From Chromobacterium haemolyticum DSM 19808 (lineage in GTDB: Bacteria > Pseudomonadota > Gammaproteobacteria > Burkholderiales > Chromobacteriaceae), in NCBI RefSeq assembly GCF_000711885.1, contig NZ_JONK01000006.1:1-64000 (forward strand): DNA of 64,000 nt, read 5' to 3'. The notes beneath the pieces were generated by a model. The model ran no database searches. It was given only the letters and a program-made list of their open reading frames with translations, and had not been told where the DNA came from. The translations under genes and the position numbers were made by a program. Shown here piece by piece: positions 1 to 64,000 of the stretch (within the stretch, counting starts at the first letter, position 1; the number at the start of each line of letters is the position of its first letter).

Positions 1-299
1 CGGCTCCAATCAATTTGATCGTGTTGGCGCAGTTGTATCAGCAGGGCTAGGTGTAGGCGGTCCCAAATGCCTAGCGCTTGCCAATCGCGCAGTCTTCGCC
101 AGCAGGTCATACCGCTGCCAAAACCGAGTTCCTGTGGGAGGTCCTCCCAAGGAATGCCGGTAGTGAGAACAAACAAGATGCCGTTGAGGGCGGCAAAATC
201 ATCCAACCGCGGCCGCCCACCCCGGCGGGAACGCGGTGGTGGAGGAAGTAGTGGTTGCAATGACTTCCAGAGCTTCTGACTGACGACTTTCCGTTTCAT
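1..299 (-). CDS. IS5-family transposase, N-terminal part (cut by window edge)
   Basis: The reading frame starts at ATG 299 and stays open to the window edge, giving about 99 residues. It contains a proline/arginine-rich stretch followed by LNGILFVLTTGIPWEDLP and a CWRRLRDW segment. This is the pattern of the N-terminal DUF4096-type domain of IS5-family (IS427-like) DDE transposases. The catalytic DDE part would lie outside the window, so activity cannot be judged. Many IS427-type elements split the transposase over two frames, which also cannot be checked here. The gene sits just inside an inverted-repeat end (about 335-353) that is shared with the type B miniature elements of this window. 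Confidence 0.85.
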   Translation of the reverse strand, partial: MKRKVVSQKLWKSLQPLLPPPPRSRRGGRPRLDDFAALNGILFVLTTGIPWEDLPQELGFGSGMTCWRRLRDWQALGIWDRLHLALLIQLRQHDQIDWS

Positions 300-353
300 C
301 TTCGCCAAATGCGGGCATACGCATCTGACATCAAGAGGTTTTGTTAGCGGGTC
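1..353 (-). mobile_element. IS5-type insertion sequence, one end visible
   Basis: The outer end, read inward on the minus strand, is GACCCGCTAACAAAACCTC (335-353). It is followed inward by the transposase start at 299. TAA at 354-356 is the likely copy of a 3-bp TNA target duplication. The other end is beyond position 1. Confidence 0.75.
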
Positions 354-356
354 TAA

Positions 357-465
357 GGCGGCTAACAAACCCCTGATGCTGCGTTGCGCCGACTTGCCGT
401 ACTCAAGTACTGCCTGCGTCGGCGCGCCTTGCCCCAGCCCTAAAACTGATTTTTGTTAGCCGCTC
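357..465. mobile_element. Type B miniature inverted-repeat element, copy 1
   Basis: 109 bp bounded by GGCGGCTAACAAAC and its inverted counterpart TTTTTGTTAGCCGCTC. Flanks are TAA (354-356) and TAG (466-468). The core shares GCATCAGGGG, GTACGGCAAGT and GCGCGCCGACGCAG (read on the minus strand) with copies at 6894 and 60026. It has no coding capacity. The ends match the IS5-type element next to it, so it is probably a non-autonomous derivative mobilised by that transposase family. Confidence 0.8.
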
Positions 466-469
466 TAGA

Positions 470-612
470 GAGCCTGTTCAAAGCCTGCTGCGCTTCGTGG
501 AGCGTTGCACGGTGAGTACAAGCTCAACATGCTCATGTACCACTCGACTATTCCGCTTTTTTGCTCGTTTTCGCCTTGTCTCGCTCTTGCTCGCGAGACT
601 TTGAACAGGCTC
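470..612 (-). mobile_element. Type A miniature inverted-repeat element, copy 1 (reverse orientation)
   Basis: 143 bp with ends GAGCCTGTTCAAAG and CTTTGAACAGGCTC. The right flank is TAA (613-615) and the left flank is AGA. The core contains the conserved AAATGCTCAT-like and TTTTCGCCTTGTCTCGC blocks seen in the other copies. It lies directly against the type B copy 1. A 72-codon open frame crosses it but has no support as a gene. Confidence 0.85.
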
Positions 613-675
613 TAAACCGCCGCAATAGCGAAACGCGCGCTTTTTCTGTCTTTGTAGCCACACCCGTATCTGCCA

Positions 676-704
676 TTGACTTAATTTTAAACACATTAAA
701 TTAA
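676..704 (+). promoter_or_regulatory. AT-rich promoter/operator candidate upstream of the NRPS gene
   Basis: This is an AT-rich island between the mobile elements and the NRPS start at 732. TTGACT at 676-681 could be a -35 box, although no well-spaced -10 follows. A perfect 7-bp inverted repeat, TTAATTT (681-687) and AAATTAA (698-704) with a 10-nt spacer, overlaps it and could bind a dimeric regulator. It does not look like a Fur box. Confidence 0.4.
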
Positions 705-731
705 CTGCAAATACAATATATTGGAAATATC

Positions 732-3700
732 ATGCTAGAAGATAAATCAATCTGCCCGCTGAGCGCCGCTCAGCAAGAAGTCTGCCTGGCCATCGCTCAA
801 GAAGGCCGCAACCTTCATTACCACCTGTGCGATGTGATCGAATTCAACGGCGATTTGCAAACGCCCTTGCTGGAACAAGCCATCAGAACCGTGTGCCAAC
901 AGGTGGACACCCTGCGCGCCACTTTCGAAACGGACCCGTCCACCGGGCAATACCGGCAACGCCTCCGCCCCCAATTGCACGACGACTATTTTTCCTGGCA
1001 CGACCTGTCCGCCAAACCGGATCCGGAGCAGGCCTACTCGGCCATGCTGGAAGAACTGCTGGCCGACGATATGGACCTGGCCGGGCAACCGCTGATCCGC
1101 TATCTGATCGTCAAGCTGGCCGACCGTCGTCATCGCATGATAGAGCTGGGCTCCCACCTGGTGGTGGACGGTTTCGGCCACGCCATCTTGTTCAAACACA
1201 TTACCGACGGCTATGTCCGGCTGGCGCGCGGAGAAGCCATCGAGCCGCTGCCGGCGCAGCCGCTAAGTCAGGTGTTCGAAGCGGAGCAGGCCTATCGCCA
1301 GAGCGAGTCCTATCTCAAGGACCAATCCTATTGGCGCCAGTACTGCCTGGATCTTCCCGACCCCACCCAGCTGGTGCCGGGCGAAGCTCCCCTACGCAAG
1401 CTGAACCGGCTACGCAAGGTCTTCTCCGGCGCGGCGGTGAACGGACTGCGGGAAACCGCTTCCCTGCATCGGCTCCGCCTGTCCAGCGTGCTGCTGGCGG
1501 CCTGCGCCACCTATCTTCACAGAATGACCGGACAAAGCGAGCTGGCGGTGGGCATGCCGGTGGCCGCCCGCCAATTGAAAGCCTTGCGCGAGATTCCGGC
1601 CATGGTGGCCAACATCCTGCCGCTGCGCATCTCGTTTACGCCGGAATCCACGGTGTTGTCCATCGCGGCGGACATCCAACGCCAGTTGCGGCGTCATCTG
1701 TTGCATCAGGGCTACCGCTCGGAAGCCATGATCCGCGACCTGTACGCGGAGCGCGGCCACAAGCCGCTGTTCAACACTCTGCTCAATATCGTGGCCTATG
1801 ACCAGGAAGTGGACTTCGACGGCTGCGAAGCCACGGTTCAGAACGTCGCCAACGGCCCCGCCGACCATCTCGGCATAGACATCTTCGACCGCAACGCCGA
1901 CGGCCGGCTGGAGATAGGCTTCAACGCCAACGCCGATCTTTACCCGCTCGAGGCGCTGGAGCTGCATTACGCGCGGATGACTTTATTGCTGGAGCGTTTC
2001 GTCGACGCGCCGGAAACCTTCGCCTCAGACTACCAACTGCTGCTGCCCGGCGAGCTCGAGCGCTGCTATCCGCTGCCGGCGCGCGCCGACGCGCCGCCTG
2101 TCTTCGCCGACGCCTTCGCCGCCTCCGCGCGGAGCCACGGCCACCTGCCGGCCCTGCGCCAGGGCGAACGCGAACTCAGCTACGCCGAGCTGGACGACCG
2201 CGCCGACCGTCTGGCCAGCCTGCTGCTGACGCGCGGCGTGCGACCCGGCGACGACGTCGCCGTCATCGTATCGCGCAGCATCGAATGGGCGGTTGCGGCG
2301 GTGGCGCTGTTCAAACTCGGCGCCGGTTATGTGCCGGTTGACCCCGATCTGCCGGAAGCCCGCATCGAATACATTCTGGCCGACGCCTCGCCGGCCGCGG
2401 TCATCGTCGCCGCCGGCGGCGCCGTCAAAACCGAGCTTGCGCCGGAGAAGCTGCTCTATCTGGACGCCGATGCGCTGGACGCGCTGCCGCCTGCCGCTCT
2501 CCCGCTCCCTCGCGTGCCCCCCTCCGCGCCGGGCTATCTGATCTACACATCGGGCTCCACCGGCAAGCCCAAGGGCGTGGAAGTGACTCACCGCAACCTG
2601 GTGCCCATCGCGGATACCGCCATCCGGGCGGCGGGGTTGCAAGCCGGCCAGCGCGTGCTGCAATTCATCGCGGCCGGTTTCGACATGTCGGTTCTGGAAA
2701 TCATGATGACGCTGCTGGCCGGCGCCACCCTGGTCCTCTGCGATAAAGTCTCCAGCGCGCCCGGCAAGCCGCTAGCCGCGCTGGTGAAACGGGAAAACAT
2801 CAAACTGCTGGTGATGACGCCCAGCCTGCTGGCCTATCACCAGACCGAGGACTTCCCCCGGGACACCGTCCTGATGCTAGGCGGAGAGCCGTGCACCCCG
2901 GCGCTGCTGGCGCGCTTCTCCCACTGCCGTCTGCTCAATGTCTACGGTCCGACCGAAACCTCCTTCGCCACCTCGATCAACGCCGACTACGGCGACGGCG
3001 ACCTGTCCATCGGCCCCGCTACCGCCAACACCCGGCTCTACGTGGTGGACCCGCGGCAACGGCTGTTGCCGCCCGGCGCCTGGGGAGACTTGTTCATCGG
3101 CGGCCCCGGCGTGGCCCGCGGTTACCGCAACAGTCCGGAGCTGACGGCCAAAGGCTTCGTCCCCGATCTGCTGGACCCCGCCGACACCATGTACCGAGCC
3201 GGCGACCGCATATTCTTTGACCACGCTGGCCGCATTCACTATCAGGGCCGCCAGGACAACCAGATCAAGCTGCGCGGGCTGCGCATCGAGCTGGACGAGA
3301 TCAAAAACGCCTTGCTAGGCTGCGGTGGCGTAGAGGACGCCGTGGCCTTGCTGCGCGATCTGCCGCACGGCCCGGCCATCGTCGGCTATGTGGCCAACCA
3401 GCAGTTGGAGCTGGACAGCGAGGGGCTGAAACAGGCGCTAAGCCGTCAATTGCCCCATCACATGATCCCCAGCGTCATCATGGTGGTGCCGGCCTTTCCG
3501 CTCACGCCCAACGGCAAGCTGGCCACCAGCGAACTGCCCACGCCGACGCTGCAGGACGACGGCGAGCAAGCGCCGCCGCGCACCCCGGAAGAAGAAATCA
3601 TGTGCCGGCTGTTCGCGACAGCGCTGGAATGCGGGGAGGTCTACGCCAATCAGAATTTCTTCGCGCTGGGCGGGCATTCGCTGCTGGGTCTGCAGCTGAT

Positions 3701-4619
3701 CAACACTATCAGGGAAACCTTCGGCGTCTCTCTGGGCATCGCCGACTTCCTGGCAGCCCCCACTCCGCGCCAACTGGCTCAGCGGCTGGAGCGGCCAGCC
3801 GCTTTCAGCGATCCCTTCGACGCCATGTTGCCGCTGCGCGTTCAGGGCGGCCGGCCCCCGCTGTTCTGCATCCATCCGGGCGGCGGCATCGCCTGGCCCT
3901 ATGCCGGCCTGCTGCCCTTCCTGCCGGAGGATCAGCCGCTATACGCCATCCAGTCGCCGATACTGCGCGACCCGGACCGTGTCATTGAATCGCTGGATGA
4001 GTTGGCGGAGGAATACCGGCAGCGCATCCAGGCGGTGCAGCCGCGCGGGCCGTACCAACTGGCCGGCTGGTCGGTGGGCGGCAACCTGGCGCTGCGCCTG
4101 GCCGCCATGCTGCAGGCCGACGGCCATGAGGTCAGCTTCCTGTGCATGTTCGACAGCTACCCGCTGCAAGGCGGGCCGGCTTCTCTGAAGCTGGACGACG
4201 CCACCATCATCACCCGGATGACGCGCGCCATCGTCGGCGCGCCGCGCGCCGGCATCAAGGGGCTGAAGAGCGCCATGGAGGAAGTGCTGGGCGGCAGCCA
4301 GGTTGGCGATGAGTTTCTGACCCGCCTGGTGAACGACTCCAAGCTGATGCTGGAGCTGCTCGCCCGCTGCCGCTATCAACGCTACGACGGCGACTTGATC
4401 TTCATCCGCGCCACCACCGACATCCTGCGCCCCGAGGATCAGCAGCCGTCGCTGTGGCAGCCTTACATCTCCGGCAAGCTGATCGAGTATGAAGTGAACG
4501 CGCCGCATGAATGTCTGCTGCAGCGCCAGTATCTGGAACAGTTCGGCGCTCAATTCGCCGCCGAACTACAACGGCGGACCTCGCTCGGCGTCGGCCAGGC
4601 TCAGGCGCAGCCGGCGTAG
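732..4619 (+). CDS. Single-module nonribosomal peptide synthetase (C-A-PCP-TE)
   Basis: 1295 residues, almost the length of EntF, with the same domain order. The condensation domain is about 8-430, adenylation about 455-955, carrier about 965-1040 and thioesterase about 1060-1285. The C-domain motif reads S141-H-L-V-V-D-G instead of HHxxxDG; the catalytic second His (H142) is present. The A domain has [11 protein letters not shown] near 605, NVYGPTE near 736 and the YRAGDR and PNGKL motifs. The carrier Ser is S983 in GGHSLL. The TE has GWSVGG (S1114), D1141 and H1259. Pocket residues aligned by eye to GrsA read roughly D-M-L-T-M-G-V-F-A-K. This is unlike the serine code of EntF, so the substrate is unknown and probably not serine. 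No partner biosynthesis, MbtH or siderophore genes lie nearby. It may act in trans with a distant cluster or stand alone. The start follows a weak GGAAAT site. Confidence 0.93.
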   Translation: MLEDKSICPLSAAQQEVCLAIAQEGRNLHYHLCDVIEFNGDLQTPLLEQAIRTVCQQVDTLRATFETDPSTGQYRQRLRPQLHDDYFSWHDLSAKPDPEQAYSAMLEELLADDMDLAGQPLIRYLIVKLADRRHRMIELGSHLVVDGFGHAILFKHITDGYVRLARGEAIEPLPAQPLSQVFEAEQAYRQSESYLKDQSYWRQYCLDLPDPTQLVPGEAPLRKLNRLRKVFSGAAVNGLRETASLHRLRLSSVLLAACATYLHRMTGQSELAVGMPVAARQLKALREIPAMVANILPLRISFTPESTVLSIAADIQRQLRRHLLHQGYRSEAMIRDLYAERGHKPLFNTLLNIVAYDQEVDFDGCEATVQNVANGPADHLGIDIFDRNADGRLEIGFNANADLYPLEALELHYARMTLLLERFVDAPETFASDYQLLLPGELERCYPLPARADAPPVFADAFAASARSHGHLPALRQGERELSYAELDDRADRLASLLLTRGVRPGDDVAVIVSRSIEWAVAAVALFKLGAGYVPVDPDLPEARIEYILADASPAAVIVAAGGAVKTELAPEKLLYLDADALDALPPAALPLPRVPPSAPGYLIYTSGSTGKPKGVEVTHRNLVPIADTAIRAAGLQAGQRVLQFIAAGFDMSVLEIMMTLLAGATLVLCDKVSSAPGKPLAALVKRENIKLLVMTPSLLAYHQTEDFPRDTVLMLGGEPCTPALLARFSHCRLLNVYGPTETSFATSINADYGDGDLSIGPATANTRLYVVDPRQRLLPPGAWGDLFIGGPGVARGYRNSPELTAKGFVPDLLDPADTMYRAGDRIFFDHAGRIHYQGRQDNQIKLRGLRIELDEIKNALLGCGGVEDAVALLRDLPHGPAIVGYVANQQLELDSEGLKQALSRQLPHHMIPSVIMVVPAFPLTPNGKLATSELPTPTLQDDGEQAPPRTPEEEIMCRLFATALECGEVYANQNFFALGGHSLLGLQLINTIRETFGVSLGIADFLAAPTPRQLAQRLERPAAFSDPFDAMLPLRVQGGRPPLFCIHPGGGIAWPYAGLLPFLPEDQPLYAIQSPILRDPDRVIESLDELAEEYRQRIQAVQPRGPYQLAGWSVGGNLALRLAAMLQADGHEVSFLCMFDSYPLQGGPASLKLDDATIITRMTRAIVGAPRAGIKGLKSAMEEVLGGSQVGDEFLTRLVNDSKLMLELLARCRYQRYDGDLIFIRATTDILRPEDQQPSLWQPYISGKLIEYEVNAPHECLLQRQYLEQFGAQFAAELQRRTSLGVGQAQAQPA

Positions 4620-4638
4620 TCCCCCAGTATCAGCCTTG

Positions 4639-4663
4639 GCCCGCGGCTTGCCGCGGGCTTTTT
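4639..4663 (+). terminator. Rho-independent terminator after the NRPS gene
   Basis: A perfect 9-bp stem GCCCGCGGC / GCCGCGGGC with a 2-nt loop is followed by TTTTT. It begins 20 bp after the NRPS stop and faces the convergent yciH gene. Confidence 0.85.
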
Positions 4664-4704
4664 CATTCCAACGAGGGCAGGGCGCCGCGTGCGGGGAACG
4701 GCTG

Positions 4705-5064
4705 CTAGCCGCCTGCGCGCTTCACCGTCCAACCGCGCTGCTTGAGCAGCCCAACCACCTGTTCGCAGTGATCGCCCTGGATCTCGATCACACCGTCCTT
4801 GACCGTGCCGCCGCTGCCGCAGGCGTTTTTCAGCTGCTTGCCCAGTTGCGCCAACTCCAGCGCGTTCAGCGGCGCGCCCTGGATCACGGTGACCGCCTTG
4901 CCGTTGCGGCCCTTGGTTTCTCTGCGCACCCGCACCACGCCGTCGCCGGCCGGCGTCTCTTGCTTGCCGCATTGGCATTCGGCAACGGCGAAGCCGCACT
5001 GCGGACACATGCGGCCGTGTTCGGTGGAGTACACCAAGCCGCCGGAAACATTGCGCGATTTCAT
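4705..5064 (-). CDS. yciH: SUI1/eIF1-like translation factor YciH
   Basis: 119 residues. The C-terminal two thirds follow the SUI1 fold pattern of E. coli YciH, with GDGVVRV, the GRNGKAVTVIQG strand, CGSGGTVKDG, IEIQGDH and a final GW-VK-AGG. The N-terminus carries LVYSTEHGR, as in YciH, then a CPQCG...CQCG cluster that could bind zinc. YciH acts on the small ribosomal subunit and is thought to affect initiation fidelity; its exact role is not settled. It is convergent with the NRPS gene and divergent from the thioredoxin-like gene, across a 154-bp gap that must carry both promoters. Confidence 0.92.
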   Translation of the reverse strand: MKSRNVSGGLVYSTEHGRMCPQCGFAVAECQCGKQETPAGDGVVRVRRETKGRNGKAVTVIQGAPLNALELAQLGKQLKNACGSGGTVKDGVIEIQGDHCEQVVGLLKQRGWTVKRAGG

Positions 5065-5218
5065 GATTTCAAACCCTGGGCCATTGACGAAACGGCCTGC
5101 ATCGTCGCGGTTTTGCCCGGTTTTGGCAAGCCCGTGCCGCTACCCCCTGCATCAAAAGCGCTGGCAAACGCATCAGTCTTTTGGCATATTTAAAATTCAC
5201 CCCAGCCCCTCCCAGACC

Positions 5219-5569
5219 ATGGACCAACTCTACCGCGACCCGGCGCCGGAACGCGCCCAACTGGATGCCCAGCCCGGCGTCACCGTGCTGGAATTCGGCG
5301 CGCCCTGGTGCGGCCATTGCCAGGCGGCCCAGCCCTTGATTCAACAAGCGTTGGCGGAATGCCCCGGCGTCCGTCATCTGCAAATCGAAGACGGGCCGGG
5401 CCGCCGCTTGGGGCGCAGCTACCGCGTCAAGCTGTGGCCTACGCTGATTTTCCTGCGCCACGGCCAGGAAGCCGCCCGGTTGACCCGGCCCGCCACCGCG
5501 GCGGCCGTCAGCGACGCGCTGCGGCAATGCTTGCCGCCCGAAGCGCCTGTTTACGATATCGGGAGCTAA
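5219..5569 (+). CDS. Small thioredoxin-family protein
   Basis: 116 residues with a thioredoxin core: VTVLEFGAPWCGHCQAAQPL (active site CGHC, near residues 32-35) and the cis-proline segment LWPTLIFLRHG. CGHC is typical of more oxidising thioredoxin-fold proteins such as DsbA/PDI, but the protein is short and has no signal peptide, so it should be cytoplasmic. The open frame continues upstream to 4799. The ATG at 5219 gives the right family length, and the extension would be antisense to yciH. Its TAA stop is also the left target duplication of the type A element that follows at once. Confidence 0.82.
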   Translation: MDQLYRDPAPERAQLDAQPGVTVLEFGAPWCGHCQAAQPLIQQALAECPGVRHLQIEDGPGRRLGRSYRVKLWPTLIFLRHGQEAARLTRPATAAAVSDALRQCLPPEAPVYDIGS

Positions 5570-5701
5570 GAGCCTGTTCAAAGTCTCGCAAGCAAGGGCG
5601 AGACAAGGCGAAAACGGCTGAGAAAGCAGAGTGTATATGAGCATTTCAAAGATACGGTTCAACGCCGTATCGCCGACGCGCAGCAGATCGTGAACAGGTT
5701 C
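5570..5701 (+). mobile_element. Type A miniature inverted-repeat element, copy 2
   Basis: 132 bp. Ends are GAGCCTGTTCAAAGTCTC and GATCGTGAACAGGTTC. The left flank TAA (5567-5569) is the stop codon of the thioredoxin-like gene and the right flank is TGA (5702-5704). The core has GGGCGAGACAAGGCGAAAAC, CTGAGAAAGC and ATGAGCATTTC. Confidence 0.88.
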
Positions 5702-5744
5702 TGAAGCAAAGCCGGCCTCTCCCCCACCACCAGGAGTCTCTCTG

Positions 5745-6155
5745 ATGAAAACCCTGCTGCCCTACATCAACTTCCACGGCCAGTGCGAACAGGCGCTGGC
5801 CTTCTACCGCCAATGCTTCAACGGCGAGATTGTGGCGCTGATGCGCTTCGGCGACGCGGACTTCCCCAGCCCGGACGAAGCCAAGAACAAGATTCTTCAC
5901 GCGGAGTTCAAAGCCGAAGGCGTTCATTTCATGGCCTCCGACGGCATGCCGGGCCGCACGCCCGTTCTGGGAGAAAACATCACGCTGAACTTCATGCTGG
6001 ACAGCGAAGCGGAGCAGACGGCGATCTTCGAAGCCCTGGCTCAAGGCGGCCAGATCAACGAACCGCTGCACGACGCCTTCTGGGGGGCCCGCTTCGGCAT
6101 GCTGGTCGACCGCTTCGGCATACGCTGGATGAGCAACTGTCCGAAGCCGAGTTAA
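5745..6155 (+). CDS. VOC-family (PhnB/YjdN-like) metal-binding-fold protein
   Basis: 136 residues with the paired beta-alpha-beta-beta-beta layout of the PhnB subgroup of the glyoxalase/VOC superfamily. It starts MKTLLPYINFHG-C-QALAFY, followed by FNGE, ILHAEF, DGMPG and the C-terminal DAFWGARFGMLVDRFGIRWMSNC, which is diagnostic of this subgroup. The members function mostly unassigned, so a specific reaction is not proposed. A good site (AGGAG, 5731-5735) precedes the ATG. Type A elements lie on both sides, so it is probably transcribed alone. Confidence 0.88.
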   Translation: MKTLLPYINFHGQCEQALAFYRQCFNGEIVALMRFGDADFPSPDEAKNKILHAEFKAEGVHFMASDGMPGRTPVLGENITLNFMLDSEAEQTAIFEALAQGGQINEPLHDAFWGARFGMLVDRFGIRWMSNCPKPS

Positions 6156-6199
6156 GCCTCCGCTCAATGCGGGCCGCGAGGCGGCAAGCACGGCCCTTC

Positions 6200-6342
6200 G
6201 AACGTGTTTACGATCTCGCGAGCCAGAGCGAGACAAGGAGAAAACGGCTGAGAAAGCGGAGTGTATGCACAGTACATGAGCATTTCGAAGCGGGACTCAC
6301 CCTGTCACGTCTCACAACGCGCAGCAGATCGTAAACAGGTTC
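6200..6342 (+). mobile_element. Type A miniature inverted-repeat element, copy 3
   Basis: 143 bp. Ends are GAACGTGTTTACGATCT and AGATCGTAAACAGGTTC, and the right flank is TTA (6343-6345). The left flank is TTC, so the target duplication is imperfect. The core is as in the other copies. Confidence 0.88.
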
Positions 6343-6397
6343 TTAAGCCGCTCGGCAACCATCCTCGCGCGGCTCCCTCCGCATTTATCTATATAAA

Positions 6398-6414
6398 CAT
6401 AGCTATGCTAAAAT
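6398..6414 (+). promoter_or_regulatory. Palindrome over the -10 region of the MarR gene
   Basis: CATAGCTATG (6398-6407) is a perfect 10-bp palindrome in an AT-rich stretch. It touches TAAAAT (6409-6414), a plausible -10 box only 6 bp before the ATG at 6421. Together they suggest an autoregulatory MarR operator and a very short or absent leader. Confidence 0.5.
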
Positions 6415-6420
6415 AGCGGA

Positions 6421-6879
6421 ATGCCACACCTGACCGTCACACCGGAAGCCGCTTCCCGGCTGCGCCTGCAACTGATGGCCTTGACGCGCCGGCTGCGCCT
6501 GGAAGCGCAGGACGACGAACTGCCCTTCGCCCAACTCTCATTGCTCGCCTGCATCGAACGTGCCGACGGCGCAGCAACGCCGTCGGCGCTGGCTCGCGCG
6601 GAAAAGCTGCGCAGCTCCAATCTGGCCAGCCTGCTGCGCGAGCTCGAGACCGGGGGGCTGATTCTGCGCGCGGCCGATCCCGAAGACGGCCGCAAGGTCC
6701 GGATCCGTCTGAGCGAAGCCGGCCACAGCGTCCTTGAGGCTCACCGCCTGCGCAAAGACGATTGGCTGCGCGCCGCGCTGGCCGGGCTGCCGCCGCAACG
6801 CCTGGAGCTGCTGCTTGCCGCCGGCGAGGTACTGGCGGAGTTGGCCGCCGCTGAACCGCCGACCGCGCGCCAGCCTTGA
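6421..6879 (+). CDS. MarR-family transcriptional regulator
   Basis: 152 residues. A helical N-terminus (LRLQLMALTRRLRLEAQ) is followed by a winged helix-turn-helix: LSLLACIERADGAATPSALARAEKLRSSNLASLLRELE, then the wing DPEDGRKVRIRLSEAG, near residues 65-105. A C-terminal dimerisation helix follows. The D-x-R-DGR-type wing is well conserved. There is no target gene in the same orientation directly behind it without an intervening element; the isochorismatase-like gene at 7043 is the nearest candidate. The palindrome immediately upstream suggests autoregulation. Confidence 0.88.
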   Translation: MPHLTVTPEAASRLRLQLMALTRRLRLEAQDDELPFAQLSLLACIERADGAATPSALARAEKLRSSNLASLLRELETGGLILRAADPEDGRKVRIRLSEAGHSVLEAHRLRKDDWLRAALAGLPPQRLELLLAAGEVLAELAAAEPPTARQP

Positions 6880-6893
6880 TCAATACGTAATTA

Positions 6894-7027
6894 GAGCCGC
6901 TAACAAAACCTCACAGAGAACCTGAGCCAAAGCGCGCCGACGCAGAAAACGAAGTTTCTGCGAAGCTACAGTACAAGTCGTACGACAAGGAGGCGCAACG
7001 CAGGATCAGGGGTTTTGTTAGCGGGTC
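6894..7027. mobile_element. Type B miniature inverted-repeat element, copy 2
   Basis: 134 bp. Ends are GAGCCGCTAACAAAACCTC and GGGGTTTTGTTAGCGGGTC, matching the IS5-type end at 335-353. It has a perfect TTA target duplication (6891-6893 and 7028-7030). The core shares GCGCGCCGACGCAG with the other type B copies. The right duplication runs into the AAGGAG ribosome site of the next gene, so insertion occurred immediately upstream of that gene's translation signal. Confidence 0.9.
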
Positions 7028-7042
7028 TTAAGGAGCTCAGCG

Positions 7043-7615
7043 ATGAACACCGCTTTTATTGGTTTGGACTACATCCACGACATCATGGTAGACGGCGGCA
7101 AGGTTGCCCGCTGCGCCGAGCACGCACGCCAACGCGGCGTCATCGCCGCCGCCAACCAGGCCATTGCCGAGGCGCGCCGCCGCGGCTGGCTGGTGGTACA
7201 GGTGAAAGTGGGCTTCTCGCCCTCCTATGTGGAGCAAGCCAAAAACTCGCCGCTGTTTGGCCGCGCGCACGAATTCGGCGCGCTGGACCTGTCCGGCCCC
7301 GGCACCGCCTTCCATCCGGATCTGGACGTGAGGCCGGAAGACGCCATCGTGATCAAGCCCCGCGTCAGCGCGTTTTACGCCACCTCGCTGGAAGCCGTGC
7401 TGCGCGCCCACCGCATTGAACGCCTGATCCTGTCCGGGGTCAGCAGTACCTGGGCGGTGCAGGCCGCCGCGCGCGACGCTCACGACCGCGATTATCAGGT
7501 ACTAGTGCTGGAAGACGGCTGCGCCGCCGCCAGCGAAGAAGAGCATCGAACCTCGATGCGTCAGTTGGAGACGATAGCGCGCATCATTCGCCTGGATGAG
7601 CTGGCCGCGCTATAA
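7043..7615 (+). CDS. Isochorismatase-family hydrolase-like protein without the catalytic cysteine
   Basis: 190 residues with the cysteine-hydrolase (isochorismatase/nicotinamidase) fold. The catalytic Asp is D9 in FIGLDYIHD, the Lys is K105 in VIKPRVSAFY, and the nucleophile loop reads LSGVSSTWAVQAAARDAHDRDY. In cysteine hydrolases of this family the loop reads GVxTxxCV; here A138 occupies the Cys position. EntB-type isochorismatases also lack this Cys, so an acid/base hydrolase or a non-catalytic role is possible. The start at 7043 has AAGGAG 8 bp upstream, next to the type B element. The stop codon TAA is the target duplication of the following type A element. Confidence 0.85.
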   Translation: MNTAFIGLDYIHDIMVDGGKVARCAEHARQRGVIAAANQAIAEARRRGWLVVQVKVGFSPSYVEQAKNSPLFGRAHEFGALDLSGPGTAFHPDLDVRPEDAIVIKPRVSAFYATSLEAVLRAHRIERLILSGVSSTWAVQAAARDAHDRDYQVLVLEDGCAAASEEEHRTSMRQLETIARIIRLDELAAL

Positions 7616-7758
7616 GAGCCTGTTCAAAGTCCCGCGAGCCAGAGCGAGACAAGGCGAAAACGAGCGAAAAAGCGGAATGGTCAAGGGGTAGATGAGCATT
7701 TTGAGGGTGTACTCACCGTGTAACGCTCCGCAACGCGCAGCTGATCGTAAACAGGCTC
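7616..7758 (+). mobile_element. Type A miniature inverted-repeat element, copy 4
   Basis: 143 bp. Ends are GAGCCTGTTCAAAGTCC and GATCGTAAACAGGCTC. The left flank TAA (7613-7615) is the stop of the preceding gene and the right flank is CAA (one mismatch). It separates the isochorismatase-like gene from the convergent bestrophin-like gene. Confidence 0.88.
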
Positions 7759-7768
7759 CAAGTCCCGA

Positions 7769-8686
7769 TCAATACAAATAAATGCCCTGCTGCTCCGGCG
7801 CCGGCGCGGCCACGTCCTCGCCCTGCATCTCGCGCAGCGAGGCCTCAATGCCGTGGCACAGCGCGGACAACGGCAGGTCGTTGCCCTCCTTGCCAAACGG
7901 CTCTTCCAGCTCCTCGCCTATCACTTCCAAGGCCAGATAGGTGTAGGCGATGAAGACGGCGATCGCCGGCGTCAGCCAGCCTATGCTGGTGACCAGGCCG
8001 GCCGGCAGCAACAAGCTGTACACGGTGACGGTGCGGTTGAGCAACACCCGGTAAGTGAAAGGGATGGGCGTGGAGGCGATGCGCTCGCAGCCGCCCAGCA
8101 CTTCGGACAAGGAGTTCAGATTGCGGTCCAGCGCATGCCATTGCATATCGCTCAACGCGCCGTCGCGGCGCATGCGCGCGGTCAATTGTCCCAACCAGGC
8201 CAGGATCAACGCCGGCTTGAAGCGTCCCGCCAACGCCTTGTCCAGGATCTCCTCCGGCAGCAACCGCCGCAAATGCGCGTCGGCGTCGTCGCCGCGCAGC
8301 TGCGCCTTCAGCGCGTAAGCGAAGGCGCAACAGCCGTCTATCAAGCGCCGCGCGTCGGCGTTGTCCGGCGCCAGCGACAAGGCCTGCCGCGCCAGCGAGC
8401 GGTTGACGATCAGTAAGCTGCCCCATAGCTTGCGCGCTTCCCAGAAACGTTCGTAGCTGACCGAGTTGCGAAAGCCCAGGAAGATGGCCAGCGACACCCC
8501 CATCAGGGTGAAGGCGGGAATGCTGAGCGCCGAATCCGCGTGCTCGCTCAACCACCAGCCGCGCACAGCGGCGGCGGCGATGGAAATGAAGAAAACCAGC
8601 AACAGGCGCGGCATGATGCGCGGCAACACCGAACCGTGCCAGACAAACAGCAAGCGCAGCCAGGAAGAGGTGGATCTAACAATCAT
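7769..8686 (-). CDS. Bestrophin/UPF0187-family membrane channel protein
   Basis: 305 residues from ATG 8686. Two N-terminal membrane segments (about 20-40 and 45-70) lead into LGFRNSVSYERFWEARKLWG, the hallmark of bacterial bestrophin homologues (RFP-TM/UPF0187, E. coli YneE). Two later hydrophobic segments (about 215-260) are followed by LEVIGEELEEPFG, which matches the conserved cytoplasmic acidic/proline region. Bacterial members form pentameric ion channels; KpBest is cation-selective, so anion transport should not be assumed. The frame stays open upstream through the type A element to 8995, but that extension is element sequence. The ATG at 8686 begins the family homology. Confidence 0.87.
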   Translation of the reverse strand: MIVRSTSSWLRLLFVWHGSVLPRIMPRLLLVFFISIAAAAVRGWWLSEHADSALSIPAFTLMGVSLAIFLGFRNSVSYERFWEARKLWGSLLIVNRSLARQALSLAPDNADARRLIDGCCAFAYALKAQLRGDDADAHLRRLLPEEILDKALAGRFKPALILAWLGQLTARMRRDGALSDMQWHALDRNLNSLSEVLGGCERIASTPIPFTYRVLLNRTVTVYSLLLPAGLVTSIGWLTPAIAVFIAYTYLALEVIGEELEEPFGKEGNDLPLSALCHGIEASLREMQGEDVAAPAPEQQGIYLY

Positions 8687-8707
8687 GGTGGGAATATGAC
8701 GAAGTAA

Positions 8708-8847
8708 GAACGTGTTTACGATCTCGCGAGCTAAGGCGAGACAAGGCGAAAACCGCTGAGAAAGCGGAATGTACACACGGTGCATGAGCATTTCGAAGGG
8801 GTTTTCAACGCCGTATCGCCAACGCGCAGCTGATCGTAAACAGGTTC
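8708..8847 (+). mobile_element. Type A miniature inverted-repeat element, copy 5
   Basis: 140 bp with ends GAACGTGTTTACGATCTCG and GATCGTAAACAGGTTC. It has a perfect TAA target duplication (8705-8707 and 8848-8850). It lies 21 bp upstream of the bestrophin-like start, so any promoter of that gene lies inside or beyond the element. Confidence 0.9.
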
Positions 8848-8912
8848 TAAAATGGTTGACCGGCCTACATGATAGGGCAGCTTGCCCCTGCGCCGCCATG
8901 TTTGCGCCGGAT

Positions 8913-9812
8913 TCAGAGCAAGTGGGGCGCCAGCGCCTCCGCCAGCCAATCCATGAATATCCGTGCGCGGCGCGGCAGGTTGCGTCGATGGGCATACAGC
9001 AAGGTCACCGGCATCGGCGCGGCGCGGAATTCCGGCAAAACTTCCACCAGTTCGCCTCTGTCCAGCAAATGACGCACTCCTGACTCCGGCGCCTGGATCA
9101 GTCCCAAGCCGGCCAGGCAGGCCGCCTGGTAGGCGTCGGCGTTGTTGACGATGACGCTGCCGCTCATGGCCAGCCAATGGCTGCCGCTATCGTCCCGCCA
9201 TTCCCAGCCGGCCGGGCGCGCCCCCAGGGTGGAGACATAATGGACCAACCTGTGCCGCGCCAGGTCCTCCAGGCCGGCCGGCGTGCCATGGCGCGCCAGA
9301 TAAGCCGGGCTGGCGCAATTGAGCTGCCGGAAGCGTCCCAGCGGCCGCGCCACCAGGCTGGAGTCGCTAAGCTCCCCCACCCGCAACACGCAATCGAAGC
9401 CCTCGCGCACGATGTCCACCTTGCGATCGGTGCTGCTCAACTCCAGCTCCAGCCTCGGGTGGCGTTGCAGAAACTCGTCCAGGCGCGGCAACACCTGGTA
9501 ACGCGCCACGCCGCTGGGCATATCCACCCGCAGCCGCCCGCTCAGCGCCTCTTCGCCGCGCTGAAACATGCCCTGCAGCTCGTCCATCTCCGCCAGCACA
9601 TCCTTGCAGCGTTCGTAAAAAGCCTGGCCGTCCTGGGTCATCTGCACTTTGCGCGTGGTCCGATGCAACAAGCGCGCGCCCAGCCAGGCTTCAGTCTGTT
9701 TAACCGCCACCGAGATGCTGGCCTTGGGCAGGCCCAGGCTGTCCGCCGCCTGGGTGAAGCTGGATAGCTCGGCTACCCGGACAAAAATCTGCATTGCTTC
9801 CAGCTTGTTCAT
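8913..9812 (-). CDS. LysR-family transcriptional regulator
   Basis: 299 residues from ATG 9812 (a TTG at 9824 would add four). The N-terminal winged helix-turn-helix (MQIFVRVAELSSFTQAADSLGLPKASISVAVKQTEAWLGARLLHRTTRKVQMT, in parts) is typical of the AaeR/DmlR-like group. The effector domain follows, with LRVDMPSG and GLGLIQAP. It is divergent from an SDR oxidoreductase gene at 9940, the usual arrangement for a LysR regulator and its target. A T-N11-A palindrome at 9869-9891 sits between them. Confidence 0.93.
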   Translation of the reverse strand: MNKLEAMQIFVRVAELSSFTQAADSLGLPKASISVAVKQTEAWLGARLLHRTTRKVQMTQDGQAFYERCKDVLAEMDELQGMFQRGEEALSGRLRVDMPSGVARYQVLPRLDEFLQRHPRLELELSSTDRKVDIVREGFDCVLRVGELSDSSLVARPLGRFRQLNCASPAYLARHGTPAGLEDLARHRLVHYVSTLGARPAGWEWRDDSGSHWLAMSGSVIVNNADAYQAACLAGLGLIQAPESGVRHLLDRGELVEVLPEFRAAPMPVTLLYAHRRNLPRRARIFMDWLAEALAPHLL

Positions 9813-9868
9813 CTTCACCGCCAATTGTTATGAATATACGAACACTATAATTAAATAACCCATATTTG

Positions 9869-9891
9869 TTTATTGAAAACCACACAATAAA
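9869..9891. promoter_or_regulatory. LysR-type operator candidate
   Basis: A perfect inverted repeat TTTATTG (9869-9875) and CAATAAA (9885-9891) has a 9-nt spacer, a T-N11-A-type site. It lies in an AT-rich 127-bp gap between the divergent LysR and SDR genes. Confidence 0.6.
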
Positions 9892-9939
9892 CTGAGCTCA
9901 TCGGGTCCAAACCTGCACCCGCCCCTACAGGAGATTCCC

Positions 9940-10698
9940 ATGAGCAAGAAGATCGCAGTCATCACCGGCGGCAGCCGCGGCCTGGGCAAAAGCGCGGCTC
10001 TGCACCTGGCGCGCCAGGGCGTGGACGTAGTCCTCACTTATCAAAGCCGCGCCGCCGACGCCGAGGCGGTGGTTGCCGAAATCCGGGCCTTGGGCGGCAA
10101 CGCCGCCGCGCTGCCGCTGGACGTCGGCCAGAGCGCAAGCTTCGGCGCCTTTGCCGCCCAGTTGCGCCAGACGCTGAGCGAACAATGGCAGCGCGCCGAC
10201 TTCGACTTTCTGGTCAACAATGCCGGCATCGGCATTCACGCCGCCTTCGCCGACACCAGCGAGGCGCAGTTCGACCAATTGATGAACATCCAGCTCAAAG
10301 GACCGTTCTTCCTGACCCAGACACTGCTGCCGCTGATCGCCGACGGCGGCCGCATTCTCAACGTCTCCACCGGCCTGACCCGCTTCGCCCTGCCCGGCTA
10401 CGCCGCCTACGCGGCGATGAAGGGCGGCGTGGAAGTGCTGACCCGCTACCTGGCCAAGGAACTGGGTCCTCGCGGCATCGCGGTCAACGTCATCGCCCCC
10501 GGCGCGATTGAAACCGATTTCGGCGGCGGCCTGGTGCGCGACAACGAGCAGGTCAATGCCCATATCGCCGCGCAAACCGCGCTGGGCCGCGTCGGCCGGC
10601 CAGACGACATCGGCGGCGCCATCGCCACCCTGCTCAGCGACGGCGCGGCCTGGGTCAACGGCCAACGCGTGGAAGCTTCCGGCGGCATGTTTCTGTAA
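9940..10698 (+). CDS. Short-chain dehydrogenase/reductase
   Basis: 252 residues with a classical SDR fold. The NAD(P) motif is TGGSRGLGKSAA at about 9-20, NNAG is near 90, and the catalytic Ser is in NVSTGL. YAAMK supplies the Tyr and Lys, and the PGAIETDF and ASGGMFL segments close the fold. The Arg following the first glycine-rich turn region (YQSRA) suggests NADP preference. The substrate is not predictable. The ribosome site AGGAGA precedes the ATG. Regulation by the divergent LysR gene is likely from the arrangement and the palindrome between them. Confidence 0.92.
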   Translation: MSKKIAVITGGSRGLGKSAALHLARQGVDVVLTYQSRAADAEAVVAEIRALGGNAAALPLDVGQSASFGAFAAQLRQTLSEQWQRADFDFLVNNAGIGIHAAFADTSEAQFDQLMNIQLKGPFFLTQTLLPLIADGGRILNVSTGLTRFALPGYAAYAAMKGGVEVLTRYLAKELGPRGIAVNVIAPGAIETDFGGGLVRDNEQVNAHIAAQTALGRVGRPDDIGGAIATLLSDGAAWVNGQRVEASGGMFL

Positions 10699-10782
10699 AA
10701 GTCCGCCCCATATCGGCGCATGCCAAACGGCGGCGTCAGGTTTTGTCAGTCGGCCAAGTGGAAGTACTTAGCGCGCGATCCA

Positions 10783-10825
10783 TCCCCCCGCGCAAGCCTT
10801 GCCAGACAAGGCTTGTGCGGGGGGA
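10783..10825. other. Very strong 19-bp hairpin between the SDR and EAL genes
   Basis: The arms TCCCCCCGCGCAAGCCTTG (10783-10801) and CAAGGCTTGTGCGGGGGGA (10807-10825) pair completely in RNA, with one G-U, around a 5-nt loop. No T-run follows on either strand, so it is not a standard intrinsic terminator. It lies 85 bp after the SDR stop and 111 bp before the chosen start of the EAL-domain gene. It could be a processing site, an attenuator or a REP-like repeat. Confidence 0.7.
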
Positions 10826-10935
10826 CGCCGCGGCACGCCAACCCCGCATTACGCATTCGACATGGCGGCGGCTTGCCCCCTTCTCCGGCAGGAACTAATT
10901 TTCGATTATTCCCTGTCCCGGAAAGTAGCCGCCAC

Positions 10936-13900
10936 ATGCGCGCAGGCCTAAACCGCACTCTGTCCGCCGTCAGCGGGCTGGGCCTGCGAACTCAATTACT
11001 GCTGTTCGCACTGGCCTGCCTCCTTCCCGCCGCCGTGCTGATTGGCATCGGCGCCTATGAATCCGCCCGCGATCTGCGCGACGCCGCGCAAATGCAAACC
11101 CGCATCGTGGCCAACCAAGTGGATCAAACCCTGGCGGACAAGATCGTCGAACTGGAACGGCTGCTGGCGCAGCTGAGCCAACGGCCGCCGCTGCGCCGGC
11201 TCAACCCCGCCGAATGCGCCGACGCCTATCACGATCTCACGCTGAGTTTTCCCTCCATCACCCAGCTAACGCTCAGCAACGCCGCGGGGCAGCCGGTCTG
11301 CCGCCATGCGCAAAACCCCGCCATGCATGCGCCCCCGCCCAACCATGGATGGTTCTCCCGCGCGCTGGACGCCCCAGGGCTGATGCTCAGCGAACCGCTG
11401 CAAGAGCCCGCTACCCGGCGCTGGATCATCATGCCCAGTTATCCAGTTCGCGATGAACAAGGCCGCCGCGTGGGGCTGCTGACACTGCAACTGGATCTGC
11501 TGGCGCTGCAGTCGCACGTGCTGCCGGCCACGCTGGACCGCAAACTGACCATCGCGGTGCTCAGTTCGCAAGCGGCCTTTTTGCTGCGCTATCCGGACCC
11601 CTCGCTCTGGCACGGCAAAACCTCGTCCAATGTCGTCCGCACCATCTCGCGCATCCGCGGCAACGCCTCCGGCTTCGAACTGGGCGTCGGACGCGACGGC
11701 GTGTCGCGCCTCTACTCCTATCGCAAGTTCTCCCAAGCCGACTGGCTGATCATCGCCGCCTTGCCGGAACAGGATGTCTTCGCGTCTTACTACAACCGCC
11801 TGCGCTGGGGCGCCGCCAGCAGCATCGCCACCTTGCTGCTCTGCGGCTTGCTGGCGCAAAGCTTCAGCCGCGCGCTGACCCGCCCTGCAAGACAGCTGGC
11901 GGAGACGGCGCAAGCCGTGGCCAGCGGCGCCTCGCAGGCGCGGGCGCAGGAACTGGGGCCACGCGAACTACGCACGGTGTCTCGCCAGTTCAATCACATG
12001 CTGGACCAGCTGCAAGCTCACGAAGCCGCCATCCGCCTCAGCGAAATGCAACGCGCCGGCATCATCGACACTGCGATGGACGCCATCGTCACCATCGACG
12101 CCGATTTGAACATCATCTTGTTCAATCCCGCCGCGGAACGAGCCTTCGGCTACCGAGCCGAGCAAGTGCTTGGTCAACGGGTCGACATGCTGGTGCCGGA
12201 ATCCTTTCGTTCCCACCACGCGCGGCTGATCCGCGATTTCGGCCGGAACGGCCCGATCAGCCGCCGTCTTGCGCCGGCCGGCGGGATACGCGGCCTGCGC
12301 GCCGACGGCAGCGAGTTCTATGCGGAAGCCTCGGTATCCCAGCTTGAGGTGGGCGGCCAGAAATACTACACCGCCATCATGCGCGACATCACCGAGCGCC
12401 TGAAAACGGAACAGAAGCTCAAACGCCACAGCCAACAACTGGAGTCGCTGCGCGATATGGGGCTCACCCTGCTGTCCGCCGCCAGCCCGAAGCAAACCGC
12501 GCAGGAAGCGCTGCGCATGCTGGCGCGACTGGTGCCGTTCTGGGGCGCGTCAGCCACGGTGTTCGACTGGCGACACGAGGAGATCATCTTTTTGGCGTTG
12601 GAATGCGACGCCAAAGACGAAATCCCGATCGACAGCCGCTTCCCCTTCTCCAGCTTTGGTTTAAGCGACCTGGAGCAGCTCAAACGCGGCGAGCCCAGCT
12701 TCATGCACGACATCGCCACGCAGGCGCAACCGCCCGCGCTGGTCAAATGGCTGCGCAGCCACGGCGTGCGCGCCTATCTGCGGCTGCCGCTGATGGCGGA
12801 AGGACAGTTGCTGGGGTCCCTGAACCTCGCTTTTCAGACCATCGCCCGCCACGACTTTGAACATCTGGAGGTTTCGCGGGCCTTCGCCCAACAACTAGCC
12901 ATCACCCTGCAGCACTCCTTGCTGCGGCTGCGCATAGAACGGCTCAACCGCGTCTACGCCATCCTCAGCGGCATCAATATGCTGATCGTGCGCTGCCACG
13001 ACCGCCAGGAACTGTTCCAGGAAACCTGCCGCATCGCCACCCATAGCGGCGCGTTCAAAATGGTCTGGATCAGCTTGATGGACCAGAGCGACGGCCAACA
13101 CCGCCTCGCCGCGCTGCAAGGGCAAGCGGAACCGTCGCCCGACCCAGAGGCGCTGCTGCAGTTGTCCGCCGTCGCCATCAACAGCGGCGGCAACCTCGTC
13201 TGCAATCAGCTTGGCGCGCCGCTGCCCTACACGGCGCGCGAACAATTGCTGGCGCAAGGCATCCGTTCGCTGGCCTGCCTGCCCTTGCCGCTGCCCGGAC
13301 AACACGCCGCCTCGTTAACGCTGTGCTCCAACGAGGCCAACGTCTTCGATCACGAAGAAATGCAGCTGCTATCCGAACTGGCCGGCGACATCGCTTTCGC
13401 GCTGGACCACATCGAAAAAGAGGAACGGCTGCATTTCCTGTCCTACTACGACGAGTTGACCGGCCTGGCCAACCGCAGCCTGTTCCACGAGCGCCTGGCG
13501 CAGCAAATCAGCTCCAGCCATCATGAACAACGCCGTCTGGCGGTGATCTTCCTCGACATTGAGCACTTCAAATCCATCAACGACGTCTATGGCCGCTGGG
13601 CCGGCGACCAAGTGCTGCGCCTGCTGGCGGCGCGGCTGGAATCGTTTACCGAGGAAGCCCGGCTGCTGGCCTGCGTCAAGATAGACCGTTTCGCGCTGAT
13701 GATCCCCGAGGTCAAAAGCGAGGAGGACATCGCGCGACAAGTCATGCAATTGCAAGAACGCTGCGTCGCCCAGCCCATCGCCATCCTGGACAAGCAGCTG
13801 CGCGTTTCCGCCAAATTCGGCATCGCCACCTTTCCGGAAGACGGCGACAACGCGGAAAGCCTGCTGGAGAAGGCGGAAGCCGCGCTCAAACTGGCGCAAA

Positions 13901-14784
13901 ACACCAATGAGCGCTATTTGTTCTACCGCCAGGAGATGAGCGAACGCGCCGCCGTGACGCTGGAGCTGGAAAATCGGCTGCGTTTGGCGCTGGAGCGACA
14001 GGAGTTCGTGCTTCACTACCAGCCCAAAGTGGACGCGGTGTCGCGGCAGATCATAGGCGTGGAAGCGCTGTTGCGCTGGCAGAGCCCGGAGCGCGGCCTG
14101 GTATCGCCGGCGCAGTTCATCCCCTTGCTGGAAGAAACCGGCCTGATCCTGGAGGTGGGCGCCTGGGCGCTGCGGCAAGCCGCGCGCGACCATCTGCGCT
14201 GGCAGCAAACCGGCTATCCGGCGCCGCGCATCGCGGTCAATGTTTCGCCGCTGCAATTACGGCAGGCAGACTTCTCCGAACAGCTGCAAAAAGCCCTGAG
14301 CGCAGGCGCCGCCGTGCCGGGCATCGACATCGAAATCACTGAAACCGTGGTGCTGGACAACCTGGATACTTGCGGCGAAACGCTGCGCCGCATCCGCGAC
14401 ATGCTGGTGGGCATTTCCATCGACGATTTCGGCACCGGCTACTCCTCGCTGTCCTACCTGGCCAAGCTGCCAACCCAGGAACTGAAGATCGACCAGTCCT
14501 TCGTGCGCGCAATGCTGGAAGATCCGGACGCGATGACTTTGACCGGCGCCATCATTGCGCTGGCCCATTCCCTGCAGCTCAAAGTGGTGGCGGAAGGCGT
14601 GGAAACCGATGAACAAGCCACCGCCTTGACTTATATGTTCTGCGATACCCTGCAAGGGTACCTATTTTGCAGGCCTCTGCCGGCCGCGGAATTGGAGCGC
14701 CGCTTCTGGCTGGAGCGGCCCGACCCGCGCGCGCCGCTGCTCAATATCGTGCAGGAGCCCGCCGTCACCCCGGCCGCCGGCTAA
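10936..14784 (+). CDS. Membrane c-di-GMP protein: Cache-HAMP-PAS-GAF-GAF-GGDEF(degenerate)-EAL
   Basis: 1282 residues. The first membrane segment is about 15-38, the periplasmic Cache-like sensor about 40-280, the second membrane segment about 290-312 and HAMP about 312-365. PAS is about 370-485, two GAF-like regions about 500-660 and 665-815, GGDEF about 830-1000 and EAL about 1020-1265. The GGDEF signature is replaced by K915-I-D-R-F, so cyclase activity is unlikely. The EAL domain is intact: E1043-A-L, NVSPLQLR, E-I-T-E-T, DDFGTGYSS, the K of LKIDQSF and the AEGVETDEQ loop. It should hydrolyse c-di-GMP under control of a periplasmic ligand. An upstream in-frame start at 10720 would translate through the 10783 hairpin. 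The ATG at 10936 starts just before the first membrane helix. Its stop TAA is the target duplication of the next element. Confidence 0.92.
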   Translation: MRAGLNRTLSAVSGLGLRTQLLLFALACLLPAAVLIGIGAYESARDLRDAAQMQTRIVANQVDQTLADKIVELERLLAQLSQRPPLRRLNPAECADAYHDLTLSFPSITQLTLSNAAGQPVCRHAQNPAMHAPPPNHGWFSRALDAPGLMLSEPLQEPATRRWIIMPSYPVRDEQGRRVGLLTLQLDLLALQSHVLPATLDRKLTIAVLSSQAAFLLRYPDPSLWHGKTSSNVVRTISRIRGNASGFELGVGRDGVSRLYSYRKFSQADWLIIAALPEQDVFASYYNRLRWGAASSIATLLLCGLLAQSFSRALTRPARQLAETAQAVASGASQARAQELGPRELRTVSRQFNHMLDQLQAHEAAIRLSEMQRAGIIDTAMDAIVTIDADLNIILFNPAAERAFGYRAEQVLGQRVDMLVPESFRSHHARLIRDFGRNGPISRRLAPAGGIRGLRADGSEFYAEASVSQLEVGGQKYYTAIMRDITERLKTEQKLKRHSQQLESLRDMGLTLLSAASPKQTAQEALRMLARLVPFWGASATVFDWRHEEIIFLALECDAKDEIPIDSRFPFSSFGLSDLEQLKRGEPSFMHDIATQAQPPALVKWLRSHGVRAYLRLPLMAEGQLLGSLNLAFQTIARHDFEHLEVSRAFAQQLAITLQHSLLRLRIERLNRVYAILSGINMLIVRCHDRQELFQETCRIATHSGAFKMVWISLMDQSDGQHRLAALQGQAEPSPDPEALLQLSAVAINSGGNLVCNQLGAPLPYTAREQLLAQGIRSLACLPLPLPGQHAASLTLCSNEANVFDHEEMQLLSELAGDIAFALDHIEKEERLHFLSYYDELTGLANRSLFHERLAQQISSSHHEQRRLAVIFLDIEHFKSINDVYGRWAGDQVLRLLAARLESFTEEARLLACVKIDRFALMIPEVKSEEDIARQVMQLQERCVAQPIAILDKQLRVSAKFGIATFPEDGDNAESLLEKAEAALKLAQNTNERYLFYRQEMSERAAVTLELENRLRLALERQEFVLHYQPKVDAVSRQIIGVEALLRWQSPERGLVSPAQFIPLLEETGLILEVGAWALRQAARDHLRWQQTGYPAPRIAVNVSPLQLRQADFSEQLQKALSAGAAVPGIDIEITETVVLDNLDTCGETLRRIRDMLVGISIDDFGTGYSSLSYLAKLPTQELKIDQSFVRAMLEDPDAMTLTGAIIALAHSLQLKVVAEGVETDEQATALTYMFCDTLQGYLFCRPLPAAELERRFWLERPDPRAPLLNIVQEPAVTPAAG

Positions 14785-14924
14785 GAACCTGTTTACAATC
14801 TGCTGCGCGTCGGCGATACCGGGGTAAAAACCGCTTCGAAATGCTCATGTACCCTGTGCACGCTCTGCTTTTTCAGCCGTTTTCGTCTTGTCTCGCCCTT
14901 GCTCGCGAGATCGTAAACAGCTTC
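14785..14924 (-). mobile_element. Type A miniature inverted-repeat element, copy 6 (reverse orientation)
   Basis: 140 bp. Ends are GAACCTGTTTACAATCT and AGATCGTAAACAGCTTC. It has a perfect TAA target duplication (14782-14784 and 14925-14927), and the left copy is the stop codon of the EAL gene. Confidence 0.9.
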
Positions 14925-14933
14925 TAAGCACGC

Positions 14934-14957
14934 AAAAAAGGGAGGCCTCGGCCTCCC
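14934..14957 (-). terminator. Rho-independent terminator of the Lys/Ala-rich protein gene
   Basis: Read on the minus strand, an 8-bp stem GGGAGGCC/GGCCTCCC with a 2-nt loop is followed by TTTTTT. It lies 45 bp after the stop at 15003. Confidence 0.85.
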
Positions 14958-15002
14958 TTCATCCCCGTTTGGGCCGCGCTGCGCGCGCCCTCGTTCTTCA
15001 GC

Positions 15003-15416
15003 TTACTTGGCTGCGGAAGCCGCGGCTTTCTTGTGGGTTTTCTTGGCGGCGTGCTGCTTGTGCTGAGCCGGCTTCTTGGCGGCCTTGGCCGGAGCGGAGG
15101 CTTCCGCCTTGGCGGCTTGAGCCTTTTGAGCCGGAGCCGAAGCAGCCTGCTTGTGGGCTTTCTTGGCGGCGTGCTTCTTGTGCTGAGCCGGCTTCTTGGC
15201 GGCCTTGGCCGGGGCGGAGGCTTCCGCCTTGGCGGCTTGCGCTTTCTGCGCCGGGGCGGAAGCGTGCTTCTTCACGGCCTTGTGCTGCGCTTTCTTGGCG
15301 GCGGGCGCGGCTTTGGCAACCGGGGCGGAAGCCGGCTTGGCGGCTTCGGCGGCGAAGCCGGCGGCGGAGCTCAGGGCGAAAGCGGCGGACAGTACGATCA
15401 GGCTCAGTTTTTTCAT
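15003..15416 (-). CDS. Secreted lysine/alanine-rich repeat protein
   Basis: 137 residues. A clear signal peptide (MKKLSLIVLSAAFALSSAAGFA, cleavage near 22-23) is followed by a low-complexity Ala/Lys/Pro/His chain without aromatic or acidic core residues. Two tandem 40-residue units (51-90 and 91-130) are nearly identical. The composition recalls histone H1-like AlgP or PhaF tails, but those are cytoplasmic; the signal peptide puts this one in the periplasm or outside. A very basic, disordered chain could bind cell-wall polymers, LPS, DNA or polyphosphate; that is inference. GGAG lies 10 bp upstream of the ATG, and a strong terminator follows. Confidence 0.85.
   Translation of the reverse strand: MKKLSLIVLSAAFALSSAAGFAAEAAKPASAPVAKAAPAAKKAQHKAVKKHASAPAQKAQAAKAEASAPAKAAKKPAQHKKHAAKKAHKQAASAPAQKAQAAKAEASAPAKAAKKPAQHKQHAAKKTHKKAAASAAK
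15027..15266 (-). repeat. Two tandem 120-bp repeats inside the Lys/Ala-rich gene
   Basis: Units 15147-15266 and 15027-15146 encode nearly the same 40 residues (SAPAQKAQAAKAEASAPAKA is identical in both). The DNA is also nearly identical, so unit number could change by recombination or slippage. Confidence 0.85.
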
Positions 15417-15571
15417 GGTGACATTCTCCAGTCGGGTCAGGGGGGCGTCCGTCTGCTCAAGTGCTGCCGTGACGCCGGGGCTTTGGTGTTTCCTTGCTGC
15501 GTATCCTAGGCGTCCCGGCTCGCCCCCGTCTGTGAGTCAGTTGTAAAGGCATGTAACGCAAAGTAGCCTTC

Positions 15572-16636
15572 CTACTGAGTCTGCACCTCAAGCTCGCTGA
15601 TCCGATACTCTCCATCCAGCCAGGCCACCACCTCCCGCGCGCAGGGATGATCCACCGCCGCGTAACGCGCGCGCAGCGCTACGGCGCGCTCGCCCAGCTG
15701 ATCCAGCCCCACGTCTTGCAAGGTCAGCAAATCCCGCCACAACATGTCGGCCAGTTCCTCCCCAGCCACCACCTGGGCGGCGCGGCGCATCGAAGCGCCG
15801 TATTGATAGCGCGGCCCCAGCCTGTAGCTGTCCGCCAGCGTCAACGCGGGAATCAGGCTGAGCGCGGCTTGCTGCGCCGGATTGATCCCGTGCGCCGCCA
15901 GCAGCTCGGCGTTGGCCGCGGACCGGCCGGTGAAACCGCGCACATGCAGGTATTGCGACATCCGCGCGCCGTCGTTCACCGGGTAGTTGTCCCACAGCAC
16001 CGGCTTGCGACCCAGCCATTTGCCCACTTGCAGCAAATGTCCAGGCGAGATTTCACGGGAGCACACCTCCTCGCCGGTCCAGAAAATGTCGATGTCCGGC
16101 GCTAGCCACTGGCCCAGTTGCTGCAGATAACCGGCGGGACGCTGGCCGAACACCCGGTCCAGTACCGGGTCGCTGGAGTAGTAGCTGGGGCAAACCAGCA
16201 AGCGTTCCACTTCACAGCGCTGGCGCACCCAGGCGACGATCTCCGCCTGGCGCTCCGCCAGATCAGGCAGATCGCCGCGCATATCGTCGAACAGGATGGC
16301 CAATTGGCGGATGCCGATGCGCTGCATTTGCTCCAGCTTGCGCGCCAGCGCCCGGCCGGCCTCGTCGTTGAAGTTCAGATACGCTTCGTAGGGGCTGAGC
16401 CCCATGCCGAAGCTGACTTCCTGCCGCTGGCAATGAACGGCGAACGCCGCTAACCGCGCCTCCTGCTCCGCCGGGTAGTCCTGTTGCCACTCGCGGCGCA
16501 GATACGCGTCCGCTTTCGGCGCGTACAGATAGAAACGATAGCCGTGCGCCGCCAGCGTGGTGACCAACAGCTCGCGCTGCGCCCAATTCCATGGCTTGCC
16601 GTAGAAGCCTTCGATAATGCCTAAAGGGATATTCAT
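15572..16636 (-). CDS. GH84-family beta-N-acetylglucosaminidase-like protein
   Basis: 354 residues covering a single catalytic domain. It opens with LGIIEGFYGKPWNW, the signature of the GH84 NAGidase (O-GlcNAcase/hyaluronidase) domain. AYLRREW, FGMGLSPYEAY and the LAILFDDM pair D117-D118, the catalytic aspartates of the family, follow. VCPSYYSSDP, IFWTGEEVCS and LWDNYPVND are also family blocks. There is no signal peptide and none of the accessory domains of secreted GH84 enzymes, so it is probably cytoplasmic and may act on GlcNAc-containing fragments or proteins. GGAAGG precedes the ATG. Confidence 0.9.
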   Translation of the reverse strand: MNIPLGIIEGFYGKPWNWAQRELLVTTLAAHGYRFYLYAPKADAYLRREWQQDYPAEQEARLAAFAVHCQRQEVSFGMGLSPYEAYLNFNDEAGRALARKLEQMQRIGIRQLAILFDDMRGDLPDLAERQAEIVAWVRQRCEVERLLVCPSYYSSDPVLDRVFGQRPAGYLQQLGQWLAPDIDIFWTGEEVCSREISPGHLLQVGKWLGRKPVLWDNYPVNDGARMSQYLHVRGFTGRSAANAELLAAHGINPAQQAALSLIPALTLADSYRLGPRYQYGASMRRAAQVVAGEELADMLWRDLLTLQDVGLDQLGERAVALRARYAAVDHPCAREVVAWLDGEYRISELEVQTQ

Positions 16637-16801
16637 TTAGTGAAACCTTCCGCGTCCTCGATGCATCGGGGCCAGGCTGGCTCTTCGCGCCCGACCGGCA
16701 GCCGGGCTGGCCCGCCAGTCATCGGAAAATGATGACTTCATGCTATTGATTGACTCAATAAGCAGCGTCAAGTTGCATTAAAAGTCGAGAACATGCCTCG
16801 C

Positions 16802-19800
16802 TTATGCCATAGCCGGCAATGCGTCCAATGCCGCGCACAAGGCGGTCAGTTCGCGGCCCAAGGTCTGGATGCGGGCCGGGGTCGCGTCTTCGGCCCGCCC
16901 TTGTCTCAAAGCGGCTTCCAGCGCGGCGGCCTCGGCCTGAACGCGGATCAGCCCCAAGGACCCTGCGGCCCCTTTCAGCGAGTGGGCGATGCGGCACGCC
17001 TCCTCGCTTTCTTCCGCGCGCGCCGCGTCCTCCAACTTGGCCGCGTCGTGGCGATGAAGGTCCGCGAACTTGCGCAGCAAACGTTCAAAACGCTCCAGAT
17101 CGTTCCCAACGGTGCGCAGGCCCGCCGCCAGATCCACACCGGGCAGGCCCATCAACTGCTCGCGTCGCCCGGCGACCGGCGGCGGATCGGGCGGCATGAT
17201 CCCAGGCGGCGCAAGCGACGGCAGCCATTTCAACAGCAATCCGAACAGTTGCTCCGGGTCCACCGGCTTTGCCACGAAGTCATTCATGCCGGCAGCCAGA
17301 CAGCGTTGGCGGTCCTCTTCGAAAGCGTTGGCGGTCATGCCCAGGATAGGGATGTGCTCCCAGCGCGGCAAAGCCCGGATCCGACGCGTCGCCTCCAATC
17401 CGTCCAGTTCCGGCATCTGCACGTCCATCAGCACCAGATCGTATACTCCGGCGGCGGCGCGCTCCACGGCCTCCCGGCCGTTGCGCGCCAGCTCGGCCTT
17501 CAGACCAACGCTGTCCAACAGCCAGAGCGCCACTTCCTGATTGATAAGGTCGTCCTCCACTACCAGCACCCTCGCGTCCGCGCGCAGCCGTAATTCGGCC
17601 TCAACCTTGTCAGGCTCCACGCCGGCCGGCTCGGCGGCAACGCTATCCCCCTCCGTCAGCCAGGCGGTCAGCCAAAACACGCTGCCGTGCCCCTCTTGGC
17701 TTTCCGCGCCCACTTCGCCGCCCATCAACGCGGCCAGGCGCTGGGTAATCGCCAAACCCAGGCCGGTGCCGCCGTATTTGCGGGTGGTGGAATCGTCCGC
17801 CTGCTGAAACGCCTGAAACAGGCTGGCCAGTTTGTCGGCGGGAATGCCGATGCCGGTGTCGCGCACCTCGAAACGCAGCAGCAGGCGCTCGCCTTCGCTC
17901 CGCAACAGCCGCGCACGCATGGTGATCGTTCCCCGCTCGGTGAATTTGACCGCGTTGCCCGCGTAATTGAGCAAAGCCTGGCGCAAGCGGGTGGAATCGC
18001 CACGCAGACACGGCGGCACGCCCGCGTAATCGATCTCCACGCGCAAACCCTTGGCCTGCGCCGGCTCGTCGATCAGGGAACGCACGTGATCGAACAGCGC
18101 GCCGATGGAAAAGTCGGTCCGCTCCAGCGACAACTTGCCGGCTTCGATCTTGGACAGGTCCAGAATGTCGTTGATGATGCCAAGCAGATGCCCGCTGGCC
18201 ACCAGCACTTTTTCCAGCTTGGCCTGCTGCTCCGGCCGCGGCTGAGTGCGCATCAGCAAATGGGTGAAACCGATGATGGCGTTCAAGGGCGTGCGGATTT
18301 CATGGCTCATATTGGCGACGAAGGCGCTCTTGGCCAGATTGGCCGCCTCCGCGTCTTCCTTGGCGCGCACCAGGGCCTGCTCGGTCTCCTTGCGCCGGGT
18401 GATGTCGGTGACGAAGCCGATGATTTTGTCCGAGCCCCCCGGCCTGTCCGGCAGGTAATACGCCGTCATTTCCACTGCCACCAGCCGCCCGTCCCGGGTT
18501 CGTTGCTGGGTTTCGAACTGCGCCCGGCTTTGCTGCCGCAGGCGCTCCACGGTGTGCGCGTAGATTTCGGGCGTGGTATTGGGCACGATGTCCGATACGT
18601 TCAGGCTCAACATCTCATCGACGCCGTAGCCCAGCAGCTCCGCCGCGTAACGGTTGACGTAGATCAGCCGCCCGCTCGCCGCATCCACCCAGTGGATGCC
18701 GATGCCCACGCTGTCCATGGCGAACTGGGTGGTTTGCAGCTTGGCGCTGGTGGCGCGCACCTCCGCGGTGCGCACCGCCACCAGTTCTTCCAGGTGATGA
18801 CGGTGCTGATCCAGCTCCATGGCCAGCCGCTTTTTCTGGGTGATATCCTCTTGCAAGGACAGGTAATGACTGATCCTGCCGTCCGGTTGACGGATAGGCG
18901 AGATGTGGGCGAAGTCGACGTAATCGCTGCCGTCCTTGCGCCGGTTGAACAGCTCGCCTTTCCATGGCTGACCGGCCCGCAGCGCGCTCCACAGCTCCGC
19001 ATAGGTGTCCGCTGGAGTCAGGCCGGACTTGAGCAGATTGGGCGTCTGCCCCATCACCTCTTCCCGGCTGTAACCGGTATTGCGGACAAACGCTTCGTTG
19101 ACGTATTCAATCCGCGTTTCCAGATCGGTGATGACGATGCTCTCCGGGCTCTGCTCCACCGCCATGGACAGCTGGCGAATCCGCTCCGCCGCCTGCCGCC
19201 GCAAGGTAATGTCGCGGAAAGCGCCGTAGACGCCGCCATCCGGCAGGCGGATCGCGTTCACCTCCACCGGCACCTCGGCGCCGTCCTTGCGCCGCAGCAG
19301 CATCTCGGCGCTCAACTGCTCGTTGGACAGCAAGCGCTGGAACAAAGACTGCGCATTATCCGCCGCGGAGCCCGCGCTGAAATCGCCCACCCGCATCGCC
19401 AGGATTTCCGGCTCGTCATAACCCAGCAACTGACAGGCCTGCAGGTTGGCGTATTGATAGCGCCCCTCCGCATCCGCCACCAACACGGCATCTGCGGCAT
19501 GATCCAACACGCTGCGATAGCGCGCTTCGGCGCTGGCCAAGGCCTGGGTTTTTTCGCGCAGCGGCCGCAAATCGTTATAGGTGCCGAAAAAGCCGCAGAA
19601 CGTGCCGGACAGATCGTGCATGGCGGTGACGCAGGCGTAAACCGGAATGATTTCGCCGTTGCTGGCGACCCGCGCCTGCTCGCCGGTCCAGCGTCCCTGC
19701 TGTTTCACCTGCTGCTCCAGCGCCGCCCGCTCCTCCCGGCTAACCGGATCGTCCGGAATGAAGCGTGAGATCGAGGTGCCCAGCAGTTCGCCGATCGAAT

Positions 19801-21430
19801 ACCCCATCAACTCGCCAAACGCGGCGTTGACGTACAGGATATTCTTGGATGCATCGGTCATCACCACCGGCTGCGCCGACTGATCCAGCGCCTCCGCCAA
19901 CTGGTGACGCTCTTCTTCAACGGATTTGCGCGCGGAGATGTCCTCGGTGAAGATCACAATCCCCCCGATGGCGCCGTCTCGCGCGTGCCATGGCCGCACT
20001 TCCCAACACAGCCACTGCGCCGCGCCGTTCTGACGCAGAAAGCGGTCTTCCTCTTCGCGCACCACCTCCCCGGCCAGCGCCCGGCGATGAATTTCCCGCC
20101 AAGCGTCGGGGATCTCCGGGAATACCTCGTAGTGGGATCGGCCGATGATGTCCTGGCCGTCCAGTTGGTAATCGTCCAGCCAGCGACGGCTGGCCGCCAG
20201 ATAACGCATATTGCGATCGAACATCGCCAGCGCCGCCGGGGCGTGTTCGATGAACAGCGATAGTCTTTCCTCGCTTTCCAACAGAGCGGTTTCCATGGCT
20301 TTTCGGTCGGACACGTCCTGCATTGCGCCCCGCACCGACACCACCTTGCCGCCCGCCAACACCGGTCTCCCGGACACTCTCACCCACTTGCGCCGGCCGG
20401 TGGCGCTGAGCAATTGCAGCTCCAGATCATAGGGCTCGGCCTCCGTCACGACGCGGCGCACCGCTTCCTCTATCCGCCGGCGATCCTCCCCATGGAAAAA
20501 ATCCAACCCAATGCAGGTGTTGGCCGGAGCATCGGCCGGCAGGTCATGGATGCGGGCCACTTCCGAGGTCCAGCCGCAGTCCCCGCTTGCGGGATCAAAC
20601 CACCAGCCGCCCACCCGGGCGATGGCGCTCATTTCCTGCAGCAATTGCTCGCGCTTCCCCTGCTCCGCTTCGGCGCGCTTGCGCGCGCTGATGTCCGACG
20701 CGATGCCGCACACCGCGTAGGCGCGCCCCTCGGCGTCGAACAAGGGAAATTTGTACACCAAGTAAGTATGCGGGCCATCGTCGTGCGGCACGGTTTCCTC
20801 GTATTCGCGCGCCTGACCGGTGTTCAGCACTTCCAGATCGGCCTCGCGCAACTTGGCCACCACATCGGGCGGGAACAAGTCCTCGTCGCGCAGACCGCGC
20901 ATGGCCTCTACGCTGATATGGAACAAATCCGGATAGCGTTGATTGACCAGCAGATAGCGGCCATGCATGTCCTTGACGAAGATGACCGCGGTGGAGTTGT
21001 TGATGATGGCGTGCAATAAAGCTTGCTGGCGCGCCAGTTCATTCTCCGCCCAACGCGAGCGGCGACTGATGAGACGCTGGCTGAACAGGCTAAACATCAA
21101 GCCGCACAAGGCGAACAAGGCAATTGAGGCGGCATCGGACGTCCGGATAATGACGAAGCTCCACTGCGGGGGCATGAACAGATACCAGACCAGCAAAGTC
21201 GACAAGACGGTGGCGACCAGACCGCCAGTCAGCCCGCCCAGCATGGCGGATACGAAGACCGCGGGATAGAACAGGAACCAGACGTATGGGTGGATCCAGT
21301 CCCAAAACCACCACTGCGCGGCCAAGGCCAGCAAGGGCACCAGAACCCCCCCCCCCCACGCGCGCCATGGCAGGGAGGCGAGGAAAGCCCGGAATCGAGC
21401 TTTTCCCGCCTCTTGTTTAAAATCCGTCAA
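16802..21430 (-). CDS. Multi-PAS hybrid sensor histidine kinase with REC and HPt
   Basis: 1542 residues. A DUF4118-like membrane region of about four helices (25-130) is followed by roughly seven PAS/PAC modules (about 135-1020). HisKA has H1043 in [10 protein letters not shown]. HATPase (about 1150-1265) has NAVKFT, DTGIGIP and [11 protein letters not shown] (about 1290-1405) has D1336 in [13 protein letters not shown]-terminal HPt has H1483 in AHSLKGAAG. It is a complete phosphorelay up to HPt, so the output regulator must be elsewhere. The start is TTG 21430, with GAGG 7 bp before it. Codons about 25-28 lie in a run of 12 G (21346-21357), so slippage would switch the frame. An ATG at 21368 is out of frame with 12 G but would be in frame with 11. 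Confidence 0.93.
21346..21357 (-). repeat. Homopolymer G12 tract (C12 on + strand) within a kinase gene
   Basis: Twelve consecutive C on the plus strand encode Gly-Gly-Gly and flanking bases at about codons 25-28 of the histidine kinase. The tract is by far the longest G/C homopolymer I see in the window and lies within the first 85 bases of the gene, as is typical of phase-variable loci. Confidence 0.95.
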
Positions 21431-21563
21431 TTCTGGGCCTCGACTCGAAAGCTGGCTTGGTTTTGTCAGTTCTCACGATAGACCATGCCCCCTACGCCGG
21501 ACAAACCGCCTACTGCCGACGCAAGCGTCTGGTCTCCCCCTCGGCGTCGCGCCATTGCAGCGT

Positions 21564-22796
21564 TCAGCCCTCAATCAACAGAGTCTCCGGCAGCACGGCG
21601 CTGCGCGCCAGTTGCGGCGTCTGCGCCTCCACGGTCAGCGGATAGGCGATTGGCACGCCGTAACGGCGCGGGCTGCGCGCATAGCAGCCGTGCTCGTTGT
21701 AAAACAACTCCATCCAAGCGCCATCTCCACTCTCATAACGCCCCGGAACGAACAACTGCTCGTCCGGCTGCTGCCGCCCCGGCGCCGGCAGGGCTTCCCA
21801 CTCCTCTCCGCTGGCGATGCGGGCCAAATCCCGTCCCAGGCGCTCCACCGGCGAGCCGAAGGCATTGGCCAACACCACCACGCCGCCCCCGCCGGGCAAG
21901 ACGCTCATGAAGGAGAAAAAGCCGTTGACGTCGCCAAAGTGCTGGGCCAGCCGCAACTGGCGGCCGGCCAGCACCCAGTCCTCCCCGTAAAACCCGTAGG
22001 CGTACTCCAGAGCGCTCACGTCCAGCATCAGCGAGGCCAGCCTGGCCGGCAAGGCCTCGCCCCGCTGCAGCGCCTCCAGCCAACGGCACAGATCACCCGC
22101 GCTGGAGGCCAGATCGTAGACGCCCCACGCCACCGACATGTCCATCGGCTCCGCGTAGCGCCACGGCGCTCCGGGATGCAGGCCGCGCGCGGCCTGCGGC
22201 AGAATGACGCGGCCATCGTCGACGAAAGTGCGCTCCAGACCCAGCGGCCGAAACAGGTACTGCTGCCGATAGCTGGAGAAATCCTGATCCGCCACCCGCT
22301 CCACAATGGCCGCCAATAATAAATAGCCGGTATTGCTGTATGCGTGGGCAATGCCGGGCGGGCAAGCCGGCGGCAAAGCGTGCGCCCAATCAAGCAGTTC
22401 CTGCGGCCGATGCGCCAACCGCATCCGCGTGGGCCAATACTCCGCCGCGCTGGTGAAGTTGGCGGTGCCGGCGCTGTGATTCAGCAATTGATGCAGGCTG
22501 ATGCCCGCCGCATTGGGAAAGTCGGGAAAAAACCGCTCCAGGCTGTCGCTCAGTTCCAGCCGCCCCTGGGCCACCTGCTGCAGTACCGCGGCGGCGGTAA
22601 AGCTCTTGCTCAACGAGCCGATGCGAAACACCGTGTCCGGCTCGTTGGCCACCGCCAAACCCGGATCGGCCATGCCGCCGGCCACCGCCACCCGCTCGCC
22701 GTCGGCCAGGCAGACGGCGGCCACGCCGTGCAGGCAGCCCGCCGCGTTCCAGGAACGCAGATACGTTTGCAACGCGGCCACCGTGCTCATGCCCAT
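21564..22796 (-). CDS. Serine hydrolase, class C beta-lactamase/PBP4-like fold
   Basis: 410 residues from ATG 22796, chosen because AGAGGGG lies 6 bp upstream; a GTG at 22802 is also possible. The catalytic S-x-x-K is S61-L-S-K64 in FRIGSLSKSF, and the Tyr motif is YSNTGY near 155. QHFGDVNGF is in the place of the third (K/H)xG motif. A C-terminal beta-rich domain of about 90 residues follows. There is no convincing signal peptide. Members include esterases, D-aminopeptidases and peptidases, so the substrate is open. It lies 133 bp after the outer-membrane-like gene on the same strand and may be read through from that operon. Confidence 0.87.
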   Translation of the reverse strand: MGMSTVAALQTYLRSWNAAGCLHGVAAVCLADGERVAVAGGMADPGLAVANEPDTVFRIGSLSKSFTAAAVLQQVAQGRLELSDSLERFFPDFPNAAGISLHQLLNHSAGTANFTSAAEYWPTRMRLAHRPQELLDWAHALPPACPPGIAHAYSNTGYLLLAAIVERVADQDFSSYRQQYLFRPLGLERTFVDDGRVILPQAARGLHPGAPWRYAEPMDMSVAWGVYDLASSAGDLCRWLEALQRGEALPARLASLMLDVSALEYAYGFYGEDWVLAGRQLRLAQHFGDVNGFFSFMSVLPGGGGVVVLANAFGSPVERLGRDLARIASGEEWEALPAPGRQQPDEQLFVPGRYESGDGAWMELFYNEHGCYARSPRRYGVPIAYPLTVEAQTPQLARSAVLPETLLIEG

Positions 22797-22929
22797 GCCC
22801 ACCCCCTCTGTTCAGGATCGTTTCGACGACAAGCAGCGTCTCTCCGCCTCATCATCACTATGGTTTGTTTCCCCGCCGCTCGCCATGCGATCCGCGCCGC
22901 GACAGCCGCCTCCAAGCCGGCTCACGACC

Positions 22930-24171
22930 TCAGTAAAAGTAGTCGACCAGCAATTGCCAGACCCGCCGCGCCGGGCTCGCGCCGTAACGGCTGTCCGGCG
23001 CTCCGTCAAAACGCTGCCACTGCAAGGCCAGGTCCGCCGCGCCCAGGTGATAGCGGACCTCGGCCCAATTCATGCCGCTATGATCCACCAGGTCGAAACT
23101 GCGCATCGCGGTCAGATCCAGGTCATCCACCAGCGCATCCTGCCAATGCGCTCGCAGCAAGGCGGCACGCCGGGTGGGCAGGCCGCCGCTTGCGCCGACT
23201 CCAGCCCGATAAGCGCCATAGAGCGCCGGCTTCTCGCGCAGCGCGCGCCATTCATCGCCATCCGGTGCCGCGCCGTCCTGCTGCCCCTCCAAGGTCAGGC
23301 TCAGTTTGTTGGCGCCGGTCCAGGTCAGGCCCCCGGCCAGACGATTGCGCCAAGCAGAATCCGGCAGCCCCAGGCTTTGCCTCCAAGTAGTCTGCTGCCG
23401 CCCGCCGGCCCATTCCAGATAAACCACGGTGGCGTTGCCAAGCACGCGCGACACATTGAAGCCCAGTTGCGGAGAACGGCCTTGCTCTTGCAGCAACAGC
23501 CATTGCGGATTCAGGTTTTCAGCGAAGCGATAGCTGCCGGCCAGCAGCAGCCGCTGTCGGGGATTGCTGGCGCCCCAGTCCAGGCTGGCGCCGTCCGGAT
23601 TAGGCCCCGAACCCAGCTTTGGCGACCAGATCGCGGTCAAGGAAGCCCGATCCCACAGCCGCTGCCAGCGCAACATGGCGTTGCCGAGACGGTTCTGACG
23701 CAGGCTGTCCGGGTCCGCCGACACCACCGAGCGCACGGTGCCGGCGCCGAGAAAATCAGTGGGGTTGTAGCCCACGGCCACGCCGTAGCGGGTATTGACG
23801 CGCCCCAAGTCCAGCATCGCGTCGACGCCGAACTCGCGGCTCAGATAGGCCTCCTTCAGGGTATTGACGCCGTGGTCCCGCTGCGGCGAGCCGGCAAAGC
23901 GCCAATCCAGCCGGTTGGCCAGCACGCCGCGCCAGGCCGGGCTCAGGCGGCCGTCCCAGCGCAAATCGAAAGACAGCCGCTGGCTATCGTCTCCCGGCCG
24001 CGGCGACAACGCGGACGCCTCCAGTTGAAGCTTCAGATCACGCGGCTTCTCTTCCTCCATCCGGGTTTGATCGGCCAAGCGCAACGCTTCCTCGTCCAGC
24101 GGCGCGTCGGCGCCCCGCGCGGCCGCGCACGCCAGCAGCAACCACCCAAGCGCCAGCTTCCGCATCGTCAT
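22930..24171 (-). CDS. Outer-membrane beta-barrel-like protein of the ABC/LolA-like operon
   Basis: 413 residues from ATG 24171, which overlaps the stop of the upstream gene (ATGA), indicating coupling. It has a signal peptide (MRKLALGWLLLACAAARGA). The body alternates polar and hydrophobic residues, with many R/Y/W-containing strands (LSFDLRWDG, YLSREFGVDAML, LLLAGSYRF, WAEVRYHLGAADLALQWQRF). The protein ends in LLVDYFY; a C-terminal aromatic is usual for BAM substrates. The family was not identified with certainty. Only operon 1 has it; operon 2 stops after its LolA-like gene. It could be the outer-membrane partner, or a cargo, of the ABC system. Confidence 0.72.
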   Translation of the reverse strand: MTMRKLALGWLLLACAAARGADAPLDEEALRLADQTRMEEEKPRDLKLQLEASALSPRPGDDSQRLSFDLRWDGRLSPAWRGVLANRLDWRFAGSPQRDHGVNTLKEAYLSREFGVDAMLDLGRVNTRYGVAVGYNPTDFLGAGTVRSVVSADPDSLRQNRLGNAMLRWQRLWDRASLTAIWSPKLGSGPNPDGASLDWGASNPRQRLLLAGSYRFAENLNPQWLLLQEQGRSPQLGFNVSRVLGNATVVYLEWAGGRQQTTWRQSLGLPDSAWRNRLAGGLTWTGANKLSLTLEGQQDGAAPDGDEWRALREKPALYGAYRAGVGASGGLPTRRAALLRAHWQDALVDDLDLTAMRSFDLVDHSGMNWAEVRYHLGAADLALQWQRFDGAPDSRYGASPARRVWQLLVDYFY

Positions 24172-24968
24172 TCGGCCCGAAAACGCGGCAGATAGTCGCG
24201 TTGCAACCAAGCTTCCGGCACCTCGCGCCAAGCGAACTGGCTGTTGCGCAACACCGTTATCCAGCGCGGATTGAGGCCGTCTATGATCACGGTTTCCGTC
24301 GGGCGCTCTCGTCCCAACACTGGCTGATACGCGCGGTAGTACGCGGTCTTCAGCAGGCTTCCGCTCTCTGCATAGAATTGCGCCTTGCGGCTGCGATAGC
24401 CATCGCGGTCCACCCACAGATCAATCGCGTGGTAGGTGACGCCGGGATTGCGCGCGCTGAGCCGCAGCTTGTAGCAAAACCGCGTCTGGCGGTCCCCGTC
24501 CTGTATCGTCTCCTCGCCGGCCAGCACCGCTTGATAATCCAGCGCCAGGTTGACAGTGACCACGTCGCCGTTGGCCGCCTGGCCCAACAGCCGCTGCTGC
24601 GGCGAAATCGGCACGCTGGCCTTGCTCGCCGGATCGAAAAACCACAGATCGTTGCCGCTTTTGAGCATCAGCTTGCCGGCGTCCCGCTTAGGGTTGATGA
24701 AACGCAGCAGGCTGCGGAACTGGCCGCTTTTCGGATCGGCGCGCGAATACACCGCCAGCGCGCTGGCCTCGTTCTGCTTGCCGTCCTTATAACTGACCAA
24801 GGACACCACCAGCCCGAAGGAGCGCTCCGGATTGCGCACCGCGTCGCTATTGGCCAGGATGGTCTGCGCGTCGGGCGCCGCCAGCGTCGTCGTCGCCCAC
24901 AAGGCAACGCTCAACGCGGCCCAGCGTACCGTTCTCACTCTCTTGAAAATTCCAAGCCTGTCACGCAT
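24168..24968 (-). CDS. Periplasmic LolA-like (outer-membrane lipoprotein-sorting type) protein, operon 1
   Basis: 266 residues. A signal peptide with a cleavage site near TTLAA-PDAQ is followed by a LolA-like half-barrel domain. Its blocks include RSFGLVVSLVSYKDGKQ, FRSLLRFINPKRDAGKLML, NDLWFFDPASKASVPISPQQ and LWVDRDGYRSRKAQFY, ending with LNPRWITVLRNSQFAW. This matches the family annotated as outer membrane lipoprotein-sorting protein (LolA-like, PF17131 type). It overlaps the permease gene by 8 bp and the barrel gene by 4 bp. By analogy with LolA it probably carries a lipid or lipoprotein released by the ABC transporter. The paralogue is at 28257. Confidence 0.86.
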   Translation of the reverse strand: MRDRLGIFKRVRTVRWAALSVALWATTTLAAPDAQTILANSDAVRNPERSFGLVVSLVSYKDGKQNEASALAVYSRADPKSGQFRSLLRFINPKRDAGKLMLKSGNDLWFFDPASKASVPISPQQRLLGQAANGDVVTVNLALDYQAVLAGEETIQDGDRQTRFCYKLRLSARNPGVTYHAIDLWVDRDGYRSRKAQFYAESGSLLKTAYYRAYQPVLGRERPTETVIIDGLNPRWITVLRNSQFAWREVPEAWLQRDYLPRFRAE

Positions 24969-26337
24969 GACGCAAAGCCTCCACGATATTGGCCGCGGCC
25001 GCGCGCCGCGCCGGCCACCACGACGATAGCAGCGCCATTGCCATCAAACCGCCGGCGGTCACCGCCATCATCCGCCACTCGCCCCATACCCGCACCAGGA
25101 TGGGGCTGGGGTCCACCTGCCCCGGCGGCAGCCAGGTCAGCCCGGCGTGATTGATCAGCCAGGCGAGCAACAACGCCAGCGCGATGCCCAGCACCCCGCC
25201 GCCAAGGCCCAGCAGACAACCCTCGCACAGGAACAGCCGCTGGATGCCGCGGCGGCGCAACCCCATTGCTCGCAGAGTGCCGATCTCCACTGTCCGCTCC
25301 AGCACCACCATATTCATGGTGTTGCCTATGGTGAACAGCGCCACGCAGGCGATCAACACCGCCAGAAAGCCGAAAATGGTGCCGAACATGCCGGTGATTT
25401 GGCCGTATTGCGGCTGCAGCGTGGCAAAGTCGTGCGCCGCCAGCGGCTGGCCGCGCAAGCGGGTGGCGAACAGCTGGCGCAAACGCGCCTCGGCCGCCGG
25501 AATCTGCGCGGTGTGCCTGAGCTGCAGCACGATGGCGGTGGCCATCGGCTCGCCCTGGCCGTACACCAGCTGCTGAGCCTGGCGCAGATGCAGGCCGACA
25601 TACATATCGTCCAGCTCCTTGATGCCTTGGCTCTCCACCTTGGCCACTTGCAAGCGGGCCACATTGGGCGCACCGGCGGCGGTGGCGGCCAAAAGCTCGA
25701 TCTGATCGTCGCGGCCGACGGCCGGCGGCGCCGCCGCGGACAAGGCCGCCAGATCGGCCGGCAAATCGTCGCCGCCGGCCGGAACCGGCGGCGGCGCGCA
25801 ATCCTTGAGCTTGAACGCCGCGCACAATTGCAGCACTCGCGCCACACCGGTGCCGATCACCGCCGCGTTCGGCGCGGTGCCGGTCAGCGCCACCGGTTTG
25901 CGCTTATCGTTGAAGCCATAATCGTCCCAACGCCGCAGCCGGTTCTGCGCGTCCACTTCGCTGCCGCGGGCGATCACCGTTCGAGAGGCGCCGGCCGCGT
26001 AATGGCCGGCAATGCCGCCCAAGCTCAACGTGGGGGTCACCACCGTCAACATCGGCCGCAGCACCGGGTCGTTCTCGATCTGCCGCATCACGGTCCGGTA
26101 ATCGCGGATGCCATAAGCGGCGGGGTTGCCGCTGCCGTACAGGAAATAATCCCGATGCTGCACCTGCAGATGGCCGCCGGCGCGCACCATGCCGGTTTGC
26201 AGCCCATATTGCACCGTGCGGTTGTAACCGCCGAACAGCAACACCGCCACCAAGCCGATAATCATCGTGGACAAGGTCGCCAAGGTGCGGCGGCGATTAC
26301 GCAGCAGATTGCGCCAGGCCAGCTTCAAGGTATTCAC
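24961..26337 (-). CDS. FtsX/LolC-type ABC transporter permease, operon 1
   Basis: 458 residues. An N-terminal helix in LAWRNLLRNRRRTLATLSTMIIGLVAVLLFGG is followed by a large periplasmic domain (about 45-320) and three C-terminal membrane helices. The conserved FtsX block ERTVEIGTLRAMGLRRRGI leads to FLCEG, typical of LolC/E and MacB-type permeases (type VII ABC). Such systems move substrates within or out of the inner membrane mechanically rather than through a pore. The ATG overlaps the ATPase stop by 4 bp. The sequence is closely similar along its whole length to the permease at 29061. Confidence 0.92.
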   Translation of the reverse strand: MNTLKLAWRNLLRNRRRTLATLSTMIIGLVAVLLFGGYNRTVQYGLQTGMVRAGGHLQVQHRDYFLYGSGNPAAYGIRDYRTVMRQIENDPVLRPMLTVVTPTLSLGGIAGHYAAGASRTVIARGSEVDAQNRLRRWDDYGFNDKRKPVALTGTAPNAAVIGTGVARVLQLCAAFKLKDCAPPPVPAGGDDLPADLAALSAAAPPAVGRDDQIELLAATAAGAPNVARLQVAKVESQGIKELDDMYVGLHLRQAQQLVYGQGEPMATAIVLQLRHTAQIPAAEARLRQLFATRLRGQPLAAHDFATLQPQYGQITGMFGTIFGFLAVLIACVALFTIGNTMNMVVLERTVEIGTLRAMGLRRRGIQRLFLCEGCLLGLGGGVLGIALALLLAWLINHAGLTWLPPGQVDPSPILVRVWGEWRMMAVTAGGLMAMALLSSWWPARRAAAANIVEALRHA

Positions 26338-27029
26338 GCCAAGGCCTCCTCTGCGTTCAGCGCGCCGACCCGGCCATCGCTGACCAGGTAGCGGTCATCC
26401 GCCGCCGCGATCACTTGCGGATCATGCGAGGAGAACACCACCGCCACCCGGCGTTCGCGCTGCAATTGGCGCAACAAGGCCAGAATGGACGCCCCGGTCT
26501 GGCTGTCCAGATTGGCGGTGGGTTCGTCTGCCAGCACCAAGGCCGGCTCGTGCACCAGCGCGCGCGCAATCGCCACCCGCTGCCGCTGACCGCCGGACAG
26601 CTGGCCGGGCCGGTTCGCAGCCTTGTCCGCCAATCCCACCGCCGCCAGCATCTCCAATACCCGCTCGCGTCGCCGCCGCGCCGGCACCCCCTGCAATTGC
26701 AACGGGTACTCGACGTTCTCAAACGCCGACAGCACCGGCATCAGATTGAAATTCTGGAAGATGAAACCGATGTGACGCGCGCGAAAATCGCTGAGCGCGT
26801 CGTCGCTCAAGCCACCCAAATCCTGATCCGCCACCATGATCTTTCCGGCATCGGCGCGGTCTATGCCGCCGATCAGGTTCAGCAAAGTGGTCTTGCCGCT
26901 GCCGGACTGGCCGGACAGCACGGTGAAGCGCGCCGAGGAGATTTTGAGGCTGACCTCCGCCAGCGCCGGCACGCGCACCTGCTCCATCCAATAACTCTTC
27001 GACACCCCGTTCAACTCCACCGCCCACAT
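26334..27029 (-). CDS. LolD/MacB-type ABC transporter ATPase, operon 1
   Basis: 231 residues from ATG 27029; an ATG at 27041 would add four. The later start aligns with the paralogue start at 31114 (both lead into G-V-x-K-x-Y-W). It has Walker A GQSGSGKTT, the Q-loop FIFQNFNL, signature LSGGQRQR, Walker B ALVLADEPTANLD and the H-loop SSHDP. It is the first gene of a four-gene overlapping operon: ATPase, permease, LolA-like, barrel. It is divergent from ppk2 across about 180 bp. Confidence 0.92.
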   Translation of the reverse strand: MWAVELNGVSKSYWMEQVRVPALAEVSLKISSARFTVLSGQSGSGKTTLLNLIGGIDRADAGKIMVADQDLGGLSDDALSDFRARHIGFIFQNFNLMPVLSAFENVEYPLQLQGVPARRRRERVLEMLAAVGLADKAANRPGQLSGGQRQRVAIARALVHEPALVLADEPTANLDSQTGASILALLRQLQRERRVAVVFSSHDPQVIAAADDRYLVSDGRVGALNAEEALA

Positions 27030-27210
27030 AGCTCCCCCCATCGCTCAAATCCAACGGCATCAATATGCATGAAATCGGCATAAAAAGCTTTGCCTTGCGA
27101 CAAAACGCCCATGACGGGCGCCAAATGCGTGCCATCCGAGCCAAGCAATGCGCATCGACACCGGTTTTCCATGGGAGTAGCATGGTTTTATCCCCCGCAA
27201 AGGAGCTTGC

Positions 27211-28242
27211 ATGACACAAGACAAAACCCCGCCCCAAGCCCCCCTGCCCTCGGAAGCCGTCGCCGACGCCCCCCCGCCGGCCGTCAAGCCGCCGCCGCGT
27301 CGAGCCGCCGCCCACCGCCGCACCAATGTGGAACGCGCCCACCAGGAATCGGTGCAAGCCATCGAAACCGTCAGCCAACAGCCGGTGGCCTTGCAAGTGG
27401 CCGCCGCGCCGCAGGGCAGCGCTGAGGACAGCGTCAGCGCCGAGCTGCCGGCCAGCTATCCTTACCGCACGCGGATGCGCCGCCCGGAGTACGAGCAGCA
27501 GAAACAGGCGCTGCAGATCGAGCTGCTTAAAGTGCAGAACTGGGTCAAAGAAAGCGGCCAGAAAATCGTGATCCTGTTCGAAGGCCGCGACGCCGCTGGC
27601 AAGGGCGGCACCATCAAACGCTATATGGAACACCTGAACCCGCGCGGCGCGCGCGTGGTGGCGCTGGAAAAGCCTTCGGACCGCGAGCGCGGCCAGTGGT
27701 ACTTCCAACGCTATATCGAACACCTGCCCACCGCGGGCGAGATCGTGTTCTTCGACCGCTCCTGGTACAACCGCGCCGGCGTGGAGCGGGTCATGGGCTT
27801 TTGCCATCCGCACGAGTATCTGGAATTCATGCGCCAGACGCCGCAGCTGGAGCGCATGCTGGTCAACAGCGGCATCCGCCTGTTCAAGTTCTGGTTCTCG
27901 GTCAGCCGCGAAGAGCAGCTGCGCCGCTTCATCTCGCGCCGCGACGACCCGCTGAAACACTGGAAACTGTCGCCTATCGACATACAGTCGCTGGACAAAT
28001 GGGACGACTACACCGCGGCCAAGGAAGCGACCTTCTTCCACACCCATACCGGCGACGCGCCGTGGACGGTGGTGAAGTCCGATGACAAGAAGCGCGCGCG
28101 CCTCAACTGCATCCGCCACTTCCTGTCCCGGCTGGACTACCCAGGCAAGGACGCGCACGTCGCCAGAGCGGCGGACCCGCTATTGGTGGGCGAACCGCAC
28201 AACATGGACGCCGAGGACGGCGACGCGCCACTGCGGATTTGA
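27211..28242 (+). CDS. ppk2: Polyphosphate kinase 2, class I
   Basis: 343 residues. A Pro/Ala-rich disordered N-terminus (1-75) precedes a PPK2 domain. Walker A is LFEGRDAAGKGGTIKRY, and the lid/Walker B region is EIVFFDRSWYNRAGVERVMGF. RLFKFWFSVSREEQLRRF, DPLKHWKLSPID and the W-D-DYT-A block follow. Single-domain PPK2 enzymes use polyphosphate to phosphorylate nucleoside diphosphates (class I), often GDP or ADP. AAAGGAG lies 6 bp before the ATG. The gene sits alone on the plus strand between the two paralogous ABC operons; the functional link, if any, is unknown. It converges with the second LolA-like gene, 14 bp apart. Confidence 0.93.
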   Translation: MTQDKTPPQAPLPSEAVADAPPPAVKPPPRRAAAHRRTNVERAHQESVQAIETVSQQPVALQVAAAPQGSAEDSVSAELPASYPYRTRMRRPEYEQQKQALQIELLKVQNWVKESGQKIVILFEGRDAAGKGGTIKRYMEHLNPRGARVVALEKPSDRERGQWYFQRYIEHLPTAGEIVFFDRSWYNRAGVERVMGFCHPHEYLEFMRQTPQLERMLVNSGIRLFKFWFSVSREEQLRRFISRRDDPLKHWKLSPIDIQSLDKWDDYTAAKEATFFHTHTGDAPWTVVKSDDKKRARLNCIRHFLSRLDYPGKDAHVARAADPLLVGEPHNMDAEDGDAPLRI

Positions 28243-28256
28243 ATGGCCGGCGCCAC

Positions 28257-29027
28257 TCACTCCACCCTGAAGCGCGGCAGATAATCCCGCTGCAGCCAGG
28301 CCTCGGGCACCTCGCGCCAAGCGAAGCCGCTCTTGCGCATCACCGTCACCCACTGCGGATTAAGACCATCGATGATGACGGTTTCCGTGGGGCGGTCCCG
28401 GCCCAGCGCCTGGCGATAACCGCGGTAATAAGCGGTTTTCAGCAGCTCACCGCTGGCGGCGTAGAACTGTGCCTTGCGGCTGCGATAACCGTCACGATCC
28501 ACCCATAGCTCAATGGCGTGGTAAGTCACATCCGAGCGCCGCGCACTCAGCCGCAGCTTGTAGCTGGCGCGCGGCTTGCGATCACCATCGATCACGGTCT
28601 CCTCCGCCACAAGCGTGGCCAGATAGTCCAGGGCCCAGTTCACTGTCACCACATCGCCGTTCGCCGCCTGGCCCAACAGCCGCTGCTGCGGCGAAATCGG
28701 CACGCTGGCCTGGCTCGCGGGGTCAAACACCCATAAATCCTTGCCGCTTTTCAGGGTCAATTTGCCCGCGTCGCGGCTGGGGCTGACAAAGCGCAACAGG
28801 CTGCGAAACTCGCCGCGCCGCGGATCGGCCCGTGAATACAACACCAAGGAGCTGGCGTCGCTGGGCTTGCCTTGCTTGTAGCTGAGCAAATCCACCGTCA
28901 GGCTGAAAGACTTGCCGGGATTGCGCACCTCGTCGCTCCAGGCCAGTATCTGCTGCGCGTCCGGCGCCGCCCGGGCCACCCCCAGCCAAACAAACGCGAT
29001 CACCCCCAAAATGTGCGGGCACTTCAT
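28257..29027 (-). CDS. Periplasmic LolA-like protein, operon 2
   Basis: 256 residues from ATG 29027, which has a GGGGAACGGAG site upstream and begins the signal peptide MKCPHILGVIAFVWLGVARA. The mature part is collinear with the protein at 24168, sharing SLLRF, LMLKSG/LTLKSG-type, VPISPQQRLLGQAANGDVV, RPTETVIIDGLNP and the ending AWLQRDYLPRF. It is the last gene of operon 2, 33 bp after the permease stop. There is no barrel gene here, only the convergent ppk2. It is presumably a periplasmic carrier for the second transporter. Confidence 0.86.
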   Translation of the reverse strand: MKCPHILGVIAFVWLGVARAAPDAQQILAWSDEVRNPGKSFSLTVDLLSYKQGKPSDASSLVLYSRADPRRGEFRSLLRFVSPSRDAGKLTLKSGKDLWVFDPASQASVPISPQQRLLGQAANGDVVTVNWALDYLATLVAEETVIDGDRKPRASYKLRLSARRSDVTYHAIELWVDRDGYRSRKAQFYAASGELLKTAYYRGYRQALGRDRPTETVIIDGLNPQWVTVMRKSGFAWREVPEAWLQRDYLPRFRVE

Positions 29028-29060
29028 GCTCCGTTCCCCTCCCTCTTCCGCCATACCGGC

Positions 29061-30425
29061 TCAGGCCTGCCTCAAGGCGTCTACGATGTTCCAACGCGCC
29101 GCCCGGCGCGACGGCCACCAGGACGACAGCAGCGCCACGGCCATCCCTCCCCCCATGCACGCGGCCACCATGCGCGTCTCGCCCCAGACCCTGATCAAAA
29201 TCGGACTGGGCTCCACCACTCCGGGAGGCAGCCAACTCAGACCCGCGCGGTTGATCAGCCAAGCCAGCCCCAGCGATAGCAGCAGGCCGCTCAGGCCTCC
29301 AATCGCCCCCAGCAAGGCGCCCTCGCATAGAAACAGCCGCTGGATACCGCTGCGTCGCACGCCGATGGAACGCAGCGAGCCGATTTCGCGGGTGCGCTCC
29401 ACCACCGCCATATTCATGGTGTTCCCAGTGGTGAATAGCGTTACGCTGGCAATGAGCGTCGCCATAAAACCGAAGATGGCACCGAACATGTCAACGATCC
29501 GCTGGTACAGCGGCTGCAGAGCGGCGAAATCGTGCGCCGTCAGCGGCTGCTCGCTCAGACCGGATTGAAACAACTGTTGCAGCCGCTGGCGCGCCGCCCC
29601 AATCTGCCCGCTGTTCTTCAACTGCAGCAGGATCGCCGTCACCATCGGCTCCCCCTCCCCATACAGCAGCCGCTGTGCCTGAGCCAAATGCAAGCCCACA
29701 TAGACATCGTCCCACTCCCGAGCACCCTGCCGCTCCACCCCCAGCACCTGCAAACGAGCGACATTGGGCGCGCCGGCAGCCGTGGCCGTCAGCAGTTCGA
29801 TCCGCTTGCCGTCGTCGGTTCGCGCAGGCCCAGTCAAGGCGGCCAGGTCCGGCGGCAGTCGCTCGCTCTCCACAACGGCCGCCGTGCAGCCGCGGTCGCC
29901 ACCGGATAGGCACAGCCCCAGGGTTCTGGCAACGCCGCTGCCCAATACCACCGCATTGGGGCTGCTGCCGGTCAGCGCCATCGGCTTGGCCGCCTGCCGA
30001 AGGCCGTGGGCGTCCCAGCGCCGCAAACGATCCTGGCCTGCCGGCTCGCTGCCTTGCGCCAACACCGTGCGCGACGCGCCGGTAGCGTAATAGCCGGCAA
30101 TGCCGCCCAGGGTCAGGGTCGGTGTGACTGTCACCAACATGCCCGCCAATACCGAATCCGACTCGATCATGCGCTGGATGCGCCGATAGTCGCGGATGCC
30201 ATAGGCAGCCGGATTGCCGCTGCCGTATTGCAAATAATCACTGTGCTGCACCTGCAAATGGCCGAGCTCGCGAACGAAAGCCGTTTCCAAACCGTACTGG
30301 ACCGCTCTCTGATAGCCGCCGAACAACAACACACCCGCCATGCCCACCGCCATGGTCAGGACGCTTGCCCAAGTTCGCCGACGGTTGCGCAACAGATTGC
30401 GCCACGCCAGTTGCAGGACGTTCAT
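29061..30425 (-). CDS. FtsX/LolC-type ABC transporter permease, operon 2
   Basis: 454 residues, a full-length paralogue of the permease at 24961. It has LAWRNLLRNRRRTWASVLTM at the N-terminus, then LQYGSGNPAAYGIRDYRR, a periplasmic domain and the C-terminal block ERTREIGSLRSIGVRRSGI with FLCEG. The periplasmic part between about 165 and 215 differs most from operon 1, which may reflect a different substrate. It overlaps the ATPase stop by 4 bp (ATGA). Confidence 0.92.
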   Translation of the reverse strand: MNVLQLAWRNLLRNRRRTWASVLTMAVGMAGVLLFGGYQRAVQYGLETAFVRELGHLQVQHSDYLQYGSGNPAAYGIRDYRRIQRMIESDSVLAGMLVTVTPTLTLGGIAGYYATGASRTVLAQGSEPAGQDRLRRWDAHGLRQAAKPMALTGSSPNAVVLGSGVARTLGLCLSGGDRGCTAAVVESERLPPDLAALTGPARTDDGKRIELLTATAAGAPNVARLQVLGVERQGAREWDDVYVGLHLAQAQRLLYGEGEPMVTAILLQLKNSGQIGAARQRLQQLFQSGLSEQPLTAHDFAALQPLYQRIVDMFGAIFGFMATLIASVTLFTTGNTMNMAVVERTREIGSLRSIGVRRSGIQRLFLCEGALLGAIGGLSGLLLSLGLAWLINRAGLSWLPPGVVEPSPILIRVWGETRMVAACMGGGMAVALLSSWWPSRRAARWNIVDALRQA

Positions 30426-31114
30426 GCCAGCGCCTCTCCCTCCGCCAGTGCGCGGACTCTTCCGTCACGGACTTGGTAGCATTCGTCCGCCGCCGCGATC
30501 ACCAGCGGATCGTGCGAGGAGAACACCACCGCCACGCCGCGCTCGCCTTGCAAGCGCCGCAGCAGCGCCAGGATGGAGGCTCCGGTGCCGCTGTCCAGAT
30601 TGGCGGTGGGTTCGTCGGCCAACACCAGCGCCGGCTTGTGCACCAGCGCACGCGCAATCGCCACCCGTTGACGCTGACCGCCGGACAGCTGCCCGGGCCG
30701 ATGCGCCGCCTGTTTCAACAAGCCCACCTCGGCCAGCATCTCCAGCGCGCGCGCCTTACGGCGCCCCGCCGATTCGCCTTGCAAGTGCAGCGGGTATTCC
30801 ACGTTCTCCAGCGCGGACAGCACCGGCAGCAAGTTGAAACTTTGAAACACAAAACCCAAATGGCGGGCGCGGAAATCGCTAAGTTCGTCATCACTCAAGG
30901 CGGCTATGCTTTGTCCAGCAATAACGATATCCCCGCTGTCGGGGCGATCCATGCCGCCCAGCAAATGCAGGATCGTGCTTTTTCCGCTGCCGGAGGGGCC
31001 GGCCAAGACGGTGAATCTGGCTGCGGCCACTTTCAAATTCACATTCAACAAAGCCGGCACCTTTATTTGATCTAGCCAGTATTGTTTAAATACGCCACGC
31101 ATTTCCGCCCCCAT
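30422..31114 (-). CDS. LolD/MacB-type ABC transporter ATPase, operon 2
   Basis: 230 residues from ATG 31114, which has GGAG 7 bp upstream. The open frame extends to 31225 but through AT-rich leader sequence. It has Walker A GPSGSGKST, Q-loop FVFQSFNL, signature LSGGQRQR, Walker B ALVLADEPTANLD and SSHDP. It is collinear with the ATPase at 26334. It is the first gene of operon 2, preceded by an unusually AT-rich region that should contain the promoter. Confidence 0.92.
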   Translation of the reverse strand: MGAEMRGVFKQYWLDQIKVPALLNVNLKVAAARFTVLAGPSGSGKSTILHLLGGMDRPDSGDIVIAGQSIAALSDDELSDFRARHLGFVFQSFNLLPVLSALENVEYPLHLQGESAGRRKARALEMLAEVGLLKQAAHRPGQLSGGQRQRVAIARALVHKPALVLADEPTANLDSGTGASILALLRRLQGERGVAVVFSSHDPLVIAAADECYQVRDGRVRALAEGEALA

Positions 31115-31373
31115 GAATACGCTCCATAAAAATTGGCGCCACCCATTGATGATCCAAAGCCAAGCAGCCCACCTTCCAAACGAATATATCTTAAAAAACA
31201 CCACGTTTTCACCAAGGAAAAACAAAGCAATAAATCAGTAATTTAACGGTAAAATCAAATAATTAAAATCTTAAATAAAATTACAATTAATATTAAAAAT
31301 TAAATAAATCATCAGACAAAAGCCGGGGAGTGGATTGACGAGCAGCGCCAAGCCGGCAGCCGCTGGCCGGCTC
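31115..31373. other. AT-rich intergenic region upstream of ABC operon 2
   Basis: The stretch about 31190-31315 is strikingly AT-rich compared with the rest of the window, with many AATTAAA and TTAAAT-like runs. No gene is visible. It must hold the promoter of the operon reading left from 31114. Such islands are common targets of H-NS-like silencers (MvaT/H-NS), which is inference. Confidence 0.6.
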
Positions 31374-31408
31374 AAAAAGACAATGCCTCAATAAGTATTG
31401 AGGCATTG
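31374..31408 (-). terminator. Rho-independent terminator after the 156-residue helical protein
   Basis: A perfect 12-bp stem CAATGCCTCAAT / ATTGAGGCATTG with a 4-nt loop (31381-31408) is followed on the minus strand by TCTTTTTGAG. It lies 26 bp after the stop at 31435. Confidence 0.85.
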
Positions 31409-31434
31409 CATACGACGCTTGGGATTGCCGGGAG

Positions 31435-31905
31435 TCAGGAACGCTGCCGCTTCCACTCGCGCCGCGCGTCGCAGGCGGCGCGCAAAGGCGTGGACGACAG
31501 GCTGGTGGCGGCGAAATGCCCCACTTGGCGTGAAACCTTGGACAAGGCGGAACCGGACAGGCTGCCCACCTGCCAGGCATGCCGCAGCGGGTGCAGCGAG
31601 GGCGAATCGTCGCTGGCCGCGTCCAGACGCGCCTGCACATCACGGTTTACCTCGGACAGCCAGCGCTCGGTCAGCAGCATCCAGTCGCGCTGAGTATCCG
31701 CTTGCGCTTGCAACAGATTGGCGCCCACCAACAAGGTGTCATCCAGCCGGCGCTCCAGATCACCCTGCGATATCGGATAAGCCGGCGCAAAAGCCGACCA
31801 CCAGCCGACACAGGCTTCGTGCTGCGCTTCCAACAAGCGCTGCTGGCCGCGCTCCACCGCGTTGCGGTAGCTCTCCATCGCGCCGATCAACCAACTACGG
31901 GTCAT
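31435..31905 (-). CDS. Helical protein of unknown function, phasin-like in appearance
   Basis: 156 residues from ATG 31905, which has GAAGGAG 7 bp upstream. It is predicted almost entirely helical, with amphipathic stretches (ESYRNAVERGQQRLLEAQHEA, in part; LLQAQADTQRDWMLLTERWLSEVNRDVQARLD) and a basic C-terminus. Size, lack of a signal peptide and the helical pattern recall phasins (PHA granule proteins), and this group of bacteria often makes PHA. No diagnostic motif was recognised, so the phasin idea is weak. It is transcribed alone, with its own terminator. Confidence 0.6.
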   Translation of the reverse strand: MTRSWLIGAMESYRNAVERGQQRLLEAQHEACVGWWSAFAPAYPISQGDLERRLDDTLLVGANLLQAQADTQRDWMLLTERWLSEVNRDVQARLDAASDDSPSLHPLRHAWQVGSLSGSALSKVSRQVGHFAATSLSSTPLRAACDARREWKRQRS

Positions 31906-31963
31906 TGCCACTCCTTCGGTCAAACCAGGCGGCCAGCGCGCTTTCGCGCGGCAACCGCCTCAG

Positions 31964-32027
31964 GAGCCTGCTTACGGTGACAAAGCGTTGCGGCTGAAAA
32001 AAGACACGCAGCGTCGTAAACAGGTTC
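31964..32027 (+). mobile_element. Type A element, internally deleted (64 bp)
   Basis: The ends GAGCCTGCTTACGG and CGTAAACAGGTTC are kept, but most of the core is lost. Flanks are CAG and TAA (32028-32030). Its last base and the flanking TA form the stop codon of the LysR gene on the other strand. Confidence 0.75.
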
Positions 32028-32917
32028 TAAGCCGCAACAGCGGGCAAACGCCACACTTGCAGCAATTCTTGCAACAAGGTTTCCAGCACCGGGTCGCCCC
32101 CCCGGTCCGATGGGTAAACAAATTGCAACTCAGCCAATTTGCGCACATCCGGCAGTACTGTCAACCTGCCTGCGTCCCGCCAGGCTTGCGCCGCCTCTTC
32201 CCGCGCCAGCGCCACCCCCACTCCGGAGGCCACCAGTTCCAGGATAGCGTCGAGATGATCGCACTCCGCTACCTTCTTAGGCGAAATGTTAAGTTCCCGC
32301 CACAACTCCGCGGTGATTTTGGAAAGGCTGGAGAATTGCGAAATGCCTATCCACGGCAATTTGCCCAATTCCTTCAAACCGCCGGCCAAACGCGGCGCCC
32401 AGGCGGCGGGCAAAACGATTCGGAACGGCAATTCCGCCAACTTGACCGTAGAGACGTTCACATAAGGGTTCTTGCCCAGGTAGAAGCCGGCGTCCAGCTC
32501 CTTCTTGCGGACCAGGTTCAGCACATCCACCGTCACGCCGTGACGCAGTTGGATGTCCAGCAAGGGATAGCGCTCCACCAAACCGGCCACCCAAGGCCCG
32601 ATTTTCAGCGTGTCCGGCGTCAGCGTGATGCCTATCCGCGCCTTGCCGGACAACTGGCCCTTCAATTGTTTGGCATGGTTGATGATGCCGCTGGCCGCGC
32701 CCAGTATCGCCTGCGCCTGCGGCAACAGCTCCTGTCCGATGCGAGTGAGCGACACGCCTCCCGCGCTGCGCTCAAACAACTGCATGCCCACTTCTTCTTC
32801 CAGCGCCTTGATTTGCGCGGTGACCGCCGGCTGCGACAGATGCAGCAATTCCGCGGCCTGTGTCAGGTGCCCTTGCTGAGCGACGGTGACAAAGGTGCGC
32901 AACTGATAGATTTCCAT
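32027..32917 (-). CDS. LysR-family transcriptional regulator
   Basis: 296 residues. The N-terminal helix-turn-helix is FVTVAQQGHLTQAAELLHLSQPAVTAQIKALEEEVGMQLFER (in parts). The effector-binding domain follows, with GITLTPDTLKIGPW, LRHGVTVDVL and SGVGVALAREEA. The stop TAG falls on the edge of the shortened type A element, so the extreme C-terminus may have been set by the insertion. It is divergent from the DUF485-actP-acs cluster across 478 bp; regulation of acetate genes is possible but not shown. Confidence 0.9.
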   Translation of the reverse strand: MEIYQLRTFVTVAQQGHLTQAAELLHLSQPAVTAQIKALEEEVGMQLFERSAGGVSLTRIGQELLPQAQAILGAASGIINHAKQLKGQLSGKARIGITLTPDTLKIGPWVAGLVERYPLLDIQLRHGVTVDVLNLVRKKELDAGFYLGKNPYVNVSTVKLAELPFRIVLPAAWAPRLAGGLKELGKLPWIGISQFSSLSKITAELWRELNISPKKVAECDHLDAILELVASGVGVALAREEAAQAWRDAGRLTVLPDVRKLAELQFVYPSDRGGDPVLETLLQELLQVWRLPAVAA

Positions 32918-33395
32918 GTTCTCCCCTGACTTGGATGCCAGACGGCGGACCGGATCGCCGCGTGCCGGTCATGGGCGGCATGACGGCGGGGCTCCGACGC
33001 CCGTTTGAGCACTACCGCGCAACGCGGCGGCATGGCGGCCTGAGCAAAGCTTGGCCGATGGCGGGTTTTTCTTGTGCGAGCCATTTTCAGCGTAATGCCG
33101 GCTAAATAACAAGCGTTTTGTGCCTCGCCACCGCCCTGTCCAAGCATTTGCGCAAAGGCGTTCGGCCGCCAAGGCAACCAGGACAAACCCCGGTCGCACT
33201 GACAACAGGACAACAATTTCACACCAGACAAAGAGTAAAAATTCTAATATAAATACTTGATTTTACTTGATTTTTGCATCGCAACATCGGTCTGAATAAT
33301 TTTACGCATCAAAAAAAGCGATTAGATTCGCCGCCACAGCCTCCCTTATGTTTTTAGCAGCGGCACTCTAAGCCGCGATCACAAAGGAGGATGCA
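32918..33395. other. Long divergent intergenic region (LysR / acetate uptake genes)
   Basis: 478 bp without a supported gene. The left half is GC-rich; the right half (about 33230-33330) is AT-rich and should hold promoters of the acetate operon. It contains a tandem 10-bp repeat and a small palindrome TTGCATCGCAA just after it (33274-33284). AAAGGAGG lies directly before the DUF485 start. Confidence 0.6.
33255..33274 (+). repeat. Tandem 10-bp direct repeat upstream of the acetate uptake operon
   Basis: ACTTGATTTT occurs twice head to tail (33255-33264 and 33265-33274), about 120 bp before the first gene. A one-helical-turn period fits two copies of an activator site on the same DNA face. 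Confidence 0.7.
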
Positions 33396-33707
33396 ATGAA
33401 CGAGGACATACTCAAGAAAGTGCAGTCCAATCCCAAATTCAAGGAACTGGTGCACAAGAAAACCAGCCTGGGTTGGCAGCTCACTTTGATCATGCTGGCC
33501 ATCTATTACGGTTTCATCCTGGTGCTGGCATTCTCGCCGGCCACGCTGGGCCATCCGATCAGCGCCGGCGCCACCATGACCATAGGCATTCCCATCGGCG
33601 TGCTGATCATCATCTCGGCCTTCGTGTTGACCGGCATCTACGTCCGCCGCGCCAACACCGAATTCGACCTGCTCAACCAGCAAATCGTCGAGGAGTCCAA
33701 ACAATGA
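33396..33707 (+). CDS. yjcH: DUF485 inner-membrane protein (YjcH type)
   Basis: 103 residues. It starts with [19 protein letters not shown], the DUF485 signature, followed by two transmembrane helices (about 27-50 and 60-84) and a short cytoplasmic tail. This small protein is regularly encoded next to the acetate permease, as here; its exact role is not known, but partnership with ActP is presumed. A strong AAAGGAGG site precedes the start. Its TGA overlaps the actP ATG (ATGA), so the two are translationally coupled. Confidence 0.93.
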
Positions 33708-35383
33708 AGCAACGCGTCTTGCAACTGGCCTGCGTCGCCGGCGTTCTACTGCCCTCCTTGGCCATGGCGGCCGGGGCCATTGAGGGCGATGTCAAACAAC
33801 AGGCCACCAACTGGCACGCCATCATCATGTTCCTGCTGTTTGTGGCGTTTACGCTGTGTGTCACCTATTGGGCGGCTCGCCGCACCAAGTCCGCCAGCGA
33901 CTTCTACGCGGCCGGCGGCGGCATCACCGGTTTTCAAAACGGCCTGGCGATCGCCGGCGACTACATGTCCGCCGCGTCCTTCCTCGGCATTTCCGCCATG
34001 GTGTTCGAAAAAGGCTACGACGGCCTGATCTACTCGATGGGCTTCCTGGTCGGCTGGCCGGTGATCCTGTTCCTGGTGGCCGAACGCCTGCGCAATCTGG
34101 GCAAATACACTTTCGCCGACGTCGCCTCCTACCGGCTGCAACAAACGCCGGTGCGCAGCTTCGCCGCCACCTCCACACTGGTGGTGGTAGCCATCTACCT
34201 GATTGCGCAGATGGTGGGGGCTGGCAAGTTGATCCAGCTCTTGTTTGGCATGAGCTACACCTCCGCGGTGCTGATGGTGGGCGTGCTGATGGTGTGCTAC
34301 GTGCTGTTCGGCGGCATGCTGGCCACCACTTGGGTGCAAATCATCAAGGCGGTGCTGCTGTTGTCCGGCGCCACCTTCATGGCCATCATGGTGCTGGCCA
34401 CCGTGGGTTTCAGCCCGGAACTGATGTTTGAAAAAGCGGTGGCCGCGCATAGCAAGGGCGTCGCCATCATGGCGCCGGGCAAAACGGATCCCATCGACTC
34501 GATCTCGCTGGGTCTGGCGCTGATGTTCGGCACCGCCGGCCTGCCCCACATCCTGATGCGCTTCTTCACCGTGTCCGACGCCAAAGAGGCGCGCAAATCG
34601 GTGTTCTTCGCCACCGGCTTCATCGGTTACTTCTACATCCTCACCTTCATCATCGGCTTCGGCGCCATCATGCTGGTGCTGAACCAACCGGGCATGATGG
34701 AAACCGTGGTCAAAAACGGCAAATCCGTCACTCAGCTGATCGGCGGCAACAATATGGCGGCGGTGCACCTGGCCGAGGCCGTGGGCGGCGACATGTTCCT
34801 GGGCTTCATCTCCGCGGTGGCCTTCGCCACCATCCTGGCGGTGGTGGCCGGCCTGGCGCTGTCCGGCGCCTCCGCGGTGTCGCACGACCTGTACGCCAGC
34901 GTGATCAAAAAGGGCAAAGCCAACGAGGCCGACGAAATCCGCGTGTCCAAAATCACCACCGTGGTGCTGGGCGTGGTGGCCATCGTGCTGGGCCTGGTAT
35001 TCGAGAAGCAGAACATCGCCTTCATGGTGGGCCTGGCCTTCTCCATTGCCGCCTCGGCCAACTTCCCGGTGCTGTTCCTGTCCATGTTCTGGAAAGGACT
35101 GACCACGCGCGGCGCGGTGATCGGCGGCTTCATCGGCCTGCTGTCCGCGGTGGTGCTGATCGTTCTGGGGCCGACGGTCTGGGTGGAGGTGCTCAAGCAC
35201 GAACACGCGGTGTTCCCGTACAAGAACCCGGCCATCTTCTCGATGACCCTGGCCTTCGTTTCCACCTGGCTGATCTCGGTGCTGGACAAATCCCGTCAGG
35301 CCGATGAGGAAAAAGCCAAATTCGAAGCTCAGTTCGTGCGCGCGATGACCGGCATCGGCGCATCCGGGGCCTCCAAGCATTGA
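33704..35383 (+). CDS. actP: Cation/acetate symporter ActP
   Basis: 559 residues, SSS (sodium:solute symporter) family. An N-terminal cleavable-looking signal ([23 protein letters not shown]) is followed by about 13 membrane helices. The diagnostic stretches are [43 protein letters not shown] and [16 protein letters not shown]. It takes up acetate and other short monocarboxylates with Na+ or H+. The next gene is acetyl-CoA synthetase, giving a complete uptake and activation unit: DUF485, actP, acs. Confidence 0.95.
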
Positions 35384-35494
35384 CATTGACATAAGGCCGG
35401 GCCGAGGATGTCGGCCTGCCTTAAATACCCCACCGCGCCGCTCCAGCGGTTCCGGAGCGGCGGCATGACAACAAAGCTAATCCAGGAGAAGTTT

Positions 35495-37459
35495 ATGTCC
35501 ACGCTAGAATCCGTCCTCAAGGAAACCCGCAGCTTTCCGCCTTCCGACGATTTCCGCCAGAAAGCGGCAATCTCCGGAATGGAGGCGTACAACACGCTCT
35601 GCGAGCAGGCGGACACAGATTACCTGTCGTTCTGGGGCGACCTGGCGCGCGACCTGATCACCTGGAAAAAACCGTTCACCCGCGTGTTGGACGACAGCCA
35701 AGCGCCGTTCTTCAAATGGTTCGACGATGGCGTGCTGAACATCTCCTACAACTGCCTGGACCGCCACCTGGCGGTCAACGCCAATCGCATCGCGCTGATT
35801 TTCGAGGCCGACGACGGCGCGGTCACCCGCGTCACCTACGCCGAATTGCACCGCCGCGTCTGCCAGTTCGCCAACGGCCTGAAGAGCCTGGGCGTGTCCA
35901 AGGGCGACCGCGTGGTGATTTACATGCCCATGGTGATCGAAGCCATCGTGGCGATGCAGGCTTGCGCGCGCATCGGCGCCATCCACTCCGTGGTGTTTGG
36001 CGGCTTTTCCGCCGGGGCGGTGCGCGACCGCGTCCAGGACGCCGGCGCCAAACTGGTGATCACCGCCAACGAAGGCCTGCGCGGCGGCAAGAGCGTGCCG
36101 CTGAAAGCCACGGTGGATGAAGCGCTGGCGATGGGCGGCTGCGACAGCGTCAAACACGTGATCGCTTATCAGCGCACCCAAAACGCGGTCGCCTGGAGCG
36201 AGGGCCGCGACGTATGGTGGCACCAGCTGACCAGCGGCCAGCCGGAGCAATGCGAACCGGAATGGATGAACGCCGAGGATCCGCTGTTCATCCTTTACAC
36301 CTCTGGCTCCACCGGCAAGCCCAAGGGCATTCAGCACAGCAGCGCCGGCTATCTGCTGGGCGCCGCCAACAGCTTCCGCTGGGTATTCGACTACAAACCC
36401 AACGACGTGTTCTGGTGCACCGCCGACGTGGGCTGGATCACCGGCCACAGCTATATTTGCTACGGCCCTTTGGCCAACGGCGCCACTCAGGTGATCTTCG
36501 AAGGCGTGCCCACCTATCCGGACGCCTCACGCTTCTGGCGCATGATAGAGCAGCACAAGGTCAGCATTTTCTACACCGCGCCCACCGCCATCCGCTCGTT
36601 GATCAAGCTGGGCGCGGACCTGCCCAAGCAGCACGACCTGTCCAGCCTGCGCCTGCTCGGCACCGTGGGCGAGCCGATCAACCCCGAAGCCTGGATCTGG
36701 TATCACGAAACCGTGGGCGGCGGCCGCTGCCCCATCGTGGACACCTGGTGGCAGACCGAAACCGGCTCCATCCAGATTTCGCCGCTGCCCGGCGCGGTGG
36801 CCACCAAGCCCGGCTCGTGCACGCTGCCGCTGCCCGGCATCATGGCCGACATCGTCGATGAATCCGGCGCCCAGGTGGACCCTGGCCGCGGCGGTTTCCT
36901 GGTGATCAAGAAGCCCTTCCCCAGCCTGGTGCGCACCATCTGGAACGATCCGGAGCGCTTCAAGAAAACCTATTTCCCGGAAGAGTTCAACGGTCAGTAC
37001 TACCTTGCCGGCGATTCCGCCAACCGCGACGAGAACGGCTATTTCTGGATCATGGGCCGCATCGACGACGTGCTGAACGTGTCCGGCCACCGCCTGGGCA
37101 CCATGGAGATCGAATCCGCGCTGGTGGCCAACCCGCTGGTGGCCGAGGCCGCCGTGGTCGGCAAGCCGCACGAGGTCAAGGGCGAGGCGGTGGTGGCCTT
37201 CGTCGTGCTCAAAGGCGCGCGCCCGCAGGGCGAGGAAGCCAAGAAAGTGGCGGCCGAGCTGAAAAACTGGGTGGCGCACGAGATTGGCAAGATCGCCCAG
37301 CCGGACGACATCCGCTTCGGCGAAAACCTGCCCAAGACCCGCTCCGGCAAGATCATGCGCCGCCTGCTGCGCTCCATCGCCAAGGGCGAAGAGATCACCC
37401 AAGACGTGTCCACGCTGGAAAACCCGCAGATTCTGGAGCAGCTGCAACATCCGCTGTGA
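35495..37459 (+). CDS. acs: Acetyl-CoA synthetase
   Basis: 654 residues (E. coli Acs 652). It starts at ATG 35495 with AGGAGAA upstream; the longer open frame has no site. Motifs are [64 protein letters not shown] and the C-terminal [15 protein letters not shown]. The Lys of the last motif is the residue acetylated by Pat/acetyl-phosphate systems and deacetylated by CobB in other bacteria. It makes acetyl-CoA from acetate, ATP and CoA. It lies 111 bp after actP and ends at a strong terminator. Confidence 0.97.
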
Positions 37460-37488
37460 TCAAGCCATCGTCCGCCGCACCCGCAGGA

Positions 37489-37513
37489 GCCGTCGCGCAA
37501 GCGACGGCTTTTT
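37489..37513 (+). terminator. Rho-independent terminator after acs
   Basis: An 8-bp stem GCCGTCGC / GCGACGGC with a GCAA tetraloop is followed by TTTTT, 30 bp after the acs stop. Confidence 0.9.
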
Positions 37514-37605
37514 CACTCCTTCCGCGCCCTCATCCGCCATCCGGGAGTTGAAGCCATTCGCCGTAGCGTCGATAATTAGCGGTTTTTCAAGTGGAATCCG
37601 ACAGC

Positions 37606-38301
37606 ATGCCCGTTATCCCCCTGGTCGAAAGGATCGACGCCCTGCTGCCCCAGACCCAATGCGGACAATGCAGCCACGCCGGCTGCCGACCGTATGCGGA
37701 GGCGCTGGCGGAAGGCCGCGACCCGATCAACCGCTGCCCGCCGGGCGGCGACGACGGCATCCGGGCGCTGGCGGAGCTGCTGGGCCGGGACGTCATTCCC
37801 TTCGCCCCCGACGGCCCGCAGCCCAAACCGCGGGCGCTGGCCGTGATACGCGAAGACAGCTGCATAGGTTGTACCCTATGCATCCAGGCCTGTCCGGTGG
37901 ACGCCATCGTAGGCGCCGCCAAGCAGATGCACACCGTCATCGCCTCCGAATGCACCGGCTGCGAGCTATGCCTCGCGCCCTGTCCGGTGGACTGCATCGA
38001 CTTGGTTCCGGTGGCCGACCCGGCCGACGGCGAGCGCGCCCGCGTGATGGCGCGCGCCGCCCAGGCCCGCATGCGCTACGAACGACGCCAAGCGCGCAAA
38101 ACGCGCGAACAAGAAGACAAGGCCAGACGCCTGGCCGAACGCGCCGCGGTAAGCGCCGCGTCGCCGCCTCCGGCCGCAGCGCCGGTCGCCGCGGCCGCTT
38201 CCGCGCCGGCGGCCGACAAAAACGAATTGATCCGCAAGGCGATGGAACGCGCCGCCGCGATGCGCGCCGCCCGCGAACAAGCAGACAAGGACAAGCCGTG
38301 A
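37606..38301 (+). CDS. RnfB/RsxB-like iron-sulfur protein without membrane anchor
   Basis: 231 residues from ATG 37606 (GTG 37591 possible). An N-terminal 4Fe-4S motif of the RnfB type is followed by two ferredoxin-type clusters: [14 protein letters not shown] (about 18-32), [12 protein letters not shown] and [12 protein letters not shown]. After about residue 140 there is an Ala/Arg/Pro-rich tail of unknown role. The N-terminal membrane helix of true RnfB is missing and no other rnf/rsx genes are near, so it is probably a soluble electron carrier. Linkage to nth is shared with the E. coli rsx operon. The GTG of nth overlaps its stop. Confidence 0.88.
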
Positions 38302-38945
38302 ACGCCGTCAAACGCAAAGAAATATTCGCCCGTCTGCGCGACGCCAACCCGCACCCCACCACCGAACTGGAGTACAGCAGCCCGTTCGAACTGCTGATCT
38401 CGGTGCTGCTGTCGGCGCAAGCCACCGACGTCAGCGTCAACAAGGCCACGCGCCGCCTCTACCCCGTGGCCAACACCCCGGCGGCCATGCTGGCGCTGGG
38501 AGAAGAATCGCTGGCGGACTTCATCAAGACCATAGGCTTGTACAAGACCAAGGCCAGAAACGTGATCGCCACCTGTCGTCTGCTGCTGGAAAAGCACGGC
38601 GGCGAAGTGCCGCAAACCCGCGAGGCCTTGGAGGCGCTGCCCGGCGTCGGCCGCAAAACGGCCAACGTGGTGCTGAACACTGCTTTCGGTCAGCCTACCA
38701 TCGCGGTGGACACCCATATTTTCAGGGTCGCCAACCGCACCCGGATCGCGCCCGGCAAAGACGTGCGAGAAGTTGAGGATAAGCTGGTAAAATACATCCC
38801 CGACGAATTCAAAATCGACGCGCACCACTGGCTGATCCTGCTCGGACGCTATGTCTGTAAAGCCAGAAAGCCTGAATGCGAGCGTTGCGTCATCGCCGAT
38901 CTCTGCGAATATCCGGCAAAAACCGTTATGATTAAAGACAACTGA
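38298..38945 (+). CDS. nth: Endonuclease III
   Basis: 215 residues (E. coli 211). The start is GTG 38298, overlapping the upstream stop by 4 bp. The protein is collinear with E. coli Nth: [31 protein letters not shown] and the helix-hairpin-helix [18 protein letters not shown] with the catalytic Lys. VDTHIFRV carries the catalytic Asp, and the C-terminal 4Fe-4S site [17 protein letters not shown] has C-x6-C-x2-C-x5-C spacing. It is a bifunctional glycosylase/AP lyase for oxidised pyrimidines in base excision repair. Coupling to a ferredoxin-like gene fits its need for an iron-sulfur cluster. Confidence 0.97.
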
Positions 38946-39014
38946 ATCAAATACTGGAAAAACTCCGGTTCCGCCCTTATTTTCCGCATAGACATCAACC
39001 TAAAAGGATAGCCT

Positions 39015-40496
39015 GTGACAACGTATCTGCGCACCCTGGTTGGCGCCTTGCTCGCAGCCTCGTTGCTGTCCGGCTGCGACAAGGTCGAGCGCTTCTTCAA
39101 AGGCAACTCCCAACCCGCGCCGGTCGCCATTCCCGCACAACAGGATGGCCGCGTCGCCATGCTGCTGCCGGACTTCACTCAATTGGTCACCCGCGACGGA
39201 CCGGCGGTGGTGAACATCCAGGCCAGCCGCGAAGAAAGCGGCGGCGCCCAAGCCAGCAACCTCCCGATTCCCGTACCGGAAGACGATCCGCTGTACGACT
39301 TCTTCCGCCGCTTCATCCCCAATCATCCGCCTCAGCGCGAACAGCCGCAGGAAGAAAGCGTCTCCTTCGGCTCCGGTTTCATCATCAGCGCCGACGGCTA
39401 CATCCTGACCAACGCCCACGTAGTGGCGGACAGCCAGCAGGTCAAAGTCATGCTGACCGACAAGCGCGAGCTGCGCGCCAAGCTGGTGGGCGTGGACAAG
39501 CGCACCGACGTGGCGCTGCTGAAAGTGGCGGCGGCGGACCTGCCGGTGGTCAAGATAGGCAGCCCGGCGGACTTGAAGGTCGGCGAATGGGTAGCCGCCA
39601 TCGGCGCGCCGTTCGGCTTCGACAACACCGTCACGGCCGGCATCGTTTCCGCCAAGGGCCGCAGCCTGCCGGACGAGAACTTCGTCCCCTTCATCCAGAC
39701 CGACGTGGCGATCAACCCCGGCAACTCCGGCGGCCCGCTGTTCAACCTGCGCGGCGAAGTAGTGGGCATCAACTCGCAGATTTACAGCCGTTCCGGCGGC
39801 TTCATGGGCATTTCCTTCGCCATCCCCATCGACTTGGCGATGAGCGTGGTCGATCAGCTCAAGGCCAAGGGCAAGGTCAGCCGCGGCCAGTTGGGCATCA
39901 ACATCCAGGAAGTCACCCAGGAACTGGCGCAGTCCTTTGGCCTTCAGCGCCCCAGCGGCGCGCTGGTGGTGCGCGTCGATCCCAAGGGACCGGCCTCTCG
40001 CGCCGGCCTGCAAGCCGGCGACATCATCCTGAAGCTGGACGGCAAAGCGATAGAAAGCTCCAAGGATCTCCCGGTGCAGGTTGGTTCCTTGCAACCGGGC
40101 ACCAAGATCAAGCTGACGGTGTGGCGCAAGGGCGTGGAGAAGGAGCTGGAAGCCACGCTGGCGGAACTCGCTCAGGACGCGCCAAGCACGCAGCAGCCTC
40201 AGGAGGAAAACACGCCGCAGGGCTTCCAGTTTGGCAAACTGGGGCTGACGCTGAGCGAACTGACGCCTAATCAGCGTTCGGAGCTGGGCGTGCGCGGCGG
40301 CTTGCTGATCCAGAAAGCGCAAGGCCCCGCCGCCCGCTCCGGCCTGCAGGCGGGCGATGTGATCCTGGGCTTGAACCAGGTGGAGGTGTCCACCATCGCC
40401 CACTTCGAAAAAGCATTGGCCAGCGCCAAAGGCCATATCGCCCTGCTGGTGCGGCGCAACGAGGCCGTATTGTTCGTGCCTCTGCGGCTGGAATAA
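39015..40496 (+). CDS. HtrA/Do-family serine protease with lipoprotein signal
   Basis: 493 residues. The start is GTG 39015 with AAGGA upstream. The N-terminus ends in ASLLSGC, a lipobox, so the protein is probably lipidated at that Cys. The protease domain has H135 (TNAHVV), D165 (RTDVALL) and S238 (GNSGGPL). Two PDZ domains follow (about 285-375 and 400-490). The overall form matches MucD/DegP (periplasmic quality control), but DegP is soluble; a lipid anchor would tether it to a membrane. It is followed by its own terminator. The sigma-E-type promoter expected for such genes was not identified. Confidence 0.93.
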
Positions 40497-40520
40497 CCCC
40501 CACCTCAATACGCAACGCCC

Positions 40521-40544
40521 AAAGCCGCCGCCAGGCGGCTTTTT
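40521..40544 (+). terminator. Rho-independent terminator after the HtrA gene
   Basis: A 9-bp stem AAAGCCGCC / GGCGGCTTT with a 4-nt loop is followed by further T residues, 24 bp after the stop. Confidence 0.9.
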
Positions 40545-40620
40545 CATTTCTCCGGCATATCGCCCGCGCGCTCGCGCTGCTAGGATTAAGCTTTCGCCAT
40601 CCGCCCACAGGAGAGCCGCC

Positions 40621-41109
40621 ATGGACTTTCACACAGCCGATCTATGCGATCAGTTCGACGAGCAACTACAGGTGTTGACGCCCGCGCTGCAACGCTACGG
40701 CGGGCAGACCCGCTTTTACGGCCGCATCGAAACCCTGAAGCTGTTTGAGGACAACAGCCTGGTGCGGGAAGCGCTGAGTCAGAACGGAGCCGGCAAAGTG
40801 CTGGTGGTGGACGGCGGCGGCTCGCTGCGCTGCGCGTTGCTGGGCGATCAACTGGGCGTGCTGGCGGTGGCCAACGGCTGGGCCGGCGTGGTGATCAATG
40901 GTTGCATTCGCGACTCCGCCGCCTTGAACAAGCTGGCGCTGGGCATACGCGCGCTAGGCGTCCATCCGCGAAAATCGGTGAAGCGCGGCGAAGGCCAGCG
41001 CAATCTGAGCGTGGAGTTCGGCCAGGTGCGCTTCAGCCCCGGCCACTGGTTGTACGCAGACGAGGACGGGGTGGTCGTCGCGCCGGGCGCGCTGCACCCC
41101 GCGCCGTGA
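40621..41109 (+). CDS. rraA: RraA-family protein (RNase E inhibitor / HMG aldolase fold)
   Basis: 162 residues (E. coli RraA 161). The blocks match RraA: TADLCDQF at the start, [51 protein letters not shown] and the [13 protein letters not shown] ending. In E. coli it binds RNase E and lowers mRNA decay; related enzymes are 4-hydroxy-4-methyl-2-oxoglutarate/oxaloacetate aldolases, and G-x19-20-R-D (here CIRDS) is the metal/substrate site of those. Either role is possible. AGGAGAG lies 6 bp before the ATG. Confidence 0.92.
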
Positions 41110-41135
41110 CGCGAGGGCTCCTTCAGCCCTCTTCG

Positions 41136-41167
41136 CTCTTGTTCGCAGGAGCGTAAACGCGCGGTTC
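41136..41167 (-). mobile_element. Remnant of a type A element (one end)
   Basis: CGCTCTTGTTCGCAGGAGCG followed by TAAAC and GGTTC resembles the right end of reverse-oriented type A copies (CTCTTGCTCGCGAGATCG...). No left end is visible. The stop of the GFA gene overlaps its edge. This is an uncertain, eroded copy. Confidence 0.4.
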
Positions 41168-41579
41168 AAGCCTCGCTGCGTTGATAGATGGGCAGTTCTT
41201 GCTGCGCGGCGGGGCTGCCCCAGGGCAGGTGATGCTCCCACCAGATATGTCCGGCCGGCGCCACCCGTTCCGGATGGTCCAGCGAAGACACGGTGATATC
41301 GAGCTCCTCCGGGTCCGATTCGTGGCGGTAAGTCAGGGTGGAGCCGCAATGCGGGCAGAACCCCCGGCTGACCGCCGCCGAGGAGTGATACAGCACCGGT
41401 TTTTCACCGCGCCAGTCCAGATCGGCCACGCGAACGGTGAACCAGGTCACGAAGGCCGCGCCGCTGGCTCGGCGGCAGCTTTTGCAATGGCAGTGCACCA
41501 CATCGTAAGGCTCGGCGCGCAAACGGTAACGCACCGCGCCGCACAGACAACCTCCAGTCAGATTCTGGCTCGCGCTCAT
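41166..41579 (-). CDS. GFA/CENP-V-domain zinc protein
   Basis: 137 residues with the GFA (glutathione-dependent formaldehyde-activating) fold. The zinc ligands are GGCLCGAVRY, HCHCKSCRRASGAAFVTWF and FCPHCGSTLTYR, in the usual order. The remainder, including an ITVSSLDHPE and a HIWWEHHLPW region, matches small bacterial family members. Most have no proven substrate, and formaldehyde activation itself is disputed. GAGGGAGG precedes the ATG. It is convergent with rraA. Confidence 0.92.
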   Translation of the reverse strand: MSASQNLTGGCLCGAVRYRLRAEPYDVVHCHCKSCRRASGAAFVTWFTVRVADLDWRGEKPVLYHSSAAVSRGFCPHCGSTLTYRHESDPEELDITVSSLDHPERVAPAGHIWWEHHLPWGSPAAQQELPIYQRSEA

Positions 41580-41751
41580 GATGCCTCCCTCGCTGCTGGG
41601 TTGACGATGGATTAAGAAACGGCCGTCCCCGCCAGCCCAAACCGGCAGTCAGACACCTCCGCTTTTTAAATATGATTCACCGCCGCCGCCAACGACAAGC
41701 TTAACCGCCAAATTAAGCGGGCCGCCGCCGCCAAGCTGATGCTGTGCCGCA

Positions 41752-41782
41752 ACAAAACACAACGGCCGCCCTGAGGCGGCCG
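41752..41782 (-). terminator. Terminator of the pcnB-panD operon
   Basis: An 8-bp stem CGGCCGCC / GGCGGCCG with a 4-nt loop (41763-41782) is followed on the minus strand by the T-rich TTGTGTTTTGT. It lies 25 bp after the panD stop. Confidence 0.8.
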
Positions 41783-41806
41783 CTAATGGGCGAAACCGGA
41801 GACGGA

Positions 41807-42187
41807 TCAGGCCGCCTGCGTCGGGGTTGCGCCCTTGACCTCGGTCATCTGGTTGTCGGCGTCGACGAATACCAGCTTGGGCTGATGATTCTTCAGCTCC
41901 GCGGCCTCGTACTGGGCGAAGGAGGCGATGATCAGCAGATCTCCCGGCGCGGCGCGGCGCGCGGCGGAACCGTTGACCGAGATGGTCCCGGAACCGCGCT
42001 CGGCCTTGATCGCGTAGGTGGCGAAACGCTCGCCGTTGGTGACGTTCCAGATCTGCACTTCTTCGTACTCCAGAATATCCGCCGCTTCCAGCAGGTTCTC
42101 GTCAATCGCGCAGGAACCGATATAGTGCAACTCGCTGTGCGTGGTGGTTACACGGTGGAGCTTGGATTTGAGCATATTGCGCTGCAT
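41807..42187 (-). CDS. panD: Aspartate 1-decarboxylase proenzyme
   Basis: 126 residues (E. coli 126). It has [12 protein letters not shown] near the start, then [18 protein letters not shown], where cleavage between Gly and Ser makes the pyruvoyl cofactor. ERFATYAI and [20 protein letters not shown] follow. It makes beta-alanine for pantothenate. The ATG at 42187 has GAAGGA upstream. Bacterial PanD usually needs a maturation helper such as PanZ in enterics; none is visible here. It is the last gene of the panBCD unit, 22 bp after panC. Confidence 0.97.
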
Positions 42188-42209
42188 GATTGCATCCTTC
42201 GTCCGCTGA

Positions 42210-43043
42210 TCAGCGGAACACTTCGATGTTGTCGATCAGGCGGGTGCGCCCCAGTCGGGCGGCCGCCAGCACGACCAGGCGTTTTTCGCCGGCGTGCGCC
42301 ACCGCCAGGGTGTCGGCCTGGCGAATTTCCACGTAATCCACTATCCAGCCGGCTTGGGCCAGATCGTCGCGCGCGGCCTGTTCCAGCGCCGCGTAGTCAT
42401 GATCGCCATCCTGCAGCCGCTGCCGTATCTGCTCCAGATTGCGGTACAAACGCGGCGCTTCGGCGCGCTCTTCCGCGCTCAGATAACCATTGCGCGAGGA
42501 TAGCGCCAGGCCGTCGTCGGCGCGGCCTGTGTCCACCGGCACGATCTCAATCGGCGAATTCAGGTCGTCCACCATTGCTCGGATCACATGCAGCTGCTGG
42601 AAGTCTTTCTTGCCGAAGCAGGCCAGATCCGGCTGCACGATGTTGAACAGCTTGGTCACCACGGTGGCGACACCGCGGAAGTGGCCGGGGCGGAAAGCGC
42701 CGCACAGCTCGTTCTGAATATTCGGCGGCTCCACGTTGAAGTCCTGACGCACGCGCGGATACAGCTCCTGCTCCTCGGGGAAGAACAAGGCATCCACGCC
42801 GGCAGCGCGCAGCTTATCGCAATCGGCGTCGAAGGTGCGCGGATAGGCGCCGAAGTCCTCGCCCTGGCCAAATTGCAGCCGATTGACGAAGATGCTGACC
42901 ACGACCTTGTCGGCGCGTTCACGCGCCGCCTTGACCAGGGCCAGATGGCCTGCGTGCAGATTGCCCATGGTGGGCACGAAGGCGAGCTTGCCCGCCTGGC
43001 GACGCCAGGCGCGCATCTCCGCCACGGTACGAATGATTTCCAT
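42210..43043 (-). CDS. panC: Pantothenate synthetase
   Basis: 277 residues. [16 protein letters not shown] carries the HxGH-type nucleotide site of the class. [19 protein letters not shown], the [30 protein letters not shown] block (KK-D binds ATP) and [12 protein letters not shown] follow. It joins pantoate and beta-alanine using ATP. It lies 25 bp after panB and 22 bp before panD. Confidence 0.97.
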
Positions 43044-43068
43044 TATTTGATGTCCTGGGCAGAGCCGA

Positions 43069-43860
43069 TCAGAAAGTATGTTCCGCCGCCGGGAAGGACT
43101 TATCCTTCACCGCCTGCACATAGGACTGCACCGCGCCTTGGATGCTGCCGGCCTCAGCCATGAAGTCCTTGACGAAACGCGCCTTCTTGCCGGGGTACAC
43201 GCCCAGCATGTCGTGCAGCACCAGCACCTGGCCGGACACATCGACGCCGGCGCCAATGCCTATGGTGGGCACGGAAATCGACTCGGTGATCTCGCGCGCC
43301 AGTTCCGCCGGCACGCACTCCATCAGCACCAGACTGGCGCCGGCTGCGGCGTGCGCCTTCGCGTCGTTGACGATGCGGCGCGCATCCTCCTCGCTCTTGC
43401 CCTGCACTCGATAGCCGCCGAAAGTGTTGACGAACTGCGGCGTCAGGCCAATGTGGGCGCACACCGGCACGCCGCGCTCCACCAGGAAGCGTGTGGTATC
43501 GGCCATATAAGCGCCGCCTTCCAGCTTCACCATGTGCGCGCCGGCCTGGATGATGCGGGCGGCGTGGGCGAAGGCCTGCTGCGGGCTTTCCTGATAAGCG
43601 CCGAAAGTCATGTCGCCCAGCACCATGGCCTGCTTGGCGCCGCGCGCCACGCAACGCACGTGGTAGAGCATTTCTTCTTCGGCCACCGGCAGCGTGGAGT
43701 CTATGCCCTGTACCACCATGCCCAGCGAATCCCCTACCAACAGAATTTCCACCCCGGCTTGCTCCAGCAAGGTGGCGAAGCTGGCGTCGTAACAGGTCAG
43801 CATGGCGATCTTTTGCTCTTCCTGAGCCATTTTCTGCAGGGTGTTGACGGTAATTTTCAT
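43069..43860 (-). CDS. panB: 3-methyl-2-oxobutanoate hydroxymethyltransferase
   Basis: 263 residues from ATG 43860 (E. coli 264), with GAGGAAGAACGGGC just before it. The blocks are [69 protein letters not shown] and [21 protein letters not shown]. These contain the metal and substrate ligands. It makes ketopantoate from 2-oxoisovalerate and methylene-THF, so it links the folate gene folK upstream with pantothenate synthesis. A type A element separates it from the kinase gene upstream. Confidence 0.97.
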
Positions 43861-43908
43861 GCCCGTTCTTCCTCGTTCAGTCGTCCATATCAACCGGCGG
43901 GGCGCTTA

Positions 43909-44037
43909 AAGCCTGTTTACGATCTGCTGCTCATCAGCGATACGGCGTTGAAAACGGTGACGCACCCTTTGTACATTCCGTTTTCTCGGCCGCAAGGCCT
44001 TGTCTCACTCTAGCTCGCTAGATCGGCAAACAGGCTC
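43909..44037 (-). mobile_element. Type A miniature inverted-repeat element, copy 7, inside the pan operon
   Basis: 129 bp. Ends are AAGCCTGTTTACGATCTG and GATCGGCAAACAGGCTC; flanks are TTA and TGA. It lies between the deoxynucleoside kinase stop (44053) and the panB start (43860), and so would be transcribed within the operon. Confidence 0.85.
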
Positions 44038-44052
44038 TGAGCGCGCGGCGGC

Positions 44053-44688
44053 TCAGACGCTCTTGTTGAAATAGTTACGCTGGCCTCGCGCTTCGCTGAT
44101 GCAGCGGATCAGCAGTTCGAAGTCCTCGTCTCCATCGACCAGATTCAGGTGATCGGTATTGACGATCAGCAGCGGCGCGGCCTCGTACTGATGGAAAAAT
44201 TCGCTGTAGGCCTGATGCACGCGCTTCAGATAGCCTTCGGGGAAATTGACTTCGTACTCCGCCGCCCGCGCGGCCACCCGGCTCAACAGGTTTTCCTCGG
44301 ACGCCTGCAAATAGATCACCAGATCCGGCACCGGATGTTCCGGCATCGCCAGCGACGCCAGGCGCTTGTACAGCGCCAATTCGGCCTCGTCCAGATTGAT
44401 CTTTGCGAACAGCGCGTCCTTCTCGAACAGGAAGTCCGACACCAGCGGGCTGGCCAGCAGTTCGCCGTTCAGCATGCTCTTGGCCATATCGGCGCGTTGC
44501 AACATGAAGGACAGTTGGGTGGACAGGCCGTGAGCCGGCAGGTTGCGGTAGAAGCGCGGCAGGAAAGGATTGGCGGCGGGGTCTTCCGCCAGCATGCGCA
44601 CGCCCCAGTATTCCGACAGCCGGCGCGCCAGAGAGGATTTGCCCGCGCCGATCGGCCCTTCGACCACGACATAACGCAATTGACTCAT
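44053..44688 (-). CDS. Deoxynucleoside kinase (deoxyguanosine/deoxyadenosine type)
   Basis: 211 residues. The P-loop is VVEGPIGAGKSSLARRL (about 7-23), and E-DPAANPFLPRFY follows as in bacterial dGK/dAK. MLQRA and the D-FLFEKD segment (the DRS-like motif position of animal kinases) come next, with the LID-like LLSRVAARAAEYE. It salvages deoxynucleosides to dNMPs. The gene often lies between folK and panB in this group of bacteria, as here. It is 13 bp from folK. Confidence 0.88.
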   Translation of the reverse strand: MSQLRYVVVEGPIGAGKSSLARRLSEYWGVRMLAEDPAANPFLPRFYRNLPAHGLSTQLSFMLQRADMAKSMLNGELLASPLVSDFLFEKDALFAKINLDEAELALYKRLASLAMPEHPVPDLVIYLQASEENLLSRVAARAAEYEVNFPEGYLKRVHQAYSEFFHQYEAAPLLIVNTDHLNLVDGDEDFELLIRCISEARGQRNYFNKSV

Positions 44689-44701
44689 CGCTCGCTTCCT
44701 C

Positions 44702-45190
44702 TTAGCTAGTTGTTTCGAGACGCTCCACGCCTTGATCGGCGAGTCCGGCGGCCAGTTCGCCGGCCGTGCCCAGCTCCGGCAGCGTCAGATCAGGAGCGAT
44801 CTCCGCCAGCGGGATCATGACGAAGCCGCGCAAATGCATGCGCGGATGCGGCAGGGTCAAGTCTTCGTCGCTCTGGGCGACGCCGCTGTAATACAGCAGA
44901 TCCAGATCCAACACCCGCGGCGCATTGCGGAAAGTGCGCACCCGGCCAAACTCGGCCTCGATCGCCAGCAGCCTGCGCAGTAATTCGCGCGGAGCCAACG
45001 CGGTGCCCACTTCCGCAACGGCGTTGATGAAGTCCGGTTGATCGGCATAGCCCACCGGCGCGGTGCGGTACAAGGCGGACTGCCGCGTCAACTCGGTATC
45101 GGGCAAGGCGGCGATGGCGGCCAGCGCGGCGCGGATTTGCGCCGCCGGCTGTTCAAGGTTGCTGCCCAGCGCGATGAAAGCCTGCGCCAC
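44702..45190 (-). CDS. folK: 2-amino-4-hydroxy-6-hydroxymethyldihydropteridine pyrophosphokinase
   Basis: 162 residues. It has FIALGSNLEQP at the N-terminus, then the TAPVGYADQPDFINAVAEV block. FRNAPRVLDLDLLYY supplies the two metal-binding Asp, and the LPHPRMHLRGFVMIPLAEIAPD block binds ATP and pterin. It transfers pyrophosphate to hydroxymethyldihydropterin in folate synthesis. The start is GTG 45190, directly next to the pcnB stop, so the two are translationally linked. Confidence 0.96.
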   Translation of the reverse strand: MAQAFIALGSNLEQPAAQIRAALAAIAALPDTELTRQSALYRTAPVGYADQPDFINAVAEVGTALAPRELLRRLLAIEAEFGRVRTFRNAPRVLDLDLLYYSGVAQSDEDLTLPHPRMHLRGFVMIPLAEIAPDLTLPELGTAGELAAGLADQGVERLETTS

Positions 45191-46549
45191 TTAGGCCTCT
45201 CCGCCGGATTCGCCCGCGGCTTTGCGGCGATTGGCGGGACGGCGGCGGCGGCGTTTCTTGGCCGGATCCGGCTCGCCGCTGGCCTTGGCGATTTCCAGCA
45301 GTTGCTCGCGCTCTTCCTCGTCGGCGCGCTGGAAGTCGTTCCACCAGCCCACCAACTTCATGTCCACCTCGCCGGCCTCTCCGCGCAGCGCGAAGAAATC
45401 GTAAGCGGCGCGGAAGCGCGGCTGCTCCAGGAAGCGATAAGCGCGCTGGCCGCTGCGGCTGTCGAAACGCGACTGCAACATCCAGATTTCGCGCATGGTC
45501 ACGCTGAAGCGGCGCGGAATGGCAAAATCGTTGTCCTGCTCGGACTCCACGTCGGCAATCGCTTGCGCCAGCGCGTACACCGCGCGGTCGCCGGCGTTCA
45601 AACGCTTCTGCCAACGCTGATACACCTGCTTCCACAACAGGGTGGCCAGCAGGAAACCCACCGACACGGGCTTGTCGGCGCGGATGCGCTGATCGGTGCT
45701 CTCCAGACCCAGCTTCAAGAACAAATCGTCGCCCTTGTCGTCCAGCACTGCGTCCAACAGTGGAAACACACCGCGCGCCATGCCTTCCTCGCGCAGCTTC
45801 TTCAGGCAGCCGTAGGCTTGGCCGGACATCAGCAGCTTGAGCATTTCATCGAACAGGCGCGCCGGCGGCTCCTTCTTCAGCAGATAAGCGTGGGTGCGGA
45901 TGGGCTTGCGGGTGGCGTCGTCGATCTCGAAACCCAGCTTGGCCGCCAGGCGAACCGCGCGCAGCATGCGCACCGGGTCTTCCTGATAACGGCGGGCCGG
46001 CTGGCCTATCATCACCAGCTTGCGGGCGCGCAAGTCCTTGACGCCGTGGTGATAGTCGATGACGGTTTCGTCGGACGGATCGTAGAACAGCGCGTTCACG
46101 GTGAAGTCGCGACGGTGGGCGTCCTCTTCCTGGCTGCCGAAACTGTTGTCGGCCATGATGCGGCCGGTTTCATTAGTGTCGTCCACAGAGCCGCCGCGGA
46201 AGGTGGTCACCTCGATGGTTTCCGGCCCCATCATCACGTGGACGATGCGGAAACGCCGGCCAATGATGCGGGAACGGCGGAACACCCGGTGCACTTCCTC
46301 CGGCGTTGCGTTGGTGGCAACGTCGAAATCCTTCGGTGACACGCCCAACATCAAGTCGCGCACGGCTCCGCCCACCACATAGGCGGAAAAACCGGCCTCC
46401 TGCAGTCGGGTGGTGACTTTCAGCGCAGCGGAGCTGAGCTGGTCTCGGCGGATGCCGTGTTGCGGCAGAGGAATCACGCGCGCCTTGGTGCGGCGCTTGC
46501 CCATGCCGGCGGGCAGGTCCAGTACTTTACGGATAAACTTGCGGATCAT
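45191..46549 (-). CDS. pcnB: Poly(A) polymerase I
   Basis: 452 residues of the class II nucleotidyltransferase/CCA-adding superfamily. The catalytic block is AYVVGGAVRDLMLGVSPKDFDVATNATPEEV (GG plus D-F-D). FRIVHVMMG, RRDFTVNALFYDP and EDPVRMLRAVRLAAKLGFEID follow. The C-terminus is very basic (KKRRRRRPANRRK), as in PcnB and unlike tRNA nucleotidyltransferase. It adds 3' poly(A) tails that promote RNA decay. It is the first gene of a co-directional run pcnB-folK-kinase-panB-panC-panD. TATAAT on the minus strand (46614-46619) is a possible -10. Confidence 0.94.
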   Translation of the reverse strand: MIRKFIRKVLDLPAGMGKRRTKARVIPLPQHGIRRDQLSSAALKVTTRLQEAGFSAYVVGGAVRDLMLGVSPKDFDVATNATPEEVHRVFRRSRIIGRRFRIVHVMMGPETIEVTTFRGGSVDDTNETGRIMADNSFGSQEEDAHRRDFTVNALFYDPSDETVIDYHHGVKDLRARKLVMIGQPARRYQEDPVRMLRAVRLAAKLGFEIDDATRKPIRTHAYLLKKEPPARLFDEMLKLLMSGQAYGCLKKLREEGMARGVFPLLDAVLDDKGDDLFLKLGLESTDQRIRADKPVSVGFLLATLLWKQVYQRWQKRLNAGDRAVYALAQAIADVESEQDNDFAIPRRFSVTMREIWMLQSRFDSRSGQRAYRFLEQPRFRAAYDFFALRGEAGEVDMKLVGWWNDFQRADEEEREQLLEIAKASGEPDPAKKRRRRRPANRRKAAGESGGEA

Positions 46550-46688
46550 TATGAGAAAGATAGTCGACTTGGAATGCCAGGATTCGCAAGACTAGTAGGT
46601 AGTCAAGCCGGCGATTATATCCCTATTCTTTGCAGAAAATACAATTCGCCGCCATATCCCGCCCCATGGCCGCCTCCACGGCCGCCAA

Positions 46689-46717
46689 TTGCCCCCTATC
46701 GATGATAGGCATACAAT
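46689..46717 (+). promoter_or_regulatory. Promoter with a palindrome in its spacer
   Basis: TTGCCC (46689-46694), 17 bp, then TACAAT (46712-46717). The spacer holds CCTATC-GAT-GATAGG (46695-46709), a perfect inverted repeat that could be a repressor site. It would drive the exonuclease-like gene at 46754. Confidence 0.5.
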
Positions 46718-46753
46718 CGCTGCCGATTCGCCGACTCCGACAAGACCCCTCCC

Positions 46754-47512
46754 GTGCGCCCTACTCTCAGCTTTCATCTCCAGACCATTCCCAACGTGCC
46801 CGCCATCCGCCAGCTTTATGAGCTGGATGGCGAAATCGGGGAGGCCGACGTCGCCGATTTCGTGCTGCAGCGCTGCCGCGCCCAAAGCAGCACCGACTTC
46901 ATTCCCTTCCATTTGCACCGCGTGGTTGCCATCGCCGGCGTACTACAACAGGATGGGCACACCCGTCTCGTCCAGCGGCTTGCCGTCGATGCCGGCGACG
47001 AAGCCGCGATGCTGGCGGACTGGCTCACCCTGCTGCGCGACAGCCGGGCGCAGTTGATCAGTTGGGACGGCTCTCGGCTGGACTTGCCGGTGTTGCTCCA
47101 TCGCGCGCTGGCCTTGGGCTTGCAACTGCCGGAACAGCTCCGCGCCGGCCGGACGCCGGACGCGCATTGCGCGCTAAGCGAGATCCTGAGCGGCGGCCAT
47201 GCCGAACTGGCCACTCCGTTGGGCGAGCTGGCCCGTCTGTGCGGCCTGCCTGGAGAAGCCGAACTCAACGGCCCTCGGCGCTGGGAACTGTATCGAGCCG
47301 GCAACGCCGACGCGCTCGCCGAACACAATGCCCGCCAGGCCGCCAGCTGCCACCTGCTGTGGCTGCGCCAGCAATGGGTGGAAGGCGCGCTGACCCCGGC
47401 CACTCATCAGGCCTGTAGACAAAGCTTGCGCGCCGTCATCGCTGCGCAACCGGAGCCGCACTGGCGCGGCTGGCTGGCCGAGTGGCGCGAGGAGGCCGCG
47501 CAAGGGGATTGA
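46754..47512 (+). CDS. PolB-type 3'-5' exonuclease-like protein with degenerate active site
   Basis: 252 residues; GTG start at 46754. It resembles the family of predicted 3'-5' exonucleases related to the PolB proofreading domain (PF10108 type). Shared features are TIPN near the start, DFIPFHLHRVVAIAGV, LISWDGSRLDLPVLLHRALALG and GRTPDAHCALSEIL. The usual first motif (D-x-E-T-x-P) reads H-L-Q-T-I-P, and the last Asp-containing motif reads EHNARQAASCHLLWL. Two of the three acidic metal ligands therefore seem to be missing, and nuclease activity is doubtful. The divergent neighbour is pcnB. A terminator follows at 47608. Confidence 0.8.
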   Translation: MRPTLSFHLQTIPNVPAIRQLYELDGEIGEADVADFVLQRCRAQSSTDFIPFHLHRVVAIAGVLQQDGHTRLVQRLAVDAGDEAAMLADWLTLLRDSRAQLISWDGSRLDLPVLLHRALALGLQLPEQLRAGRTPDAHCALSEILSGGHAELATPLGELARLCGLPGEAELNGPRRWELYRAGNADALAEHNARQAASCHLLWLRQQWVEGALTPATHQACRQSLRAVIAAQPEPHWRGWLAEWREEAAQGD

Positions 47513-47570
47513 CAGCCAAAAGCCAAAAGCATAGGCTGACATGCATGCGCCGATTTGACACAGCTTGCGG

Positions 47571-47598
47571 GCGCTTAACAAATGCCAGCTAAAGCGTC
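47571..47598 (+). other. Structured RNA-like motif, copy 1
   Basis: GCGCTT (47571-47576) pairs with AAGCGT (47592-47597, one G-U), around a loop ending GCTAAA. GCTAAAGCGTC (47588-47598) is followed by CCGGTGAACCC. The same arrangement recurs at 47756-47782. Copy 1 leads directly into the terminator hairpin at 47608, as a riboswitch or attenuator might. No known riboswitch class was recognised. Confidence 0.45.
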
Positions 47599-47607
47599 AA
47601 ACCGGTG

Positions 47608-47646
47608 AACCCGCTTGCGCTCTTAGTCGTAGGCGGGTTTTCTTTT
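47608..47646 (+). terminator. Rho-independent terminator downstream of the exonuclease-like gene
   Basis: AACCCGC (47608-47614) pairs with GCGGGTT (47633-47639). The inner TGCG/CGTA pairs extend the stem around an 8-nt loop, followed by TTTTCTTTT. Confidence 0.75.
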
Positions 47647-47755
47647 ACCCGTACAGGCAGTTAAGCAGACCAATCGCTTCGGATCGATGCATGAGCCGCG
47701 CCCCGTTTCCGTTTCGGGCATGCGCGGCAGGCGCCGAGTTAATGACAACTTGCAG

Positions 47756-47782
47756 GGCGCCCAAAAATCCTGCTAAAGCGTC
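47756..47782 (+). other. Structured RNA-like motif, copy 2
   Basis: GGCGC (47756-47760) pairs with GCGTC (47778-47782). It contains GCTAAAGCGTC, identical to copy 1, then CCGGCGAAACCC. It lies 57 bp before the start of the small unknown gene at 47840 and therefore in its leader. Confidence 0.45.
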
Positions 47783-47839
47783 GCCGGCGAAACCCAGAAC
47801 CGGCGCGCCAACTGCGACCGAACCCTCTGGAGAACCGCC

Positions 47840-48139
47840 ATGTACGACTGCCTGCAAGATAGCTATACCGATTTCTCTTTTGCCAATTTCGACGCTGTGG
47901 GAAGACCTCGCCCCCTTTGCGGCAGCCTGAGCGCCTCTCCGCTCACGCCGGCCGACACCCCCGCCCTGCAACAGCTGGCGGATTTCGCCCATGAGCTGGG
48001 CTATGAACTGGAACGCAACGGCGAACAGCTAACCGTACAGGACATTTCGCTGGCGGACGCGCTCAGCATCAACGCACGCTTTGGCGGCGAGTTGCTGATC
48101 AGTTGCGATCTGCGCCGCGACCCGCCTGCGCGCTTCTGA
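47840..48139 (+). CDS. Small protein of unknown function
   Basis: 99 residues; a good ribosome site (TGGAGA) 6 bp before the ATG supports translation. There is no signal peptide, membrane helix or cysteine motif. The centre (TPALQQLADFAHELGYELERNGEQLTVQD, in part) predicts one long amphipathic helix, and the C-terminus (INARFGGELLISCDL) looks like a beta strand pair. The family was not recognised. It lies alone, downstream of the duplicated RNA-like motif, and is followed by a hairpin at 48152. Confidence 0.65.
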   Translation: MYDCLQDSYTDFSFANFDAVGRPRPLCGSLSASPLTPADTPALQQLADFAHELGYELERNGEQLTVQDISLADALSINARFGGELLISCDLRRDPPARF

Positions 48140-48151
48140 TCTGGAGGCACC

Positions 48152-48175
48152 GCGCTCCCGCTTCGCCGGGGGCGC
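48152..48175 (+). terminator. Hairpin after the small unknown gene
   Basis: A 9-bp stem GCGCTCCCG / CGGGGGCGC (one U-G) has a CTTCGC loop, 13 bp after the stop. There is no T-run, so it could be a weak terminator or a 3'-end stabiliser. Confidence 0.4.
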
Positions 48176-48247
48176 TTCCGCGCGTCCGTCTTACTCTTGC
48201 CGCCCCATTGTCATGGCGCGGCAAAGACAAGGCAGCCCCGCAGCCGG

Positions 48248-48253
48248 TATAAT
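48248..48253 (+). promoter_or_regulatory. -10 box for the MATE-murB operon
   Basis: A perfect TATAAT lies 34 bp before the MATE start. The -35 region is poor (AAGACA at 48224-48229, 18-bp spacing). Confidence 0.5.
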
Positions 48254-48286
48254 GGCCAGTTCTCCGAGCCATCCCGCCCTACTCCC

Positions 48287-49693
48287 ATGCTGTTTGAAAT
48301 CAATCGCGCCCCGCGCGGGGCCGTGCTGCTGGAAGCCCGTCAAATCAGCCGGCTGGCCTTGCCGATGATGATCGCTCAGATCGCGCAGGTGGCCACCGCC
48401 TTCGTCGACACCGTGATGGCGGGCCGCGTCAGCACCGACGACCTGGCCGCCGTCTCCCTAGGCGCCAGCGTTTTCATCACCTTCTACGTCACGCTGATGG
48501 GCATCGTCACCGCGCTCAACCCCATACTGGCCCACCAGCTGGGGGCCGGCGAGCACGACAAATTCAAGGACACCGCGCGCCAGGGGCTGTGGTTCGGCCT
48601 TCTGATCGGCCTCTTGGGCGCGGCGATGATGGTGGCGCTGGAGCCGGCGCTGCGGCTGTGGCTGCACCTGCCGCCGGAAGTGACCGACAAGGTGATGCTG
48701 TTCATCACCGGCGCCGCGGTGGGCATGCCGGCGGCGATGACCCACCGCGCGCTGCACGCCTACGCATCCAGCCTGGGCCGCCCCAAGGCCATCATGGTGG
48801 TCAGCCTGTTGGCGCTGGCGCTGAACATTCCGCTCAACTATATCCTGATCCACGGCCTCTTCGGCCTGCCCAAACTGGGCGGCGCCGGTTGCGGCTGGGC
48901 CACCGGCATCGTGTTCTGGTTCAACTGCCTGGCCCTGCTCGCCTATGTCAGCTGGCATCGCAATTTCCGCCAGTTCCGCCTGCTGGAGCGACTGCGCGGT
49001 CCGGATTGGCGCATGTACCGCGGCTTCCTCAAGCTGGGCGTGCCAATCGGCCTGTCCTTCTTCGTGGAAGTCAGCCTGTTCTCCTTCATCGCGCTGCTGA
49101 TCGCCGAACTGGGCACCGTGGTGGTCGCCACCCATCAATCCGTGCTCAATTTTTCCAGCATCATCTACATGTTGCCGCAAAGCGTGGCCACGGCGATGTC
49201 CGTGCGCGTCGGCCATCATGTCGGCGCCGGCGATTACCGCGCCGCACGCTTCAGTTCCGGTGTAGGCCTGCTGCTGGGCTTGAGCATGGCCTTTTGCGCG
49301 ATGCTCGCGGTGTTGCTGTTCCGCGAACCCATCATGCGCATGTACACGCCAGACCCGCGCGTGATCGCGATGGGCTCCACCCTCTTGCTGTTCGCGGCGG
49401 TCTACCAGTTGACCGACGCCGCCCAAACCATCGCCTCCGGCGCCTTGCGCGGCTACAAGCTGACCACGGTGCCGATGATTATTCACATCCTGTCGTTCTG
49501 GTGCGTTGGCCTGGGTCTGGGCATCACCCTGGGCCTGACCGACTGGCTGACCAAGAAGCCCATGGGCGTGTTCGGCTTCTGGACCGCTCTCGTCATCAGC
49601 CTGAGCGTGGCCGCGCTGTTCCTGACCCGCTATCTGGCGAGCGAAAGCCGCCGCCGCCTGTATCGACAACTTCAACCGGAACCGGCGCAATGA
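48287..49693 (+). CDS. MATE-family multidrug efflux transporter (NorM/MdtK type)
   Basis: 468 residues from ATG 48287; about 12 membrane helices in two halves. EARQISRLALPMMIAQIAQVATAFVDTVMAG at the start, NPILAHQLGAGEHD and TATAMSVRVGHHVGAGDYRAA in the second half are NorM-like. It expels cationic drugs or toxic metabolites in exchange for Na+ or H+. It is transcribed together with murB: its TGA overlaps the murB ATG (ATGA). The frame upstream of 48287 has no homology. Confidence 0.93.
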   Translation: MLFEINRAPRGAVLLEARQISRLALPMMIAQIAQVATAFVDTVMAGRVSTDDLAAVSLGASVFITFYVTLMGIVTALNPILAHQLGAGEHDKFKDTARQGLWFGLLIGLLGAAMMVALEPALRLWLHLPPEVTDKVMLFITGAAVGMPAAMTHRALHAYASSLGRPKAIMVVSLLALALNIPLNYILIHGLFGLPKLGGAGCGWATGIVFWFNCLALLAYVSWHRNFRQFRLLERLRGPDWRMYRGFLKLGVPIGLSFFVEVSLFSFIALLIAELGTVVVATHQSVLNFSSIIYMLPQSVATAMSVRVGHHVGAGDYRAARFSSGVGLLLGLSMAFCAMLAVLLFREPIMRMYTPDPRVIAMGSTLLLFAAVYQLTDAAQTIASGALRGYKLTTVPMIIHILSFWCVGLGLGITLGLTDWLTKKPMGVFGFWTALVISLSVAALFLTRYLASESRRRLYRQLQPEPAQ

Positions 49694-50715
49694 GCCTGAC
49701 CTTCAGCCACCACTATCCGCTCAAACCGCTGAACACCTTCGGCATGGATGCGCGCGCGCGCGACTTCTGCCAGCTGGACTCGCTCTCTGATCTGCCGGCG
49801 CTACTGGAAAGCCCGGCCTACCGCGCCGGCCCCGTGCTGTGGCTGGGCGGCGGCAGCAATCTGCTGTTCACCCGCGACTATTCCGGCCTGGTGGTCAAAC
49901 TGGGGCTGCGCGGCATCCGCCTGCTGGAAGAAAGCGGCGACGATGTGATTGTCGAAGCGGCCGCCGGCGAAAACTGGCACGGCTTCGTGCTCCACACCCT
50001 GAGCCAGGGCTGGTACGGACTGGAAAATCTGAGCCTGATCCCCGGCACCGTTGGCGCCAGCCCAATCCAAAACATCGGCGCCTACGGCGTCGAGGCCAAG
50101 GACCACATCCATCAAGTGGTCTGCGCCGACCTCGATCATGGCGGCGCCGCACTGACGCTGGACAAGGCCGACTGCCGCTTCGGGTATCGTGACAGCGTGT
50201 TCAAACACGATGCCGCCGGCCGACTGCTGGTCACCGCGGTGCGTTTCCGCTTATCGCGCACGGCTCGGCTGCGCACCGGCTACGGCGATATCCAGCAAGA
50301 ACTGAACGCCGCCGGCATCGCCGCGCCCACGCCCCAAGACGTCAGCGACGCGGTGATTCGCATCCGTTCCAGCAAACTGCCCAACCCGGCCGAACTGGGC
50401 AATGCCGGCAGCTTCTTCAAAAACCCGGTTCTGCCGGCGGAGCAGGCGCAAGCGCTGCTGGCGCTCCATCCCGCGTTGCCGCACTACCCGGCAGCCGACG
50501 GCAAGGTCAAGCTGGCCGCCGGCTGGCTGATCGACCAATGCGGACTGAAAGGCTATCGCGACGGCGACGCCGGCGTGCACGCGCGCCAGGCGCTGGTGCT
50601 GGTCAATCACGGCGCAGCCAGCGGCGACCAGATGCGCGCGCTGGCCGACAAGGTGCGCGCCGAGGTCCGTCAACGCTTTGGCGTGGAGCTGGAGCCGGAG
50701 CCCATCATTCTCTAA
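49690..50715 (+). CDS. murB: UDP-N-acetylenolpyruvoylglucosamine reductase
   Basis: 341 residues, type I MurB (E. coli 342). It has LKPLNTFGMDARA and the FAD-binding LWLGGGSNLLFTRDYSGLVVK. AAAGENWH, LSLIPGTVGASPIQNIGAYGVEAKD and FGYRDSVFK follow. RSSKLPNPAELGNAGSFFKNP holds the catalytic Ser, and GWLIDQCGLKGYRDGDAGVHARQALVLVN comes near the end. It reduces enolpyruvyl-UDP-GlcNAc with NADPH in peptidoglycan synthesis. It overlaps the MATE gene by 4 bp, an unusual partner for a cell-wall gene. Confidence 0.97.
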   Translation: MSLTFSHHYPLKPLNTFGMDARARDFCQLDSLSDLPALLESPAYRAGPVLWLGGGSNLLFTRDYSGLVVKLGLRGIRLLEESGDDVIVEAAAGENWHGFVLHTLSQGWYGLENLSLIPGTVGASPIQNIGAYGVEAKDHIHQVVCADLDHGGAALTLDKADCRFGYRDSVFKHDAAGRLLVTAVRFRLSRTARLRTGYGDIQQELNAAGIAAPTPQDVSDAVIRIRSSKLPNPAELGNAGSFFKNPVLPAEQAQALLALHPALPHYPAADGKVKLAAGWLIDQCGLKGYRDGDAGVHARQALVLVNHGAASGDQMRALADKVRAEVRQRFGVELEPEPIIL

Positions 50716-50759
50716 ACAGCTGGCGCGAAACCCTCGCGCTCTCGACAAAAGGCGAAACG

Positions 50760-51377
50760 ATGAATTCAAGCGTAGATGTGCTGGTATTCGATCTGGGCGG
50801 AGTATTGGTGGACTGGAACGGCATCGATCCGCTGGTGCGGCTTTCTCAGGGCAAGCTGAACCCGGAACAGGCCCGACGCTTCTGGATGGAAACGCCGTGG
50901 ATCGCCGAACTCGACACCGGCGCCTGCACGCCGGAAGCGTTCAGCGCCGCGATGGCGGAACACCTGGGACTGGACATCGACGCGATGGAAATGACCGCGC
51001 AACTGGACAGCTGGCTGCGCGGCGCCTTCCCCGGCGCGGCGGAGATGCTGGCCCAGCTTGGCGCGCGCCATCGCCTGGCCGTGCTCAGCAACAACAACGC
51101 GCTGCACTGGGACAAAATCGAACGTGAATTCGATCTGCTGCACCGTTTCGACCGGCTATTCGCCTCCCATCTGATCGGCCTTCGCAAGCCGGATGACGAG
51201 GTATACCGTCATGTACAGCAAGAGTTGGACGTCCCCCCTCACCGCATCGCCTTTTTCGACGACAACATAGAATGCGTGGACGCCGCCCGCCGCGCCGGCT
51301 GGCAAGCGTTTCACACCAAGGGCTTGGACCAGGTGCAGGCCGCTCTGCGCGCCAACGGCTGGCTGGACGCCGTCTAG
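50760..51377 (+). CDS. HAD-superfamily hydrolase (IA, YihX-like)
   Basis: 205 residues. Motif I is VLVFDLGGVLVDW, with the nucleophile Asp and the VxxD... variant typical of YihX/epoxide hydrolase N-like HADs. Motif II is LAVLSNNN, motif III the Lys in GLRKPDDEVYRHV and motif IV IAFFDDNIECVDAARRAGW. It probably dephosphorylates a sugar phosphate or nucleotide; the E. coli relative YihX acts on glucose-1-phosphate. The start is ATG 50760 with AAAGGCGA upstream. It is 44 bp after murB, so it may belong to the same transcript. Two bases separate it from the convergent MAPEG gene. Confidence 0.9.
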   Translation: MNSSVDVLVFDLGGVLVDWNGIDPLVRLSQGKLNPEQARRFWMETPWIAELDTGACTPEAFSAAMAEHLGLDIDAMEMTAQLDSWLRGAFPGAAEMLAQLGARHRLAVLSNNNALHWDKIEREFDLLHRFDRLFASHLIGLRKPDDEVYRHVQQELDVPPHRIAFFDDNIECVDAARRAGWQAFHTKGLDQVQAALRANGWLDAV

Positions 51378-51379
51378 CG

Positions 51380-51760
51380 CTAGAACAGGCCGCCGGCCTT
51401 GCAGAAGATCGCCACCACCGTCAGCAGCCCAATCAGCCAAGACAATGAGCGCAAGCTGGCCTGATCAGCCAGGTACAACAAGCCGTGCGCAACCCGCGCC
51501 GCGATGAAGACTGCGGCGGCGGCATTCAGAAATGCCAGCGGCACATGCATTCCCCACCCCACCAGCACCGCGGCGGCGAAGGTTGGGAACGCCTCCCAGG
51601 CGTTCTGCTGCGCCCAATTAGCCCGCTGCCGATAACCGCTGGCCTGGGCCATCGCCTCACGCGGCTTGTGGTTGTCCACCCGCGAACCGGCCTTGGCCAC
51701 CCCGGCCCAGATCAATGGCAGCAGAGCGGCCAGCAAAAGGCTCCATAACGCGAACGGCAT
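51380..51760 (-). CDS. MAPEG-family inner membrane protein
   Basis: 126 residues with four membrane helices. The blocks RVDNHKPREAMAQASGYRQRANWAQQNAWE (in part), FPTFAAAVLVGW and AARVAHGLLYLADQASLRSLSW match bacterial MAPEG proteins. The R-AQ-N-E helix is the conserved glutathione-site region. The eukaryotic relatives are glutathione transferases/peroxidases, but most small bacterial members have no proven activity. It is convergent with the HAD gene. Confidence 0.9.
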   Translation of the reverse strand: MPFALWSLLLAALLPLIWAGVAKAGSRVDNHKPREAMAQASGYRQRANWAQQNAWEAFPTFAAAVLVGWGMHVPLAFLNAAAAVFIAARVAHGLLYLADQASLRSLSWLIGLLTVVAIFCKAGGLF

Positions 51761-51793
51761 ATCATTCTCCTATGTTGATCCAGCCTCGAACAA

Positions 51794-51924
51794 AAGCTGC
51801 TTAAGAAATTGCGAGTTAAGCGAGACAAGGCCTTGCGCCCAAGGACACGGAATACGCGGTTGGCTCATCGGCAGAATGAAGCATGCTCGCCGCCCTCAAG
51901 GCGAAACGGATGATAAACAGCTTC
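51794..51924 (+). mobile_element. Degenerate type A element
   Basis: About 131 bp with eroded ends AAGCTGCTTAAGAAAT and GATAAACAGCTTC. The core keeps GCGAGACAAGGC. The right flank TCA (51925-51927) is the stop codon of the CbiM-like gene on the minus strand. It is the oldest-looking of the full-size copies. Confidence 0.65.
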
Positions 51925-52599
51925 TCACGGCGCGCGGCGCCTATGTCCCAGATAGCGCCCGTCGTCAAAGGTGGCCACCCATTCCGGCCGGTAAACCACC
52001 AGCACCGCAGCCAGCAAACCCGTGGTGAAAGCCTCCGACCATGACAATAAAAAATAGAACGGAAGCGTCTCTTCAAGCAACTGGTCCCAGGGATAGGCGC
52101 CAGCCAGCCCCAAGGCCAACAAGCCGGACAGGCCAGCGGCGAACATGCCGGCTCCGCCGGCGAGGAAGCCGTTGACGAAGACATAAACGAACAGATTACT
52201 GGGCAAGACGCGCTGACTCAAGCGTAGCGCCGCGGCGGACAGCGCCACCGGCGGCGCAATCATGCTCAAATAATTCAGACCCAGCGCCAGCGGATCGGCT
52301 TGTCCGCTCAAAGCCAGCGCCAGCAAGGGCAGCGCCAGCGCCAGCAAGGCCAGCCAGGGCCCCATCATCAGGGTGAACAAGCCGGCGCCCAGCAAATGGA
52401 AAGACAAGCCAGGCGCCACGCCGCCTCGCAACAGCCACAGGGCCAGCGCCAACACACAGGCGCCCATCCAGGCATTGCAGGCAGGCAAGGGCAAAGCGCG
52501 CCAGGCCACCTGCCGCGCCGCCAGCGCCAGCAAAGACAAAGCCCCGCCATTGCTCAGCCAAAGCGCGACGTCGGGAAAAAATGATGCGGGCAAATCCAT
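51925..52599 (-). CDS. CbiM-like energy-coupling permease (COG3235-type)
   Basis: 224 residues with six or seven membrane helices. SFHLLGAGLFTLMMGPWLALLALAL, LGLNYLSMIAPPVALSAAALRL and FVYVFVNGFLAGGAGMFAAGLSGLLAL match the CbiM/NikM superfamily. The N-terminal His loop of true CbiM (MHIxEG), needed for Co/Ni, is not present, so it is more like the short COG3235 subgroup of unknown substrate. No ECF ATPase or T-component is next to it. It is divergent from nadC. Its stop coincides with the flank of an old type A element. Confidence 0.8.
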   Translation of the reverse strand: MDLPASFFPDVALWLSNGGALSLLALAARQVAWRALPLPACNAWMGACVLALALWLLRGGVAPGLSFHLLGAGLFTLMMGPWLALLALALPLLALALSGQADPLALGLNYLSMIAPPVALSAAALRLSQRVLPSNLFVYVFVNGFLAGGAGMFAAGLSGLLALGLAGAYPWDQLLEETLPFYFLLSWSEAFTTGLLAAVLVVYRPEWVATFDDGRYLGHRRRAP

Positions 52600-52699
52600 G
52601 ACCTACCTACTGGCTTTATTATCCATTTCGAATGATACCAGAGGGTGCGCACCAACCCGTCTCCATTGGGTACAATGACGTTTTATTGGAGAGTTCCGC

Positions 52700-53545
52700 A
52701 TGCCCGCTTTGCCCGCCCCCCACCTGATCGCCCAGCACGTCGCCGCCGCCCTGACCGAAGACATCGGCCGTTGCGACTGGACCGCCCTGCTGATTCCCGA
52801 ACACAGCGCCGGCGCGGCGCGGGTGGTCGCGCGCGAAGCGGCTACCTTGTGCGGTCAGGCCTGGTTCGACGAATGCTTCCGCCAGGTTGACCCTGATTGC
52901 CAGGTGGAATGGCTGGCCGCCGAAGGTGAGCAAGTCGCCGCCGGCGCCGTGCTGTGCAATATCTCCGGCCCGGCGCGCGCGCTGCTAAGCGCGGAGCGCT
53001 CCGCGCTCAACTTCCTGCAAACCCTATCCGCGGTCGCCAGCGAAACCCGCCGCTACGTCGACGCCGTGGCAGGCACCCGCGCCCGGATTCTGGACACGCG
53101 CAAGACCATGCCCGGACTGCGACTGGCGCAGAAATACGCGGTGACGGTGGGCGGCGGCGACAATCAGCGCATTGGCCTGTTCGACGGCATCCTGATCAAG
53201 GAAAACCACATCATGGCCGCCGGCGGCATCGCCGCCGCGCTGCGGGCCGCGCAACAGCTGGCCCCCGCCGACGTCAGCCTGCAGATCGAGGTGGAAACGC
53301 TGGAACAACTGGAGGAAGCGCTGCGCCATGGCGCCAAGCTGGCGCTGCTGGACAATATGTCGCTGGAGCAAATGCGCGAGGCGGTGCGCTTGACCGCCGG
53401 CCGCGCTCTGTTGGAGGCCTCCGGCGGCGTGGACTTCGACACCGTGCGCGCGATTGCTGAAACCGGGGTCGACCGCATTTCCGTGGGCAAGCTGACCAAG
53501 GATATCCAAGCCGTCGATCTCTCGATGCGATTCACCACGGCCTGA
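52700..53545 (+). CDS. nadC: Nicotinate-nucleotide pyrophosphorylase (carboxylating)
   Basis: 281 residues. It has ALTEDIGRCDWTALLIP, the ALSAERSALNFLQTLSAVASETRRYVDAVAGTRARILDTRKTMPGLRLAQKYAV core (in parts; R-TRKT-PG and H/K residues bind PRPP and quinolinate) and GGGDNQRIGLFDGILIKENH. LQIEVETLEQLEEAL, LLDNMS, LEASGGV and GVDRISVGKLTK follow. It converts quinolinate and PRPP to NaMN in NAD synthesis. GGAGAG precedes the ATG. TACAAT at 52671-52676 is a possible -10. Confidence 0.97.
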   Translation: MPALPAPHLIAQHVAAALTEDIGRCDWTALLIPEHSAGAARVVAREAATLCGQAWFDECFRQVDPDCQVEWLAAEGEQVAAGAVLCNISGPARALLSAERSALNFLQTLSAVASETRRYVDAVAGTRARILDTRKTMPGLRLAQKYAVTVGGGDNQRIGLFDGILIKENHIMAAGGIAAALRAAQQLAPADVSLQIEVETLEQLEEALRHGAKLALLDNMSLEQMREAVRLTAGRALLEASGGVDFDTVRAIAETGVDRISVGKLTKDIQAVDLSMRFTTA

Positions 53546-53551
53546 CGCCCC

Positions 53552-53576
53552 CGGACCCGCCCGCTGGTGCGGGTTC
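53552..53576 (+). terminator. Terminator-like hairpin after nadC
   Basis: A 6-bp stem ACCCGC / GCGGGT with an 8-nt loop starts within 10 bp of the nadC stop and is followed by TCCTGTCAT. The T-run is weak. Confidence 0.4.
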
Positions 53577-53634
53577 CTGTCATACTTCGCCGCCTAGCGC
53601 TATAACTGGTTCATAACCCCCAATAACGAGCGTC

Positions 53635-55515
53635 ATGGACTTCAACCTCCGCAAACGGAACAAACGCCCGGCACGCTATGCGATCTGGGGCTCCATTTTC
53701 TTCCTGCTAGCGACTCTGGCGTTGGTGGCTCTGGAACTGCTCAACACCTACCAACAGGAAGAGGAAAACGCGCTGCGACAGGCTAACGGCCTCAGTCAAT
53801 TGCTGGCCGAGCGGCTGGCCGCCGGCGTCAGCGAAGCCGGGCTGATCCTGCAAAACACGAGTCAACTGCCCCAAGTCCAAACCCTGCTGCACACCGGCAA
53901 AAGCAGTGAAGACGGACAACAAAAACTGTATCAACAGCTGCAACAGCAACTGCAGCTGGCGCCCTATCTGAGCCGAATCGAAATCATAGACAGCGCCTGT
54001 CAGGCCATCTTCACCAGCCGCCAGGCCGCCATCGTGCGGCAGCCGCACAATGAATTCTGCCGCTGGCTGCATAGAAACGAAGACCCGGAAAACAGTTACA
54101 CCGCCGCCCAACACAACCCCGAGCAACACGGCATCGTTCTGGCCAGCAAGCTGCGCGACGACAGCGGAAATGTCATAGGCATGGCCGCCGGCGTCATCGC
54201 CAACAATTTTTTCCAGGACGAAGTCTCTCGCGTCACCGTGGGTGAACACGGGGAAATCCTGGTGCTGGACCAACGCCAGCTGATGGTGGCGCGCTGGCCC
54301 AAACCGCCCAAGGGGCTGGAACGGCAGTTCCGGCCGCTCCAGCCGGCCAAACTACTCAGCCGCGACGGTAATCAGGCGCAATTCAGCGCGCCGTCCAATA
54401 TCGACGGCGTCACCCGCTTGTACAGCCAAAGCCAGACGGGACGCTACCCGTTTCAAGTGGCGGTGGGCATCGCCCGCAAGGATTTCACCCGCTCCGTGCA
54501 GGAAAAGGCGACGCTGGCGCTGCTGGGCTGGCTGTTCATCGCCGGCATGACGCTGCTGGCCTTGCGCAATTATCTTTCCAATCTGCGTCAGCACACGCTG
54601 CTGAGCCGTAGCACGGACCTGATCCGGCAAAGCGAGGAAGAAGCCAAGCTGATTCTGGACACCGCGCCGCTGGCGCTGCTGTTGGTCAATCCCAAAACAC
54701 GCCGCATTCAGCGCGCCAACGCGCTGGCGCGAGCCATGCTTCAGTTGCCGCCGCGCGCGCCAGGGACCAAGGAAGATTCGGACATTCTCAACCTGCCTTT
54801 TCGGCTGCAGCCGCTGGAACAGTGGCTGGAAGCCGGCCAGGAAATCGAGAGTCAGGAAATGGAGCTGGAACTGGAGGACCACAGCCGGCTCTGGGTCATT
54901 GTCTCCCTGCGTCCCTTGGGCGAGCGCACCCCGCCGTCCACCTTAGTGGCGCTCTACGACATCTCCAGCCGCAAAGAGCTGGAAGAGCAATTACAGGAAA
55001 GCAACCAGCAGCTGAGCGAAATGGCGGCCACCGACCCGCTGACCCATCTATACAATCGGCGCTACGCCGACATGATGCTCAAAGACGAAATCAGCCGCTG
55101 CGAACGCTATGGACAGTCATTGACCATCGCGGTATTCGACATTGATCACTTCAAGCAATTCAACGACCGGCACGGCCATCAGGCCGGGGACAATGTGCTG
55201 GTGGCCGTGGCCAACGCGCTGACAGACACCACGCGCAACACCGACATCAGCGCCCGGGTGGGCGGTGAGGAATTTCTAGTGATTTTCCCCTGCACCCGGC
55301 TGCGCGACGCGCAAAAAGTGATGGAACGGGTGCAAGTGGTGTTGAGTCAGACACGCTTCCCGCTGGTGGATCAGAGCGTGACCTTCAGCGGCGGATTAAC
55401 CGACTGGAGGCCTCACGACACGCCGGAACTGATGCTGGCGCGCGCCGACCGCCTGCTTTACGAAGCCAAGGTCGCCGGCCGCAACATTCTGTTCAATGAT
55501 CTGGACATGACCTGA
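53635..55515 (+). CDS. Membrane diguanylate cyclase (Cache-PAS-GGDEF)
   Basis: 626 residues. It has a membrane helix about 15-38, a periplasmic Cache-like domain about 40-295 with Q-rich helices, and a second membrane helix about 300-318. A PAS-like domain (about 340-450), a short coiled coil and GGDEF (about 465-620) follow. The active motif is G543-G-E-E-F with DIDHFKQFND upstream. The inhibitory site R534-N-T-D537 lies exactly five residues before it, so product inhibition is expected. It makes c-di-GMP and is therefore the functional counterpart of the EAL protein at 10936. Its 3' end overlaps the convergent Nudix gene by 23 bp. Confidence 0.94.
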   Translation: MDFNLRKRNKRPARYAIWGSIFFLLATLALVALELLNTYQQEEENALRQANGLSQLLAERLAAGVSEAGLILQNTSQLPQVQTLLHTGKSSEDGQQKLYQQLQQQLQLAPYLSRIEIIDSACQAIFTSRQAAIVRQPHNEFCRWLHRNEDPENSYTAAQHNPEQHGIVLASKLRDDSGNVIGMAAGVIANNFFQDEVSRVTVGEHGEILVLDQRQLMVARWPKPPKGLERQFRPLQPAKLLSRDGNQAQFSAPSNIDGVTRLYSQSQTGRYPFQVAVGIARKDFTRSVQEKATLALLGWLFIAGMTLLALRNYLSNLRQHTLLSRSTDLIRQSEEEAKLILDTAPLALLLVNPKTRRIQRANALARAMLQLPPRAPGTKEDSDILNLPFRLQPLEQWLEAGQEIESQEMELELEDHSRLWVIVSLRPLGERTPPSTLVALYDISSRKELEEQLQESNQQLSEMAATDPLTHLYNRRYADMMLKDEISRCERYGQSLTIAVFDIDHFKQFNDRHGHQAGDNVLVAVANALTDTTRNTDISARVGGEEFLVIFPCTRLRDAQKVMERVQVVLSQTRFPLVDQSVTFSGGLTDWRPHDTPELMLARADRLLYEAKVAGRNILFNDLDMT

Positions 55516-56140
55516 ACGGCGCCCCATCCTGCCCCGCGACGCCCAAGGCGTCGGACAGCAGCCACAGCATCGCCGCGGTGGCGCCCCAGATGCGGTGGCT
55601 CTGCCAGTCCAGCGACAGATAAGCTCGCAGCTGGCCGTCGTCCCCCTGATGGCTGTGGCGCTGATAGGCCCCGGTATCCATCAAAAGCGGCAGCGGCGCC
55701 TCGAACACCTCCGCCACCTCTCCCGGTTCCGGGCTGAGCTCGAACGGCGGCAGCACCAATCCCACCACCGGCGTCACCACAAAGCCGGTAATCGTCACAT
55801 AGTCCGGCAAACGTCCCAGCAGCCGGACATGGCTCTCCGCCAGCCCGGTCTCCTCTCGCGTTTCGCGCAGCGCGGCGCGCTCGGCGGAACCGTCGTCCCG
55901 CTCCAGCTTGCCGCCCGGAAAGCTGACCTGGCCGGCATGCGCCGGCAGATTTTCAGCGCGCCGGGTCAACAACACCGTCGGCCCCTCGCTATGCCACACC
56001 AGCGGCACCAGCACCGCCGCCGGCCGCAGCCCGCCATCGGCCTGCCGGAAACTGAAATCGCCCACCCTGCCGGTAAAGTCATAAGCCGAAAGCCGACCGG
56101 CGATCCAGTCGGCCGCTTCTCCCGCCTCCATCGACCACAT
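55493..56140 (-). CDS. Nudix hydrolase, CoA pyrophosphatase (NudL/YeaB type)
   Basis: 215 residues from ATG 56140, which has AGGGGA upstream; ATG 56161 and 56191 are also possible. The UPF0035 signature LLTRRAENLPAHAGQVSFPGGK is directly followed by the Nudix box GGKLERDDGSAERAALRETREETGL (in part; REtxEEtGL). This combination marks coenzyme A pyrophosphatases, which cut CoA or oxidised CoA to 3',5'-ADP and phosphopantetheine. The C-terminal 23 bp overlap the end of the diguanylate cyclase gene on the other strand. Confidence 0.9.
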   Translation of the reverse strand: MWSMEAGEAADWIAGRLSAYDFTGRVGDFSFRQADGGLRPAAVLVPLVWHSEGPTVLLTRRAENLPAHAGQVSFPGGKLERDDGSAERAALRETREETGLAESHVRLLGRLPDYVTITGFVVTPVVGLVLPPFELSPEPGEVAEVFEAPLPLLMDTGAYQRHSHQGDDGQLRAYLSLDWQSHRIWGATAAMLWLLSDALGVAGQDGAPFRSCPDH

Positions 56141-56297
56141 ATTATTGTCCCCTGCCGTCATCCACTCGCCGGGCCAACACGCCAGCGGCATCCTTGCTCC
56201 ATCTTAGGCCAAATCACGACCTCTCTGTCGGCGCCGCCATGGCTATTAACAAAAAACCCGCGCGCCAAGCACCTGAACGGCGCCGGCGGACGCGGGC

Positions 56298-56326
56298 AAA
56301 AAAAATGCCAGGCGGCGAGCCTGGCA
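56298..56326 (-). terminator. Terminator of the trxA-rho region, beyond a type A element
   Basis: Read on the minus strand, an 8-bp stem TGCCAGGC / GCCTGGCA with a 5-nt loop is followed by eight T. It lies 177 bp after the rho stop, with a type A element in between, suggesting that the element was inserted between rho and its terminator. Confidence 0.85.
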
Positions 56327-56359
56327 CATGGCTGAGCATTTCTGCTTGAAACACTCTTA

Positions 56360-56502
56360 GAGTCTGTTCTTCATCTGCTGCGCTTCGTGATACGCCCCAC
56401 GGTGAGTACCGCTTCGAAATGCTCATGTACCACATGACCATTCCGCTTTCTCAGCGGTTTTCGCCTTGTCTCGCTCTTGCTCGCTAGATTTTGAACTGGC
56501 TC
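56360..56502 (-). mobile_element. Type A miniature inverted-repeat element, copy 8, at the rho stop codon
   Basis: 143 bp. Ends are GAGTCTGTTCTTCATCTG and TAGATTTTGAACTGGCTC. It has a perfect TTA target duplication (56357-56359 and 56503-56505); the right copy is the TAA stop of rho read on the minus strand. Confidence 0.88.
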
Positions 56503-57759
56503 TTAGCGGCGCATCGAGTCGAAGAACTGCTGGTTCGACTTGGTGGCCTTGATCTTGTCCTGCAGGAATTCCATCGCTTCCAGATCGTCCATCGGGTAGA
56601 GCAACTTGCGCAGCACCCAGATCCGCTGCAACTGATCCTGCGGAATCAGCAGTTCTTCGCGGCGAGTGCCTGAGCGGTTGATGTTCAGCGCCGGGAAAAT
56701 GCGCTTCTCCGCCATGCGGCGCTCCAGATGGATTTCGCTGTTGCCGGTGCCCTTGAATTCTTCGTAGATCACATCGTCCATGCGGCTGCCGGTATCAATC
56801 AGCGCGGTGGCGATGATGGTCAGGCTGCCGCCCTCTTCCACATTACGCGCAGCGCCGAAGAAACGCTTGGGGCGCTGCAGCGCGTTGGCGTCCACGCCGC
56901 CGGTCAGCACCTTGCCGGAAGCCGGCACCACGGTGTTGTAGGCGCGAGCCAGGCGGGTAATGGAATCCAGCAGAATCACCACGTCCTTCTTGTGCTCCAC
57001 CAGGCGCTTGGCCTTCTCGATCACCATCTCGGCCACTTGCACGTGGCGGGTGGCGGGCTCGTCGAAGGTGGAAGACACCACCTCGCCCTTGACCGAACGC
57101 TGCATCTCGGTCACTTCTTCCGGACGCTCGTCGATCAACAGCACGATCAGCACCGCTTCCGGATGGTTGGCGGTGATGGCGTGAGCGATGTGCTGCAGCA
57201 TCACGGTCTTGCCGGACTTCGGCGGGGCCACCAGCAGGCCGCGCTGACCCTTGCCGATCGGCGAGATCAGATCAATGATGCGGCCAGTGATGTTCTCTTC
57301 GGCGCGGATGTCGCGCTCCAGCTTGAATTGCTCGGTGGGAAACAGCGGCGTCAGATTCTCGAACAGAATCTTATGCTTGGAGTTTTCCGGCGCTTCGCCG
57401 TTGACCTTGTCCACCTTGACCAGCGCGAAATAGCGCTCGCCGTCCTTCGGAGTGCGGATCTCGCCTTCGATCGAATCGCCGGTATGCAGGTTGAAGCGAC
57501 GAATCTGCGACGGGCTGACATAGATGTCGTCCGGGCCGGCCAGATAGGAGGTGTCTGGGCTGCGCAGGAAACCAAAACCGTCCGGCAGCACTTCCAGGGT
57601 ACCTTCGCCGAAAATGCTCTCGCCTTTTTTGGCCTGGTTTTTCAGCAAGGCGAAAATCAAGTCCTGCTTGCGCAGTCGATTGGCCCCGTCGATCTCGTTG
57701 GAAATGGCCATTTCAACGAGCTCGGAAACATGAAGATGTTTTAGATCAGATAAGTGCAT
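56503..57759 (-). CDS. rho: Transcription termination factor Rho
   Basis: 418 residues from ATG 57759 (E. coli 419). It has the N-terminal helical domain ([18 protein letters not shown]) and RNA-binding cold-shock-like domain ([22 protein letters not shown]). The RecA-like domain follows, with P-loop [24 protein letters not shown], the Walker [18 protein letters not shown] and the Q- and R-loops ([21 protein letters not shown]). It is a hexameric RNA helicase that ends transcription. The extension upstream of 57759 lacks homology. It lies 123 bp downstream of trxA. Its stop codon is part of a mobile-element target duplication. Confidence 0.98.
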
Positions 57760-57882
57760 AGCAGCCGTAGGTCGACTCGGTAACGATTTAGCGGAACGCT
57801 GAATTCGGAGGGTGGCGTAAAAATGGAACGGGCAACGCGTCAATCGCTACCCGTTTTGAGATTTTGCTGGAGAATAGACGCT

Positions 57883-58209
57883 TTACAGTTGGCTGTCAAT
57901 GAAGGCGGTCAACTGGCTCTTGGCCAGCGCGCCCACCTTGGTGGCGGCAACCTGGCCGTCTTTGAAAATCATCAGCGTCGGGATGCCGCGAATGCCGAAT
58001 TTCGGCGGCGTCAGTTCGTTTTGGTCGATGTTCAGCTTGACTACTTTCAGGCGGCCTTCGTATTCCTTGGCCACTTCGTCCAGGATGGGAGCGATCATCT
58101 TGCACGGACCACACCACTCGGCCCAGTAATCGACCAGCACCGGCAGGTCGGCTTTCAGAACATCGGTATCGAAACTGTCATCGCTTACGTGGTGGATGAG
58201 ATCGCTCAT
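57883..58209 (-). CDS. trxA: Thioredoxin 1
   Basis: 108 residues (E. coli 109). It has [24 protein letters not shown] with the WCGPC active site, KLNIDQN, and [15 protein letters not shown] with the cis-Pro. It is the general cytoplasmic disulfide reductase. trxA followed by rho is a widely conserved order, with transcripts often shared. The longer open frame to 58494 would overlap the fabI start and has no homology. GAGGAAACC precedes the ATG. Confidence 0.97.
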
Positions 58210-58398
58210 GGTTTCCTCGCTAAATATTTTGGTGGTGCATCTACTGCAATTGATGTGTGATGGTAGCAAGCGCGGAGTGCCGGAGCAACCGGAAATCCGG
58301 AGCGCGCCGCCGGGTTCGCGCTTCACTCTTCCCTTATATACCACCTGGAACCACTTGGCCTGGCCGACAATGCCGCTGCTGAAACCTCCAGGCTTCGG

Positions 58399-58404
58399 TA
58401 TAAT
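58399..58404 (+). promoter_or_regulatory. -10 box for fabI
   Basis: TATAAT lies 31 bp before the fabI ATG in the trxA-fabI divergent region. No strong -35 was seen. Confidence 0.55.
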
Positions 58405-58435
58405 GCGCAGCTGTTTATTCCGAGAAGGACTCCAA

Positions 58436-59224
58436 ATGGGCTTTCTGCAAGGCAAAAAGATTCTGATTACCGGCATGATCTCCAACCGCTCCATCGCTTA
58501 CGGCATTGCCCAGGCCTGTCATCGCGAAGGCGCGGAACTGGCGTTCACCTATGTGGTGGACAAGCTGGAAGACCGCGTGCGCGAAATGGCCGCGGATTTC
58601 GGTTCCAAGCTGGTTTTCCGCTGCGACGTGCAGAATGACGAAGAAATCAATAAATTGTTCGCTGATCTCGGCAAGGAATGGGACGGTCTGGACGGTTTGG
58701 TGCACGCCATCGCCTTTGCCCCGCGCGAATCGCTGGAAGGCGACTTTTTGGATGCGCTGAGCCGCGAAGCCTTCCAGACCTCGCACGACGTGTCCGCCTA
58801 TAGTTTCCCGGCGCTGGCCAAGGCCGCGCGCCCGATGATGCAAGGCCGCAACGCCGCTCTGCTGACCCTGTCCTACTTGGGCGCGGTGCGAGCCATCCCG
58901 AATTACAACGTGATGGGCCTGGCCAAAGCCAGCCTGGAAGCTTCGGTGCGCTTCATGGCCGCCAGCCTGGGCAAGGACGGCATCCGCGTCAACGGCATTT
59001 CCGCGGGCCCGATCAAGACCCTGGCCGCCGCCGGCATTTCCGGCTTCTCCAAACTGCTGGCCATGGCTGCCGGACAATCCTGTCTGCGCCGTAACGTCAC
59101 CACCGAGGAAGTGGGCAATACCGCCGCTTTCCTGTTGTCCAATCTGTCCTCCGGCATTACCGGCGAAATCACTTATGTCGACGCCGGCTTCAGCATCAAC
59201 TCGCTGAACGTTCCGGAAGCCTGA
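58436..59224 (+). CDS. fabI: Enoyl-ACP reductase (NADH) FabI
   Basis: 262 residues (E. coli 262). The divergent SDR motifs are [20 protein letters not shown] at the N-terminus, [14 protein letters not shown], and [28 protein letters not shown] (Tyr-x6-Lys active site; in parts). [14 protein letters not shown] and [13 protein letters not shown] follow. It catalyses the last reduction in each fatty-acid elongation cycle and is the usual target of triclosan and isoniazid-like drugs. The open frame starts at 58196, but ATG 58436 with AAGGA upstream matches the family. It is divergent from trxA. Confidence 0.97.
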
Positions 59225-59243
59225 TTCAATCGCCGCCATATCG

Positions 59244-59270
59244 AAATGGACCCGTCGGGTCCATTTTTTT
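59244..59270 (+). terminator. Rho-independent terminator after fabI
   Basis: An 8-bp stem ATGGACCC / GGGTCCAT with a 3-nt loop is preceded by AA and followed by a run of seven T. Confidence 0.92.
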
Positions 59271-59367
59271 ATCCTCGCCGATAAACCGCCACACCGTCAT
59301 TTGCTCCAAGATTAATCTCATTGAAAATAGATGAGCGGAGCGATATTGCATTCAAAACAATGTGGCT

Positions 59368-59428
59368 GATATTCAAGGGACGCCAACGCCTGATTATAAA
59401 GTCATGCGGCCAAGTCACATTGAATATC
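59368..59428. repeat. Spaced inverted repeat in the fabI downstream gap
   Basis: GATATTCAA (59368-59376) and TTGAATATC (59420-59428) are perfect inverted copies 43 bp apart. GCGGAGCG/CCGCTCCG-like arms lie further out (about 59336 and 59435). The surroundings (59271-59481) are less GC-rich than average and carry no supported gene. It may be an eroded mobile element or a regulatory RNA. Confidence 0.4.
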
Positions 59429-59481
59429 GATGATCCGCTCCGCAATGGGCCAGGCCGTCATAAGCCCGGCCCAACCCCTCG

Positions 59482-59877
59482 TCAGCAACGAGAACCCAGA
59501 TCTCTATCCCCTGCCGCCCCATCCAGCATATGGGTTAGTTCATCGCAGGCGCGCACCATGCCGTCGCGTACACGGAACTCGGCGATGACCAGCATCCGCA
59601 CCTGACCGCCGTCCCGCTTGTCCGCGGTAACCAAATGGCGGGTGAACAGCCGCTCTCCCTGCTCCGCCCAGCTCAGGATTTCAAGGCCGACCCGGCTGCA
59701 CTCCCGCTTCAAATGGCGCAAATGCCTGACGAAAGCGGGGTAATCCAGATTGCGGCCGTCCGCCTGCTGCCGGTAGTCCGGATGCACCAGTCGGGCCAAG
59801 CGGCTTTCGTCTAGTTCCGGGCTTAGCAATGCGCATTCGAATAGTTCCCTCACCACAGTGATAGCGGTGTCTTGCAT
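59482..59877 (-). CDS. SnoaL/NTF2-like fold protein
   Basis: 131 residues from ATG 59877, which has AAGGAG 7 bp upstream. It has the layout of a small NTF2-like/SnoaL polyketide-cyclase-fold protein: an N-terminal helix (VRELFECAL), LVHPDYRQQADGRNLDYPAFVRHL, then strands GERLFTRHLVTADKRDGG and MLVIAEFRVRDGMVRACDELTHML. Such proteins may be isomerases, dehydratases or ligand binders; the active residues are too variable to assign one. Its upstream region, 11 bp beyond the start, is replaced by a type A element. Confidence 0.78.
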   Translation of the reverse strand: MQDTAITVVRELFECALLSPELDESRLARLVHPDYRQQADGRNLDYPAFVRHLRHLKRECSRVGLEILSWAEQGERLFTRHLVTADKRDGGQVRMLVIAEFRVRDGMVRACDELTHMLDGAAGDRDLGSRC

Positions 59878-59891
59878 GGTTTTGCTCCTTA

Positions 59892-60022
59892 GTACCGGTT
59901 TACGATCTGCCTCGCGTAGACGATGCGGCGTTGAAACCAGCATTCAAAATGCTCATGCACCACCTGTACATTCCGCTTTCTCAGCCGTTGTCGCCTTGTC
60001 TCGCTGGGTCGTAAACACATTC
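59892..60022 (-). mobile_element. Type A miniature inverted-repeat element, copy 9
   Basis: 131 bp. Ends are GTACCGGTTTACGATCTG and GGGTCGTAAACACATTC, with a perfect TTA target duplication (59889-59891 and 60023-60025). The left duplication overlaps the AAGGAG ribosome site of the SnoaL-like gene. A type B element abuts it on the right. Confidence 0.87.
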
Positions 60023-60025
60023 TTA

Positions 60026-60137
60026 GAGTGGCTAACAAAACTCAGTTTCACGGCTGAGGCAAAGCGCGCCGACGCAGACAGTACATTGAGTACGGCAAGT
60101 CCGGACAACGCAGCATCAGGGGTTTTGCTAGCCGCTC
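60026..60137. mobile_element. Type B miniature inverted-repeat element, copy 3
   Basis: 112 bp. Ends are GAGTGGCTAACAAAACTC and GGGGTTTTGCTAGCCGCTC, flanked by TTA (60023-60025 and 60138-60140). The left TTA is shared with the type A element next to it. The core has GCGCGCCGACGCAG, GTACGGCAAGT and GCAGCATCAGG. Confidence 0.88.
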
Positions 60138-60267
60138 TTAGTAGGGACAGATGTCGATAAAGGGCGACGCGGCCCATGCCTCGCCGCCACCGTGGCCAGT
60201 ATCACGCCCCGCGGCGGCGGCGCGTTATCGCTATAATGCCAACGGATAGCTCAAACAGGCCAAGACC

Positions 60268-61023
60268 ATGCTGATCGCCGCCAACCGCATCCATCACGAC
60301 GCCGCCGACCCCGACGCCTGGCACAGCCATGACAGCGGCCAGCTGAGCTTGTTGCGCCACGGCGTGCTAAGCATCGCCACCGACGACGGCCGGCTCTGGC
60401 TGCCGCCCGGCCACTTGGTCTGGATTCCTCCCGGCGTGCGCCACGCCTCGCATCGTCACGGCCTGATAGACGGCATCAGCCTCCTCCTTGCCGCAGCGGC
60501 CTGCGACCGGCTTCCCGCCTACGCGCAAGCCATCGCCTGCGATGCGCTGCTCCCCGCCATCATGCGGCGCGCGCTGGACTTCGCCGTTCCGCCTCTTCCC
60601 AGAGAACAGCGGCTGCTGGAGGTCTTGCTGGACGAATTGGAGCAATGTCCATCCTTGAGCCTGAGCCTGCCGCTGCCGCAAGACCGGCGCGCCCGCCGCG
60701 TCGCCGACGCCTTGACGGAAGCGCCTGATGACCCCCGCTCGCGCGACGACTGGGCGCAATGGGCCGGCCTCAGCGGGCGCAGCCTGAGCCGCCTGTTTCC
60801 AGAACAAACCGGGCTCAGCTTCCAGGCCTGGCGCCGCCGGTTGCGGCTATTGAAGTCCCTGGAATATTTATCGGCCGGCCAAGCCGTCGGCGTCGCGGCC
60901 TGGCGCTGCGGCTACGACAGCCCCAGCGCCTTCATCGCCGCCTTCCGCCAGGCCTTCGGCCACACGCCAACCCAGTTATTGGGCTGGTCCGCGGACGCCT
61001 TCAGCGAAAACTCAAGCTCTTGA
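60268..61023 (+). CDS. AraC-family transcriptional regulator with cupin domain
   Basis: 251 residues. The N-terminal cupin has HSHDSGQLSLLRHG, then LPPGHLVWIPPGVRHASHRHG, the usual small-molecule-sensing fold (about 15-75). The C-terminal double helix-turn-helix (about 150-245) has WAQWAGLSGRSLSRLFPEQTGLSFQAWRRRLRLLKSLEYL (in parts) and the signature VAAWRCGYDSPSAFIAAFRQAFGHTPTQ. This layout is common in regulators of efflux or detoxification genes (RipA/NimR type). TATAAT at 60232-60237 lies 30 bp upstream. No co-directional target follows. Confidence 0.92.
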   Translation: MLIAANRIHHDAADPDAWHSHDSGQLSLLRHGVLSIATDDGRLWLPPGHLVWIPPGVRHASHRHGLIDGISLLLAAAACDRLPAYAQAIACDALLPAIMRRALDFAVPPLPREQRLLEVLLDELEQCPSLSLSLPLPQDRRARRVADALTEAPDDPRSRDDWAQWAGLSGRSLSRLFPEQTGLSFQAWRRRLRLLKSLEYLSAGQAVGVAAWRCGYDSPSAFIAAFRQAFGHTPTQLLGWSADAFSENSSS

Positions 61024-61070
61024 ACCCACTGAACAGCACAGCCAACGCCTCGATCAACACCCCACCCTGA

Positions 61071-61106
61071 GAGCCTGTTCACGATCTCGCGAGCAAGGGC
61101 GAGACC
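61071..61106 (+). mobile_element. Type A element, 5' fragment
   Basis: GAGCCTGTTCACGATCTCG followed by the conserved GCGAGCAAGGGCGAGAC, preceded by TGA (61068-61070). The rest of the element and its right end are absent. Confidence 0.75.
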
Positions 61107-61155
61107 ACAAGAAGTGCGTCGCGACATGAGCGGCGGCCATATCGCATGCCCGCCT

Positions 61156-62559
61156 TCAAGCCAGCAGCGACTCCAGCGCCGCGGCCAACTTGCCCGCGCT
61201 CCGCCGAGCCCATGCGGGCGCGGAGCCTCCGGCGCACAGCCTCTCCTCCAGCGCGTAGGCGCTGCGCACCAGATGATAGCCAAGCCATGGAACCGGTTCC
61301 GGAGCCCAACGGCGCACCCGCTCCAAACGCCCTTCAGACATGACCCAGGGCATGGAGGTCAAATCGCCGTCTCGCTCCAGGATCAATTCCGCCAGCGTGC
61401 GCCCCATCAAGTTAGACGCCCCCACGCCCTCGCCGCCGTAACCGCCGGCCATGGCGATGCCGGCCCGCCGGTCATACAGCGCATAGGGCGTGAAAGCGCG
61501 CGCCACGCCCAAGGTGCCGCCCCAGCGGTACTCAACCTCCGTAGCGCCCAGCGCCGGCAACAATTGACGCAGCAGACGCTCGCGCCAAGCGAACTCATCG
61601 CTGCCCGGATCAAAGTTCCATCGTTCACGGCCGCCCAACCGGTAGCCCCCGCGCGCGCCAAACACCAGGCGGCCGTCCGCGCTGCGTTGCCCGTAAGTCA
61701 CCATCCGGCTCAAATCGCCGAAAGCCTGACGATCAGCCAGGCCAATCTCATCCCATTGAGCAGACGACAACGGCTCAGTGGCCAACAGCAGGCTCTGCAC
61801 CGGCAGCAGACAACGCGCCAAGCGGGAAAACTGCCCGGCCGCGCCTTCCAGCGCCGGCACGATGACGTCGGCGCACAACTCGCAGCCGTCCAACCCCGCC
61901 ACGCCGGGAGCGAGCCGGCGCACCGGGCTGCGCTCATGAATCCGCACCCCCAGCCGCGCCGCGGCCCGCGCAAGGCCTTGCGCCAGCCTGGCCGGCTGAA
62001 TCACCGCGCAATGCGGCGAGAACACCCCGCCGCGCACATCGCGCGCACCCAACTGCTCTTGTGCCTCTTTGCGGTCCAGCCATCGAAAGTCGGCTTCGCC
62101 GTGCCCCGCCCGTCGCAACTCCCGCAGCCAGTTCCGTCCCATTGCCTCCTGCTCCGGATAGCGCGCCGCCGCGTACAACACCCCGCCATGGGCAAAGTCG
62201 CAATCGATGCCCTCCCGCGCCAAGATCTCGGCCACCTCGTCGACAATGCCGAACAACCGCCGCCGCGCTTGTTCACGCCGCTCGCCGTCCAGCCTGAGCA
62301 AATGGGCATCCTGATTGGCCAGCCCTCCGATCAGCCAGCCTCCGTTGCGCCCAGACGCGCCATAGCCGCAAGTTTCGGCTTCCAGCACCGCCACATCCAG
62401 CTCCGGCGCCATGCGCTTGAGGTAGTAAGCCGTCCAAAGGCCGGTATAGCCGCCGCCGATTACCGCCACATCGCAGCGCGCCGATTGCGTCAACGGCGGC
62501 CAATGCGGCTCGGCGGGGCTTTGATCCAGCCATAGACAGGCTTGAGTCAGTGAGGACAT
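61156..62559 (-). CDS. FAD-dependent amine/amino-acid oxidoreductase (DAO family, PuuB-like)
   Basis: 467 residues. The dinucleotide-binding motif is VAVIGGGYTGLWTAYYL (about 31-47), followed by VLEAETCGYGASGRNGGWL, where the GASGRNGG segment is typical of the DadA/PuuB group. PARLAQGLARAAARLGV and FGARGGY follow, then RWGGTLGVARAFTPYALYD and the C-terminal FAD closure GGYGGEGVGASNLMGRTLAELI. It probably oxidises an amine such as gamma-glutamylputrescine or an N-substituted amino acid; the other puu genes are not in the window. It is divergent from the GNAT gene. Confidence 0.9.
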   Translation of the reverse strand: MSSLTQACLWLDQSPAEPHWPPLTQSARCDVAVIGGGYTGLWTAYYLKRMAPELDVAVLEAETCGYGASGRNGGWLIGGLANQDAHLLRLDGERREQARRRLFGIVDEVAEILAREGIDCDFAHGGVLYAAARYPEQEAMGRNWLRELRRAGHGEADFRWLDRKEAQEQLGARDVRGGVFSPHCAVIQPARLAQGLARAAARLGVRIHERSPVRRLAPGVAGLDGCELCADVIVPALEGAAGQFSRLARCLLPVQSLLLATEPLSSAQWDEIGLADRQAFGDLSRMVTYGQRSADGRLVFGARGGYRLGGRERWNFDPGSDEFAWRERLLRQLLPALGATEVEYRWGGTLGVARAFTPYALYDRRAGIAMAGGYGGEGVGASNLMGRTLAELILERDGDLTSMPWVMSEGRLERVRRWAPEPVPWLGYHLVRSAYALEERLCAGGSAPAWARRSAGKLAAALESLLA

Positions 62560-62589
62560 GCGCTCTCCTTGTTGCGGCCAACCGGCTAA

Positions 62590-62637
62590 GAACCTGTTTA
62601 CGATATCGCGAGCAAGGGCGAGATCTTAAACAGGTTC
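62590..62637 (+). mobile_element. Type A element, 48-bp internal-deletion derivative
   Basis: Both ends are kept (GAACCTGTTTACGATATCG and GATCTTAAACAGGTTC), but nearly all of the core is gone. Flanks are TAA (62587-62589) and TTA (62638-62640). The ends can now pair as one hairpin in the gap between divergent genes. Confidence 0.85.
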
Positions 62638-62712
62638 TTAGGCTCGGCCCTGCCGCCAACGCTGTTATCATGAAGGTCGACCATACCCGTCCATTGCGAG
62701 AAGAACCAGCTT

Positions 62713-63279
62713 ATGGAAATTCTGATTTTTCCCGAAGCGGAAGTGCCCGCCGAACTACGCATGCAAGTTCTCGAGCTGCAAAACCTGGCCTGGCCTGGCG
62801 AACCGCCAACCCGCCCCGACCCCATCCACGATGCCGCACTACGGCCGCTGTCGCTGTTGCTGGTGGAGAACCATCGGGTGCTGTCGGCGCTGGACATCCT
62901 CAGCAAGCAGCTAAGCCATGCGGACGAGGACTTCCAGGCCAGCGGCATCAGCTGCATGGTCACTCAGCCCGAGGATCGCAGCCGCGGCTTGGGGCGATTG
63001 CTCGCCGCCTCCGCTCGCGAAACCATGCAAGCCAACGGCGCAGATCTCGGCATCTTCACTTGCGACCGTCCCCTGCGGCGCTTTTACCAAAGTTGCGGCT
63101 GGAGCGAACTGCCTGGCGCCGTCTTGATAGGCGGCACGCCGGCCTCGCCGTTTCCCAGCAGCCAATTCGACAAAGCGACGATGGCCGGCTTTTTCAGCGA
63201 CAAGGCCAAGCGCATGGCCGCGCGCTTCGAGCATTGCGAGATTGCGCTCTACCCGGGGGACATCGACAAGCTTTGGTGA
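62713..63279 (+). CDS. GNAT-family N-acetyltransferase
   Basis: 188 residues with a GNAT fold. A strand pair PLSLLLVENHRVLSALDIL is followed by GISCMVTQPEDRSRGLGRLLAASARETMQ; R-S-R-G-L-G-R-L is the acetyl-CoA pyrophosphate loop, about 90-105. FTCDRPLRRFYQSCGWSEL is motif B. The last 50 residues (SPFPSSQFDKATM...) are outside the core, as in AAC(2')-like members. The substrate is unknown. It lies 75 bp downstream of the short type A derivative, and the ribosome site is weak. Confidence 0.85.
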   Translation: MEILIFPEAEVPAELRMQVLELQNLAWPGEPPTRPDPIHDAALRPLSLLLVENHRVLSALDILSKQLSHADEDFQASGISCMVTQPEDRSRGLGRLLAASARETMQANGADLGIFTCDRPLRRFYQSCGWSELPGAVLIGGTPASPFPSSQFDKATMAGFFSDKAKRMAARFEHCEIALYPGDIDKLW

Positions 63280-63429
63280 ACCGCGTGACGCCGTCGGGCC
63301 GAAGCCAACGAGTATCCGGCGCGATCAAAACACCAATGCGGAGCGGTAGAATCATTCCTTCCGCGACAAACGCCAGCCTCTGCCCCAACCGGCGCTCTGC
63401 TCCGCCAATCCGCAAGCGACCCACCCACC

Positions 63430-64000
63430 ATGATCGAAACGCCCGACATCATCGAAATCGAGTTATCCGCGCCCTACCGAGTCCAGGGCGAAGCCGCCCG
63501 CGGTCAGTCCGTTTGGTTGTTGGCCCGTCTCTGGCATGCCTACCATTTTGGCGACGGCGCGGTGTCCGCCGCCGCCTTGCGGCTCGGCTTCCCTGGCCAA
63601 AACAATATCCGCATGCTGATCTCGCGCGCTTTCGCCGATTTCGCGCGTTGGGGTGTGCAAGCGGGCTGGGGAGCCGCTCACGGCCAGCCCATCTCCACCC
63701 TACCGTTGAACGGGCGCAGCCGCGGTCCATTCTGGCTGACGGCCGACATGGCCTCGCGACTGCGTTTCAGCGCCGGCGGCGTAGAGGTGGAGCGGGATTG
63801 GCTGGAACACTTTCTGGGCCTGCGCAGGGAGCGGCCGGAAAACCCGGCCGGCGATCTGTCCTACCTGATGCGCGACATGCGCTTCTGGCAGCAGATGGCG
63901 CAAGCGATCCGCGATGAATACGACGGTTTCGGACGCCGCCCCAGCCGTCAGGTAGCGGAATCCTTCCACGTTGCGCGCCAGTTCGCCGACGACGATTTTC
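63430..64000 (+). CDS. Protein of unknown function (cut by window edge)
   Basis: The frame from ATG 63430 stays open to the window end, at least 190 residues. The start is preceded only by a weak site. The first 80 residues (SVWLLARLWHAYHFGDGAVSAAALRLGFPGQNNIRMLISRAFADFARWG, in parts) read like a small helical, possibly winged-helix domain. DMASRLRFSAGGVEVERDWLEHFLGL follows. Codon use is ordinary for the window. No family was recognised; a regulatory or tetratricopeptide-type protein is possible, but the C-terminus is missing. Confidence 0.75.
   Translation, partial: MIETPDIIEIELSAPYRVQGEAARGQSVWLLARLWHAYHFGDGAVSAAALRLGFPGQNNIRMLISRAFADFARWGVQAGWGAAHGQPISTLPLNGRSRGPFWLTADMASRLRFSAGGVEVERDWLEHFLGLRRERPENPAGDLSYLMRDMRFWQQMAQAIRDEYDGFGRRPSRQVAESFHVARQFADDDF

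Follow-up and report, generated by a model that had tools for sequence, protein, structure and literature searches.

A twelve-base poly-G run early in a hybrid histidine kinase gene of Chromobacterium haemolyticum: a probably hypermutable tract that looks young

A run of twelve G lies near the 5' end of a hybrid histidine kinase gene in Chromobacterium haemolyticum DSM 19808, within the window analysed here, a stretch of 64,000 nucleotides from contig NZ_JONK01000006.1. We read it as a young, lineage-specific poly-G run of point mutation or recombination origin, sitting in an orphan kinase gene that is predicted to work; the run is probably hypermutable, and selected switching is unsupported. 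The probability of this reading is, in our judgement, roughly two in three. As the four close relatives compared do not carry the run, it has the look of a recent accident, prone to mutation, and not of a proven on/off switch. The preliminary description of this DNA had proposed a phase-variable sensor. Its observation of the tract is confirmed and its frame arithmetic is correct, while phase variation stands as a possibility, and the proposal as a whole is partly supported.

The course of events would be as follows. In a Gly-rich stretch of the form TGC GGG GTG GGG or similar, two interrupting bases would have become G, either by point mutation or within an import of about 300 bp, acquired by recombination from a congener outside the sample. 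The kinase frame is ON at 12 G. The G12 would then slip at a raised rate during replication, which may yield occasional frameshifted, mostly OFF variants. The tract site is probably hypermutable; the slippage and the OFF phenotype we infer.

Homopolymer switches in sensor kinases have been described before, for example in bvgS. Bordetella pertussis bvgS is full length in C6 alleles and truncated in C7 alleles (PMC1891110). The likeness lies in a C/G homopolymer within the coding sequence of a sensor kinase, where a change of length frameshifts the kinase. However, the C6 and C7 alleles of bvgS were seen in strains and tied to phenotype (PMC1891110), whereas here a single genome offers one allele, G12, and the tract stands at codon 25 of 1542, unlike in bvgS. 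The flgS and flgR genes of Campylobacter jejuni are likewise two-component genes with homopolymer tracts, in which mutation controls expression of the system; they vary via poly-A/T tracts, in a manner described as non-reversible (PMC8355987). Those tracts have fewer than 7 repeats and their variation was probably seen under strong selection (PMC8355987), in contrast to a poly-G of 12 in one genome. The contingency genes of Neisseria and Campylobacter resemble the present case in having homopolymers or other simple repeats in coding sequence, but they form gene sets that are length-polymorphic between strains (PMC5084427, PMC8355987), whereas the runs here are isolated and none is shared with the four relatives compared. 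A survey of 99 prokaryotic genomes describes poly-C and poly-G tracts longer than 2 bases as generally under-represented (PMC2831843). No report of phase variation in Chromobacterium was found among the titles and abstract beginnings of the papers listed.

If tract length varies in populations, this gene would be a further homopolymer-controlled sensor kinase, in a genus for which no report was found, caught soon after the birth of its tract. If it does not, the case shows why a lone long G run, found in one genome, argues only weakly for phase variation, because about one run of at least 11 occurs per genus genome and none of the 13 runs of at least 9 found here recurs in the four closest relatives.

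The run and the kinase gene that carries it

As assembled, the tract is a pure homopolymer of a length that can slip, within coding sequence, and it lies at exactly 21346-21357, in agreement with the preliminary description, as C12 on the plus strand and G12 at codons 25-28 of the kinase (Table 1). The run spans codon 25 from its second base, codons 26-28 in full and the opening base of codon 29, reading TGG GGG GGG GGG GTT for W25 G26 G27 G28 V29, and is preceded by CGC GCG. It is the sole G/C run longer than 7 in the window, the other longest being two C7, nine C6 and four G6. Only 0.0004-0.019 runs of at least 12 are expected per window (Markov orders 1-5), so that chance does not explain the C12 in this window.

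Table 1. Features of the kinase gene and its tract, in window coordinates
Feature	Position	Strand	Remarks
G12 homopolymer (C12 on the plus strand)	21346..21357	-	codon 25 to first base of codon 29
Hybrid histidine kinase gene	16802..21430	-	1542 aa from a TTG; open frame at 12 G
GAGG, Shine-Dalgarno-like	21438..21441	-	7-nt spacer to TTG; TTG and GAGG kept in four relatives
DUF4118 domain (PF13493)	21056..21355	-	residues 26-125, Pfam; profile match starts within the G tract
HisKA domain	18137..18334	-	residues 1033-1098, Pfam
HATPase_c domain	17660..18001	-	residues 1144-1257, Pfam
Response regulator receiver domain	17243..17569	-	residues 1288-1396, Pfam
Hpt domain	16832..17080	-	residues 1451-1533, Pfam
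Patch of raised divergence from sister genome G018	21112..21420	-	about 300 bp, holds the tract; limits picked after looking
Alternative ATG	21366..21368	-	outside the kinase frame at G12, joins it at G11 or G14

The gene product has the HisKA, HATPase_c, receiver and Hpt domains and the phosphoacceptor motifs of a hybrid histidine kinase. Several PAS domains were also matched by Pfam, giving the architecture DUF4118-PAS-HisKA-HATPase-REC-Hpt. The phosphotransfer motifs SHEIRTP, DTGIG, GLGL, LMDVQMP and AHSLKG are intact here and in three relatives, and the kinase is under purifying selection, with a dN/dS of 0.14 against G018. Among 25 listed of 155 matches, no NCBIfam equivalog cut-off for a named sensor kinase (TorS, BarA, ArcB and others) was reached. 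The flanking genes with Pfam matches are a beta-N-acetylglucosaminidase (NAGidase)-like, a beta-lactamase-fold and a GGDEF-EAL gene, and three further ORFs nearby gave no Pfam match. By Pfam on the flanking genes, no response regulator or other regulator gene adjoins the kinase, so that any regulon under its control is conjecture. Judged from its sequence, the protein is an orphan hybrid histidine kinase, predicted to be working.

A change of tract length shifts the reading frame, as computed for 9-15 G. The TTG frame is open with 12 G, behind a well-spaced GAGG, as the preliminary description had stated, and lengths of 9 or 15 keep it open too. A tract of 11 or 14 G ends it after 66/67 codons, while the ATG at 21368 joins the kinase frame to give 1521/1522 aa, again in agreement with what had been proposed; the GTG at 21359 joins it too. 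At 10 or 13 G both frames end early, the one from the TTG after 112/113 codons, the one from the ATG after 45/46. The further proposal that this ATG would serve as an alternative start does not hold up as well. No Shine-Dalgarno-like sequence stands before the ATG at 21368 (the preceding letters are TCCTCGCCTCCCTGCC), so an alternative start with its own ribosome binding site was not found there. Its equivalent also occurs as CCA TGG in G004 and G013, both free of the tract, which makes it look like a side effect of a Pro-Trp codon pair. GTG and TTG codons in frame with the kinase, which the earlier account did not mention, lie 5, 11 and 20 nt 3' of the tract and, if used, would give products of 1507-1512 aa whatever the tract length between 9 and 15.

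The tract site in relatives and the diverged 5' segment

Orthologues were searched for in 41 genomes first and then in 19 genus genomes, its own included. Four genus genomes (G018, G004, G013 and G001) carry a kinase orthologue, 73-90% identical over the N-terminal 343 aa, and it is on these 4 orthologues that the phrase relatives without the tract rests. Three further genomes, in which the N-terminus is distant (41-43% identical), were left out of the tract alignment, and the remaining eleven gave no kinase match at E 1e-20. A wider contig scan, from which near records may be absent, added 80 more distant kinases with a best-segment identity of at most 53%.

The tract site is interrupted in all four orthologues, with length and frame unchanged, most clearly in three. 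The tract-site codons in the set of G018, G004 and G013 are TGC GGA GTG GGC, TGC GGG ATG GGG and TGC GGG GTG GGG; the site in G001 is broken as well, its register being less certain because G001 is diverged. Across the four orthologous loci (3.4-4.0 kb), no G/C run of at least 7 was found. From a form like that of G013, the pure run is reached by two changes to G, both transversions and both non-synonymous (Cys to Trp and Val to Gly), at unchanged length. The preliminary description had named relatives with a synonymously interrupted tract as evidence that would count against it, and interrupted tracts are indeed what the orthologues have (4/4), though the interruptions are non-synonymous. A conserved contingency locus was rejected, the run being broken in the four orthologues.

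The NAGidase-like and GGDEF-EAL genes lie near the kinase in 4/4 orthologue genomes, and the beta-lactamase-fold gene was matched in 3/4 orthologue stretches, the G001 contig beginning just upstream. The spacing from the kinase to the NAGidase-like gene is about 2.6 kb in G013 and G001, against 166 bases here.

The tract lies in a patch of raised divergence from G018, where 53 of 309 sites differ; the remainder of the 1-kb stretch differs at 38 of 691 (binomial p 2e-13, with limits set post hoc). Nearly half of these differences (26/53) are private to this genome, and they are of many kinds, not only to G. Kinase residue changes specific to this genome are concentrated in the same part, 14 of 34 falling in codons 1-133 where 2.9 are expected (this limit also being post hoc). 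Against G018, dS is 0.52 in codons 1-40 and 0.19 overall, with dN/dS of 0.26 and 0.14, so that purifying selection persists; the raised dS in these first codons points to import and not to selection on the protein alone. We infer that recombination may have put a diverged allele in place of the 5' segment. Among 61 family genomes, own included, nothing matched the patch more closely than the known orthologues, and no donor was found. A second stretch, at about 24419-25318 (24.4-25.3 kb), is nearly as diverged from G018, the sequence being otherwise about 94% identical, and could likewise be an allele exchange. With this second stretch the patch is not unique, and it could reflect fast evolution.

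Competing explanations

One alternative is that the pure run is an artefact of sequencing or assembly, the real sequence retaining one or both interruptions, or the run length being wrong, through G-rich miscalls. We consider this unlikely. The assembly is a draft of 63 contigs, and both needed changes are to G within a G-rich context, which is a weak spot of short reads. The altered residues are Cys25 and Val/Met27 in three orthologues, the overlapping G9 matches number 22 here, the highest of 19 genus genomes (2-21 in the others), and a C11 in the draft G010 hints at wrong homopolymer lengths in drafts. However, the private differences of the patch go beyond changes to G, the reading frame is intact at 12 G, the G9 count is close to those of G018 (21) and G010 (20), with 2-17 in the rest, and runs of 11 to 18 occur also in the single-contig genomes G014, G015 and G017. 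An evolved contingency locus has a slim chance. Here, slipped-strand mispairing would produce the full-length kinase (12, 15 G), the form started at ATG 21368 (11, 14) or the OFF state (10, 13), and subpopulations would differ in their regulon. The G12 is longer than the C6/C7 switch described in the cited account of bvgS (PMC1891110), it stands near the 5' end of its gene and the frame arithmetic is correct. Two G12 runs in the genome, both early in open frames, exceed the 0.10-0.56 expected by tail extrapolation. Yet the tract conservation across related genomes that marks such a locus was not found: it is missing in 4/4 orthologues, and 0 of the 13 runs of at least 9 are common with the 29 in the four relatives. 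The ATG at 21368 has no Shine-Dalgarno sequence, the genome has both mutS and mutL, and the papers listed (titles and abstract beginnings) gave no report of homopolymer phase variation in Chromobacterium. With no regulator gene adjoining the kinase in addition, the phase-variable sensor put forward earlier is unsupported, while the general idea behind it, that a G12 can slip, is supported.

Quite improbable is a combination of the two processes, in which the N-terminal sensor segment would have been swapped for a recombined G12 allele and slippage would then give three outcomes (TTG start, ATG start, OFF), a sensor made switchable via allele exchange. It is very doubtful that the poly-G acts as a G-rich, Shine-Dalgarno-like element for the GTG or TTG codons just 3' of it, so that a kinase about 30 residues shorter would be made at any tract length. 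The position and constant frame of these codons at all tested lengths would suit such a role, but the TTG start and its GAGG are kept in the four tract-free relatives, and an internal start would cut off the first residues of the DUF4118 match.

Poly-G runs across the genome and the genus

The genome (5,030,199 bases) contains 13 G runs of at least 9, eight with 9 bases, three with 10 and two with 12. Markov scaling gives 0.03-1.5 expected runs of at least 12 genome-wide, and the Poisson probability of two or more G12 runs, given the expectation from tail extrapolation, is 0.005-0.11, so that a G12 is less odd across the genome than within the window. The second G12 (positions 3344-3355 of locus L172, on contig C53) falls near codon 61 of a 666-aa ORF, which occupies L172:1536-3536 on the minus strand. 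This ORF sits between two transposase-like genes; it gave no Pfam or NCBIfam match, and neither the 18 other genomes of the genus nor the plasmid collection contained a match to it. Models for mutS and mutL each match above their cut-offs, with no stops in either gene. With both repair proteins encoded, slippage should be lower than in a repair-deficient strain, and a hypermutator background is unsupported.

Comparison of 300-base flanks revealed none of the 13 runs in common with the four closest relatives. In the genus as a whole, 20 G runs of at least 11 are spread over 14 of 19 genomes, with lengths of 11 (twelve runs), 12 (four), 14 (two), 15 and 18, a frequency of about one per genome (20 in 19). 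By eye, six to eight of these lie within or at the 5' edge of plausible genes and the others are apparently intergenic, as is the longest, the G18 of L147 (G017:C1:1208548-1208565) in a single-contig genome. A systematic set of poly-G switches was not seen among these 20 runs.

The fate of such runs may be illustrated by G018, where a pure G14 (L145/L178, G018:C7:79082-79095) breaks the frame of a gene that we take, from its motif, to be alpha/beta-hydrolase-like. The counterpart here and in three relatives is interrupted and four bases shorter, with the hydrolase frame open. At face value, G runs form by loss of interruptions and then change length. This process would support instability of the G12 here, in a gene with no other signs of programmed switching. 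Caution comes from the draft G010, in which a topoisomerase IV subunit A-like gene has its likely 5' end thrown off-frame from its body by a C11 (L151:1501-1511; G010:C72:86893-86903). Such a gene is expected to be needed, and so either a downstream or internal start is used or draft homopolymer lengths are sometimes wrong; the C11 is thus either an assembly error, a case of internal start or a real frameshift. The same caution weakens the G14 example of G018.

Two further observations concern other runs. A G11 at L170 (G015:C1:4363596) and a G10 at L220 (G018:C56:19480), shifted by a few bases, apparently lie in the same gene, their flanks being matched by eye, and this looks like recurrent run formation in a Gly-rich stretch. 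A G9 run at L046 (G000:C15:35364-35372) falls at an FSGAGLMGGGF stretch near the start of its gene, which, from this motif, is presumably a DNA cytosine methyltransferase.
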